From: a virus
DNA: 34,633 bases
IMG/VR virus record: IMGVR_UViG_3300039106_000514
Location: 1-34,633 of that record
Direction: 5' to 3' (one strand)
Below are positions 1 through 34,633 of this stretch, piece by piece. The notes under the pieces were generated by a model. It was given only the letters and a program-made list of their open reading frames with translations. It was not told the DNA's origin and ran no database searches. Positions within the stretch are counted from its first letter, which is position 1, and every line of letters starts with the position of its first letter. The translations under genes were made by a program, and so were the position numbers.

Positions 1-92
1 GCGCCAGTGCAAAACCTTGAATTTTTTCAAGCCCGATTTTCGCCGCGCCATTGTACCAGAGTGCAAAACCTTTGTCAAGTGCAAAAATTTCC
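1..92. repeat. AGTGCAAAA direct repeats and inverted repeat upstream of the first promoter
   Basis: The 13-mer AGTGCAAAACCTT occurs at 6-18 and 60-72, and its first nine bases recur at 79-87. GCGCCA occurs at 1-6 and 45-50. A small hairpin CTTGAA/TTCAAG lies at 16-31. GTCAAGTG at 74-81 is the exact inverse of CACTTGAC at 92-99, which overlaps the -35 box of the first rightward promoter. The arrangement looks like operator or iteron sites, but the window starts here and the full element cannot be seen. Confidence 0.5.
50..78 (-). promoter_or_regulatory. Leftward sigma-70 promoter leaving the window
   Basis: On the minus strand TTGACA (73-78) is followed by a 17-bp spacer and TACAAT (50-55). 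It would transcribe out of the left edge and be divergent from the rightward promoter at 95-123. Confidence 0.5.
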
Positions 93-94
93 AC

Positions 95-123
95 TTGACT
101 TTAAAAGCTGAACAGCGTATAAT
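95..123 (+). promoter_or_regulatory. Sigma-70 promoter P1 of a tandem set
   Basis: TTGACT (95-100), 17-bp spacer, TATAAT (118-123). Just downstream the transcript would start with a small hairpin, CAGTT (133-137) with AACTG (144-148). It is the first of three tandem promoters before the HTH gene and the long structured RNA. Confidence 0.85.
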
Positions 124-176
124 TATATTTATCAGTTGAGAGAAACTGAAAAGTTTAAAGATTAAAAAATAATGAC

Positions 177-205
177 TTGATTTAAAATGCTGAACCCTGT
201 ATAAT
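177..205 (+). promoter_or_regulatory. Sigma-70 promoter P2 of a tandem set
   Basis: TTGATT (177-182), 17-bp spacer, TATAAT (200-205). It is followed by the same 5' hairpin type as P1: CAGTT (214-218) with AACTG (226-230). Confidence 0.8.
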
Positions 206-257
206 TATATAATCAGTTGAGAGAAAACTGAATGAAATAAGAATAAAAAATATTGAC

Positions 258-286
258 TTGATTTAGAAACTTAAAGCCTGTATAAT
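258..286 (+). promoter_or_regulatory. Sigma-70 promoter P3 of a tandem set
   Basis: TTGATT (258-263), 17-bp spacer, TATAAT (281-286). It is nearest to the gene starting at 353. Three stacked promoters suggest very high output of the small protein and/or the RNA behind it. Confidence 0.8.
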
Positions 287-352
287 ATTATATATAAAGT
301 GAAAGAACTAAACACTTACAATCTAGTTCAACAAATGAAAAAGGATATAAAT

Positions 353-670
353 ATGACTACTACTAAACAACCTGTTGCAAATTATTCTGCTGAAGTTACT
401 GCTGAAATCGTAGCCCGCTATACTGCTGGTGAAACTGTTGAAGCTCTTGCTACTTTCGCTGGTAAGTCTACTCGTTCTATCGTAGCTAAGTTAAGCCGTG
501 AAGGTGTTTACACTTCTAAAGCTAAAACCAAAGCTGAAGCCCGTACTACCAAAGGTGAGTTCGTTGCTCAAATTGCTCAAGCTATGGGTGTTGATGAGGA
601 AGCTCTTGATAGCTTAGAGAAAGCTACTGCTAGTGCTTTAAAATTAGTTTTAACTGCTGTTACTAAGTAG
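353..670 (+). CDS. Small HTH DNA-binding protein, D5-repeat family
   Basis: A 105-residue protein beginning MTTTKQPVANYSAEV. I chose the ATG at 353 because AAGGA at 341-345 is well placed before it; an upstream in-frame GTG at 299 has no ribosome site and sits almost on the transcription start. Residues about 12-55 form one HTH-like module with the signature STRSIVAKLSREGVY, followed by a basic linker rich in Lys and Thr and an acidic helical tail (MGVDEEALDSLEKATAS). The module recurs in the proteins at 1909-2277 and 22393-22764 and three times in the 248-residue protein at 25578-26324. Strong tandem promoters and regular codons suggest an abundant DNA-coating or regulatory protein. The family assignment is inferred from internal similarity; the precise role is unknown. 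Confidence 0.8.
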   Translation: MTTTKQPVANYSAEVTAEIVARYTAGETVEALATFAGKSTRSIVAKLSREGVYTSKAKTKAEARTTKGEFVAQIAQAMGVDEEALDSLEKATASALKLVLTAVTK

Positions 671-1300
671 TTGTAAAGAATAGGTACTCTTTGGATAGTC
701 GTCAGGTTTACCTGCACACGACTGATAGATGAGCTAAGTGTTGGAAAATATTGTCCAAGCCAACAGCCTACCACACGTCACCCCCTAGTACGATGGGTTT
801 CCCAAAAATCTAGGGCGCTATGCAAGCGTAACGCGCATTGATGAGCTAGTACTAAATGAGAGTACCTAACAGGCGTACCATACTAGCTGCCTGTTCATAC
901 TAAGTAGTCTACTTTCTATGGTAGTCTAACTGGGTTCGAGTACCGCTGGTGTTAAAACCGGATGAGTTGATTAAATGTTAGTAAAGCTTTGGTGCTAACA
1001 GCCTATCGCTGTACCCTTGTATATGGTATAAGTCGCTATTTTTAGTGCTGCCTAATTGGGTATAGAGGAAGCAGTCACACGGGATGATGGCGTGGCTTCC
1101 ACCTACTTCTCCAAAGTAGTCGAGCAGCGGACTTTAAATGCGTGCGACCTAGCTAGTGTCCCAGCTATGAAAAGGGGCGGTTTCGTGACATACTCCTAAA
1201 ATGTCGTACCGCTGTGTCTCCCCAGCGTATGCTGTGCGAGCAGTTAGATACTGACATCTGCAAATAGCCTACCGGTTTCTAGACCTGTGTAGGCTTTTTT
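671..1300 (+). ncRNA. Large structured non-coding RNA (about 600 nt), GOLLD/ROOL-like in style
   Basis: There is no credible ORF between the stop at 670 and the terminator ending at 1300, but the stretch is dense in perfect helices. These include AGTCGT 697-702 with ACGACT 718-723 enclosing CAGG 703-706/CCTG 711-714; CCCTAG 783-788 with CTAGGG 810-815 enclosing TGGG/CCCA; and AGCTAGTA 844-851 with TACTAGCT 881-888. Further helices are GGAAGC 1067-1072 with GCTTCC 1095-1100; CTACTT 1103-1108 with AAGTAG 1114-1119; and the nested set GGGG 1174-1177/CCCC 1220-1223, GCGGT 1177-1181/ACCGC 1208-1212 and GACAT 1187-1191/ATGTC 1201-1205. A pseudoknot (868-874 with 889-895) is also present. Size, phage location and terminator recall the giant phage RNAs GOLLD and ROOL; I cannot confirm membership of either. 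It is probably co-transcribed with the HTH gene. Confidence 0.8.
1266..1300 (+). terminator. Rho-independent terminator of the large RNA
   Basis: AGCCTAC (1266-1272) pairs with GTAGGCT (1289-1295), followed by a run of six T ending at 1300. It sets the 3' end of the structured RNA and fixes its strand as plus. Confidence 0.9.
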
Positions 1301-1751
1301 GCGTCCAAAATTTATGCTCTTGCGCCCAACAGTGGTCCTGCGGCGCCAATTATACAGTATAAAAACTCATTTGTCAAGAGAATATTTTCTGTTTTGAATA
1401 TGAGCAAGGTTTATGCACGTCTATCACCTTTGCGTTGAATACGTTGACCCTAGAGCCTCGCGCTTTCAGCGCAAACTTTAGTAACTGCCTAATGGGGTAA
1501 CCTAAGCTTGTTCAATTTTCAAAGTTGTTCACGGAACGTGAACAGAGGTGAAAGTTTGAACAAGACTCGCCCAAATATTACCGAGCGGTAACAATTCTGA
1601 CCATAATGCCAAAAGTTTGTGAAATTATTACCGCTCGGTAATAGTTTAAAAATTTGTTCAAAACTAAACTAATAGTAGAGAAAATCACAAAAATTTAAAC
1701 TTTAGCTACCTCCACACGCTAGTGTGGGACCTGCTACGGCTTAGGACAAAG
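1301..1751. other. Intergenic region with a long hairpin and paired palindromes
   Basis: No ORF is supported here. A 58-nt imperfect hairpin spans 1507-1564: CTTGTTCAA (1507-1515) with TTGAACAAG (1556-1564), then TTTCA/TGAAA, and at the tip TGTTCACG (1526-1533) with CGTGAACA (1537-1544). Farther right TTACCGAGCGGTAA (1578-1591) and TTACCGCTCGGTAA (1628-1641) are near-palindromes and exact inverses of each other, 50 bp apart centre to centre. It could be a protein-binding or origin region between converging transcripts; function is unknown. Confidence 0.6.
1349..1377 (-). promoter_or_regulatory. Perfect consensus leftward promoter facing the large RNA
   Basis: On the minus strand TTGACA (1372-1377), a 17-bp spacer and TATAAT (1349-1354) match the sigma-70 consensus exactly. 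It reads into the complement of the structured RNA at 671-1300 and no leftward gene lies in its path, so it may make an antisense RNA. Confidence 0.75.
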
Positions 1752-1788
1752 AAAAAGCCCACTAATCATGCGATTAGTGGGCTTTTTT
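1752..1788. terminator. Bidirectional terminator
   Basis: AGCCCACTAATC (1756-1767) pairs perfectly with GATTAGTGGGCT (1772-1783) around an ATGC loop, with an A run on the left and a T run on the right. It can stop transcripts from both sides and most likely ends the leftward operon whose last gene stops at 1909. Confidence 0.9.
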
Positions 1789-1908
1789 GATGCAAATACA
1801 CGATTTTGAGACGATTTGGTGCGATTTGGTGCGATTTGTGGCTCGTTGGGCAGCCCCAGCGATTGTTACCAGCAAAACCCAATTACTCATTCCAAAATTA
1901 GTACAAAA

Positions 1909-2277
1909 CTATTTAAATTGGTGGTCTGCTATCTGTTGCTCTAGTGAAGCGATATAGGATAAATTATCTTTTATACCTTCATAGATTTGTGTTAAACCAA
2001 TTTTGGTAACCTTTTCCATTGACTCCAGTAGTTGCGGTTCTATACCTAACATTTCTGCGATACCATCAATATAAATTTCTTTTTTGATTGGTGGTTCACC
2101 ACGTTTATTTAAGTACTCTTTCTTCTTGTAGATACCAAGACTACTTAGTTTACTAATGATACTGCGTGGGCTAACATCTAATTTCTTAGCTAATAGTGCT
2201 ACGGTTTCTAAGCCTGGGTTAGCTGTATATATTGCTGATATTTCTGTGATTACTTCTTGTGTGTAGACTATTGCCAT
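1909..2277 (-). CDS. Small HTH protein, D5-repeat family paralogue
   Basis: A 122-residue protein beginning MAIVYTQEVITEISAIY. It has the same architecture as the gene at 353-670: an N-terminal HTH-like module with signature SPRSIISKLSSLGIY, then a basic linker, then a conserved acidic helix (IAEMLGIEPQLLESMEKVTK). The start has GGAG upstream and overlaps the end of the gene before it (stop at 2268), so the two are translationally coupled. It is the last gene of the leftward operon. A DNA-binding role is inferred from the repeat family; no enzymatic motif is seen. Confidence 0.8.
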   Translation of the reverse strand: MAIVYTQEVITEISAIYTANPGLETVALLAKKLDVSPRSIISKLSSLGIYKKKEYLNKRGEPPIKKEIYIDGIAEMLGIEPQLLESMEKVTKIGLTQIYEGIKDNLSYIASLEQQIADHQFK

Positions 2278-3071
2278 ACTAATTCTCCTTTCTTAGGTGT
2301 ATTGAACATATCAATACCACCGCCAATAGGCTCACTTAGTGTATCTAGGTTATCTAAAGTAGTAATCATATATTTGCTACGAGTATTTGCTTGGTATACC
2401 CAAGTTTGACAATACATAAGTTTTAGTAGTTTTGGTAGTGCGTTAAATTCTGCATCGCTAGTAGTATTTAGATTAGTAATTTGATTTAGTGATTTAACTT
2501 GACCCACCTTTGCCCCGCTTTTAAAAGTACCACCTTCGGTCCTAAGCTGAATAAGCTGTTCATCGCTCCAACTTAGGGTCAATGGTTCCTTTATATAAGG
2601 TATCAATGTGCAGATTTCTACATCTAAAATGTATGCTGTAAATGGTGTTAACTCTTCGGTCCAGTCCCAGGCACTATAAGGTATATCTTTGTATTCTTTA
2701 AATGCGCTTAATATTAGTGGTACACCTGTAGCATACCTAATAAATTCTTTGCTGCTTTGTACTTTACCTTTGCCAATTACTTCACCTCTGGGTGCATGAC
2801 TAAGGTAGCTAAAAATACCTCGTAATTCAGCACTACTAAGTGCTCTGCCACTAGGATAAACTACTTTACCGGCCTTAGCAGACTCAATAGCATTTCTAAC
2901 TGTTTCTGTAAAGCTATAACCAGCATCTGTTTTAGCTGGTGTGATTTGGCTGGCTACTAAAGCTAGTAGTTGTGGTACTAGCCAACTGCCTTCCATATTT
3001 AATACGTCTAAACTATCTGTAGGGGTCTCTAATAGACTCCAATTTACGTGACTAATATCTCTATATAGCAT
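2268..3071 (-). CDS. Hypothetical protein, 267 residues
   Basis: Begins MLYRDISHVNWSLLETPTDS behind a good AAGGAG site. It is a mixed helical soluble protein with no signal peptide, membrane segment or catalytic motif I recognise. It is the largest gene in this leftward operon and is coupled to the HTH gene at 1909-2277, whose start it overlaps, which suggests the two act together. A leader of about 350 nt and a promoter at 3428-3457 lie upstream. Confidence 0.8.
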   Translation of the reverse strand: MLYRDISHVNWSLLETPTDSLDVLNMEGSWLVPQLLALVASQITPAKTDAGYSFTETVRNAIESAKAGKVVYPSGRALSSAELRGIFSYLSHAPRGEVIGKGKVQSSKEFIRYATGVPLILSAFKEYKDIPYSAWDWTEELTPFTAYILDVEICTLIPYIKEPLTLSWSDEQLIQLRTEGGTFKSGAKVGQVKSLNQITNLNTTSDAEFNALPKLLKLMYCQTWVYQANTRSKYMITTLDNLDTLSEPIGGGIDMFNTPKKGELVWQ

Positions 3072-3207
3072 TAATGCTCCTTGTTGGACATGATTTTAAG
3101 GGCTTGTCTTGACCCTAAGCTGATGAAGTTGGATAGTAGCTAAAGTTGGCATCAGTTCTTATCTTTAGCGGAAAATGGCGGATATGCTTTTGGAAGGCTA
3201 TTTTAGC

Positions 3208-3270
3208 TTATACAATCCAAACAGCTTTAAATAATACAATAGATACAATTATAGCCTTTATAGGCTTCAT
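3208..3270 (-). CDS. Possible 20-residue hydrophobic peptide
   Basis: ATG at 3270 opens MKPIKAIIVSIVLFKAVWIV then stop, a charged N-terminus followed by one possible membrane helix. It lies in the leader between the promoter at 3428-3457 and the gene starting at 3071. There is no strong ribosome site, so it may not be translated. Confidence 0.25.
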   Translation of the reverse strand: MKPIKAIIVSIVLFKAVWIV

Positions 3271-3335
3271 TAGTTTACCACAATTTCTCTCTATCGACCT
3301 CAAGTTCAGCAAGCGTCTTAGATTTTCCTTTATTT

Positions 3336-3417
3336 CCCCCGAGGGGCCCCTTTTATAAAAATCTAACTATTTGAACTCTCCGTTAGAGAGATTGTTAAAA
3401 TGTTTGAGTTTCTCAAA
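3336..3417 (-). other. Structured 5' leader of the leftward transcript
   Basis: Shortly downstream of the leftward promoter the leader can form CTCAAA/TTTGAG (3403-3417) and a GAGAG/CTCTC hairpin (3376-3390). A GC-rich block containing the palindrome GGGGCCCC (3343-3350) follows, conspicuous in this AT-rich genome. The 5' hairpins parallel those after the promoters at 95-205. The rest of 3071-3336 shows nothing I can assign apart from the small peptide. Confidence 0.4.
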
Positions 3418-3427
3418 TTTATATATT

Positions 3428-3457
3428 ATTATATCACACTGGCATACCAAATTGCAA
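3428..3457 (-). promoter_or_regulatory. Leftward promoter with extended -10
   Basis: On the minus strand TTGCAA (3452-3457) is followed by an 18-bp spacer and TATAAT (3428-3433), with TG one base before the -10 box. A better -35 hexamer, TTGACT (3457-3462), is too far away. It drives the genes at 2268-3071 and 1909-2277. Confidence 0.6.
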
Positions 3458-3481
3458 GTCAATTTTTTATTCGCACGTTAT

Positions 3482-3640
3482 TTATAGATTGCAGTAAAGA
3501 TTGAAGGCAAAATGCTCGAGGCTTATGTCCATTTCCTCTTTATTAGCCAATTTTAATAATTGCTTTAGTTGGTTGGCTTCTTGCTGCGTTATTGTGATTT
3601 GTATTAGCGTTTCTTGTACTTCTTTAGTTGTTACTTGCAT
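3482..3640 (-). CDS. Small hypothetical protein, 52 residues
   Basis: MQVTTKEVQETLIQITITQQ, then a helical glutamine/lysine-rich stretch. I use ATG 3640 because GGGAGAAG precedes it; the longer in-frame start at 3715 lies inside the previous gene with no ribosome site. It overlaps the end of the gene at 3624-3983 by 17 nt. Function is unknown. Confidence 0.65.
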   Translation of the reverse strand: MQVTTKEVQETLIQITITQQEANQLKQLLKLANKEEMDISLEHFAFNLYCNL

Positions 3641-3983
3641 GGTTCTTCTCCCGTAATTTCGCTTCAATGGTACGAGCAAGTTTTGCTCCGTATAAAATAT
3701 ACATTTCCACTTCATGTTCTAAGGCAAACCATATATTGTGTACCTCATCATCACTCAACCCCTGCCATTGTTTTGGTGGGAATAGAAGTTTAACTACCAC
3801 CGCATAGCCTTCAGTATCTATCCCTATAACGTGAGTCATTGGCTCTTGCTCTGGTTGTTTTGTGTCTAGTGCATCTATACAGGCTTGAATTGCATCGTGT
3901 TGGATTTCATTAAATGTGCTAAATCTAGTTAGCGAATCATTTAACGCTTCAATCGCCATCTTTAGTGCTTCGTCTTTAGTCAT
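3624..3983 (-). CDS. Conserved phage protein of the KDEALKMAIEAL family
   Basis: A 119-residue protein beginning MTKDEALKMAIEALNDSLTR, with a second helix AIQACIDALD and a C-terminal block QWQGLSDDEVHNIWFALEHE followed by ARTIEAKL. The same plan (a KMAIEAL helix, an AC.EAL helix, a WQGL.DDE block) recurs in the genes at 4068-4232 and 7038-7328. Such proteins are common in phage accessory regions and have no known function. Confidence 0.8.
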   Translation of the reverse strand: MTKDEALKMAIEALNDSLTRFSTFNEIQHDAIQACIDALDTKQPEQEPMTHVIGIDTEGYAVVVKLLFPPKQWQGLSDDEVHNIWFALEHEVEMYILYGAKLARTIEAKLREKNHASNN

Positions 3984-4067
3984 TTAAATTCTCTATTCCA
4001 AGAGTAAACGGTTAGTGAAATTGATACACATAACCAGTGAAAATTAATATCAGTGTTTTCATAGCTT

Positions 4068-4232
4068 CTAAATCTTCCGCCATTTATGTTGTTTTTGTTG
4101 TTCCGCTAGTGCTTCTTTGCAAGCGTTGATTGCTTCAAATATAAGTTTAGATAATCCATCGTATTCTGATTGAATTTCTGCTGTTTCCAACGCTTCAATC
4201 GCCATCTTTAGTGCTTCGTCTTTATTATCCAT
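4068..4232 (-). CDS. Short KDEALKMAIEAL-family protein, 54 residues
   Basis: MDNKDEALKMAIEALETAEI, then NACKEALAEQQ and a short basic end. AAGGAG lies about ten bases before the ATG. It contains only the two N-terminal helices of the family; the WQGL.DDE block present in the copies at 3624-3983 and 7038-7328 is missing, so it is a truncated paralogue. It lies just downstream of RNA repeat copy 1. Confidence 0.7.
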   Translation of the reverse strand: MDNKDEALKMAIEALETAEIQSEYDGLSKLIFEAINACKEALAEQQKQHKWRKI

Positions 4233-4252
4233 CACTCGCTCTCCTTAATAAA

Positions 4253-4390
4253 TACCTACTCCATAACACATACCGAACTTAAGGCGTGTCTTGCCAATAT
4301 TGCTTATGTGTTACAGGCTAGATACTCAAAGTACCTTATGATTAAACCAGTATTGACTGGCAATATCTAACTACCTTGCAAGGATTCTTT
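4253..4390 (-). ncRNA. Repeated structured RNA element, copy 1
   Basis: It shares three conserved blocks with 7842-7964, for example TGTGTTACAGGCTAGATACT (4307-4326), separated by spacers of different sequence and length. TAACACATA (4264-4272) pairs with TATGTGTTA (4305-4313). In copy 2 the outer seven pairs are the same but the inner pairs are replaced by other complementary pairs, so the helix covaries. A G-U pair in the GGUAC/GUAUC hairpin (minus strand) and its place after leftward stop codons favour a minus-strand RNA. It directly follows the stop of the gene at 4367-4891. It matches no riboswitch I know. Confidence 0.7.
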
Positions 4391-4891
4391 CAATGCATAT
4401 AGTGGTATTGTTGCCCATATTGGGTTTTTAGCGTATTTGTTGTCTGCGATAAGAAAGTATTCATCCCCAATTTCTACTGGTCTTTGCCATACTTGCCACG
4501 CCACAGGCTCCCCCACCTGCTCACGTAGCCACTCGTTTAAATGGTCGGGTGTAAATTGGGTGGATAGGGCTTCACCAACTAACTTACACATAGTTGAACT
4601 AGGCTCATGTAAATCTAATTGTCTACTTGCTTGCCATAAAGCCTCACGCAACTTAACGATTTCTAGGTCTCGTAGGGTTAGGGATTTATTAACTGCTTCT
4701 TTATATGCTTCCATTAGTAGCTTTACGTCTTCAAAATCAGCATTGTCTTTCTGCTTATTACCTTCAAGTTCTGCTACTTGTTGGCGTAGTGTTGTAATTT
4801 CATCCAATGAACTTTGAAGTATATCTTTTTCACCTAACCAGTTATTAGTATTACTAACCATTACTTTTAAGTCATCTTTAATATCCATCAC
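4367..4891 (-). CDS. Ea22-like phage protein with coiled coil
   Basis: A 174-residue protein. Residues about 20-80 are a helical, probably coiled-coil segment (ITTLRQQVAELEGNKQKDN). The C-terminus carries the EPVAWQ ... IPLYAL pattern typical of lambda Ea22/Ead-like accessory proteins, which is a family-level judgement. The last codons (LKESLQGS, stop) run into the repeated RNA element, and the same end codons can be read in degraded form before copy 2. The upstream gene overlaps its start. Role in infection is unknown. Confidence 0.75.
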   Translation of the reverse strand: MMDIKDDLKVMVSNTNNWLGEKDILQSSLDEITTLRQQVAELEGNKQKDNADFEDVKLLMEAYKEAVNKSLTLRDLEIVKLREALWQASRQLDLHEPSSTMCKLVGEALSTQFTPDHLNEWLREQVGEPVAWQVWQRPVEIGDEYFLIADNKYAKNPIWATIPLYALKESLQGS

Positions 4892-5136
4892 ACACTCCTT
4901 ATTTTGGTTAAGGCTTCATGTGCAATGTTTACAGTATTATCTTTGTATAGGTACTCGTAATACTCAAGTGCCTTAATAGCTATGGCGAGTCCTTTCTCCA
5001 ACTCAGCAATACGTTTGGCATCTAGTTCACCTCGTGCTTGCCAACCTGTCCACGCACTATGACAATTATCTGAGTCAAGAAACTCAGCACTAAATTTAGT
5101 TAGCCACCACGCTTCAAACTGTTCCCTGTCAGTCAT
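4888..5136 (-). CDS. Conserved small phage protein (EQFEAWW ... AWTGWQAR)
   Basis: An 82-residue protein beginning MTDREQFEAWWLTKFSAEF, then SAWTGWQAR and a helical tail. These two motifs mark a very common accessory protein of phages of Gram-negative bacteria with unknown function. It overlaps its neighbours on both sides by 4 nt (ATGA type), so it is part of a coupled operon. Confidence 0.8.
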   Translation of the reverse strand: MTDREQFEAWWLTKFSAEFLDSDNCHSAWTGWQARGELDAKRIAELEKGLAIAIKALEYYEYLYKDNTVNIAHEALTKIRSV

Positions 5137-5348
5137 CTTGTTTCCTCCATCTTTCCAGTTCCACCGTCACCATATAATGTAACTTTATAATTTATGTCAT
5201 AGGGCTCTGACCATTCAAAGGAGTTATTGAGGCATAAAGCCAATAACTCCTTGTTTTTAGCTTCAAGGGTTTTTACTTGTTGATTTAGTCTTTTAATTTC
5301 TTTAGCAAGTGCAAGTATAGTAGCCGTTGCTTCTTCTATAATATCCAT
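5133..5348 (-). CDS. Small coiled-coil protein, 71 residues
   Basis: MDIIEEATATILALAKEIKR, with a heptad-like stretch IKRLNQQVKTLEAKNKELL, then a Trp/Tyr-rich end. I prefer ATG 5348, with GGAG just upstream, over 5396, which lies within the preceding gene. It overlaps the next gene by 4 nt. Function is unknown; coiled-coil oligomerisation is likely. Confidence 0.7.
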   Translation of the reverse strand: MDIIEEATATILALAKEIKRLNQQVKTLEAKNKELLALCLNNSFEWSEPYDINYKVTLYGDGGTGKMEETR

Positions 5349-5349
5349 A

Positions 5350-5625
5350 TTATCTCCAAGTTTGGTGAACTTCAGCAATCCATTCCATACCATCATATTC
5401 TTTAATAGTCCATTCTACATTATCTGGGACTTCAACTACCTTTAGTTCTGAATATCCGCCCCAAGCTTTATTACCTAATTCTTCTACAATACGCACAAGA
5501 ATAGGGTCAGTTCTAGGGATTTCCCATATAAGAACATCTTCTTGTTCTGTAGCTTCTAGGTATAATCCTTCAGCTACAGGACTTAATCCAAACCCCCCGA
5601 AACATCTATTAATAACTATTTTCAT
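5350..5625 (-). CDS. Conserved phage protein (MKIVINRCFGGFGLS)
   Basis: A 91-residue protein. The N-terminal motif KIVINRCFGGFGLSPVA is characteristic of a small protein widespread in tailed phages, often followed as here by an acidic stretch (IPRTDPILVRIVEELG) and a VEWTIKEYDGMEWIAE end. No function is established that I know of. It abuts the genes on both sides. Confidence 0.8.
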   Translation of the reverse strand: MKIVINRCFGGFGLSPVAEGLYLEATEQEDVLIWEIPRTDPILVRIVEELGNKAWGGYSELKVVEVPDNVEWTIKEYDGMEWIAEVHQTWR

Positions 5626-5873
5626 TATCTATCCTTATCATAATAAAATGGCGGTTCAATAGGCTCAGCCCCGAACTGCTCATCATGTAACTTCATCAAA
5701 TCTAACAAAGTATCAACGACTTCTAGCGAAAATCCTTGTCGTGTTCCATCTCTACTGTCTAATAAAAATTTACTTGCTACATCATGGAAGTCATGCTCTT
5801 TCCAAAATATACTTAATAAGTTAGCTATTTTAGGGTGTTTTTTTCTTATAATTGCAAAGTATACTTCACGCAT
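5625..5873 (-). CDS. Hypothetical protein, 82 residues
   Basis: MREVYFAIIRKKHPKIANLL, an alpha-helical protein with a basic N-terminal part and an acidic C-terminal part (LLDLMKLHDEQFGAEPIEPP). It overlaps the start of the next gene by one base. No recognisable family. Confidence 0.65.
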   Translation of the reverse strand: MREVYFAIIRKKHPKIANLLSIFWKEHDFHDVASKFLLDSRDGTRQGFSLEVVDTLLDLMKLHDEQFGAEPIEPPFYYDKDR

Positions 5874-5891
5874 TAAATACTCCCACTATAA

Positions 5892-6064
5892 TTATTCCTC
5901 AATCTCTAAAGGTACATCAACCCATTCAGGGGATGATGGTGTCCAAAACCTGCCGAACCTTCTTTCAGATACTGCAATATATTTACTTTTTTTACTTCAA
6001 CCAAAATAGGATTAACTCCATATACAGGGATATAAATTTCTCTTTCTATCCATCTAAGTTTCAT
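5892..6064 (-). CDS. Small protein readable only through a -1 frameshift at an A7 run
   Basis: ATG 6064 opens MKLRWIEREIYIPVYGVNP and ILVEVKK; in frame 0 it continues to a stop at 5906. The -1 frame after the seven-A run (T5987-T5993 on the plus strand) reads SKYIAVSERRFGRFWTPSSP and then EWVDVPLEIEE before a stop at 5892. That second part looks far more like real protein than the frame-0 end. GTA AAA AAA G contains the slippery heptamer A AAA AAA. It is either a programmed -1 shift giving 57 residues or an indel/sequencing error in a homopolymer. Frame 0 would give 52 residues. Confidence 0.55.
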
Positions 6065-6067
6065 CCG

Positions 6068-6127
6068 TTAATCCTTGCCATAGCCGTAGCCATAGCCGTA
6101 GCCGTAGCCAATCAATTCTATCTTCAT
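6068..6127 (-). CDS. Glycine-tyrosine repeat micropeptide, 19 residues
   Basis: ATG 6127 with a good AGGAGA site encodes MKIELIGYGYGYGYGYGKD then stop. The repeat comes from near-identical GGCTAC/GGCTAT codon pairs. It sits between the oxygenase-like gene and the frameshifted gene, 3 nt from the latter's start. The ribosome site and tight spacing suggest it is translated. Confidence 0.5.
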   Translation of the reverse strand: MKIELIGYGYGYGYGYGKD

Positions 6128-6136
6128 GTGTTTCTC

Positions 6137-6703
6137 CTATGCTATGTTAAACGTGATACTTATTCGTTCGTTGTCAGTCTTGTTAGGTTCTACTCTGTGC
6201 TCTAGGTAAGCTGGGAATATAAGCATCCTGCCTACTATGGGTGTAAACGATACCGACTGCACCGACCTAGACACGCCCATCCCCAACTTCTCCCCTATGT
6301 TAGGGGTACTAAACTTAATATCCCCGTCATCTCCCGTGGTCTGATAATAGTAAACACCGGAGAATTTTTCTGTTCCGTGGTTGTGGTCAAACTGAAAGTT
6401 ACCCTTGTTTGAAAAATTAAACCACGAGTCATTTATCACAAACGAATTATAGTCAGGCACCATAATGTTTAGCATTGTCATCACATTACTTTTTAGGGTG
6501 TCTAGCTTATAAGTATCTAAGTCCCTATTTATTCTGTCGTATTTAAAGGAGGTAAGCATTGTATCGCCCCACGGATTAGATAGGTCCAGCTTCCTCACTT
6601 CAGGCATCGCATCGGTAATCTCCTGCTGTATCTTAGTTAGCACATTCCCGTGGAAGTCCATCGTAAGAATATGTACACCGAAGTAATCGGATATGTTTAG
6701 CAT
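6137..6703 (-). CDS. Putative 2OG-Fe(II) oxygenase-like protein
   Basis: A 188-residue protein. The C-terminal half has the layout of the phage-rich putative 2-oxoglutarate/Fe(II) oxygenase family: SWFNFSNKGNFQFDHNHG (residues 93-110) supplying the first metal ligands (H107 and/or H109), SGVYYY and a GDIKF strand. LIFPAYLEHRVEPN (161-174) supplies the distal His169, and R180 before ISITF is the likely 2OG-binding arginine. In cyanophages and other phages such proteins are common but their substrates are unknown. The start codon closely follows the upstream gene (stop at 6706). Confidence 0.75.
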   Translation of the reverse strand: MLNISDYFGVHILTMDFHGNVLTKIQQEITDAMPEVRKLDLSNPWGDTMLTSFKYDRINRDLDTYKLDTLKSNVMTMLNIMVPDYNSFVINDSWFNFSNKGNFQFDHNHGTEKFSGVYYYQTTGDDGDIKFSTPNIGEKLGMGVSRSVQSVSFTPIVGRMLIFPAYLEHRVEPNKTDNERISITFNIA

Positions 6704-6705
6704 AG

Positions 6706-6906
6706 TTACTCCTGCTTAATTGATGTTTTATTCAACAGGTCATGCTTAAGTATAGACACGGCGGCCACTGCGTTATACTCGTTTATTCGGTACATGTATG
6801 AATGAAAGGTGTTCTCTTCAAATGCCATAATGATAAATCCCAATGATGGTTCTTTAGCATCCCTGTACTTGTCTATTGCTTCTAGTAGTTCTTCTTCTTT
6901 TGTCAT
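6706..6906 (-). CDS. Small acidic hypothetical protein, 66 residues
   Basis: MTKEEELLEAIDKYRDAKEP, then SLGFIIMAFEENTFHSYMYR. ATG 6906 is preferred because TAGGAGA lies just before it; the longer start at 6936 has none. No family recognised. It lies directly upstream of the oxygenase-like gene in the same operon. Confidence 0.65.
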   Translation of the reverse strand: MTKEEELLEAIDKYRDAKEPSLGFIIMAFEENTFHSYMYRINEYNAVAAVSILKHDLLNKTSIKQE

Positions 6907-6936
6907 TTTTGTTTCTCCTAATTTACAATTTGTCAA

Positions 6937-7041
6937 TTATATTTCTCTGATTACTTCGTAAGATGCGGGTATAGCATAAGCCCAAGACTTTCTCCAAGCA
7001 TAATAGATTTCATCTCTATCATCTTTCATTTCAGGTATCAT
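6937..7041 (-). CDS. Micropeptide of 34 residues
   Basis: ATG 7041 overlaps the stop of the preceding gene (ATGA, 7038-7041), with AAGGAT upstream. It encodes MIPEMKDDRDEIYYAWRKSW and AYAIPASYEVIREI. ATGA coupling, a ribosome site and a reasonable aromatic/acidic composition support translation. Function unknown. Confidence 0.6.
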   Translation of the reverse strand: MIPEMKDDRDEIYYAWRKSWAYAIPASYEVIREI

Positions 7042-7328
7042 ATGTTCTTATCCTTTAATGCTTGTTCAATAGTTTTGGCAAACATAACTGGATAATCCCA
7101 TTCTTTGTTTTTACCTAAAAAATTTGCAATGTCCCATATTTCATCATTCGTTAATCCTTGCCACGCTGGTTGTTCTAGTGCTTCTTTGCATGCTTTAAGT
7201 GCAGGCGTATCACCAAGTGAAATTTGACTTAATTCTTTAATCGCCATCTTTAATGCGGTATCTTTAGTTATGTTATTATCCGCCCATTTAGCTATTTGTT
7301 TACCACGTTCAAAAAACTCTTTGGTCAC
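7038..7328 (-). CDS. KDEALKMAIEAL-family protein, 96 residues
   Basis: A 19-residue N-terminal extension (MTKEFFERGKQIAKWADNN) precedes the family core TKDTALKMAIKEL, LKACKEALEQPAWQGLTNDE and FAKTIEQALKD. It is the second full-length member in this operon system besides 3624-3983. It overlaps the metalloprotease gene by one base. Function unknown. Confidence 0.8.
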   Translation of the reverse strand: MTKEFFERGKQIAKWADNNITKDTALKMAIKELSQISLGDTPALKACKEALEQPAWQGLTNDEIWDIANFLGKNKEWDYPVMFAKTIEQALKDKNI

Positions 7329-7780
7329 TATACACCTCCATTGGTAATTAGTCGTACTTCACTGGTAACTTGGATTGCAGTTTTGCAAAGTTTGCATAAC
7401 CAGGCCTTTTTACTAGCCCGTGTTGCTAGCAGGTGTTCACGGCAGCTGCATCTACCCACGATGCGTTTTAGCATACGTTTAGCTTTTTGAACTTCATAGC
7501 TATGGTAAGTATTGGCTACACCACCAAGTTCCTGCATAACCATACGGAACTCTGGACCATGTGCTTGTTTAGCTAATGGAAATCTATCTGCTGTGAATAT
7601 ATGTGCCAATTCATGAATAACAGTATTACTGAAATCCACGTTGTGCATTAGTTTTGTGTTAAACGCAACTTTACGTTCTTTAGGGTATGCTTTCCCTGCG
7701 ATTGTGTTATGCTCAAAGAACTCAACCATAACACTAGGGTCAAAGCTTTTAACCATCTCTTGTATTTCAATCTTGTTCAT
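7328..7780 (-). CDS. SprT-like zinc metalloprotease
   Basis: A 150-residue protein. HELAH (56-60) with Glu57 as catalytic base and a third ligand His74 in KQAHGPEF is the SprT/Spartan layout. A C-terminal zinc ribbon follows, with C111-S-C113 and C129-K-L-C132. SprT-like proteins in cells cleave DNA-protein crosslinks; phage members are common but little studied, so proteolysis of DNA-bound proteins is an inference. It has its own consensus promoter (7806-7834) and is the first gene of that transcript. Confidence 0.85.
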   Translation of the reverse strand: MNKIEIQEMVKSFDPSVMVEFFEHNTIAGKAYPKERKVAFNTKLMHNVDFSNTVIHELAHIFTADRFPLAKQAHGPEFRMVMQELGGVANTYHSYEVQKAKRMLKRIVGRCSCREHLLATRASKKAWLCKLCKTAIQVTSEVRLITNGGV

Positions 7781-7805
7781 TGCCCGTTTCTCCAGTTTAT
7801 AATAT

Positions 7806-7834
7806 ATTATACGCTAAATAACGGGCAAAGTCAA
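7806..7834 (-). promoter_or_regulatory. Leftward sigma-70 promoter
   Basis: Minus strand TTGACT (7829-7834), 17-bp spacer ending AGCG, TATAAT (7806-7811). It starts the transcript for the SprT-like gene and those beyond it. Confidence 0.85.
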
Positions 7835-7841
7835 GTTAAAA

Positions 7842-7964
7842 TATCTACTCCATAACACAACAGTTGCTTCCAACTTCTTTTAGCTCAAAGGCAATCACTC
7901 GTGTTGTGTTACAGGCTAGATACTTTCGTACTCGTCATATCTAACTACCTTGCAAGTATTCTTT
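7842..7964 (-). ncRNA. Repeated structured RNA element, copy 2
   Basis: Shares the blocks CTACTCCATAACACA, TGTGTTACAGGCTAGATACT (7905-7924) and ATATCTAACTACCTTGCAAG with copy 1. TAACACAACA (7853-7862) pairs with TGTTGTGTTA (7902-7911); relative to copy 1 the inner pairs change on both sides. The minus strand also has a GUAC-GAAA-GUAU hairpin. It begins at the stop codon of the gene at 7963-8208, and just before it lies a relic of the KES-LQGS end codons of the gene at 4367-4891, so gene end and RNA were probably duplicated together. It lies just upstream of the promoter at 7806-7834. Confidence 0.7.
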
Positions 7965-8196
7965 AAATACTACTCACTATTTCATAATCAATAAAATCTT
8001 TAGCTATAGATATCTTATACTGCCTAAGAGCTTCTTCTGCAGTTTCAAACTTACAATACTTTGCAATATGTCTAGGCATATTCCACCAAAAAGCCTTTTC
8101 ATTTTTATATGATTGTCTACCTAAAAATTCTGAAGCAATCCAAAAACCTTTCTTAATACCAAATGTACCATCTTCAAACTTAACTAATTTAGCCAT
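7963..8196 (-). CDS. Hypothetical protein, 77 residues
   Basis: MAKLVKFEDGTFGIKKGFWI, then an aromatic-rich segment (SYKNEKAFWWNMPRHIAKYC) and an acidic end. I prefer ATG 8196; ATG 8208 four codons earlier is also possible and has GAGGG upstream. It overlaps the preceding gene's end. No family recognised. Confidence 0.65.
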   Translation of the reverse strand: MAKLVKFEDGTFGIKKGFWIASEFLGRQSYKNEKAFWWNMPRHIAKYCKFETAEEALRQYKISIAKDFIDYEIVSSI

Positions 8197-8197
8197 A

Positions 8198-8413
8198 TTA
8201 ACCTGCATCCCTCATATATTCATATACATTAGTTGCAGGATTAAAGATATGGTCAATACCTTGTACAACAGCAACCTTATCATCATACTTAAATCTATTA
8301 TATAAAGTATTCTCTATATCTAAATCACCATCAACTAACACATAATCATCTGCAACTTCAATAGTTTCTTCATAGATTGATGTAACAAAATGCTGCACTG
8401 TAATTTTCTTCAT
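8198..8413 (-). CDS. Acidic hypothetical protein, 71 residues
   Basis: MKKITVQHFVTSIYEETIEV, then ADDYVLVDGDLDIENTLYNR, a beta-rich acidic small protein. Its start overlaps the last base of the gene at 8413-8625. No family recognised. It is the second gene of the transcript from the promoter at 8650-8678. Confidence 0.65.
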   Translation of the reverse strand: MKKITVQHFVTSIYEETIEVADDYVLVDGDLDIENTLYNRFKYDDKVAVVQGIDHIFNPATNVYEYMRDAG

Positions 8414-8625
8414 TAGTGAAATCCCTCTGCTTTTAAGTCAATAATAACATACGCTGGGTCAAAGCCTTCTTCAGAAGAAGTAACTACTTCACCATCAAAG
8501 CGTTGTAGAACTGGCTCAAGGTCATCATTTGCAGCCATATCTTCTGCTTCTTCAAAATCTTCCGCATCAATAAAGTACACGTTAGTAAAAGTTACTTTAG
8601 TTGTAACCATAAATGTTGTTGTCAT
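8413..8625 (-). CDS. Acidic hypothetical protein, 70 residues
   Basis: MTTTFMVTTKVTFTNVYFID, then DAEDFEEAEDMAANDDLEP. ATG 8625 follows CGGAGAAC; the longer start at 8661 overlaps the promoter. The beta-then-acidic composition and a GF/GFH end resemble the next gene, suggesting a pair of related small acidic proteins. Possibly a mimic or inhibitor, but this is speculation. Confidence 0.65.
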   Translation of the reverse strand: MTTTFMVTTKVTFTNVYFIDAEDFEEAEDMAANDDLEPVLQRFDGEVVTSSEEGFDPAYVIIDLKAEGFH

Positions 8626-8649
8626 GTTTGTTCTCCGATTTAATATATA

Positions 8650-8678
8650 ATTATACGGCAATTAAGCCTTTCAGTCAA
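8650..8678 (-). promoter_or_regulatory. Leftward sigma-70 promoter
   Basis: Minus strand TTGACT (8673-8678), 17-bp spacer ending GCCG, TATAAT (8650-8655). It drives the three genes 8413-8625, 8198-8413 and 7963-8196. Confidence 0.85.
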
Positions 8679-8688
8679 GTTTATAATA

Positions 8689-9087
8689 TTAAGGCTTATT
8701 ACCATTACTTAAAAAACCACGTTTTTCAGGAGTAAAGCGTTCTTGTAAGAATGTAGCATAACCACCCTCTTTCCACCAAGTATTAACAATATGTATAATA
8801 TATAGTGTAGGGGCTGGGGGTGCTCCTTCAGAAGTAGCCATTATAGTAGTAGGTACTTCATCAGTATTTGGGTTTACCCAGCAACCCTCATGTAAAACTA
8901 TATCAGAACTTTCTGTTGCATATGCTCGATATGGATATTCTTTAGATACTTTATCAAATACACAAGGTTCAGTAGTTAATACTACAAAACCTCCTGCAGA
9001 GTTAGCCATATACATTTCATTTGGCAGACCCTCAGCTGAAGAGATTAAAGCAAATCCCAATAGTGTTACAAATAGTAGTTTTTTCAT
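8689..9087 (-). CDS. Exported protein with signal peptide
   Basis: A 132-residue protein with an N-terminal Sec-type signal (MKKLLFVTLLGFALISSAEG). The mature part has the block MANSAGGFVVLTTEPC, then YRAYATE and LHEGCW, with two cysteines (42 and 69) that could form a disulphide in the periplasm. I recognise this as a widespread phage or host-associated secreted protein type without known function. It could act at the cell envelope, for example in exclusion, but nothing shows this directly. It overlaps the upstream gene by 4 nt. Confidence 0.75.
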   Translation of the reverse strand: MKKLLFVTLLGFALISSAEGLPNEMYMANSAGGFVVLTTEPCVFDKVSKEYPYRAYATESSDIVLHEGCWVNPNTDEVPTTIMATSEGAPPAPTLYIIHIVNTWWKEGGYATFLQERFTPEKRGFLSNGNKP

Positions 9088-9341
9088 CGTCTCATTTTCC
9101 CTAAATCTTTAATATCATTATCCCTAAAAACTGGTATGGCATTAGACTTATGAAGTTGTCCAATACCTATCATTTCATCACCAGTATATTCTTGTATAGG
9201 TTTTGCAACTGCATTACCTACCCCATCTCCCACACTAGGAATATCTTTAGTACTAGAACCCTCTCTAGGTACATTCCGTGTTACCTTAGTATGTTTCGTT
9301 AGTCGTGAACTAACTTTTTTAAAGAACTCTGCCTTATTCAT
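9084..9341 (-). CDS. Conserved basic phage protein (SSRLTKHTKVTRNVPRE)
   Basis: An 85-residue protein: MNKAEFFKKVSSRLTKHTKV, then TRNVPREGSSTKDIPSVGDG, IGIGQLHKSNAIPVF and a terminal MRR. This motif series marks a small protein common in phages of Proteobacteria, function unknown. It is ATGA-coupled to both neighbours. Confidence 0.75.
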   Translation of the reverse strand: MNKAEFFKKVSSRLTKHTKVTRNVPREGSSTKDIPSVGDGVGNAVAKPIQEYTGDEMIGIGQLHKSNAIPVFRDNDIKDLGKMRR

Positions 9342-9499
9342 GACTTATTCTTACAGTCGCATTGTCTGCCCTGATTACAGTTTCCAGTACAATTACAATC
9401 ACAGGCAGTATCACAACCTCTTAGTGCTAATTTAAGAAGAAAGTATGTACCAATAAATACAACTAACATAATACCACCAATACCAATGTATACATCCAT
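9338..9499 (-). CDS. Membrane peptide with cysteine-rich tail, 53 residues
   Basis: ATG 9499 behind GAGGAG. Residues 1-26 are one hydrophobic helix (VYIGIGGIMLVVFIGTYFLL). The tail, CDTACDCNCTGNCNQGRQCD plus CKNKS, has eight cysteines in about 25 residues, enough for metal binding or disulphides. Its stop overlaps the next start (ATGA). The tail may face the periplasm or bind metal; function unknown. Confidence 0.65.
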   Translation of the reverse strand: MDVYIGIGGIMLVVFIGTYFLLKLALRGCDTACDCNCTGNCNQGRQCDCKNKS

Positions 9500-9501
9500 G
9501 A

Positions 9502-9651
9502 TTACTCCTCAACTTTACGTAAAATAGCAACACCTGCCAAAGTAACTTTCCAAACTAGAGTATCATCTACAGTCCAGCCCAATTCATCTAATAACACTTG
9601 TGGGATAGGTATAAATAAGTCATCTCCTAGTTCTTCTATCATAACTTTCAT
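9502..9651 (-). CDS. AbrB/MazE-like small DNA-binding protein
   Basis: A 49-residue protein: MKVMIEELGDDLFIPIPQVL, LDELGWTVDDTLVWKVTLAG and VAILRKVEE. The pattern (acidic start, D-FIPIP.-LL-ELGW---DTL-W) is the swapped-hairpin AbrB/SpoVT-like fold found in small phage regulators and antitoxins. No toxin partner is evident next to it. AAGGA overlaps the end of the preceding gene (TAATATG). Confidence 0.65.
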   Translation of the reverse strand: MKVMIEELGDDLFIPIPQVLLDELGWTVDDTLVWKVTLAGVAILRKVEE

Positions 9652-9652
9652 A

Positions 9653-9832
9653 TTATTCCTTATCGTTAAATTCAGACGCTAATTCAGGTACACTAGCGAT
9701 TACTGGTGGGTGCATATAGTTAAATAACTTAACATACCATGCAAACCGCTTAGGCTCTTGTTCGGGATTAGGAAGAGCCCCTAAAGAGGCTTCCATTTTA
9801 TCTACAATGACTTCTAATTCTTCTTCAGTCAT
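9653..9832 (-). CDS. Small hypothetical protein, 59 residues
   Basis: MTEEELEVIVDKMEASLGAL, PNPEQEPKRFAWYVKLFNYM and HPPVIASVPELASEFNDKE. The ATG directly follows the stop of the phosphoesterase gene. It is acidic at both ends with a helical middle. No family recognised. Confidence 0.65.
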   Translation of the reverse strand: MTEEELEVIVDKMEASLGALPNPEQEPKRFAWYVKLFNYMHPPVIASVPELASEFNDKE

Positions 9833-10564
9833 TTAAATCTCCACAATCAAATTAGTAATAAAACCTTTTTCATTTTCTTTACCATATCCCCTAGGATTGC
9901 AGAGTACTCTAGTATCACCTTCCATATAGTCGACGCTACTATGACCATGCCCATGAACCCACAAACCTTCCCAACCCATCTTATCTTCCATATTTGTAGC
10001 AAAGTATGGGTTCATAATACTTCCAGCAAATTTAGCATCCCCACACTTTTCACTTGGCATAAAGTGGCTGATAACTACACGTTTTCTACCTTCAGTAACG
10101 TGCATAAAAAATGCTAACTCTCGGCAAAATAATTCATGTTCTTTGATATGTTTCTCAGTATTCCAATCTTTGATATATGTGAAATCAGCAATAGCTCGTC
10201 TAGCTGCACTTTTAGCAAACCATTCCTCACCCATACCATATAACTGAAAATCAGTAAACATAGTACCACCAAAGAAACTAATATCATCTATGCTTATTAC
10301 ATCATTGTCCAAGAAAATAAAGTTATCAAACTCATATTCCAAGCTAGTTAAGTAACTTTTAACATCTGGTACAGACATATTATAAAACTCATGATTGCCC
10401 GCAACCATTAAAATTTTAATATGTTTAGGAATAGTTTCAATAAATTCGTGATGACGATTTCGCCCACTAATATCCCCTGCTAAGATAAGGATTTCTTCCT
10501 CACCCGCACGATATTGGAAAGGGTAGCCTTCCAAATGTAAGTCGCTTAGTATCCTTATTTTCAT
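9833..10564 (-). CDS. Calcineurin-like metallophosphoesterase
   Basis: A 243-residue protein with all signature motifs of the two-metal phosphoesterase fold: SDLH (7-10), GD (30-31), GNHEF (56-60), SHF and HGHGH near residue 204. The family cleaves phosphomonoesters or diesters, including nucleotides and nucleic acids; the substrate here is unknown. It is distinct from the SbcD-type gene at the right end. It is ATGA-coupled to the gene upstream. Confidence 0.85.
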   Translation of the reverse strand: MKIRILSDLHLEGYPFQYRAGEEEILILAGDISGRNRHHEFIETIPKHIKILMVAGNHEFYNMSVPDVKSYLTSLEYEFDNFIFLDNDVISIDDISFFGGTMFTDFQLYGMGEEWFAKSAARRAIADFTYIKDWNTEKHIKEHELFCRELAFFMHVTEGRKRVVISHFMPSEKCGDAKFAGSIMNPYFATNMEDKMGWEGLWVHGHGHSSVDYMEGDTRVLCNPRGYGKENEKGFITNLIVEI

Positions 10565-10731
10565 GAGAAATCTCCATTTAATATACTTTGTGCTATTTTT
10601 AGTAGTTTCTCAGCGTGTTCCTCATTATTAGCTGGAAATACAAACTCAGCCTTACCTACCTTAGTACTTAGGATTGGGTAGGGATAAGTATCAACAAACC
10701 ATCTACCTTCTTCATTTTTAAACTTTTTCAT
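10561..10731 (-). CDS. Small hypothetical protein, 56 residues
   Basis: MKKFKNEEGRWFVDTYPYPI, then KVGKAEFVFPANNEEHAEKL. I prefer ATG 10731, which overlaps the upstream stop as TAATG. An alternative ATG four codons earlier (10743) has a GAGGG site at better spacing, so the N-terminus is uncertain. No family recognised. Confidence 0.65.
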   Translation of the reverse strand: MKKFKNEEGRWFVDTYPYPILSTKVGKAEFVFPANNEEHAEKLLKIAQSILNGDFS

Positions 10732-10907
10732 TATGGTTTCCATCCCTCATCATCAACAAATTCTAGTATAGCAAGAGGTGTTGGTTTTTCATAACCTTGA
10801 GCCTGTAAAAACCTAGTAAAAGCCTCAAGTAGTTCATCTAGTGGTGGGTTACCCCCAACTGTCATTTCAACTGTTTCTTGCTCATTTTGCCAAATAAATT
10901 TATTCAT
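10731..10907 (-). CDS. Small hypothetical protein, 58 residues
   Basis: MNKFIWQNEQETVEMTVGGN, then PPLDELLEAFTRFLQAQGYE. CGGAGA lies upstream of ATG 10907. It is the first gene of the leftward operon driven by the promoter at 10934-10962. No family recognised. Confidence 0.65.
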   Translation of the reverse strand: MNKFIWQNEQETVEMTVGGNPPLDELLEAFTRFLQAQGYEKPTPLAILEFVDDEGWKP

Positions 10908-10933
10908 TATGCTATTCTCCGATTTATAAATAT

Positions 10934-10962
10934 ATTATACACGCTTTGACCTGTCAAGTCAA
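10934..10962 (-). promoter_or_regulatory. Leftward sigma-70 promoter of the accessory operon
   Basis: Minus strand TTGACT (10957-10962), 17-bp spacer, TATAAT (10934-10939). The spacer holds an inverted repeat (TTTGAC ... GTCAAA, 10945-10963), a possible operator. Confidence 0.8.
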
Positions 10963-11168
10963 ATAAATATTTACGAGGTCAAAAAAACTTTTTCTTCGGA
11001 ATACGAGTATAGCCATAACTTTTTTGGATAGTTTCAATATAGTTAAATTAGGTGCGACTACAAATACTAAAAAGCATTTCCAAACATATAGTCTCTTATT
11101 CAAAATAGATACGAAAATTGTTGAGAAGTTGAAAATTTCATCTGCGCCCAACCTCGAAAATTTTCTTC
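10963..11168. other. Divergent intergenic region
   Basis: No supported gene lies between the divergent promoters. It contains a 22-bp element (11142-11163) that recurs with two differences at 23394-23415 and ends just before the rightward promoter. The remainder shows nothing I can assign. Confidence 0.5.
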
Positions 11169-11197
11169 TTGACATTGTACCCTATTTGCCGTATAAT
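11169..11197 (+). promoter_or_regulatory. Rightward consensus promoter
   Basis: TTGACA (11169-11174), 17-bp spacer ending GCCG, TATAAT (11192-11197); exact sigma-70 consensus. It is the first promoter of the rightward half of the window. Confidence 0.9.
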
Positions 11198-11224
11198 AGT
11201 TATATTAAATCATGAGAGAGGCAT

Positions 11225-11407
11225 ATGAGATATACAAAAGAATATACCCAAGCTCTAGAAGATTTAGTAACAGAAAGGCTTTTACCTGCATATATCGAAC
11301 ATTGTCGTAGAGCCAAGATTGACCCCAACACTAATGAAATAATAAGGGAACTTCTTGGAATTATGAAAAAGAAACGAGAAGTACCACTTTTGCTTAGAGC
11401 AAAATAA
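11225..11407 (+). CDS. Small basic helical protein, 60 residues
   Basis: MRYTKEYTQALEDLVTERLL, then PAYIEHCRRAKIDPNTNEII and IMKKKREVPLLLRAK. GAGAGAGG precedes the ATG. It is first behind a perfect promoter, so probably strongly expressed early. A basic tail could bind nucleic acid. No family recognised. Confidence 0.75.
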   Translation: MRYTKEYTQALEDLVTERLLPAYIEHCRRAKIDPNTNEIIRELLGIMKKKREVPLLLRAK

Positions 11408-11415
11408 AAATTTTC

Positions 11416-11444
11416 TTGACTTCTTGAACTAAACGCTGTATAAT
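11416..11444 (+). promoter_or_regulatory. Rightward promoter
   Basis: TTGACT (11416-11421), 17-bp spacer ending GCTG, TATAAT (11439-11444). It drives the gene at 11487 and probably the structured RNA behind it. Confidence 0.9.
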
Positions 11445-11486
11445 TATATTTTAAATCAAAAAACAATCAAATTTAAGGAAAAAAGT

Positions 11487-11741
11487 ATGAAATTAATGCC
11501 AGTAATTGAAGCAAGTGATTTCTGCTTAGCAATGGATGACGCTATTCAAATTTGTGGTTCTAAAATCTTTGGTGATGCTACCGAACAAGATTACTTAGAA
11601 TTCCCAATGAGCATAGATATTGAACAAGCCTTAGATATGGATATCGCTGAAATTAAAGCATATGTATTCCTTCGTGACCACATACTATATCAGTATGATG
11701 TTGAAGGATATGATGCAGTTTTATTACAAAACTATTACTAA
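11487..11741 (+). CDS. Acidic hypothetical protein, 84 residues
   Basis: MKLMPVIEASDFCLAMDDAI, then GSKIFGDATEQDYLEFPMSI and an acidic helix. AAGGAAAAAAGT precedes the start. A strongly acidic small protein directly followed by a long structured RNA repeats the arrangement at 353-1300. No family recognised. Confidence 0.75.
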   Translation: MKLMPVIEASDFCLAMDDAIQICGSKIFGDATEQDYLEFPMSIDIEQALDMDIAEIKAYVFLRDHILYQYDVEGYDAVLLQNYY

Positions 11742-12280
11742 GTAAAAAAGATACTAAGTCCCACGAATTTCTCCAACATTACATATATTTATATACAAGA
11801 CGAGAATATAGGTGGGAAAGTATTTTTAATTCTTTAAAGGGGTGTTTGGATTATTGACCTCTTACAAACAATCAACTCAATATATCTTAAGCGTTATTAA
11901 GTTAGAAGGACTTTGCGGTCTGCCTAAGTACTAATGCTGCTTGGCATAAAGCCCACGCAAATGGGTAGCCTACCCGAGATAGTATAGTAGTTAAGTCCCA
12001 ATTAAATTTGGATTATGTCCTAACTAAACGTGCATCTCAGCCTGCTTCGGCGGTGCTTTAAATCCTATGAGGTCTTGTTTACACAAGCAGCCAAGTAGGT
12101 TCTTTGAAAGTATAGAATAAACTTTCCGAGTAGTGCATGTAAAAGCACTAGACAACAAAATGTCTTTAAATATAGCGTGGGATACCGATAACCCTAAGTT
12201 GTGAGTGTACATAAACTTAAAACTCACCTGATGGCGCAATGCCTTCTGTCAGCCATTTGAAATAGTGGCTATTTCTTTTG
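11742..12280 (+). ncRNA. Second large structured non-coding RNA (about 540 nt)
   Basis: No gene is supported between 11741 and 12321, but helices are dense. They are TCCCAC 11759-11764/GTGGGA 11812-11817; GGGTA 11963-11967/TACCC 11971-11975; TAGTTA 11988-11993/TAACTA 12021-12026 enclosing CCAA/TTGG; a UUCG-capped hairpin 12042-12053; and CCTA 12064-12067/TAGG 12096-12099 enclosing CTTGT/ACAAG. Further on are GAAAGT 12106-12111/ACTTTC 12121-12126; TAGTGC 12131-12136/GCACTA 12145-12150; GACA/TGTC 12151-12164; GTGAGT 12201-12206/ACTCAC 12222-12227; and ATGGC 12231-12235/GCCAT 12252-12256. It ends in a terminator hairpin. Like the first large RNA it follows a small promoter-proximal gene. It is not obviously homologous to that RNA and I recognise no known class. 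Confidence 0.7.
12259..12279 (+). terminator. Terminator of the second large RNA
   Basis: GAAATAG (12259-12265) pairs with CTATTTC (12269-12275) around TGG, followed by four T. It is weaker than others here, so read-through to 12321 is plausible. Confidence 0.6.
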
Positions 12281-12320
12281 TGCCTAGCAATAGACATAAA
12301 AGAAATAATGAAGGAATAAT

Positions 12321-12647
12321 ATGGAATTAAAAGTAGCTACTAAATATGACGAGGGTAAGAGAGATTGGTCTCTACTACCTTTAGACAGCGTGGAAGAAAT
12401 AGTTAAAGTATTAGAGTTTGGTGCAAAAAAGTATGCTGCCCATAATTGGTCTAACAATGGTGGGTTTAAATATACCAGAGTACTAAATGCTACACTAAGG
12501 CATATATTTGCTTTTATGCGTGGCGAAGATTTAGACCCAGAAACAGGATTATCACATCTAGCCCATGCTGGTTGTAATATACTGTTTATACTTCATTTCA
12601 TCAAGCATAAAGATAAGTATTCTACTAATGATGATAGGAACATATAA
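12321..12647 (+). CDS. dATP/dGTP diphosphohydrolase-like protein (DUF5664 type)
   Basis: A 108-residue protein. It follows the DUF5664 pattern closely: YDEGKRDWSLLPLDSVEEIV, VLEFGAKKYAAHNW, LRHIFAFMRGEDLDPETGLS and HLAHAGCNILFIL. The family includes MazZ-type dATP/dGTP pyrophosphohydrolases that adjust nucleotide pools in phages with modified adenine, but it also occurs in ordinary phages. No PurZ-like gene is visible here, so base substitution is not implied. GAAGGAATA precedes the start, and the following micro-ORF overlaps as TAATG. Confidence 0.8.
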   Translation: MELKVATKYDEGKRDWSLLPLDSVEEIVKVLEFGAKKYAAHNWSNNGGFKYTRVLNATLRHIFAFMRGEDLDPETGLSHLAHAGCNILFILHFIKHKDKYSTNDDRNI

Positions 12648-12697
12648 TGGCTTGTAAACCTAAAAAGGGTACTAACCCACCTAAGCCTAAGAAATGA
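12647..12697 (+). CDS. Basic micropeptide, 16 residues
   Basis: MACKPKKGTNPPKPKK then stop, TAATG-coupled to the previous gene and ATGA-coupled to the next. Very basic Lys/Pro micropeptides of this type are seen in phages. Translation is supported by coupling only. Confidence 0.4.
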   Translation: MACKPKKGTNPPKPKK

Positions 12698-12840
12698 ATG
12701 AAACCTTAGTAAATCCAGAAGTACCTGATAGAGTTATTAACTTATATCCTACTTTGGAACAAATAATGCACGTTATTAATCAAAGCCCAAGATTGGGTAG
12801 ATTAATATACACCCTTTTAAAAATAAAATACAGGAATTAA
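12694..12840 (+). CDS. Small hypothetical protein, 48 residues
   Basis: MNETLVNPEVPDRVINLYPT, then LEQIMHVINQSPRLGRLIYT and a basic end. The ATG overlaps the stop of the preceding micropeptide (ATGA). No family recognised. Confidence 0.55.
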   Translation: MNETLVNPEVPDRVINLYPTLEQIMHVINQSPRLGRLIYTLLKIKYRN

Positions 12841-12842
12841 AA

Positions 12843-13001
12843 ATGAACTTTGAATTAACCTTAGAAGAAGCTAATATTATTTTAGGCGGACTAAGTAAGT
12901 TACCATATGAACATTCAGCTGGTTTAATACAAAAGATGCAACAACAAGCACAACCTCAATTACCTGCTAATGAACCAGCAGCAGAACCTACAGCTGAATA
13001 A
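12843..13001 (+). CDS. Conserved small protein (ELTLEEANIILGGLSKLP), 52 residues
   Basis: MNFELTLEEANIILGGLSKL, then HSAGLIQKMQQQAQPQLP and an Ala/Glu/Pro tail. CAGGAATTAAA precedes the start. Proteins of this pattern are common small phage proteins, function unknown. Confidence 0.65.
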   Translation: MNFELTLEEANIILGGLSKLPYEHSAGLIQKMQQQAQPQLPANEPAAEPTAE

Positions 13002-13006
13002 AATAT

Positions 13007-13081
13007 AGCGGGGTAGGAAAGTGGAAATCCGCTAGGCTCATAACCTAGAGAACACTGGTTCGATTCCAGTTCCCGCAACCA
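13007..13081 (+). tRNA. tRNA-Met (anticodon CAT)
   Basis: Complete cloverleaf with encoded CCA. Anticodon stem CTAGG/CCTAG with loop CTCATAA; T arm ACTGG-TTCGATT-CCAGT. Acceptor pairs 2-7 form, but position 1 is A opposite A72, an unpaired end reminiscent of initiator tRNA. The three G-C pairs of an initiator anticodon stem are absent, so it may be an elongator or a lysidine-type Ile tRNA. Confidence 0.85.
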
Positions 13082-13088
13082 AACGAGA

Positions 13089-13125
13089 GGCTGTCTTAAC
13101 TTAACTGTTAGACAGCCTTTTTTAT
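13089..13125 (+). terminator. Rho-independent terminator after tRNA-Met
   Basis: GGCTGTC (13089-13095) pairs with GACAGCC (13111-13117), with an inner TAAC/GTTA helix, then a T run. Confidence 0.85.
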
Positions 13126-13138
13126 TTATAGGAAAGAT

Positions 13139-13501
13139 ATGTCACGACTAGAAGGTTATGTAGAAAAAGGTTGGGGTTCCGAATTAATTTGGGCAACTAA
13201 CAATAAGTATTGTGGTAAACTTCTAAAGTTCAATACTGGTGCTAAATTTAGTATGCACTTTCATGCTAAAAAGGAAGAAACTTGGTTTGTACTTGGCGGA
13301 AGATTTATAGTTAGTTTTATTAAGACTAGTGATGCTTCAGTACACGATGAAGAACTGGGTCCTGGCGATGTGTGGCATAATAATATATTAGAGCCACATC
13401 AGCTAATATGCCTTGAAGAAGGTACTATTATTGAAGTTAGTACACCAGATAGCGTAGAAGATAACTATAGAGTACTTCCTGGGGATAGTCAAAATGCGTA
13501 A
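13139..13501 (+). CDS. Cupin-domain protein, mannose-6-phosphate isomerase-like
   Basis: A 120-residue protein. One cupin barrel: motif 1 is GAKFSMHFHAKKEETWFVLGG (His39, His41, Glu46 as metal ligands) and motif 2 is PGDVWHNNILEPHQL with the fourth His. The opening VEKGWGSELIW resembles type II phosphomannose isomerase domains. It overlaps the following HldE-C-like gene by 8 nt and belongs to a three-gene sugar cassette; it may isomerise or epimerise a sugar phosphate. Substrate not determinable. Confidence 0.75.
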   Translation: MSRLEGYVEKGWGSELIWATNNKYCGKLLKFNTGAKFSMHFHAKKEETWFVLGGRFIVSFIKTSDASVHDEELGPGDVWHNNILEPHQLICLEEGTIIEVSTPDSVEDNYRVLPGDSQNA

Positions 13502-13895
13502 AGTTGTAGTTAATGGTACGTTCGATATTTTGCATCCTGGACATTTAAAACTACTAGAAAAAGCTAGGCAACTAGGAGATTATGTTTTAGTATGTATTGA
13601 TAGTGATAGACGAGTTTCGGAAATAAAAGGATATACTAGACCAATTAATAATGAAGCATATCGTATGAGTATGCTTTATGCACTTAAATGTGTAGACGAA
13701 GTAGAGATATTTGATACAGCAAAAGAATTAGAAGAAATCCTAGAGTTTTACCAAGCAGATGTTATGGTAAAAGGTAGTGATTATAAAGATAAACCAATTA
13801 TAGGTAGTAAACTTTGTAGAAGCATATTTTACTTGGATATATTAGATGAATACTCAACAAGCAAAAAAATTCAAGATATTGTTACTAGGGGATAG
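13494..13895 (+). CDS. HldE C-domain-like nucleotidyltransferase
   Basis: A 133-residue protein. GTFDILHPGHLKLLEKA (8-24) is the HxGH nucleotidyltransferase signature, and VMVKGSDYKDKPIIGSK plus DEYSTSKKIQDIV match the C-terminal domain of HldE (RfaE), which transfers AMP to heptose-1-phosphate. Here it is a separate gene placed before the kinase gene, the reverse of the host fusion. A related cytidylyltransferase is the alternative. It overlaps the kinase gene by 50 nt. The product could feed LPS modification or an innate-signalling sugar (ADP-heptose), which is inference. Confidence 0.8.
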   Translation: MRKVVVNGTFDILHPGHLKLLEKARQLGDYVLVCIDSDRRVSEIKGYTRPINNEAYRMSMLYALKCVDEVEIFDTAKELEEILEFYQADVMVKGSDYKDKPIIGSKLCRSIFYLDILDEYSTSKKIQDIVTRG

Positions 13896-14592
13896 TTGTA
13901 TTGATGTTTATCAGTATGGATATGTAGGGCGTATTAGTCCGGAAGCCCCTGTACCTATATTTAAACCTATTTATGAGGAAACTCGTGATGGAATGAGTTC
14001 TAATGTTAAAAATAACTTAGAAATGCTTGGGTGTGAAGTTAAACATATACATGGTACTACAAGTATTAAAACTAGATTAATTGATAATCATAGTAAACAA
14101 CATATTGTACGCATTGATACTGATAAAGAAACAAACAGTCTTTGTTTTATACCAGACCTAGTAGGGTATGATGCAATAGTTATTAGTGATTACTGCAAAG
14201 GTTTTATTAGTTATGAGTTAGTAGAACAGCTTAGAGATAGGTTTAATGGTCCAATCTTTATAGATACTAAGAAACATGAGTTGGCTCGCTTTAAAGGTTG
14301 TTTTATAAAAGTTAATACAGAAGAATCTAAGAAAGCTACTAGTAGAACAGAAGATTTAATAGTAACTATGGGGGCACATGGTGCAGTATTTAAAAGTGAA
14401 CTATTTGAAGGATATAATGTAACAGTAAGAGATGTTTGTGGTGCAGGAGATACGTTCTTGGCTGCCCTAGCATACCAGTATTTAAATACTAATAGTATTG
14501 AAGAGGCTATACCTTTTGCTAATAAAGCAAGTTCTATTACAGTTCAAAAACTAGGAGTATACGCTCCATCGTTTTCAGAAATTCTGACTTGA
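13846..14592 (+). CDS. HldE N-domain-like heptose kinase (PfkB fold)
   Basis: A 248-residue protein. LLLGDSCIDVYQYGYVGRIS and PEAPVPIFKP match the start of the RfaE/HldE kinase domain; VCGAGDTFLAALA (197-209) holds the PfkB catalytic Asp202. It is clearly shorter than the roughly 315-residue host domain: the usual GGAANVA region reads DGMSSNVKNNL and a central segment is cut down (VNTEESKKATSRTED). The active-site end is intact, so it may be a streamlined active enzyme or a decoy. The start lies inside the previous gene with no strong ribosome site, suggesting coupling. Confidence 0.8.
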   Translation: MNTQQAKKFKILLLGDSCIDVYQYGYVGRISPEAPVPIFKPIYEETRDGMSSNVKNNLEMLGCEVKHIHGTTSIKTRLIDNHSKQHIVRIDTDKETNSLCFIPDLVGYDAIVISDYCKGFISYELVEQLRDRFNGPIFIDTKKHELARFKGCFIKVNTEESKKATSRTEDLIVTMGAHGAVFKSELFEGYNVTVRDVCGAGDTFLAALAYQYLNTNSIEEAIPFANKASSITVQKLGVYAPSFSEILT

Positions 14593-14617
14593 TTGTTTTG
14601 TTAATTTGCCGTATAAT
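14589..14617 (+). promoter_or_regulatory. Rightward promoter
   Basis: TTGATT (14589-14594), 17-bp spacer ending GCCG, TATAAT (14612-14617). The -35 box overlaps the end of the kinase gene. Confidence 0.85.
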
Positions 14618-14642
14618 ATATATATTGAATGGGAGAACGACT

Positions 14643-14801
14643 ATGACAGATAAAGAATGGCATGAAATGCTAGTATGTTTACTTCAGCTTGAAGAAGAAA
14701 AGTACTGGGATGCAACTATACAAAAATTAAATACTATGCGAGCAGAATTAACTTACTTACGAATACAACGCAAACCCTTTACAACTAGACCAGTGGTATA
14801 A
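14643..14801 (+). CDS. Small helical protein, 52 residues
   Basis: MTDKEWHEMLVCLLQLEEEK, then YWDATIQKLNTMRAELTYLR and a basic end. ATG 14643 follows GGGAG; a longer in-frame start at 14589 coincides with the promoter and is rejected. No family recognised. Confidence 0.7.
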   Translation: MTDKEWHEMLVCLLQLEEEKYWDATIQKLNTMRAELTYLRIQRKPFTTRPVV

Positions 14802-14806
14802 ATAAT

Positions 14807-14881
14807 GCGTCTATGGTGAAACGGAAATCACATGGGATTTCTACTCCCCTATTCTAGGTTCGATTCCTAGTGGGCGTACCA
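14807..14881 (+). tRNA. tRNA-Arg (anticodon TCT)
   Basis: Acceptor GCGTCTA pairs with TGGGCGT through several G-U pairs; anticodon loop TTTCTAC; T arm CTAGG-TTCGATT-CCTAG; encoded CCA. It reads AGA, a codon used often in this AT-rich phage. Confidence 0.85.
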
Positions 14882-14894
14882 AAGAAATATTGAC

Positions 14895-14923
14895 TTGAAC
14901 CTAAGTCGTAAAAGCTGTATAAT
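14895..14923 (+). promoter_or_regulatory. Rightward promoter
   Basis: TTGAAC (14895-14900), 17-bp spacer ending GCTG, TATAAT (14918-14923). Confidence 0.85.
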
Positions 14924-14952
14924 TATATTTTAAATCAAAAAAGGAAAATAAA

Positions 14953-15249
14953 ATGACAAATTATTTAGTAAGTTATGCAACAGACTCCACAACAGCTGCT
15001 ACAGTTGTATATGGTGTAGAAAATTATGAAGACCTTTTCGAGTTAGCAATCCGCGACTTCTTTGATTATGCAACTGGTGAAGTTGACGAAAACGACAACG
15101 ACATTTTAGAGTCATCAAATGTTATGCGTAAATTTGTAGAAACTGGCGAGTTCTATTTAGTTTGTAGTGATAGTGGCGTTTATTTTGGTGATATTATTCC
15201 TGTAGAAGAAGCATTAAAATATGCTACAACTTTAGCTGAATTTAATTAA
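14953..15249 (+). CDS. Acidic hypothetical protein, 98 residues
   Basis: MTNYLVSYATDSTTAATVVY, then FDYATGEVDENDNDILESSN. AAGGAAAATAAA precedes the start. Acidic alpha/beta protein, no family recognised. As at 353 and 11487, a promoter plus small gene is followed by a structured RNA (15251-15470). Confidence 0.7.
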   Translation: MTNYLVSYATDSTTAATVVYGVENYEDLFELAIRDFFDYATGEVDENDNDILESSNVMRKFVETGEFYLVCSDSGVYFGDIIPVEEALKYATTLAEFN

Positions 15250-15250
15250 G

Positions 15251-15470
15251 TGAATCTCCCCCACTATATGGGGAGAGTTATTAAATGAACTACCTGCTCG
15301 TGATTGGGCGTATAGGCGTTATCACATTGTTATCGAGAGACTATTAAACTGTGCGCACAGAGGTAGGTGAGGTAAGCAGAAGAATAAAATAGGGTTTAGC
15401 GGCTCAATGTTATAAATCTTCTCAGCGACTAATTGTAATAGGTTAGTACATAGTAAACAGGTAGTTCTTT
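15251..15470 (+). ncRNA. Third structured RNA closed by a 10-bp long-range helix
   Basis: GAACTACCTG (15287-15296) is the exact complement of CAGGTAGTTC (15458-15467) and closes a multi-branched domain. Inside are CTCG/CGAG with a GTGAT/ATCAC extension, AGAAGA/TCTTCT and ACTAA/TTAGT. A separate strong hairpin, CTCCCC/GGGGAG (15256-15275), precedes it. There is no ORF. It lies directly before the tRNA-Glu and may be processed from the same transcript. No known class recognised. Confidence 0.6.
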
Positions 15471-15479
15471 TAATAATAT

Positions 15480-15554
15480 ATTTGCATCGTCTAATGGTTA
15501 GGACACCTCCCTTTCACGGAGTCAATACGAGTTCGAATCTCGTTGCGAATACCA
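15480..15554 (+). tRNA. tRNA-Glu (anticodon TTC)
   Basis: Acceptor ATTTGCA/TGCGAAT, anticodon loop CTTTCAC, T arm ACGAG-TTCGAAT-CTCGT, encoded CCA. Confidence 0.9.
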
Positions 15555-15562
15555 TATTACAC

Positions 15563-15618
15563 ACAGGAGACACTTTCTATTTTTCGGATAGAGTTAATGT
15601 GCAAAACTCCTGTTTTTA
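15563..15618 (+). other. Stem-loop between tRNA-Glu and tRNA-Pro
   Basis: ACAGGAG (15563-15569) pairs with CTCCTGT (15607-15613) followed by a T run, with an inner TCTAT/ATAGA hairpin. It resembles a terminator or attenuator inside the tRNA cluster. Confidence 0.6.
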
Positions 15619-15619
15619 T

Positions 15620-15697
15620 CTCTTTGTCGCCTAATCTGGTATGGCACTCCGTTTGGGGCGGAGAAAAATGTAGGTTCAAATCCTACCGAAGAGACCA
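15620..15697 (+). tRNA. tRNA-Pro (anticodon TGG)
   Basis: Acceptor CTCTTTG/CGAAGAG, anticodon stem CTCCG/CGGAG with loop TTTGGGG, T arm GTAGG-TTCAAAT-CCTAC, encoded CCA. Confidence 0.9.
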
Positions 15698-15704
15698 AGT
15701 ATAC

Positions 15705-15790
15705 GTAGTTGCGTCAGAGTTGGAGAGCTGAGATGGGCTGTAACCCCGTTTGCCTTGCATGAGTAGGTTCGAATCCTACAAACTACACCA
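15705..15790 (+). tRNA. tRNA-Tyr (anticodon GTA)
   Basis: Class II tRNA with a long variable arm; anticodon loop CTGTAAC; T arm GTAGG-TTCGAAT-CCTAC; acceptor GTAGTTG/AAACTAC with a mismatch at the last pair; encoded CCA. Confidence 0.85.
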
Positions 15791-15808
15791 AGAATTATCG
15801 TTTTAAAT

Positions 15809-15887
15809 GGCTCTCAAGCATAAGTCTGGTATAGGCGCTCGGCTCATAACCGAAAGATAGTGGGTTCGAACCCCACGGGAGCCACCA
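15809..15887 (+). tRNA. tRNA with anticodon CAT (Met or Ile2)
   Basis: Acceptor GGCTCTC/GGGAGCC fully paired, anticodon stem CTCGG/CCGAA with loop CTCATAA, T arm GTGGG-TTCGAAC-CCCAC, encoded CCA. As the second CAT tRNA of the cluster it may be modified to read ATA (Ile), which is frequent in this genome. Confidence 0.85.
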
Positions 15888-15912
15888 AGATAAATTTAAG
15901 AGTAATAAATAT

Positions 15913-15986
15913 TAGGATGTAGTGTAATGGTAGCACGAGAACCTCCAAAGTTCTTTGTCGCAGTTCGAGTCTGTGCATCTTAGCCA
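15913..15986 (+). tRNA. tRNA-Trp (anticodon CCA)
   Basis: Acceptor TAGGATG/CATCTTA, anticodon loop CTCCAAA, T arm CGCAG-TTCGAGT-CTGTG, discriminator G and encoded CCA. Confidence 0.85.
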
Positions 15987-16000
15987 AATAATGATATATT

Positions 16001-16210
16001 ATGAAAAATTATAAAGTAGCAGTATACAACTGGTATGATGAAACTATCGATATAGTTCATACAACCACGTCTAGTGGTTTAACCGCTATGGAAGAAGTAT
16101 TAATCTTACCCGAAGTTGGAAAGATGACCGAAGAAGAGTATTGCTTAAAAGAAATAAATCGCGGTGGATTTATAGGTTATGAAGAGTGTTTAGGAGTGAA
16201 TATAGTGTAA
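16001..16210 (+). CDS. Small hypothetical protein ending inside tRNA-His
   Basis: A 69-residue protein, MKNYKVAVYNWYDETIDIVH, then KMTEEEYCLKEINRGGFIGY. The last codons GTG AAT ATA GTG TAA are also the 5' acceptor and D arm of tRNA-His. No ribosome site stands out beyond an AT-rich leader after tRNA-Trp. Function unknown. Confidence 0.65.
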   Translation: MKNYKVAVYNWYDETIDIVHTTTSSGLTAMEEVLILPEVGKMTEEEYCLKEINRGGFIGYEECLGVNIV

Positions 16211-16266
16211 TGGAAGCACCTTAGATTGTGATTCTAATAGTATGGGTTCGAACCCCATTGTTCACC
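16196..16266 (+). tRNA. tRNA-His (anticodon GTG)
   Basis: Acceptor GTGAATA/TGTTCAC, anticodon loop TTGTGAT, T arm ATGGG-TTCGAAC-CCCAT, C73. CCA is not encoded, unlike the other tRNAs here, and the base before position 1 is A rather than the usual encoded G-1. It overlaps the upstream gene by 15 nt. Confidence 0.85.
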
Positions 16267-16281
16267 CCTAAATATTCTGAC

Positions 16282-16310
16282 TTGATATTTAGAGTTAAAG
16301 CCTGTATAAT
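16282..16310 (+). promoter_or_regulatory. Rightward promoter
   Basis: TTGATA (16282-16287), 17-bp spacer ending CCTG, TATAAT (16305-16310). Confidence 0.85.
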
Positions 16311-16331
16311 GTTTCTTTAATTGGAGAAATT

Positions 16332-16520
16332 ATGGCTAAAGCATATACAAAAGAAGATTTAATTGGTGCTTTCCTAATGCGCTTTATTAAGGCTGGGTTA
16401 GATATTACCAATTTAGAAATAATGGCAAATGAGTTCTTTGATAAAGTAGGTAGAGATAAATTTCGTATTTATGCTACTGTTGATGCTGAAGTAATGAGAG
16501 AATATCGTGAATTTATTTAA
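16332..16520 (+). CDS. Small helical protein, 62 residues
   Basis: MAKAYTKEDLIGAFLMRFIK, then AGLDITNLEIMANEFFDKVG. GGAG precedes the start. No family recognised. Confidence 0.7.
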   Translation: MAKAYTKEDLIGAFLMRFIKAGLDITNLEIMANEFFDKVGRDKFRIYATVDAEVMREYREFI

Positions 16521-16620
16521 ATAATGGCAGACCCGTTAGAACTCTGCCTCCGCTGACGCGAAATCGGGATGGTCTGCGCTCACGGGGTTTGTTAGGTTCC
16601 TGACACACGAATACCTAACA
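16521..16620 (+). other. Two-hairpin intergenic RNA segment
   Basis: GCAGACC (16527-16533) pairs with GGTCTGC (16571-16577), and GTTAGGT (16591-16597) with ACCTAAC (16613-16619). A 10-codon ORF (MADPLELCLR) starts at 16524 right after the preceding stop but has no ribosome site. It could be a small RNA or processing element in the tRNA transcript. Confidence 0.45.
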
Positions 16621-16638
16621 CTAATTTAAGGAAATAAA

Positions 16639-16722
16639 ATGAAAATACTAGCAATATCTTTAATAATAGTATGGGTACTAGTAATTTCAGGAATGTGGAT
16701 TTATATGTCCATATTAGTTTAA
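16639..16722 (+). CDS. Single-span membrane micropeptide, 27 residues
   Basis: MKILAISLIIVWVLVISGMW then IYMSILV; nearly the whole peptide is one membrane helix. AAGGAAATAAA gives a good ribosome site. Function unknown. Confidence 0.6.
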   Translation: MKILAISLIIVWVLVISGMWIYMSILV

Positions 16723-16729
16723 TTTTACT

Positions 16730-16804
16730 GGTTTAGTCGTATAATGGTTATTACGCAGGCTTGTCAAGCCTATTATCGGAGTTCAATTCTCCGCTGAACC
16801 GCCA
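16730..16804 (+). tRNA. tRNA-Asp (anticodon GTC)
   Basis: Acceptor GGTTTAG/CTGAACC, anticodon loop TTGTCAA, T arm CGGAG-TTCAATT-CTCCG, discriminator G, encoded CCA. Confidence 0.9.
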
Positions 16805-16822
16805 ATAAATAAAGGAATAGAT

Positions 16823-16996
16823 GTGCCACTATATAATTATAAATGTACTAAATGCGGTCATGAGTTTGAAGGTATTGCTAGATATAGTGAGTCAGCAACT
16901 AAACCTTGTCCAGAATGCGAACAAATAGCAGAAAAACAACTATCAGCTACAGAAAATATTAAATTTACAGGAATTCGTGGCTCTGCAACAATGTAA
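16823..16996 (+). CDS. FmdB-like zinc-ribbon protein, GTG start
   Basis: A 57-residue protein read as MPLYNYKCTKCGHEFEGIAR, then KPCPECEQIAEKQLSATENI. C8-x2-C11 and C29-x2-C32 form a zinc ribbon of the FmdB/CxxC_CxxC regulatory-protein type, which also starts MP.Y.Y.C..CG in bacteria. GTG 16823 follows AAGGA; the ATG two bases earlier is in another frame. Its stop overlaps the next start (TAATG). Confidence 0.75.
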   Translation: MPLYNYKCTKCGHEFEGIARYSESATKPCPECEQIAEKQLSATENIKFTGIRGSATM

Positions 16997-17469
16997 TGAA
17001 TATTTTTATATTAGACTATAACATTGAAAAATGCGCGCAGTACCATTGCGATAAACACGTAGTTAAAATGTGTATTGAATATGCACAACTATTGTCTAGT
17101 GTTCATCACCACTATGGTAAGCCTGCAGGATATAGACTAACACATAAAAATCATCCTTGTGCAGTATGGGCTAGAGCCAGTCTAAGTAATTATCAGTATC
17201 TAATGGAGTTGACCTTCGCTTTAGGCGATGAGTATACTTATAGATATGGAAAGCATCACAAAAGTGTAGAGTTAGTAGAGTCTTTACCACCAATAGAATT
17301 TATTGATATTGGTTTAACTCCTTTTGCTAAAGCTATTGCAGTTCCAGAAATTAAAGCAATCCCAGATGCAGTTGATGCATATAGGGAATATTATAGAGTG
17401 GAAAAAGCGGGTATAGTATCATGGAAGAAACGAGAAGTACCAGAATGGTTTAAAGCGGGATTGGTGTAG
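16996..17469 (+). CDS. Conserved phage protein (HCDKHVVKM ... THKNHPC)
   Basis: A 157-residue protein. MNIFILDYNIEKCAQYHCDK, HVVKMCIEYAQLL, YRLTHKNHPCAVWARASLSN and YRYGKHHKSVELVE are highly characteristic of a protein found in many large phages; I cannot assign a proven activity. Conserved His/Cys/Lys residues suggest an enzyme or metal site. Its last codons GCG GGA TTG GTG TAG also form the 5' end of tRNA-Gly. Confidence 0.75.
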   Translation: MNIFILDYNIEKCAQYHCDKHVVKMCIEYAQLLSSVHHHYGKPAGYRLTHKNHPCAVWARASLSNYQYLMELTFALGDEYTYRYGKHHKSVELVESLPPIEFIDIGLTPFAKAIAVPEIKAIPDAVDAYREYYRVEKAGIVSWKKREVPEWFKAGLV

Positions 17470-17528
17470 TGGCAACATTAGAGTTTTCCAAACTTGAGTT
17501 ATCGGTTCGATTCCGATATCCCGCTCCA
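17455..17528 (+). tRNA. tRNA-Gly (anticodon TCC)
   Basis: Acceptor GCGGGAT/ATCCCGC with seven perfect pairs, anticodon loop TTTCCAA, T arm ATCGG-TTCGATT-CCGAT, encoded CCA. It overlaps the upstream gene by 15 nt, the stop TAG lying in the D arm. Confidence 0.9.
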
Positions 17529-17545
17529 AATTTTAAGGAGATAGT

Positions 17546-18160
17546 ATGAAAGTTTATTTAAGCAATTATAGAGACCACTGGCTCTCTCCATATACTATTT
17601 TGGAGAAAGTTATATTTTGGAAAGAAATAGATTATGATAGCACATATACTAAAAAGATAGTAAATGTGCTTAGTCCTATTTCAGAAGCAGTTAAAAAAGT
17701 ATTAGATGTAGTTCACCCACGAATAAACTATGTACAAGTAGATAAGTATGATACTTGGAATATGGATAGTACTTTAGCTAACATTATTTTACCAATGCTT
17801 ATTCAGCTTAAAGCTACTAAGCATGGAGTACCAAGTGCTTTTGCTGAAACTGGTGGCGAAGTATGGAAACTACAACAATCTTTTGAGTTCTATGAAACTA
17901 ATGAAGAACTACAAGATAAAGCTATGGCAGAATGGGATGCAGTCTTAGATAAGATGATTTTCTCTTTTGAGCATATAGTAGATAAAAGTGACTGGGAAAA
18001 AGAATTTTGTTCTGGAGAATTTGACAGTAATATAGAGTTAGGTGAACCAGGCTGGACAGGAACATATGTTTGCGATTATGCAGCTATGGAAAAAGTACAT
18101 GAACAAATACAGGAAGGCTTAGAATTATTCGGTAAGTACTATCGTAATCTATGGGATTAA
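17546..18160 (+). CDS. Conserved phage protein (NYRDHWLSPYTILEKVIFW)
   Basis: A 204-residue protein. MKVYLSNYRDHWLSPYTILE, the HPRINYVQVDKYDTWNMDST block and ANIILPMLIQLKATKHGVPS mark a protein widely present in phages infecting aquatic bacteria; function unknown. AAGGAGATAGT precedes the start. The long helical C-terminus is acidic. It immediately precedes the tmRNA acceptor piece, whose P2 strand begins within about four bases of the stop. Confidence 0.8.
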   Translation: MKVYLSNYRDHWLSPYTILEKVIFWKEIDYDSTYTKKIVNVLSPISEAVKKVLDVVHPRINYVQVDKYDTWNMDSTLANIILPMLIQLKATKHGVPSAFAETGGEVWKLQQSFEFYETNEELQDKAMAEWDAVLDKMIFSFEHIVDKSDWEKEFCSGEFDSNIELGEPGWTGTYVCDYAAMEKVHEQIQEGLELFGKYYRNLWD

Positions 18161-18222
18161 AACAGCGTAAACCATAAAGTAAGGCATGTTGGACGCGGGG
18201 GCAGTACCCGCCCAATCCACCA
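18161..18222 (+). ncRNA. ssrA: tmRNA acceptor (3') piece of a permuted two-piece tmRNA
   Basis: The T stem GCGGG (18195-18199)/CCCGC (18207-18211) closes the loop GGCAGTA, followed by acceptor strand CCAATCC (18212-18218), discriminator A and encoded CCA (18220-18222). The acceptor strand pairs with GGGTTGG at 18809-18815, giving seven pairs including the alanine-identity G3-U70 wobble. Upstream strands AGCG (18164-18167), CCAT (18172-18175) and CATGTT (18185-18190) pair with CGCT, ATGG and AACGTG of the coding piece, forming a P2-like helix. The T loop lacks TTCRA; I recall a GGCA-type loop from described permuted tmRNAs, to be checked. The 5' boundary is approximate. Confidence 0.85.
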
Positions 18223-18254
18223 ATAAATAGTCTTAAATTAGCGTAGGAGTTAAT

Positions 18255-18821
18255 ATGACAAAAGAAATAATAAATGAAGAGTTCATTAAGTATGTTTTGG
18301 AAGGAAAGACTATCCCGGAACTACAAAATATATATGATAACTGTAGTAGGAGTAAGATTGTTAGGATAAAGAAAGATTTAGATTTAATAGGTAAGTCCCC
18401 CAACGGTAGAAAAATAGATAGAGATTTAGGCGAGAAAGAGTGTACAGCATGTAATATAACATTTCCTTTAGCTAATTTTTATTCAAATGGTAAAACCCCT
18501 AGGGGAACTCAAAAGTATAAGTCAAAGTGTATCTCCTGTGAAAATCACGAGAGAAAAGATAGCTTTATAGATTTAATATTTGATTATTTAACTTCTAAAG
18601 ATAGTGTATATGCCTGTATTAAATGTGGGTTTTATGGGGAGTATGGTTCTCTAGATTTTCATCATAGAAACCCTTCCTTAAAGCTATTTAATATAGGTAG
18701 AACTAGTTTAACATACTCAAAAGAGTCTTTTTATGCTACAGTAGTACCTGAAATAGAGAAATGTGATTTATTATGTCCAAATTGTCATAGACAAGAACAT
18801 TTATTAATGGGTTGGAAATAG
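18255..18821 (+). CDS. HNH endonuclease lodged inside the permuted tmRNA gene
   Basis: A 188-residue protein. An N-terminal HTH-like segment (residues 8-50, GKTIPELQNIYDNCSRSKIV) is followed by a zinc site C63-x2-C66 with C92-x2-C95. The HNH fold follows: CIKCGF (121-126), LDFHHRNPS (133-141) with the catalytic His pair, and CDLLCPNCHRQEH (170-182). It is a typical free-standing phage homing-type endonuclease. GTAGGAG precedes the ATG. The gene fills nearly all of the segment (18223-18808) that must be removed to mature the tmRNA, and its last codons GGT TGG AAA TAG lie in the mature tmRNA 5' end. Confidence 0.9.
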   Translation: MTKEIINEEFIKYVLEGKTIPELQNIYDNCSRSKIVRIKKDLDLIGKSPNGRKIDRDLGEKECTACNITFPLANFYSNGKTPRGTQKYKSKCISCENHERKDSFIDLIFDYLTSKDSVYACIKCGFYGEYGSLDFHHRNPSLKLFNIGRTSLTYSKESFYATVVPEIEKCDLLCPNCHRQEHLLMGWK

Positions 18822-18960
18822 TTTCGACAACGTGAGATAGGATAATGGCGCTAGACAAGAAAGTCTTAAAAATCAAACAAACTCTAAATGCAAATGACGA
18901 GTACTTTGCTATAGCCGCTTAGGCTTAGCTATCGTAACTATACGGTATTAAGAAAAATAG
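18809..18960 (+). ncRNA. ssrA: tmRNA coding (5') piece with tag ANDEYFAIAA
   Basis: It begins GGGTTGGAAATAG then TTTCGAC (18822-18828), the conserved tmRNA 5' element. AACGTG (18829-18834) and ATGGCGCT (18845-18852) pair with the acceptor piece, and AGAC/GTCT (18854-18865) forms a hairpin. After an A-rich stretch the resume codon GCA at 18890 opens ANDEYFAIAA and stop TAG (18920-18922). This matches bacterial tags such as ANDENYALAA but with IAA rather than LAA at the end. GCTA-AGCC/GGCT-TAGC around the stop and CGTA/TACG (18934-18945) are downstream helices. Few pseudoknots seem present, so this is a compact tmRNA. The 3' boundary is uncertain. Confidence 0.9.
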
Positions 18961-18963
18961 TGG

Positions 18964-18999
18964 TAAAGCCCCGAAGAATATTTGGGGCTTTACTTTTTT
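18964..18999 (+). terminator. Rho-independent terminator of the tmRNA transcript
   Basis: TAAAGCCCC (18964-18972) pairs with GGGGCTTTA (18984-18992) followed by a six-T run. Confidence 0.9.
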
Positions 19000-19018
19000 G
19001 GGGCTAAAATTTATTTAT

Positions 19019-19047
19019 TTGACAAACAGCCTAAATCGGAGTATAAT
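19019..19047 (+). promoter_or_regulatory. Rightward consensus promoter
   Basis: TTGACA (19019-19024), 17-bp spacer, TATAAT (19042-19047), directly after the tmRNA terminator. It drives the transglycosylase-ThyX operon. Confidence 0.9.
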
Positions 19048-19071
19048 AGATATATAAAGTGAGGAAAGCGA

Positions 19072-19602
19072 ATGAATATTCAGCGCATACCAATCACGTT
19101 AGTATTTTTAAGTATGCTAACATTTTCATCAAGCGTAGTGCAACCTACAGTATATGTAGATAAATTCAAACATACCAAATTAGTAGAATATATTAGTTCA
19201 AGGTATAATGTAGACTACCACCAAGCTAAAGAAATAGTTATATTAGCTGAACAACATAGTAATAAAAATAAGTTTCCAAGAGTATATGATACTTTAGCAA
19301 TTATTGGAATAGAAAGTAGTTATAAAATAACAGCCGTATCAAAATCAAAAGCTAAGGGATTGATGCAAGTATTATATACTAAAACATCTTTTGACCCTAA
19401 GTTGAATATATTGCATGGAACTACATTACTAAAAGATTACGCAAAAGTATTACCAACTAGAGATGCAGTAATACAGTCCTACAATGTAGGTATAGGTAAC
19501 TTTAAAAAGGGTATACGAAATCAAGACTACTTAAATAAATTTAAAAAAGAAAAAGAAAGGTTACAGTATGCAGATAATGTTTGGGAAAGTACCAGAAGAT
19601 GA
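19072..19602 (+). CDS. Exported lytic transglycosylase (SLT fold)
   Basis: A 176-residue protein. Residues 1-25 are a signal peptide or anchor (IPITLVFLSMLTFSSSVVQ). The lysozyme-like SLT domain follows: AIIGIESSYK with catalytic Glu81, SKAKGLMQVLY, then QSYNVGIGNFKKG. It cleaves peptidoglycan glycan strands in the periplasm. It is expressed with nucleotide-metabolism genes rather than lysis genes, so a signal-peptide endolysin or an early envelope function are both possible. GAGGAAAGCG precedes the start. Confidence 0.85.
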   Translation: MNIQRIPITLVFLSMLTFSSSVVQPTVYVDKFKHTKLVEYISSRYNVDYHQAKEIVILAEQHSNKNKFPRVYDTLAIIGIESSYKITAVSKSKAKGLMQVLYTKTSFDPKLNILHGTTLLKDYAKVLPTRDAVIQSYNVGIGNFKKGIRNQDYLNKFKKEKERLQYADNVWESTRR

Positions 19603-19837
19603 TTTTGAAGACGATAACTTCATAGTGTCAGAAAAAGAACAATACTATTATTGTATAGATATTAATAGTGAAAGTTTTTCTATTGCAGATAGTTGTGATA
19701 GAACAGTTTATTTATCATTAAATGATATAGCAGCACTAAAACAAGCTATAACCATATTAGAGATAAAAGCTAAACCAATACTAGTATCTAGAGATGCAGA
19801 AGATGAACTAGACTCAGATAAGGTTTATGTAATATGA
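19568..19837 (+). CDS. Acidic hypothetical protein, 89 residues
   Basis: MQIMFGKVPEDDFEDDNFIV, then KEQYYYCIDINSESFSIADS and LVSRDAEDELDSDKVYVI. It starts 35 nt before the end of the transglycosylase gene behind AAAGG, and is ATGA-coupled to ThyX. Acidic beta-rich protein; no family recognised. Confidence 0.7.
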   Translation: MQIMFGKVPEDDFEDDNFIVSEKEQYYYCIDINSESFSIADSCDRTVYLSLNDIAALKQAITILEIKAKPILVSRDAEDELDSDKVYVI

Positions 19838-20769
19838 TGGGTGCTAGAATTATTGCAGATAGTAAACATTTTAAGTATAATACTCGTATTACCACATTTG
19901 AGTTATCTTTTCCTCGTTGGATTTTAGCTGAGTTCAATACTCACCGACTATTATCTAGGAATAGTGCATCAAGTAGAGCAATACCTATTAAAGCCAATAT
20001 TGAAAATATTATGGCTGAGACTGCTATGCCTGTTCATTGGGGTGTTAACCAACCAGGTATGGTAGCAGATGCTGAAGCTAATGAAGAAGTTACTGCAGCA
20101 GCTAAAACTATTTGGTATGAGGCTAGGAATAATGCAATTAAATCTGCAGAAGCACTTTCTGCACTTGGAATTCATAAACAAGTAGCTAATCGTTTAATTG
20201 AAAACTTTACATATCAAAAAGTTATTGTAACTGGAACAGAGTGGGATAATTTCTTTTGGCTTCGCTGCCACAAAGATGCACAACCAGAAATTAGAATTTT
20301 AGCAGAACTTATGTTAAAAGCCTACAACGAGTCAGAACCAGAAGTTTTACAATTAGGAGAGTGGCATACTCCATATGTAACCCATGCTAGACATAATGTT
20401 ACAAATGAACTTCATTATATGAATTCAGAAGGCGGTGAGTTTACATTAGATGAAGCTAGAAAAGTATCGGCATCTTGTTGTGCTCAAGTTAGTTATCGTA
20501 AAAATGATGATACAGTAGAAAAAGCTATAAAAGTATATGATATGCTTAATTTAGACGCTACAGATGATAATACTAGAAAACACTCTAGTCCTATTGAACA
20601 TCAAGCTACTCCAATACCTTTAGATGAGTATACTTTAGATATTCCAGGTGCTACACACGAAGACTTAGAGGGTACTTGTTGGTCTGGAAACTTTAGAAAC
20701 TGGATACAATATAGACACTTATTTGAAGAAGATAGTTGTACTAAACACCCAGAGATAGTAGTAAAATGA
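19834..20769 (+). CDS. thyX: Flavin-dependent thymidylate synthase ThyX
   Basis: A 311-residue protein. It methylates dUMP to dTMP using methylenetetrahydrofolate, FAD and NADPH. THRLLSRNSASSRA (36-49) is the ThyX signature with Thr in place of the first Arg, a variant common in phages. WHTPYVTHAR and the QVSYRKNDD region complete the fold. The length exceeds the bacterial norm of about 220-250 residues, with an extended C-terminus (SSPIEHQATP ... RNWIQYRHLF) also seen in phage ThyX. It supplies dTMP for AT-rich phage DNA. It is coupled by 4-nt overlaps to both neighbours. Confidence 0.9.
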   Translation: MMGARIIADSKHFKYNTRITTFELSFPRWILAEFNTHRLLSRNSASSRAIPIKANIENIMAETAMPVHWGVNQPGMVADAEANEEVTAAAKTIWYEARNNAIKSAEALSALGIHKQVANRLIENFTYQKVIVTGTEWDNFFWLRCHKDAQPEIRILAELMLKAYNESEPEVLQLGEWHTPYVTHARHNVTNELHYMNSEGGEFTLDEARKVSASCCAQVSYRKNDDTVEKAIKVYDMLNLDATDDNTRKHSSPIEHQATPIPLDEYTLDIPGATHEDLEGTCWSGNFRNWIQYRHLFEEDSCTKHPEIVVK

Positions 20770-21005
20770 AAATAAATGAAACAGAGTCAAATATAGTACC
20801 ACTAATACTTCAACTAATTGGAGAAAATACTCGTATGGACTCAGACTTTATGAATACCTTTAAAGGTTTATTAGAGTTACGTGGTTTCCATATAGAGAAC
20901 CAAGAAGAATTAGAAGACTGTATTGATGCTTTCGTTGGATTAGGTTTAGTAGAAATATATACTAATGAAGAAAATAAATATATGATAAGGAAGACAAATG
21001 GCTAG
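20766..21005 (+). CDS. Hypothetical protein, 79 residues, winged-helix-like
   Basis: MKINETESNIVPLILQLIGE, then ELEDCIDAFVGLGLVEIYTN. The helical pattern ending in a short beta hairpin resembles a small winged helix, but this is weak. It is ATGA-coupled to ThyX and overlaps the next gene by 8 nt. Confidence 0.7.
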   Translation: MKINETESNIVPLILQLIGENTRMDSDFMNTFKGLLELRGFHIENQEELEDCIDAFVGLGLVEIYTNEENKYMIRKTNG

Positions 21006-21300
21006 AGGTTCAAATAAACAAGTTCAAGGTAAGTATGCTAGTTATAAAACTATGGGTACTTGCGCAAGAAATAAAGCTAGAAAAATTGCTAAACATTTAA
21101 AAGCACAACCAAACGATAAACAAGCAGAACTAGCATTATTAAATAAAGCTGGACATATCCGTAAAGCCCCTAATACAACACAATGGACTTCACCTAAAAA
21201 AGGATTTGCCCAATTAATAGCATCAATTATACCCAATAAAACTAAAACTAACTTAAAAGGATTTTTCTCTATAGAAACTAGAGTACGTCATAGTGCTTAG
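20998..21300 (+). CDS. Basic conserved phage protein, 100 residues
   Basis: MARGSNKQVQGKYASYKTMG, then CARNKARKIAKHLKAQPNDK and NKAGHIRKAPNTTQW. Highly basic N-terminal half. The pattern of basic repeats, QPNDKQAE and RKAP is a known small phage family without function; nucleic-acid binding is likely. AAGG precedes the start. Confidence 0.7.
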   Translation: MARGSNKQVQGKYASYKTMGTCARNKARKIAKHLKAQPNDKQAELALLNKAGHIRKAPNTTQWTSPKKGFAQLIASIIPNKTKTNLKGFFSIETRVRHSA

Positions 21301-21541
21301 TTATTATTTAGTATTTTGCGCAACAACAGCTATTATGGCAGTATTTAGTTTATATAATGAAGTATTATTAGAACTAGATAGTGGTAAGGCAGAAAATATA
21401 ATTAAAAATAAAAATTTATCTAGGTTTGTATTCTTTCTACTAGCATTAGTAGCTGCTCCGATAGTAATATTTGCAGTAATCTTTCCTTCAGTAAAAGAAA
21501 GATTTATTGGTGCAATGAGTGAAGAACTTAATAAAGATTAA
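21293..21541 (+). CDS. Two-span membrane protein, 82 residues
   Basis: Hydrophobic helices at residues about 3-22 (YYLVFCATTAIMAVFSLY) and 45-67 (FVFFLLALVAAPIVIFAVIF) flank a charged loop. It overlaps the basic protein gene by 8 nt. It could be a holin-like or envelope protein; nothing decides. Confidence 0.7.
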   Translation: MLSYYLVFCATTAIMAVFSLYNEVLLELDSGKAENIIKNKNLSRFVFFLLALVAAPIVIFAVIFPSVKERFIGAMSEELNKD

Positions 21542-21542
21542 C

Positions 21543-21571
21543 TTGACATTAAAACTAGTTTAGCGTATAAT
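21543..21571 (+). promoter_or_regulatory. Rightward consensus promoter
   Basis: TTGACA (21543-21548), 17-bp spacer ending AGCG, TATAAT (21566-21571). Confidence 0.9.
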
Positions 21572-21599
21572 AATATATTAAATCAGAAAAGGAAACCAA

Positions 21600-21872
21600 A
21601 TGAAAATTTTAGAATTTAAATACACTAAAGATGATGGTAAAGTATCTCAACGCACTGTTGTTGAACTTAATGCCCCCAGTAAAAACTACTTTGGTATTGA
21701 TATATCAGAATTAGATGTAGATTTACAATTAGCGTTTGGTAAAGATATGGATTTCTTAAAAACACGATACGATAGGCAAATTGCTGATGTTATGACTAAT
21801 TATGATATTAAACATAACTTTAGAAATTTTGACCCTAAGAAGATGGAGGATTTAGTTGTTGAAGCGTGCTAA
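21600..21872 (+). CDS. Conserved phage protein, 90 residues
   Basis: MKILEFKYTKDDGKVSQRTV, then NYFGIDISELD and KHNFRNFDPKKMEDLV. The opening plus the NFDPKKM motif near the end mark a small protein seen in many phages; function unknown. AAAGGAAACCA precedes the start. Confidence 0.75.
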   Translation: MKILEFKYTKDDGKVSQRTVVELNAPSKNYFGIDISELDVDLQLAFGKDMDFLKTRYDRQIADVMTNYDIKHNFRNFDPKKMEDLVVEAC

Positions 21873-21996
21873 AACTAAATTTAGTAAAACTGAACTAATA
21901 CTAGGCATAGTATTGATTTTGTCTATGCCTTTAGGCATTTGGAAGGAGATTGAATTATTAATAAGCTCAGTACAATTCTTAATAAATATCTTCTAG
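21859..21996 (+). CDS. Single-span membrane peptide with TTG start, 45 residues
   Basis: TTG 21859 follows GGAGG (21845-21849) and reads MKRAKTKFSKTELILGIVLI, LSMPLGIWKEIELLISSVQF and LINIF. A positive N-terminus, one clear membrane helix and a second hydrophobic end. It overlaps the previous gene by 14 nt. Confidence 0.55.
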   Translation: MKRAKTKFSKTELILGIVLILSMPLGIWKEIELLISSVQFLINIF

Positions 21997-22007
21997 CAAA
22001 TAATAGA

Positions 22008-22091
22008 ATGACCCTACTTGAGTCAATAACTTGTATATTTATTATAGTAGGAGTAGTAGTAAATATTTTAAACTATATTCATCATTGGTAG
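22008..22091 (+). CDS. Membrane micropeptide, 27 residues
   Basis: MTLLESITCIFIIVGVVVNI then LNYIHHW, one membrane helix. No strong ribosome site. It lies just after another membrane peptide, before the gene at 22096. Confidence 0.45.
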   Translation: MTLLESITCIFIIVGVVVNILNYIHHW

Positions 22092-22095
22092 GATT

Positions 22096-22380
22096 ATGGC
22101 ACAAAGAAAAACTTTAAGTATACCAAAAAATCCTAGAAAATTCAATATTTGGCAGTCCAATGGATTGAATGAAACTTTACAAAAAACAGTTCAAATTTTA
22201 TATAATATTGAAACAGAAGCAATAAAAAAAGATGTAGATATCCATAACTTAGGTGAAACTAGTATTCCTGTATATTTGATGTATGAAATATGCGAGGCAT
22301 ATAATGTATTATATAATAAGTTAGTTAAAGAGCAGTTATTAATAACTGCAAACCCACAATCAAATAGCACTTTACATTAA
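22096..22380 (+). CDS. Hypothetical protein, 94 residues
   Basis: MAQRKTLSIPKNPRKFNIWQ, then NETLQKTVQILYNIETEAIK. Basic N-terminal segment, then helices. No family recognised. It leads into two HTH-type genes. Confidence 0.7.
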   Translation: MAQRKTLSIPKNPRKFNIWQSNGLNETLQKTVQILYNIETEAIKKDVDIHNLGETSIPVYLMYEICEAYNVLYNKLVKEQLLITANPQSNSTLH

Positions 22381-22392
22381 GGAAAAATAAAT

Positions 22393-22764
22393 ATGGCATG
22401 GACAGAAGAACAAAAAGTTAAAGCAATTGCAGCTTATGAGGCAGGTGGTCCAACTCCTGAAAACTCAACAGAACTAATTAAAGAAATCGCTGAAGAATTA
22501 GAACAGTCACCTAATGGTGTTCGTATGATTTTAGTTCAAGCAGGCGTTTATGTTAAGAAAGAAGCATCTGCATCTACTGGTACTAAAACTAAAGCAAGCG
22601 GTGATGCCCCTAAACGCATATCTAAAGAGTCTCAAATTGCTGAACTACGTGCTGCTATTGAAGCAGCTGGTGCTGAAGCAGATGACGAAGTTTTAGATAA
22701 ATTGACAGGTAAAGCAGCAGCCTACTTCGCAGGTGTTATTACTCAAGCAAATAAATCAGAATAA
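22393..22764 (+). CDS. HTH DNA-binding protein, D5-repeat family
   Basis: A 123-residue protein, MAWTEEQKVKAIAAYEAGGP, then EELEQSPNGVRMILVQAGVY, the same module as in 353-670 (STRSIVAKLSREGVY). A Lys/Ala/Ser-rich linker and an acidic helical tail (DDEVLDKLTGKAAAYFAG) follow in the same order. AAGGAAAAATAAAT precedes the start. Probably abundant; role inferred as DNA binding. Confidence 0.8.
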   Translation: MAWTEEQKVKAIAAYEAGGPTPENSTELIKEIAEELEQSPNGVRMILVQAGVYVKKEASASTGTKTKASGDAPKRISKESQIAELRAAIEAAGAEADDEVLDKLTGKAAAYFAGVITQANKSE

Positions 22765-22774
22765 GGAATAATAT

Positions 22775-23392
22775 ATGGCAGCAGGTTTGTTAAAAAGACG
22801 GGCTAGTGGTGATGAACGACTAGACCCTGCATCAATGGAAAAGGTAATTGCATATTTAGCAGAAGACCCTAAGCCTACAAAAACTGCTGCCTGTGCAATG
22901 TTAAATATAGCTTATAATACTACACGACTTGATAAACTTATAGAACAATATATAGCTAAAAAAGAACTTGATGCACAACGTAGGAAAGCTAAACGAGGTA
23001 CTGCTGCCACGATAGATGAAGTTAGTTACATGGTAACTGAGTATTTAGAGGGTGCTACAATAGATAGCATATCTAAGGGCATCTATCGTGGTGCGGACTT
23101 TGTTAAACGAGTATTAGAAGATAACTTTGTACCACTTCGTAAAGCCCCACATGACTATTTTAGTCCAGAACTTATACCAGACGGCGCAGTTCGTGATAGG
23201 TTCACAGTTGGCGAGAAAGTGTATTCAGTTAGATACGATAGTATAGCCACAGTTAGAGCAGAAAGTACTCATAAAGATGGTTTTGTTTATAGACTTTGGT
23301 TAGAATCAGAAAGTACACAAGAATTTTGTTACCAACCTGCTTGGGAGTTAGCATCATTACAACATTTAAGAGATAAGGGCATAAATATCTAA
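22775..23392 (+). CDS. HTH-containing hypothetical protein, 205 residues
   Basis: MAAGLLKRRASGDERLDPAS. Residues about 20-65 (VIAYLAEDPKPTKTAACAML) and 75-125 (VTEYLEGATIDSISKGIYRG) are two HTH-like segments. A beta-rich C-terminal domain (FTVGEKVYSVRYDSIATVRA) resembles a small SH3-like barrel. AAGGAATAATAT precedes the start. It may be a DNA-binding regulator; no family confirmed. Confidence 0.7.
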   Translation: MAAGLLKRRASGDERLDPASMEKVIAYLAEDPKPTKTAACAMLNIAYNTTRLDKLIEQYIAKKELDAQRRKAKRGTAATIDEVSYMVTEYLEGATIDSISKGIYRGADFVKRVLEDNFVPLRKAPHDYFSPELIPDGAVRDRFTVGEKVYSVRYDSIATVRAESTHKDGFVYRLWLESESTQEFCYQPAWELASLQHLRDKGINI

Positions 23393-23425
23393 CCTGCGCC
23401 AAACCTCAAAAATTTAAGGAATTGA

Positions 23426-23728
23426 ATGGCAGACTCAGAAGAGCTTTTTAGTAGAATTATATATGAAAACGAACTAAAAGGTTTTCAACTCCGAGTAGTG
23501 GCAAATCTTTTTAGAGATGTTGAATACTTACATATTAGAAAATACTTCCTTACATTTGAAGGCGAATATGCCCCAAGTAAGGAAGGTATTTCTATTCCTA
23601 TGAGTATTCAAAACATATATGCTATACTAGACTCCTTGATAGAACTATGTGCAAAAGCAGAAACAGTAGACTCAATAACAAAACACTTCCAAGATAAAAT
23701 TTTACAATTGACTAAAGATACAAATTAG
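23426..23728 (+). CDS. PC4-like ssDNA-binding protein
   Basis: A 100-residue protein. KGFQLRVVANLFRDVEYLHI, RKYFLTFEGEYAPSKEGISI and PMSIQNIYAILDSLIEL follow the PC4 fold (curved beta-sheet plus helix), known in phages as an ssDNA-binding or transcription-modulating protein. AAGGAATTGA precedes the start. It sits at the entry to the replication genes and contains the -35 box of the ligase promoter in its end. Confidence 0.75.
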   Translation: MADSEELFSRIIYENELKGFQLRVVANLFRDVEYLHIRKYFLTFEGEYAPSKEGISIPMSIQNIYAILDSLIELCAKAETVDSITKHFQDKILQLTKDTN

Positions 23729-23736
23729 CGTATAAT
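23708..23736 (+). promoter_or_regulatory. Rightward promoter of ligase part 1
   Basis: TTGACT (23708-23713), 17-bp spacer ending AGCG, TATAAT (23731-23736). The -35 box is inside the preceding gene. Confidence 0.85.
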
Positions 23737-23757
23737 AGTTCTTTAAATGAGAAAACT

Positions 23758-24714
23758 ATGCAAAACATTAAACAATATTTAGACGATTGCTCAGAAGCCT
23801 ACTATAATGGTAACCCCATTATTACTGATGCGGTATTTGATACCTTAGCTGATGCCTGTGGATATAATACTGTGGGTGCTAAACAGCACGAAGATGTTGA
23901 GAAGCATTATTTCCAAATGTATAGCCTTCAAAAGTTCTATGAGGGCGAGGACATGAAAAAACCTCTCGAGGGCATTAAAGATATTGCTCATAGTCTAAAA
24001 TTAGACGGTGCTGCTATTGATATTTTATATATTGATGGTAAATTATCACGAGTATTGACTAGGGGTGATGGCATAGAAGGTAAAGTAGTTACTGATAAAT
24101 TCATTAACTCTGTTTTTATACCTCAAAGTATTAAACAAATGGGCATAGTACAAGTTACTGGTGAGTTAATGGCTCCAAAACATATTGAAAATGCTCGTAA
24201 CTATGCAGCTGGCTCATTAAATCTTAAAGATGTAAGTGAGTTCCGTACTAGAGCATTAGAGTTCTTTGCATATGGAGTGCAACCAAATATCTTTGATACA
24301 TATGTTGAGGATATGAAACAACTTCGTAGACTTGGCTTTAAAACTGCTCACGGGGAGTATGAATTAGATAAAACATATCCTTGTGATGGTTTAGTTTATA
24401 GAGTAAATAGTAATGCCCTATTTAATGAAATGGGTTATACTGCTAAAAGTCCAAGAGGGGCATATGCCTTAAAAGAAAGAAATGAGGGTGCAGATACTAT
24501 ACTTTTAGATGTGCTTTGGCAAACTTCAAAAAGTGGTAGAGTTACCCCTGTTGCAGTTTTACAAGAAGTAGTAATTGAAGATGCAAAAATTACTAGGGCA
24601 ACATTAAATAATGTAGCATTTATTGAAGCCCTAGATATTCAAATCGGTGATATGGTTCATGTAATTAGAGCGGGTAGTATCATACCTTGTATCACTCATA
24701 AAGTTAATGGGTAG
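23758..24714 (+). CDS. NAD+-dependent DNA ligase, adenylation and OB part
   Basis: A 318-residue protein. Residues 1-65 are the NMN-binding Ia domain (YYNGNPIITDAVFDTLAD). KLDG (81-84) holds the adenylated Lys81, followed by LTRGDGIEGKVVT, TGELMA and NYAAGSLNLKD of the adenylation domain. The end IQIGDMVHVIRAGSIIP is the first part of the OB fold. It stops before the zinc finger, HhH and BRCT parts, which are in the next gene, as in T5, where I recall the ligase is also two genes. It seals nicks in replicating DNA. Confidence 0.9.
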   Translation: MQNIKQYLDDCSEAYYNGNPIITDAVFDTLADACGYNTVGAKQHEDVEKHYFQMYSLQKFYEGEDMKKPLEGIKDIAHSLKLDGAAIDILYIDGKLSRVLTRGDGIEGKVVTDKFINSVFIPQSIKQMGIVQVTGELMAPKHIENARNYAAGSLNLKDVSEFRTRALEFFAYGVQPNIFDTYVEDMKQLRRLGFKTAHGEYELDKTYPCDGLVYRVNSNALFNEMGYTAKSPRGAYALKERNEGADTILLDVLWQTSKSGRVTPVAVLQEVVIEDAKITRATLNNVAFIEALDIQIGDMVHVIRAGSIIPCITHKVNG

Positions 24715-24731
24715 GCATCAAAAAAATTAAC

Positions 24732-24760
24732 TTGCACACTCTGCCTAAAACCTGTATAAT
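24732..24760 (+). promoter_or_regulatory. Promoter between the ligase halves
   Basis: TTGCAC (24732-24737), 17-bp spacer ending CCTG, TATAAT (24755-24760). It lets the second ligase half be transcribed on its own. Confidence 0.8.
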
Positions 24761-24813
24761 AGATTTTAGAAATTGAGAAACAAACAATTATTAAAAAAGA
24801 CGATAAAGCAAAT

Positions 24814-25566
24814 ATGAAAATTGTTATTCCTACTACTTGCCCTTGCTGTGCATCAAAACTAGAAAGAGTAAATGACCAATTATTTTGCAGAAACATTGAA
24901 TGTTCTGCTCAGACTGTTGGCAAACTTACACACTTTGCGAAAAATATGGGCATCAAAGGTCTTGGAGAGAAAACAATAGAAAAACTTGGTTTATCTTCTA
25001 TTATAGATTTGTACTATTTAGATGGTGCAGAGGCAGAAGAAGTACTAGGTAGTAAAATAGCAGTAAAGTTATTAGATGAAATAGAGAAAAGTAAACAAGC
25101 AACATTTGCAACAGTAATAGCCTCAATGAGTATCCCTTTAGTAGGCAATACAATAGCAAATAAACTATCTTCATCTAATATAAACTCATTCTCTGAAATT
25201 ACAAGAGAAAGTTGCAAAGAAGCAGGATTAGGCGACAAAGCCACCAATAATCTATTAGAATGGTTAGAGTATGAGTATCAAGAACTAAAAGACTTTCTAC
25301 CTTTTGAATTTAAACAAAAACAAGTGGTAGTACATAATACTACAAGTAACGGAACAATCTGCATTACAGGGAAACTCAGCAGTTTCAAAACTAAAGCAGA
25401 AGCAAAATCAGTACTTGAGTCTATGGGGTATATAGTAGTTGATACTTTAACAAAAGCCGTTTCTATATTGATTGACGAGAGTGGTAAGGGAAGCTCTAAA
25501 AGAACCGCCGCAGAAGAACGTGGCATACAAATAGTTACTGACTTAAGTCAGTTTATAAAATTATAA
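24814..25566 (+). CDS. NAD+-dependent DNA ligase, Zn/HhH/BRCT part
   Basis: A 250-residue protein. It opens MKIVIPTTCPCCASKLERVN with a four-Cys zinc finger (CPCC ... CRNIEC), then HhH repeats (MGIKGLGEKTIEKLG, IPLVGNTIANKL) and a C-terminal BRCT domain (TICITGKLSSFKTKAEAKSV). It pairs with the product of 23758-24714. ATG 24814 has no clear ribosome site; the frame is open upstream and an ATT at 24787 or 24790 behind GAGAAA is a possible start, adding about nine residues. Confidence 0.85.
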   Translation: MKIVIPTTCPCCASKLERVNDQLFCRNIECSAQTVGKLTHFAKNMGIKGLGEKTIEKLGLSSIIDLYYLDGAEAEEVLGSKIAVKLLDEIEKSKQATFATVIASMSIPLVGNTIANKLSSSNINSFSEITRESCKEAGLGDKATNNLLEWLEYEYQELKDFLPFEFKQKQVVVHNTTSNGTICITGKLSSFKTKAEAKSVLESMGYIVVDTLTKAVSILIDESGKGSSKRTAAEERGIQIVTDLSQFIKL

Positions 25567-25577
25567 ATGGAAAAAAT

Positions 25578-26324
25578 ATGACCGAAACAACAAAAAAATG
25601 GAATGAAACAGTAGTAGCAGAATTGTTAGACTTAGTTGGTATGGAATCACCAGTGTCTGGCGCTACAGTAGAAAAAGCTGCAGAAGTTCTAGGTTTAAGC
25701 GTACGTTCAGTTGCATCAAAATTGCGTCAATTAGATAAAACAGTTGAATCTTTAGCTAAAGTTAAAGTTTCTGCTTTCTCTGAAGCTCAAACAGCAGCTC
25801 TAGTAGATTTTGTTAATTCTAACGATGGCGAATTGACTTACAAAGAAATCGCAGCTAAATTCGCTAAAGGTGAATTCAATGCTAAACAAATTCAAGGTAA
25901 AATCCTTGCTTTAGAATTAACTGGTAGTGTTAAAGCGGCTGAGAAAGTTGAAGTTGCTCGTACATACTCAGAAGCTGAAGAAACTAAATTCATCAAAATG
26001 GTAAAAGCTGGTTCTTTCATTGAAGAAATCGCTGAAGCATTAGGTAAATCAGTTGCATCAGTACGTGGTAAAGCATTATCATTAACTCGTCAAGGCGCTA
26101 TTGATGGTATTCCAGCACAAAAAGAAAGCCATGCTAAAGCATCTGTTGATGCAGTTGATGCATTAGGTTCTAAAATCGGTTCAATGACAGTTGCTGAAAT
26201 CGCTTCTGCTACTGAAAAAACAGAACGTGGTATCAAAACATTGCTAACTCGTCGTGGTATCAATGTTGCTGATTATGCTGGTGCTGATAAAAAAGCTAAA
26301 GCTGAAGCAAAAGCAACAGCTTAA
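25578..26324 (+). CDS. D5-like multi-repeat DNA-binding protein
   Basis: A 248-residue protein with three or four copies of the HTH-like module: LGLSVRSVASKLRQLDKTVE, FNAKQIQGKILALELTG, LGKSVASVRGKALSLTRQG and a last ATEKTERGIKTLLTRRGINV. Size and position between ligase and helicase match what I recall of phage T5 D5, a cooperative DNA-binding protein needed for late transcription and replication. Gene codon use is unusually regular, as for highly expressed genes. A strong terminator follows directly. The short relatives at 353, 1909 and 22393 carry single modules. Confidence 0.8.
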   Translation: MTETTKKWNETVVAELLDLVGMESPVSGATVEKAAEVLGLSVRSVASKLRQLDKTVESLAKVKVSAFSEAQTAALVDFVNSNDGELTYKEIAAKFAKGEFNAKQIQGKILALELTGSVKAAEKVEVARTYSEAEETKFIKMVKAGSFIEEIAEALGKSVASVRGKALSLTRQGAIDGIPAQKESHAKASVDAVDALGSKIGSMTVAEIASATEKTERGIKTLLTRRGINVADYAGADKKAKAEAKATA

Positions 26325-26350
26325 GCTTAGTAATTAGATTTTAATGTAAT

Positions 26351-26388
26351 AAAGAGCCGAGAGCAACTAAACCGCTCTCGGCTTTTTT
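26351..26388 (+). terminator. Strong rho-independent terminator after the D5-like gene
   Basis: AGCCGAGAGC (26355-26364) pairs perfectly with GCTCTCGGCT (26374-26383), followed by a T run. Confidence 0.95.
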
Positions 26389-26403
26389 ATTTGGGGAACT
26401 TAT

Positions 26404-26706
26404 ATGAAAGTTAATTTATCATACTACGATACAGAAAGCCTTACTATTGATGAAATAGTAAAGCAGGCTCGTCACGACTATGGTCCTGGCGTATCAGTAG
26501 AAGTCCTTCCCGAGTCTAATATTCCAAATGATATGCTGTATTTTGCATTGCAACAAATAATTACACATGAGCAACTATCCCTAATGTATAATAGGGGAAT
26601 ATCTTCGTACCAAGAAGATATTAAAAGATTACGAAATGATATATTATTTAGAGTAGAAGAAGTTTTAGATACAGTTATTATAGATAATGAAAATAAGGGG
26701 GCCTAA
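26404..26706 (+). CDS. Hypothetical protein before the helicase, 100 residues
   Basis: MKVNLSYYDTESLTIDEIVK, then VEVLPESNIPNDMLYFALQQ and a helical end. Its stop directly touches the helicase start, so it is probably a partner such as a loader or accessory factor; that is inferred from position only. No ribosome site beyond GGGGAAC. Confidence 0.7.
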   Translation: MKVNLSYYDTESLTIDEIVKQARHDYGPGVSVEVLPESNIPNDMLYFALQQIITHEQLSLMYNRGISSYQEDIKRLRNDILFRVEEVLDTVIIDNENKGA

Positions 26707-28095
26707 ATGGATGTAAGTGCGATAGTAGTAAATAAGCTATTATCTGAGCAGTCACCCGATGTTTGGGCAAAGCTAAAACTTTCATTTCTAGACCCAGCGT
26801 ATGCTACTGTATATAGTGCTATTAATAGGTACTATGATAAATATAGTGCAATACCATCCTTCGAAGATTTAGAATTAGCTAGTACTAGAGAAGGGCAAAC
26901 TCAGAAAACATTAGCGGCTTTAAAGTTACTTGATACTTCAGATGTATCAGCAGAAGTAGCATTAGATGCGTTAATTGACCAGTATACACAAAATGAAACA
27001 ATCCGATTATTAGATAAGTTTATTGATAAACTCCCTATCTATGATACGGCAGAAGTAAAAGATAGTCTAGCCAATATAGTATTGACGTTAGATGAAAAGA
27101 CCTTGACAACTGAAGGTGTATATAGTATGGATAATATCATGCTATTCAAACACCCAGATGACCTAGCAAAAGATAGAGTACATTTAGGATTAAATAATAC
27201 TTTTGACTCTGTTGTAGGCGGTTGTGCAAGACAAGAATTAGTATTAATTGGTGGTAAGCGTGGTTCTGGTAAATCAATTACTTGTAGTAATATTATGATT
27301 AACCAATATGAAGCAGGCTTCTCCTCTGTATATTTCAGTATTGAGATGACAGGCTACGAAACTCTAGAAAGAAATATGAGTATTCTAGCTGGAGTAGACC
27401 ATCAAAGGCTTAAACAAAATAAATTAACAAATGAAGAGCTATTAAAAGTAGTAAAAGCTCGAGCAGATATGTTCGTTGATGCAGGTGACTTAGTTGATAA
27501 CTATAAAAAACATCAAGATAGATATAAATTTGAAGAAGAACTAGTAAAGACTAAAGAGTTAAAAGCCGATAATCAAATGATTATTATTGATGACCGAGCA
27601 TTGACCCTAAGTAGTATCGACTTACATCTTGGAAAACTCAAGGCAAAGTTTGGCGAGAAGCTAACTGTATGTGTTATTGACTATTTAAATCAAATCGTAG
27701 TAGAAGGCTCTGGACAGTTTGATTGGCAACCACAAATTATAGTAAGTAAAAAACTTAAAGAACTTGCTCGTAAGTATGAAATCTTGATGGTATCTCCATA
27801 TCAAATTGATGCTAGTGGTGAAGCAAGATTTGCTAAAGGTATTTTAGATGCTGCGGATATTGCTCTAGTAATGACAGCCCATGATAAAGAGGCAAATGCT
27901 CTAAGTTTTGAAACTACTAAAATTCGTGGTGCTAAAGAAATGAATTTTACTAGTGCTATGGATTGGGATACTTTAAGAATATCTCCTGTTAATGTGGATA
28001 AACCAGCAGACGAAAAAGAAACAATTAAAAAAGTAGGTAAAAAAGAAAAACATAAACAAGCAGATGATGGTGGAGATGTACCATGGACAACATAG
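26707..28095 (+). CDS. Replicative DNA helicase, DnaB/RecA fold
   Basis: A 462-residue protein. The N-terminal helical region (1-110) resembles the DnaB N domain. Walker A is GGKRGSGKS (182-190), FSIEMTGYETLERN is the conserved segment after it, Walker B is VCVIDYLNQI, and YQIDASGEARFAKGILDAAD lies before the arginine-finger region. A Lys/Glu-rich tail (KKVGKKEKHKQADDG) may contact the primase. It unwinds the fork 5' to 3' as a hexamer, by family knowledge. It overlaps the primase gene by 13 nt, matching T5 order. Confidence 0.9.
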   Translation: MDVSAIVVNKLLSEQSPDVWAKLKLSFLDPAYATVYSAINRYYDKYSAIPSFEDLELASTREGQTQKTLAALKLLDTSDVSAEVALDALIDQYTQNETIRLLDKFIDKLPIYDTAEVKDSLANIVLTLDEKTLTTEGVYSMDNIMLFKHPDDLAKDRVHLGLNNTFDSVVGGCARQELVLIGGKRGSGKSITCSNIMINQYEAGFSSVYFSIEMTGYETLERNMSILAGVDHQRLKQNKLTNEELLKVVKARADMFVDAGDLVDNYKKHQDRYKFEEELVKTKELKADNQMIIIDDRALTLSSIDLHLGKLKAKFGEKLTVCVIDYLNQIVVEGSGQFDWQPQIIVSKKLKELARKYEILMVSPYQIDASGEARFAKGILDAADIALVMTAHDKEANALSFETTKIRGAKEMNFTSAMDWDTLRISPVNVDKPADEKETIKKVGKKEKHKQADDGGDVPWTT

Positions 28096-28928
28096 TAGAA
28101 GATTTACTAAGACAGAAAAATGTTGTTTATAGAATATCGGGACAAGACTACCTAGTAGGTTGTTTAAATCCAGACCATGAAGATAGTAATCCGTCTATGC
28201 GTATTGATAAAGTTGATGGAAAATTTCATTGTTTAGCGTGTGGTTTTAAAGGTAATATTTTTAAATATTATGGAATATTAACTAACCATACCTCTATAAG
28301 AGTTTCAAAGTTAAAAGAAAAGTTAAAAGAATTAAAAGATATGGGTAAAGAATTAGAGTACCCAGAAGGATATAGACCTCTCACTAAAGAGTTTCGTGGT
28401 ATTAGTGTTGAGACATTAAAACATTTTGAAGCCTTTACTTGTAATTCAGGCGAATTGGAGGACAGAGTTGTATTCCCTATTAGAGAAATTACCGGCAAGA
28501 TTGCAGTCTTTATTGGTCGCCATGCACTATCAGCTGGCAATCCTAGGTATATTATTTATCCTAGGGGTGGAGTACTTCCTCTTTATCCAGCCATAATAAA
28601 ACATAAAAGTATTATATTAGTTGAGGGTATCTTTGATATGCTTAATTTATATGATAAAGGGCTAACTAATGTAGTTGCTACTCTTGGTACTAATACACTT
28701 ATGAGTAATGCTAAAGCTAAGTTATATCCTTATAAAATGCAGGGAACAGAAAAAGTATATATCCTCTTTGATGGCGATGATGCTGGTAGAGAGGCCGCAG
28801 AAAAAATAAAACCTATAATTGAAGAACTAGAGTTCACAGTAGAAATCCTAAAAGTAGAAGATGGGTTAGACCCCGGTGACTTCTCGCAAGAGGATGTAAA
28901 TATGATAAAGGAATATGTTAATGCCTAA
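28083..28928 (+). CDS. DNA primase with CHC2-type zinc finger and TOPRIM
   Basis: A 281-residue protein. Zinc-finger ligands C27, H32, C50 and C53 (CLNPDHEDSNPS ... FHCLACGFKG). The TOPRIM domain has ILVEGIFD with Glu181 and ILFDGDDAGREAAEKI with Asp230, Asp232 and Asp233. The length is compact compared with DnaG (about 580 residues), lacking a helicase-binding C domain; helicase contact is presumably through the coupled upstream gene product. It makes RNA primers for the lagging strand. Confidence 0.9.
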   Translation: MDNIVEDLLRQKNVVYRISGQDYLVGCLNPDHEDSNPSMRIDKVDGKFHCLACGFKGNIFKYYGILTNHTSIRVSKLKEKLKELKDMGKELEYPEGYRPLTKEFRGISVETLKHFEAFTCNSGELEDRVVFPIREITGKIAVFIGRHALSAGNPRYIIYPRGGVLPLYPAIIKHKSIILVEGIFDMLNLYDKGLTNVVATLGTNTLMSNAKAKLYPYKMQGTEKVYILFDGDDAGREAAEKIKPIIEELEFTVEILKVEDGLDPGDFSQEDVNMIKEYVNA

Positions 28929-31215
28929 GATAGCAATTATTGATAAAGCTCCAAGTAAGAATAAGTATCAGAACTACTTTGAATTTGATTTTGATTTATT
29001 TCATATGAGTTCAGTAGCTATACCAAAATTATTAAAGAAAGATATTGATTTAGATGTAGATTTAACACCATATGACTTCGTAATCTTAGTAGGTTCTGAA
29101 GCCGCTAAACATTATGCTAAAATTACTTCGGTAACAAATTTTGCAGGCATATTAGTAGAAGATAAATTCTTAGCTATTAGTAATCCTGCTATGCTTATTT
29201 TTAAACCAGAAGGAAAACCAGAGTTTGAAGCTACAGTTAAGCGTATTACTTCATACATTAATGGTTCAGTAACAAATGCAGCAATTACAGGCGACTTCAA
29301 AGGTATTCAATCTGAAGAAGAAGCCATGGAATTCCTATTAGAAGTATTAAACTCTGATGTAGAAAGTGTGGCTTTCGATACTGAAACAACTGCACTATAT
29401 CCTAGAGATGGTCATGTATTAGGTATTTCTATTTCTTATAAAGAAAAACATGGTAGATATCTTGACTCTGATATTTTAACAGAAGAACATATAAATGTAA
29501 TACAAAAAATTATAGATAAATATAATATTGTTATGCATAATCTAAAGTTTGACTATAAAATGCTTAACTATCATTTTGGATTAACATTTCATGATGATAA
29601 ATTAGATGATACTATGGTAGAACATTACGTTTTAGATGAAACTGAAGGCTCTCACGGTCTTAAAGCTTTAGCACTTAAACATACTACTTATGGTGACTAT
29701 GACTCTGAACTAGATACATTTAAAAAACAATACTGTAAAGATAAAGGAATACTAGAGGCTGACTTTACTTATGATTTAATACCTTTTGATATTATATGTA
29801 AGTATGCTGCTATTGATACAGCAGTAACACTAGAATTACATAATAAATTTAGATCAATTATTAAAAACCATGCTAAGCTAGGTTGGGTATATGATAATAT
29901 ACTTATGCCAGGAATTATCTTTCTTACACATATGGAAGAAGAAGGTATTCCAATGGATAAGGATAGATTGATGGCTGCTGAAGGCTATCTTGATAAGTGG
30001 ATTACTGAAGCTAAAGAAGAAGTATATAACTTTGAAGAAGTCAAACGCTTTGAAGGTATTACTAAGAAAATATTCAATCCTAATAGTGTACCTCAATTAC
30101 GTAGTCTATTATTTGATTATTGTAATCTAAGTTCTACTGGTAAACTTACTAAGACTGGTGCTCTTTCAACAGATGCAGAAGTATTAGAAGAATTAAGTGA
30201 AATTCACCCATTACCTGCGGCTATTCTTAAAGTAAGACAGTTAGGTAAAATAAAATCATCATATATTAGTAAGATACTACCCGAACTAGATAAAGATGGT
30301 CGTATTAGAACTAATTTTAATCTTACATTTACAACATCAGGAAGGTTAAGTTCTAGTGGTAAATTCAATGCACAGCAAATCCCCCGAGATGACCCCATTA
30401 TTAAGGGCTGCATTAAAGCCCCGGAAGGATATAAGATTGTATCACAAGATTTGGCTACAGCTGAAGTCTACTATGCAGCGGTATTGGCGAAAGATGTAGC
30501 TATGCAGAAAGTATTTAGTGGTGGTGGAGATTTACACTCTAGTGTTGCTAAAATGGTATTTAAATTAGATTGTGATGTTGATGATGTTAAAAAGTTACAT
30601 GGATTAGATAGACAAGCAGCTAAGGCTGTTACCTTTGGTATTCTATATGGTTCTGGACCTGCTAAGGTTTCTGAGTCTGTAAATAAAGAAGGTGGTAATA
30701 TGTCTATTAATGATGCTAGAGAAGTTATTAAAGATTACTTTAATACTTTTAAAGGTGTTAAGAAATGGCTTGCAGATAGAAAAGATTTTATTGAAGCGAA
30801 TGGATACACATATTCTTTCTTTGGTAGAAAACGTAGACTTATGAATGTATTTTCACCCGACAAAGGTATTGCAGCTCATGAAGTGCGTTCTGGTATTAAT
30901 GCCGAAGTACAATCATTAGCCTCAGATATGAATTTACTTGGTGCTATTGATACTCAAAAAGAATGTAAACTAAAAAGACTAGACGCTAAAATATTTATGT
31001 TAGTGCATGACTCTATAGTTGCCTTAGTTAAAGATGAGCAAGTAGAACAATATTGCGAAATCTTAAAACGAAACACACAAAAAGATAGAGGATGTTCAAT
31101 ACCTGGAACTCCAATTGGTGTAGACCAAGAAATTGGGGATGATTATTCTTTTGGTAAATTTGATAAACGATATACTCTATCAGAGGGTATGCTTCATCGT
31201 ATTGAGAGTAAATAA
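28921..31215 (+). CDS. DNA polymerase, family A with 3'-5' exonuclease
   Basis: A 764-residue protein. I prefer ATG 28921 (MPKIAIIDKAPSKN) because AAGGA at 28908-28912 is eight bases upstream; ATG 28915 is too close. The exonuclease motif is VAFDTETTAL (Asp153, Glu155), with YAAIDTAVTLELH as exo III. Polymerase motif A is SQDLATAEVYYAAVLA, motif B is RQAAKAVTFGILYGSG and motif C is VHDSIVALV. Motif A has DLATAE where most have DYSQIE, as in T5-like polymerases. No 5' nuclease domain. It overlaps the primase gene by 8 nt. Confidence 0.9.
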   Translation: MPKIAIIDKAPSKNKYQNYFEFDFDLFHMSSVAIPKLLKKDIDLDVDLTPYDFVILVGSEAAKHYAKITSVTNFAGILVEDKFLAISNPAMLIFKPEGKPEFEATVKRITSYINGSVTNAAITGDFKGIQSEEEAMEFLLEVLNSDVESVAFDTETTALYPRDGHVLGISISYKEKHGRYLDSDILTEEHINVIQKIIDKYNIVMHNLKFDYKMLNYHFGLTFHDDKLDDTMVEHYVLDETEGSHGLKALALKHTTYGDYDSELDTFKKQYCKDKGILEADFTYDLIPFDIICKYAAIDTAVTLELHNKFRSIIKNHAKLGWVYDNILMPGIIFLTHMEEEGIPMDKDRLMAAEGYLDKWITEAKEEVYNFEEVKRFEGITKKIFNPNSVPQLRSLLFDYCNLSSTGKLTKTGALSTDAEVLEELSEIHPLPAAILKVRQLGKIKSSYISKILPELDKDGRIRTNFNLTFTTSGRLSSSGKFNAQQIPRDDPIIKGCIKAPEGYKIVSQDLATAEVYYAAVLAKDVAMQKVFSGGGDLHSSVAKMVFKLDCDVDDVKKLHGLDRQAAKAVTFGILYGSGPAKVSESVNKEGGNMSINDAREVIKDYFNTFKGVKKWLADRKDFIEANGYTYSFFGRKRRLMNVFSPDKGIAAHEVRSGINAEVQSLASDMNLLGAIDTQKECKLKRLDAKIFMLVHDSIVALVKDEQVEQYCEILKRNTQKDRGCSIPGTPIGVDQEIGDDYSFGKFDKRYTLSEGMLHRIESK

Positions 31216-31740
31216 ATGGAACTATCAGACATAGCTTTTCCAGTATATAAACTATCACACCATAAACCATTTGAAATGGATGGTGTGGTATTTTTTATAA
31301 ATAAATATGAAAAAGATGGAAAAGAGATAACTACTATAGTTGATGATAAAAATGTGCCGGGAGAAACATTAGCTGTACGTAGATTATCCTTATTAAAAGA
31401 TAAAGCCCCTCTACATAAACTAAGGATATCAATATTCTTTTTAGCAGATTTAATTAAATTAGCTAAAAATAGTATCTGGTTTATTGATAGTAGAGGTAGA
31501 CCTTTTCAATATAAGAAAAGTAAGTTTGTAGATTTACTCTTTATAAAAATTAAAGAGGTATATGCTATTCCAACAGGCGGTTCTATATTACTATTAGAAG
31601 GTTTAGAACAACGATTTAAAACAATGTATAAAGTTACACCTGAATTTAAGTATGCAGGTATACTAGCATTAAATAGTAAATCTAATATCCTTTACGGTAT
31701 ATACAAAGATAAGCCCAAAGATAGCAAAAGGAAAATATGA
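31216..31740 (+). CDS. Hypothetical protein between polymerase and helicase, 174 residues
   Basis: MELSDIAFPVYKLSHHKPFE, then AVRRLSLLKDKAPLHKLRIS and GSILLLEGLEQRFKTMYK. A mixed alpha/beta protein with a basic C-terminus (KDKPKDSKRKI). It starts directly after the polymerase stop and overlaps the helicase start by 4 nt, so it belongs to the replisome operon. Function unknown. Confidence 0.75.
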   Translation: MELSDIAFPVYKLSHHKPFEMDGVVFFINKYEKDGKEITTIVDDKNVPGETLAVRRLSLLKDKAPLHKLRISIFFLADLIKLAKNSIWFIDSRGRPFQYKKSKFVDLLFIKIKEVYAIPTGGSILLLEGLEQRFKTMYKVTPEFKYAGILALNSKSNILYGIYKDKPKDSKRKI

Positions 31741-33026
31741 AAGCCACAGTATCTAATAGAATATACTTAAGAGTTAACCCAGAATTAAAAGCAAAGATAA
31801 TAAATACACTAAGTTATAAGATAGAAAAAGATTTTACAAGTAAATTTGCATCAAATATAGAATTAATTAGAAACTATAAAAATGTAACAGATAGTATTAT
31901 GTCTATACCACAAGGTAGATTTGATTTAATACCAGAGGGTTACGAATTAGTAGATAATAGAACTTTAGTACCAGTAGATTTTCCTGCGCCAAAGCACCAA
32001 TTATTTCCAGAACAACAAGAAATTTTCGACCAAGTAGAAGATAGTTGTATGATAAATGCATTGGTAGGTTGGGGTAAGACATTTACTGCTCTACATCTTG
32101 CTAAAAAACTAGGGCAGAAAACATTAGTAATAACTCATACCACCGCACTTCGTGACCAATGGATTGAGGAAATTAGAGAATTATATGGAATAGAACCCGG
32201 TATTATTGGTGGTGGTAATATGGATACTGATAGTATTATAGTAGTAGGAAATGTACAAACAATAACTAAAAATGTATTGGAACTTAGTAAAATGTTCGGT
32301 ACTGTTATATTAGATGAATGTCATCATGTAAGTGCAAATACTTTTAGTAATATTATAGATAATATGCATGCTAGATACAGGATAGGATTAAGTGGTACTT
32401 TAATTCGTAAAGATAAAAAACATATATTATTTGCAGACTATTTTGGTTTTACAATATATAAACCAGCTAAAAGTAATACTATGGAACCAACCATACATAT
32501 TATTAAAACTGGAATTCCTTTAAAACTTGGAGTACCTTGGGTTCAAAAGATAAACGCTTTATTATATGATGAAGATTATCAATTACTAGTAGCTGGTATA
32601 GCAGCTAGTAAAATAAGAGCAGGTTATAAAGTATTAGTAGTAGCAGATAGAACTGAATTCTTAGAAAATGTAAATAAGTTACTATTTGAGTATAATTCTT
32701 TATTAGTAACAGGTAGTTCAGATACTGATGATAGAGAGTTTGCTAAGTCTGCTATTAATAGTGGTGATGCTGATTGTATTTGTGGAAGTCGTCAAATATT
32801 TGCTGAGGGTATATCAGTAAATGCACTTAGTTGTTTAATATTACCAGTACCAATTAATAATGATAGTTTACTAGAACAATTAGTAGGTAGGGTAATGCGT
32901 ATGCACGATGGAAAAAAAGAACCTATAGTAGTAGATTTACAGTTTTCTGGATACTCTGATAAAAAGCAAAACAATGCAAGATTAGCTTTATACATAAACA
33001 AAGGTTGGGAAGTTAAGTATTCTTAG
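31737..33026 (+). CDS. Superfamily 2 DNA helicase (UvsW/D10-like)
   Basis: A 429-residue protein. Q-like region LFPEQQEIFDQVEDSCM, motif I ALVGWGKTFTALHLA (111-115 GWGKT), Ia VITHTTALRDQW, II DECHH (193-197), III GLSGT, and V/VI GSRQIFAEGISVNALSCLIL and EQLVGRVMRMHDG. The residues about 1-80 form a separate N domain. By family it remodels branched DNA and recombination intermediates; the position after polymerase fits T5 D10. Confidence 0.9.
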   Translation: MKATVSNRIYLRVNPELKAKIINTLSYKIEKDFTSKFASNIELIRNYKNVTDSIMSIPQGRFDLIPEGYELVDNRTLVPVDFPAPKHQLFPEQQEIFDQVEDSCMINALVGWGKTFTALHLAKKLGQKTLVITHTTALRDQWIEEIRELYGIEPGIIGGGNMDTDSIIVVGNVQTITKNVLELSKMFGTVILDECHHVSANTFSNIIDNMHARYRIGLSGTLIRKDKKHILFADYFGFTIYKPAKSNTMEPTIHIIKTGIPLKLGVPWVQKINALLYDEDYQLLVAGIAASKIRAGYKVLVVADRTEFLENVNKLLFEYNSLLVTGSSDTDDREFAKSAINSGDADCICGSRQIFAEGISVNALSCLILPVPINNDSLLEQLVGRVMRMHDGKKEPIVVDLQFSGYSDKKQNNARLALYINKGWEVKYS

Positions 33027-33057
33027 GGCAAGGTAAACTCGATACTAAAATTTAGTA

Positions 33058-33086
33058 TTGACACTCATGCTATTTTAGCGTATAAT
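33058..33086 (+). promoter_or_regulatory. Rightward consensus promoter
   Basis: TTGACA (33058-33063), 17-bp spacer ending AGCG, TATAAT (33081-33086). Confidence 0.9.
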
Positions 33087-33131
33087 AGTATCTTAAAATG
33101 AAAAAACAAACATAGATAAAGCAAGGACTAA

Positions 33132-33500
33132 ATGCTATTTTTTAATCTAGCCCAGCTTCAATTAGCAGCAAATGGTAATAGCACTACCCTAGTTAAAGAG
33201 TTAGAAAGATATTACTTATATAGAAATAAAAAACTAAATGGTTATTATTTACCAAAGTATTCTCTATTCGGTGGTACTAGCTTTTTAATAAATGAGAAAG
33301 AGTTATTTAATGATAGTTCCTTAGATGTTTATAAGGCACAGTATATAATTCTAGCAGGAAAAAGAGACTTAAATGTCTATAAAGAATATAAAGTAGCTAC
33401 ATTAGATTTATCATTCTTCCCCGATTTACAGGTTGAGAAAATAAAAAATAACCCACTACTAAATATAATACAACAACAAATTAAATTCAAATATGAATAA
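33132..33500 (+). CDS. Hypothetical protein, 122 residues
   Basis: MLFFNLAQLQLAANGNSTTL, then RYYLYRNKKLNGYYLPKYSL and LSFFPDLQVEKIKNNPLLN. AAGGACTAA precedes the start. No family recognised. It overlaps the NUMOD-like gene by 8 nt. Confidence 0.7.
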   Translation: MLFFNLAQLQLAANGNSTTLVKELERYYLYRNKKLNGYYLPKYSLFGGTSFLINEKELFNDSSLDVYKAQYIILAGKRDLNVYKEYKVATLDLSFFPDLQVEKIKNNPLLNIIQQQIKFKYE

Positions 33501-33660
33501 AGGTATAATAGTACCAAGTATTAAAGATAAAGAAGGCAATATATACTCAAATATAGAATGTATAGCTACTTTTGCAAGAGACCATATATTATCCGCTAGT
33601 TGTTTAAGTAGGGTACTAAGTGGGGAACGAAAAACACATAAAGGCTGGAAATTAGCTTAA
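33493..33660 (+). CDS. Orphan NUMOD-like DNA-binding module, 55 residues
   Basis: MNKGIIVPSIKDKEGNIYSN, then HILSASCLSRVLSGERKTHK and GWKLA. This looks like a NUMOD1-type HTH tail of HNH or GIY-YIG homing endonucleases (CLSRVL.GERK.HKGWK), but with no nuclease domain attached. It may be a remnant of a homing endonuclease or a regulator derived from one. Confidence 0.65.
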   Translation: MNKGIIVPSIKDKEGNIYSNIECIATFARDHILSASCLSRVLSGERKTHKGWKLA

Positions 33661-33689
33661 ATTAAAAATTAAATAAAGGAATTAACAAA

Positions 33690-34340
33690 ATGGCTTTGAA
33701 TTTTGGTGCAGTAAATGGTAAGGCAGTTCGTAACGCAGTAGACTCTTTTGTATATAAAGATGGTGAAAATACAGTTCGCTTAATTGGCGGTGTTTTACCT
33801 CGTTATGTTTACTGGGTTAAAGGTACTAACAATAAAGATATTCCAGTTGAATGTTTATCATTTGACCGTGAAAAAGAAAAATTCACAAATACAGAAACAG
33901 ACCATGTTCCACAATACTTCCCAGAAGTTAAATGTTCTTGGGCTTATTCAATTAATTGTATCGACCCTACAGATGGTAAGGTTAAAGTTCTTAATCTAAA
34001 GAAAAAATTATTTGAACAAATCCTTAGTGCTGCTGAAGACTTGGGTGACCCTACTGACTTAGATAAAGGTTGGGATATTGTATTTAAACGTGCTAAGACA
34101 GGTCCTCTTCCATTCAATGTTGAATACACTTTGAGTGTTCTTCGTTGTAAAGCTCGTAAACTTACTGATGAAGAACGTGAAGTTGTTAAGGCAGCTAAGG
34201 ATATTGATGAACTATATCCACGTTCTACTCCAGCTGAAGTTAAAGCATTATTAGACCGTATTACTACTGGTGATGATACTGCTGAAGAAGATACAAGTGC
34301 GGCTAAAGTTTCTGAAAAAGAAGCAGTTAAAGATTTATAA
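33690..34340 (+). CDS. Single-stranded DNA-binding protein-like
   Basis: A 216-residue protein, MALNFGAVNGKAVRNAVDSF. The N-terminal beta-rich part (GENTVRLIGGVLPRYVYWVK) and WDIVFKRAKTGPLPFNVEYT resemble phage OB-fold ssDNA-binding proteins, and the end is acidic (DDTAEEDTSAAKVSEKEAV), the usual partner-docking tail. Codons are regular as in highly expressed genes, and a terminator follows. AAGGAATTAACAAA precedes the start. SSB role is inferred from layout and context. Confidence 0.75.
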   Translation: MALNFGAVNGKAVRNAVDSFVYKDGENTVRLIGGVLPRYVYWVKGTNNKDIPVECLSFDREKEKFTNTETDHVPQYFPEVKCSWAYSINCIDPTDGKVKVLNLKKKLFEQILSAAEDLGDPTDLDKGWDIVFKRAKTGPLPFNVEYTLSVLRCKARKLTDEEREVVKAAKDIDELYPRSTPAEVKALLDRITTGDDTAEEDTSAAKVSEKEAVKDL

Positions 34341-34353
34341 GTAGTTCAAAAAT

Positions 34354-34383
34354 AAAAGCCCTCTGAAATACGAGGGCTTTTTT
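34354..34383 (+). terminator. Rho-independent terminator after the SSB-like gene
   Basis: AAAGCCCTC (34355-34363) pairs with GAGGGCTTT (34372-34380), then T run to 34383. Confidence 0.95.
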
Positions 34384-34403
34384 ATCTTCATAAGGAGAAA
34401 GCA

Positions 34404-34633
34404 TTGAAATCAATGTTTAGTGCAGATTGGCACATAAAACTAAATACCAAAGGCATTCCTAATGAGTGGGCTATTAATAGATACAATAATTTATTTAAAC
34501 AGTTACATGAGTTAGAAAAAGAAGTAGATATACATATTATTGGTGGAGATATCTTTGATAAACTACCTAATATGCAAGAACTAGAACTATACTTTAAATT
34601 TATTAGTGGTTGTACTGTAGATACATATATCTA
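34404..34633 (+). CDS. SbcD/Mre11-like nuclease subunit (partial, cut by window end)
   Basis: TTG 34404 follows AAGGAG (34392-34397), giving MKSMFSADWHIKLNTKGIPN; a later ATG at 34413 is less well placed. FSADWHIKL is phosphoesterase motif I (Asp, His) and IHIIGGDIFDKLP is motif II. This is the start of a phage SbcD/gp47-type exonuclease subunit, which pairs with an SbcC-like ATPase; T5 carries the pair downstream of D10. The gene runs off the window at 34633. Confidence 0.85.
   Translation, partial: MKSMFSADWHIKLNTKGIPNEWAINRYNNLFKQLHELEKEVDIHIIGGDIFDKLPNMQELELYFKFISGCTVDTYI

Follow-up and report, generated by a model that had tools for sequence, protein, structure and literature searches.

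A predicted circularly permuted tmRNA gene of a T5-like phage with an HNH endonuclease gene in its intervening segment

The tmRNA gene and the nested HNH gene

tmRNA is an RNA that rescues stuck ribosomes. The window analysed here is the whole 34,633-nt stretch of viral DNA in IMG/VR record IMGVR_UViG_3300039106_000514, and the phage is T5-like. Positions 18164-18961 of the window are almost certainly a circularly permuted two-piece tmRNA gene with an HNH endonuclease gene nested in the removable segment. The features of the locus are as follows:

18164..18222, + strand: tmRNA acceptor piece (P2 3' strands, T arm, acceptor 3' strand and CCA); 5' limit uncertain
18195..18211, + strand: T arm with a 5-bp stem (GCGGG/CCCGC) and the loop GGCAGTA
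18212..18222, + strand: acceptor 3' strand CCAATCC (18212-18218), followed by A and CCA (18220-18222)
18223..18808, + strand: intervening segment (IVS) of 586 nt, filled by the HNH gene and predicted to be removed by cleavage
18223..18228, + strand: 5' strand of the IVS terminal stem, ATAAAT, pairing with 18799-18804
18237..18254, + strand: hairpin ATTAGC-GTAGGA-GTTAAT in the leader, whose loop holds the Shine-Dalgarno of the HNH gene; the hairpin is retained in the related loci L002, L008 and L010
18255..18821, + strand: HNH endonuclease gene (P0001, 188 aa) with N-terminal HTH, zinc ribbon and HNH; stop within the mature tmRNA
18799..18804, + strand: 3' strand of the IVS terminal stem, ATTTAT, within the HNH codons for H-L-L
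18809..18961, + strand: tmRNA coding piece, whose 5' end GGGTTGG (18809-18815) pairs with 18212-18218; 3' limit uncertain
18890..18922, + strand: tag frame ANDEYFAIAA and stop (GCA AAT GAC GAG TAC TTT GCT ATA GCC GCT TAG)
18962..18994, + strand: terminator-like intrinsic hairpin and T run closing the unit (one found versus 1.2 expected in shuffles)

The CCA-ended acceptor piece lies 5' of the coding piece within one gene, which is the permuted order. The coding piece begins with GGGTTGGAAATAGTTTCGAC and contains TTTCGAC, and the acceptor stem between the pieces has all seven pairs, including G3-U70. The motif GGAC stands directly 5' of the T arm, the T loop is uninterrupted, and the tag frame has an alanine resume codon and an AA ending followed by a stop. 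When the two pieces were folded with a short linker in ViennaRNA, the acceptor stem, the T stem and a P2-like helix of 7+4+4 bp (18185-18191/18828-18834, 18172-18175/18845-18848 and 18164-18167/18849-18852) were obtained. The initial annotation, made from the letters of the window, had proposed this acceptor pairing, the P2-like helix, TTTCGAC, the tag and an IVS of about 586 nt, and each was found where it had been placed, the IVS being exactly 586 nt. The same annotation regarded the IAA ending of the tag as unusual, which did not hold, since other phage tags also end in IAA. A perfect sigma-70-type promoter (TTGACA-17-TATAAT, 12/12) is present just past the tmRNA terminator at 19019-19047 and precedes a transglycosylase-like gene (19072-19602).

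Standard tools overlooked the gene. At gathering thresholds Rfam detected tRNAs but no tmRNA in the window, and ARAGORN reported no tmRNA when the full IVS was present. At permissive thresholds the coding piece matched RF01850 beta_tmRNA (E 2e-10) and RF04321 tmRNA_permuted (E 5e-6), and the acceptor piece matched RF01849 alpha_tmRNA (E 1e-5). The covariance-model scores were 38.9, 38.6 and 26.4 bits (cut-offs 84, 47 and 50, respectively), with one piece per match and models that span a short IVS; the shortfall is attributed to the splitting of the gene by 586 nt. Both pieces match tmRNA models, each below its gathering score; a full-length match above that score is a criterion of the database and not of biology. 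With the IVS interior omitted, ARAGORN reported a permuted tmRNA with the tag ANDEYFAIAA at three different remaining IVS lengths. The program therefore fails because the IVS is long, that is, on the insert and not on the tmRNA, and the nested layout explains why such genes are overlooked. A megablast of window positions 1-25000 against named phages gave no match, nor did the acceptor piece alone.

The HNH open reading frame is intact and its product matches the phage HNH family phrog_2255 (E 1.2e-25). An AlphaFold2 model of the protein (pLDDT 85, pTM 0.47) contains a three-helix HTH-like N-terminal domain, a zinc ribbon that superposes on Hpy99I (Z 8.0, rmsd 1.2, 47 residues) and a C-terminal part with weak similarity to the Gme HNH nickase (Z 4.1 over 61 residues). 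Several members of the family match the Pfam HTH and HNH models; the window protein scores below the cut-off of the Pfam HNH model. NCBIfam gave weak HTH-type matches only, and a Foldseek search with the model gave no match at E <= 0.001. Thirteen residues are invariant across 17 relatives, including C121, C124, D134, H136, H137, C174, C177, H178 and H182. Sequence and model together predict a beta-beta-alpha-metal HNH motif with zinc-binding cysteines. Values of dN/dS between the HNH genes range from 0.13 (window/L002) to 0.33 where dS is computable, with dS near saturation, and the gene is under purifying selection. No relatives were found in plasmids. A scan of 84,980 prokaryote genomes yielded two weak archaeal-MAG relatives only and no tmRNA case; since it used conserved peptide patterns, this absence is no proof. 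A search with the leader pattern ATTARCGTAGGAGTTAAT was set aside, as it led back to the L002 and L008 contigs, already known, and otherwise to an unrelated ORF family.

The final codons of the HNH gene (EHLL-MGWK-stop) overlap both the IVS terminal stem and the acceptor strand of the tmRNA, and the reading frame (18255-18821) ends past 18809, which agrees with the original proposal that its stop lies in the mature RNA. The same stem bases therefore both shape the tmRNA precursor and encode protein; in the HNH case they also contribute to the mature tmRNA. The terminal stem measures 6, 6, 5 and 12 bp in the window, L002, L008 and L010, respectively; in these HNH alleles its 3' strand falls in the codons for E-H-L, and one of its pairs is A-T in the window, G-T in L002 and G-C in L008. 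Such a stem and a TGAT or TAAT end are common to phage permuted tmRNAs with short IVSs. Across phage permuted tmRNAs the longest helix between the IVS ends averages 9.5 bp; exchanging ends between loci gives 6.3 bp (maximum over 200 exchanges, 6.8 bp), and shuffling the letters gives 5.0 bp. A hairpin over the Shine-Dalgarno can form between CCA and the HNH start in all four complete cases.

Related loci and protein-coding intervening segments

Relatives of the layout were sought in IMG/VR by related-locus search and junction-pattern scans. Four more viral contigs share it, three complete (L002, L008 and L010) and one truncated at the contig edge (L288/L495), so that the case is not unique. 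In the truncated contig the edge cuts the HNH gene, and the junction and the tag ANDEVYALAA are present. The HNH proteins of L002, L008 and L010 are 58%, 56% and 48% identical to that of the window, and their IVSs are 579, 582 and 577 nt long, respectively. In all five cases the HNH frame enters the coding piece, crossing its first G in one and the same phase, and stops in the mature tmRNA, with the junction residues HLL-MG, HLV-MG, HLL-MG, HLI-VG and HLL-MG. For the shortened L010 gene ARAGORN reported the tag ANDSEYRLAA; it rejected the shortened L002 and L008 genes. In L008 the HNH-bearing tmRNA (1934-2588) contains a C5.A68 mismatch, GGAA for GGAC, and TTTCGATTAGG; it looks partly degenerate and is perhaps a decaying copy.

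Compensatory changes between the two acceptor strands, whose lack in relatives would by the initial annotation have spoken against a tmRNA, were observed (GGGTTGG/CCAATCC, GGGGCAG/CTGCTCC and GGGGTAG/CTACTCC) with G3-U70 kept; between the window and L002, pairs 4-6 are altered on both strands. Among 43 distinct permuted viral tmRNAs, selected as candidates with at least 6 of 7 pairs, stem positions 4, 5 and 6 take 3, 5 and 4 pair types, respectively, and G3-U70 occurs in all 43, with T70 fixed by the scan pattern. The central proposal, that the tmRNA is permuted and two-piece and that its removable segment holds a complete HNH gene, is upheld by the Rfam matches, the ARAGORN result on the shortened gene, the four further contigs, the acceptor-stem changes and the selection on the HNH gene.

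A scan of IMG/VR for a T arm followed by CCA also yielded permuted tmRNAs without HNH. Among about 128 permuted phage tmRNAs, open reading frames occur in most IVSs of at least 80 nt and in every IVS above 200 nt; by inspection, all 28 of the latter hold one or two, some of them GTG-started. A spanning ORF was defined by an ATG start at most 30 nt after CCA and coverage of at least 75% of the IVS. In the set that was not chosen for a Shine-Dalgarno, 11 of 23 IVSs of at least 80 nt have a spanning ORF versus 1.7 expected from shuffling. In a second scan TAARGA had to follow CCA, a condition that selects for the Shine-Dalgarno and not for an ORF; with both scans pooled, the count is 73 of 98 versus 4.7 expected. 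The Shine-Dalgarno usually stands directly after CCA in coding IVSs. The initial statement that the segment is normally short holds for the bacterial models but not for phages, in which many IVSs are 80-470 nt long and coding.

The cargo genes are diverse. Thioredoxin is encoded in L404 and L439 (PF00085, E 4e-21) and an IscU/NifU N-terminal protein in L477 (PF01592, E 3e-55), where ARAGORN independently calls a tmRNA spanning the IscU gene. Other cargoes include a PGDYG protein (L329) and a family of hydrophobic (membrane) microproteins of about 24 aa. Loci with coding IVSs include L404, L439, L477, L466, L447, L329, L126, L134, L162 and about 65 more. Two consecutive ORFs are apparently present in the IVSs of L455 (474 nt), L457 (256 nt) and L431 (273 nt). 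The coding IVSs of L485, L429, L441 and L476 have no plain ATG-spanning ORF, some having GTG starts, and in L476 the Shine-Dalgarno leader is tandemly repeated. Candidates L369, L222, L493 and L494, with IVSs of 639-1525 nt, were discarded, either as pairings by chance in which GGG/GGAC features are absent or because a nearer partner took their place. Of 72 cargo stops, 42 are TGA-T|GGG, 18 lie inside the IVS and 12 inside the mature tmRNA. The IVS ends in TGAT in 104 of 120 cases, so a cargo stop at this place may simply use sequence conserved for processing. In the named phages for which this analysis found a permuted tmRNA, XacN1, QDWS595 and DLP_6, the IVSs (114, 74 and 31 nt, respectively) are non-coding. 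It is highly probable from these sequences that the discarded segment of phage permuted tmRNAs is a general slot for protein-coding cargo. This class points to a gene arrangement that is widespread among aquatic phages and has been overlooked, and in which the phage form of an essential-type bacterial RNA gene doubles as host for protein genes.

Origin, alternatives and possible maturation

Relatives of the HNH reside in tRNA clusters of unrelated phages. Their stop codons lie between -60 and +10 nt from a tRNA border in 21 of 48 tRNA-bearing loci versus 5.5 expected under random placement, and the genes often overlap the 5' end of a same-strand tRNA by 9-15 nt; the corresponding value for the coding piece in the window is -13. 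By our reading, an ORF adjoining a tRNA borrows its stop codon from the conserved tRNA bases U8-A9-G10 and U13-A14-G15. Since its relatives adjoin phage tRNA genes, the window HNH is most likely a tRNA-associated, free-standing endonuclease of the homing type, of a subfamily specialised on permuted tmRNA, and that the gene is a homing-type element is judged probable. Homing of the nuclease into permuted tmRNA or tRNA genes, as first suggested, is plausible. The tmRNA-linked HNHs of the window, L002, L008 and L010 form one group (SH-aLRT 92), whereas the tmRNAs that carry them form no single clade (p-AU 0.037, a weak result from 164 columns with long branches). The position of the unit also differs between genomes, L002 placing it between homologues of window 21582-21872 and 22381-22764. 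Scattered host tmRNAs and differing positions fit a mobile, tRNA-associated homing-type element. An insertion would be tolerated in a permuted tmRNA because the IVS is discarded, and homing-type endonucleases would thereby gain a niche with no need of an intron.

The locus also holds other genes at tRNA borders. The ORFs 16001-16210 and 16996-17469 each end 15 nt within a tRNA gene, tRNA-His (16196) and tRNA-Gly (17455), respectively, and RNase P processing would therefore strip their stops too. The gene at 17546-18160 (phrog_11543) is 97% identical to L302 2982-3615 and L303 1653-2286; the match spans window 17529-18160, from the 3' side of tRNA-Gly to the stop codon, with unrelated sequence beyond. 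These sharp limits suggest that the gene is a mobile module lying between the tRNA and the tmRNA. L302 and L303, with 96% identity in the protein of this upstream gene, were rejected as empty-site alleles, as no tmRNA follows the gene. No near-identical phage with an empty tmRNA site was found. In L406, from the same phage group, ARAGORN calls a permuted tmRNA whose IVS has a different ORF of 55 aa and no HNH.

The strongest alternative, though itself unlikely, is that the HNH is resident cargo that serves the phage through competitor exclusion or SegB-like amplification of tRNA or tmRNA, is inherited vertically with the tmRNA and no longer homes. The HNHs of the window and its relatives are 56-58% identical, about as similar as the core proteins that the phages share (49-65%), a level that agrees with long vertical residence no less than with homing. 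The purifying selection on the HNH is in line with residence, as are the clearly non-homing thioredoxin and IscU genes in the same slot of other phages and the amplification of anti-defence tRNA genes by SegB (PMC13096335). Residence sits poorly with the spread of HNH relatives through the tRNA clusters of unrelated phages in the manner of a mobile family, with the lack of a single clade of HNH-bearing tmRNAs and with the different genome places of the unit in the window and L002.

A relic or pseudogene in place of a tmRNA, with the HNH simply lying in a tRNA cluster beside tRNA-like remnants, is much less probable. The scores below the Rfam cut-offs and the partly degenerate L008 copy point in this direction, but the 7-bp acceptor stem, T stem, P2 and tag of the window are all intact, compensatory changes are seen among relatives, and ARAGORN accepts the shortened gene. 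The tmRNA with the nested HNH is very likely functional. Loosely read as one statement, the nested gene, a functional tmRNA and a homing-type HNH are together considered likely.

Retention of the segment, either as a very large loop of a continuous RNA that acts as tmRNA or with the HNH spliced out in an intron, is most improbable. The RNA ends at 18222 and 18809 are predicted from sequence; however, these positions are the mature 3' and 5' ends in the permuted gene order, phage permuted tmRNAs with short IVSs have the terminal stem and the TGAT/TAAT end as well, and no intron family matches the window. A group I intron was rejected on the same Rfam result and on the uninterrupted T loop. An artefact of assembly or binning that joined unrelated pieces can practically be dismissed: all five cases are metagenomic contigs, but the junction recurs in five separate metagenome projects with 48-58% protein identity.

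For the nested tmRNA/HNH gene, the following maturation is proposed. Transcription would probably proceed through the upstream tRNA operon and end at about 18994, and in the precursor the acceptor stem would be extended by the IVS terminal stem. As in known permuted tmRNAs, RNase P would cut 5' of 18809, 3' processing would leave CCA at 18222, and the acceptor and coding pieces would pair into a two-piece tmRNA that uses host SmpB. The HNH would be translated from uncut or IVS RNA through its own Shine-Dalgarno. Since its last codons overlap the IVS stem and the acceptor strand, the maturation cut would strip the stop codon and leave a nonstop message, which may have a regulatory effect. Feedback on the HNH by this route is tentatively suggested. 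A similarly guarded proposal is that tmRNA cutting and cargo translation regulate each other; in many loci the Shine-Dalgarno lies in, and the last codons form, the precursor stem near the RNase P site. If true, the cut HNH message could be tagged by the very tmRNA in which it is nested, an autoregulatory loop. Two questions thereby become directly testable: does a ribosome-rescue RNA, through its maturation, control the message nested in it, and does this RNA then tag the nested protein?

Comparison with known systems

Phage permuted tmRNAs are already known. Two-piece permuted tmRNA is encoded by phages such as Methylophilales phage Melnitz, and two-piece forms were predicted for 53 of 133 phage tmRNA structures (PMC9004378). 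These mostly aquatic, phage-borne genes share with the window the order of acceptor piece, IVS and coding piece; no protein gene was described in their IVSs (PMC9004378), whereas the 586-nt IVS of the window encodes an HNH. A 2025 database paper contains 79 bacteriophage tmRNAs in all (PMC11915505). The bacterial permuted tmRNAs (RF01849, RF01850, RF01851 and RF04321) resemble the window gene in acceptor, T, P2 and tag and in a precursor that is cut in two (PMC11915505), but the IVS of their family models is short. Among permuted tmRNAs, the paper describes a repeat element in one IVS (the longest gene measuring 1152 bp) and a tRNA-Ala in another (PMC11915505). A protein-coding IVS in a permuted tmRNA was not found described in the open-licence literature, and one with an HNH is apparently new within the open literature searched; a prior account elsewhere is possible.

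Homing endonuclease genes in tmRNA have been reported from group I introns only (PMC11915505). The group I intron tmRNAs with LAGLIDADG resemble the window in having a homing-type endonuclease gene inside a tmRNA gene, but there the T loop is interrupted by a self-splicing intron, which forms the insert (PMC11915505). The window has no intron and a different nuclease family, and its segment is discarded anyway. The SegB gene of T4 and T6, like the window HNH gene, adjoins tRNA genes and has a hairpin over the ribosome-binding site; SegB is however a GIY-YIG enzyme encoded between tRNA genes and not within an RNA gene (PMC2988022, PMC13096335). In this respect the HNH leader hairpin recalls T4 endonuclease genes, segB among them, whose ribosome-binding sites are likewise covered by hairpins (PMC2988022). 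Homologous counterparts are the phrog_2255 HNHs of phage tRNA clusters, for example in L004, L023, L080 and L084, whose gene ends adjoin or overlap the 5' end of a tRNA. These genes lie beside an RNA gene in tRNA clusters, and their products share about 20-38% identity with the window HNH, which is encoded inside one.
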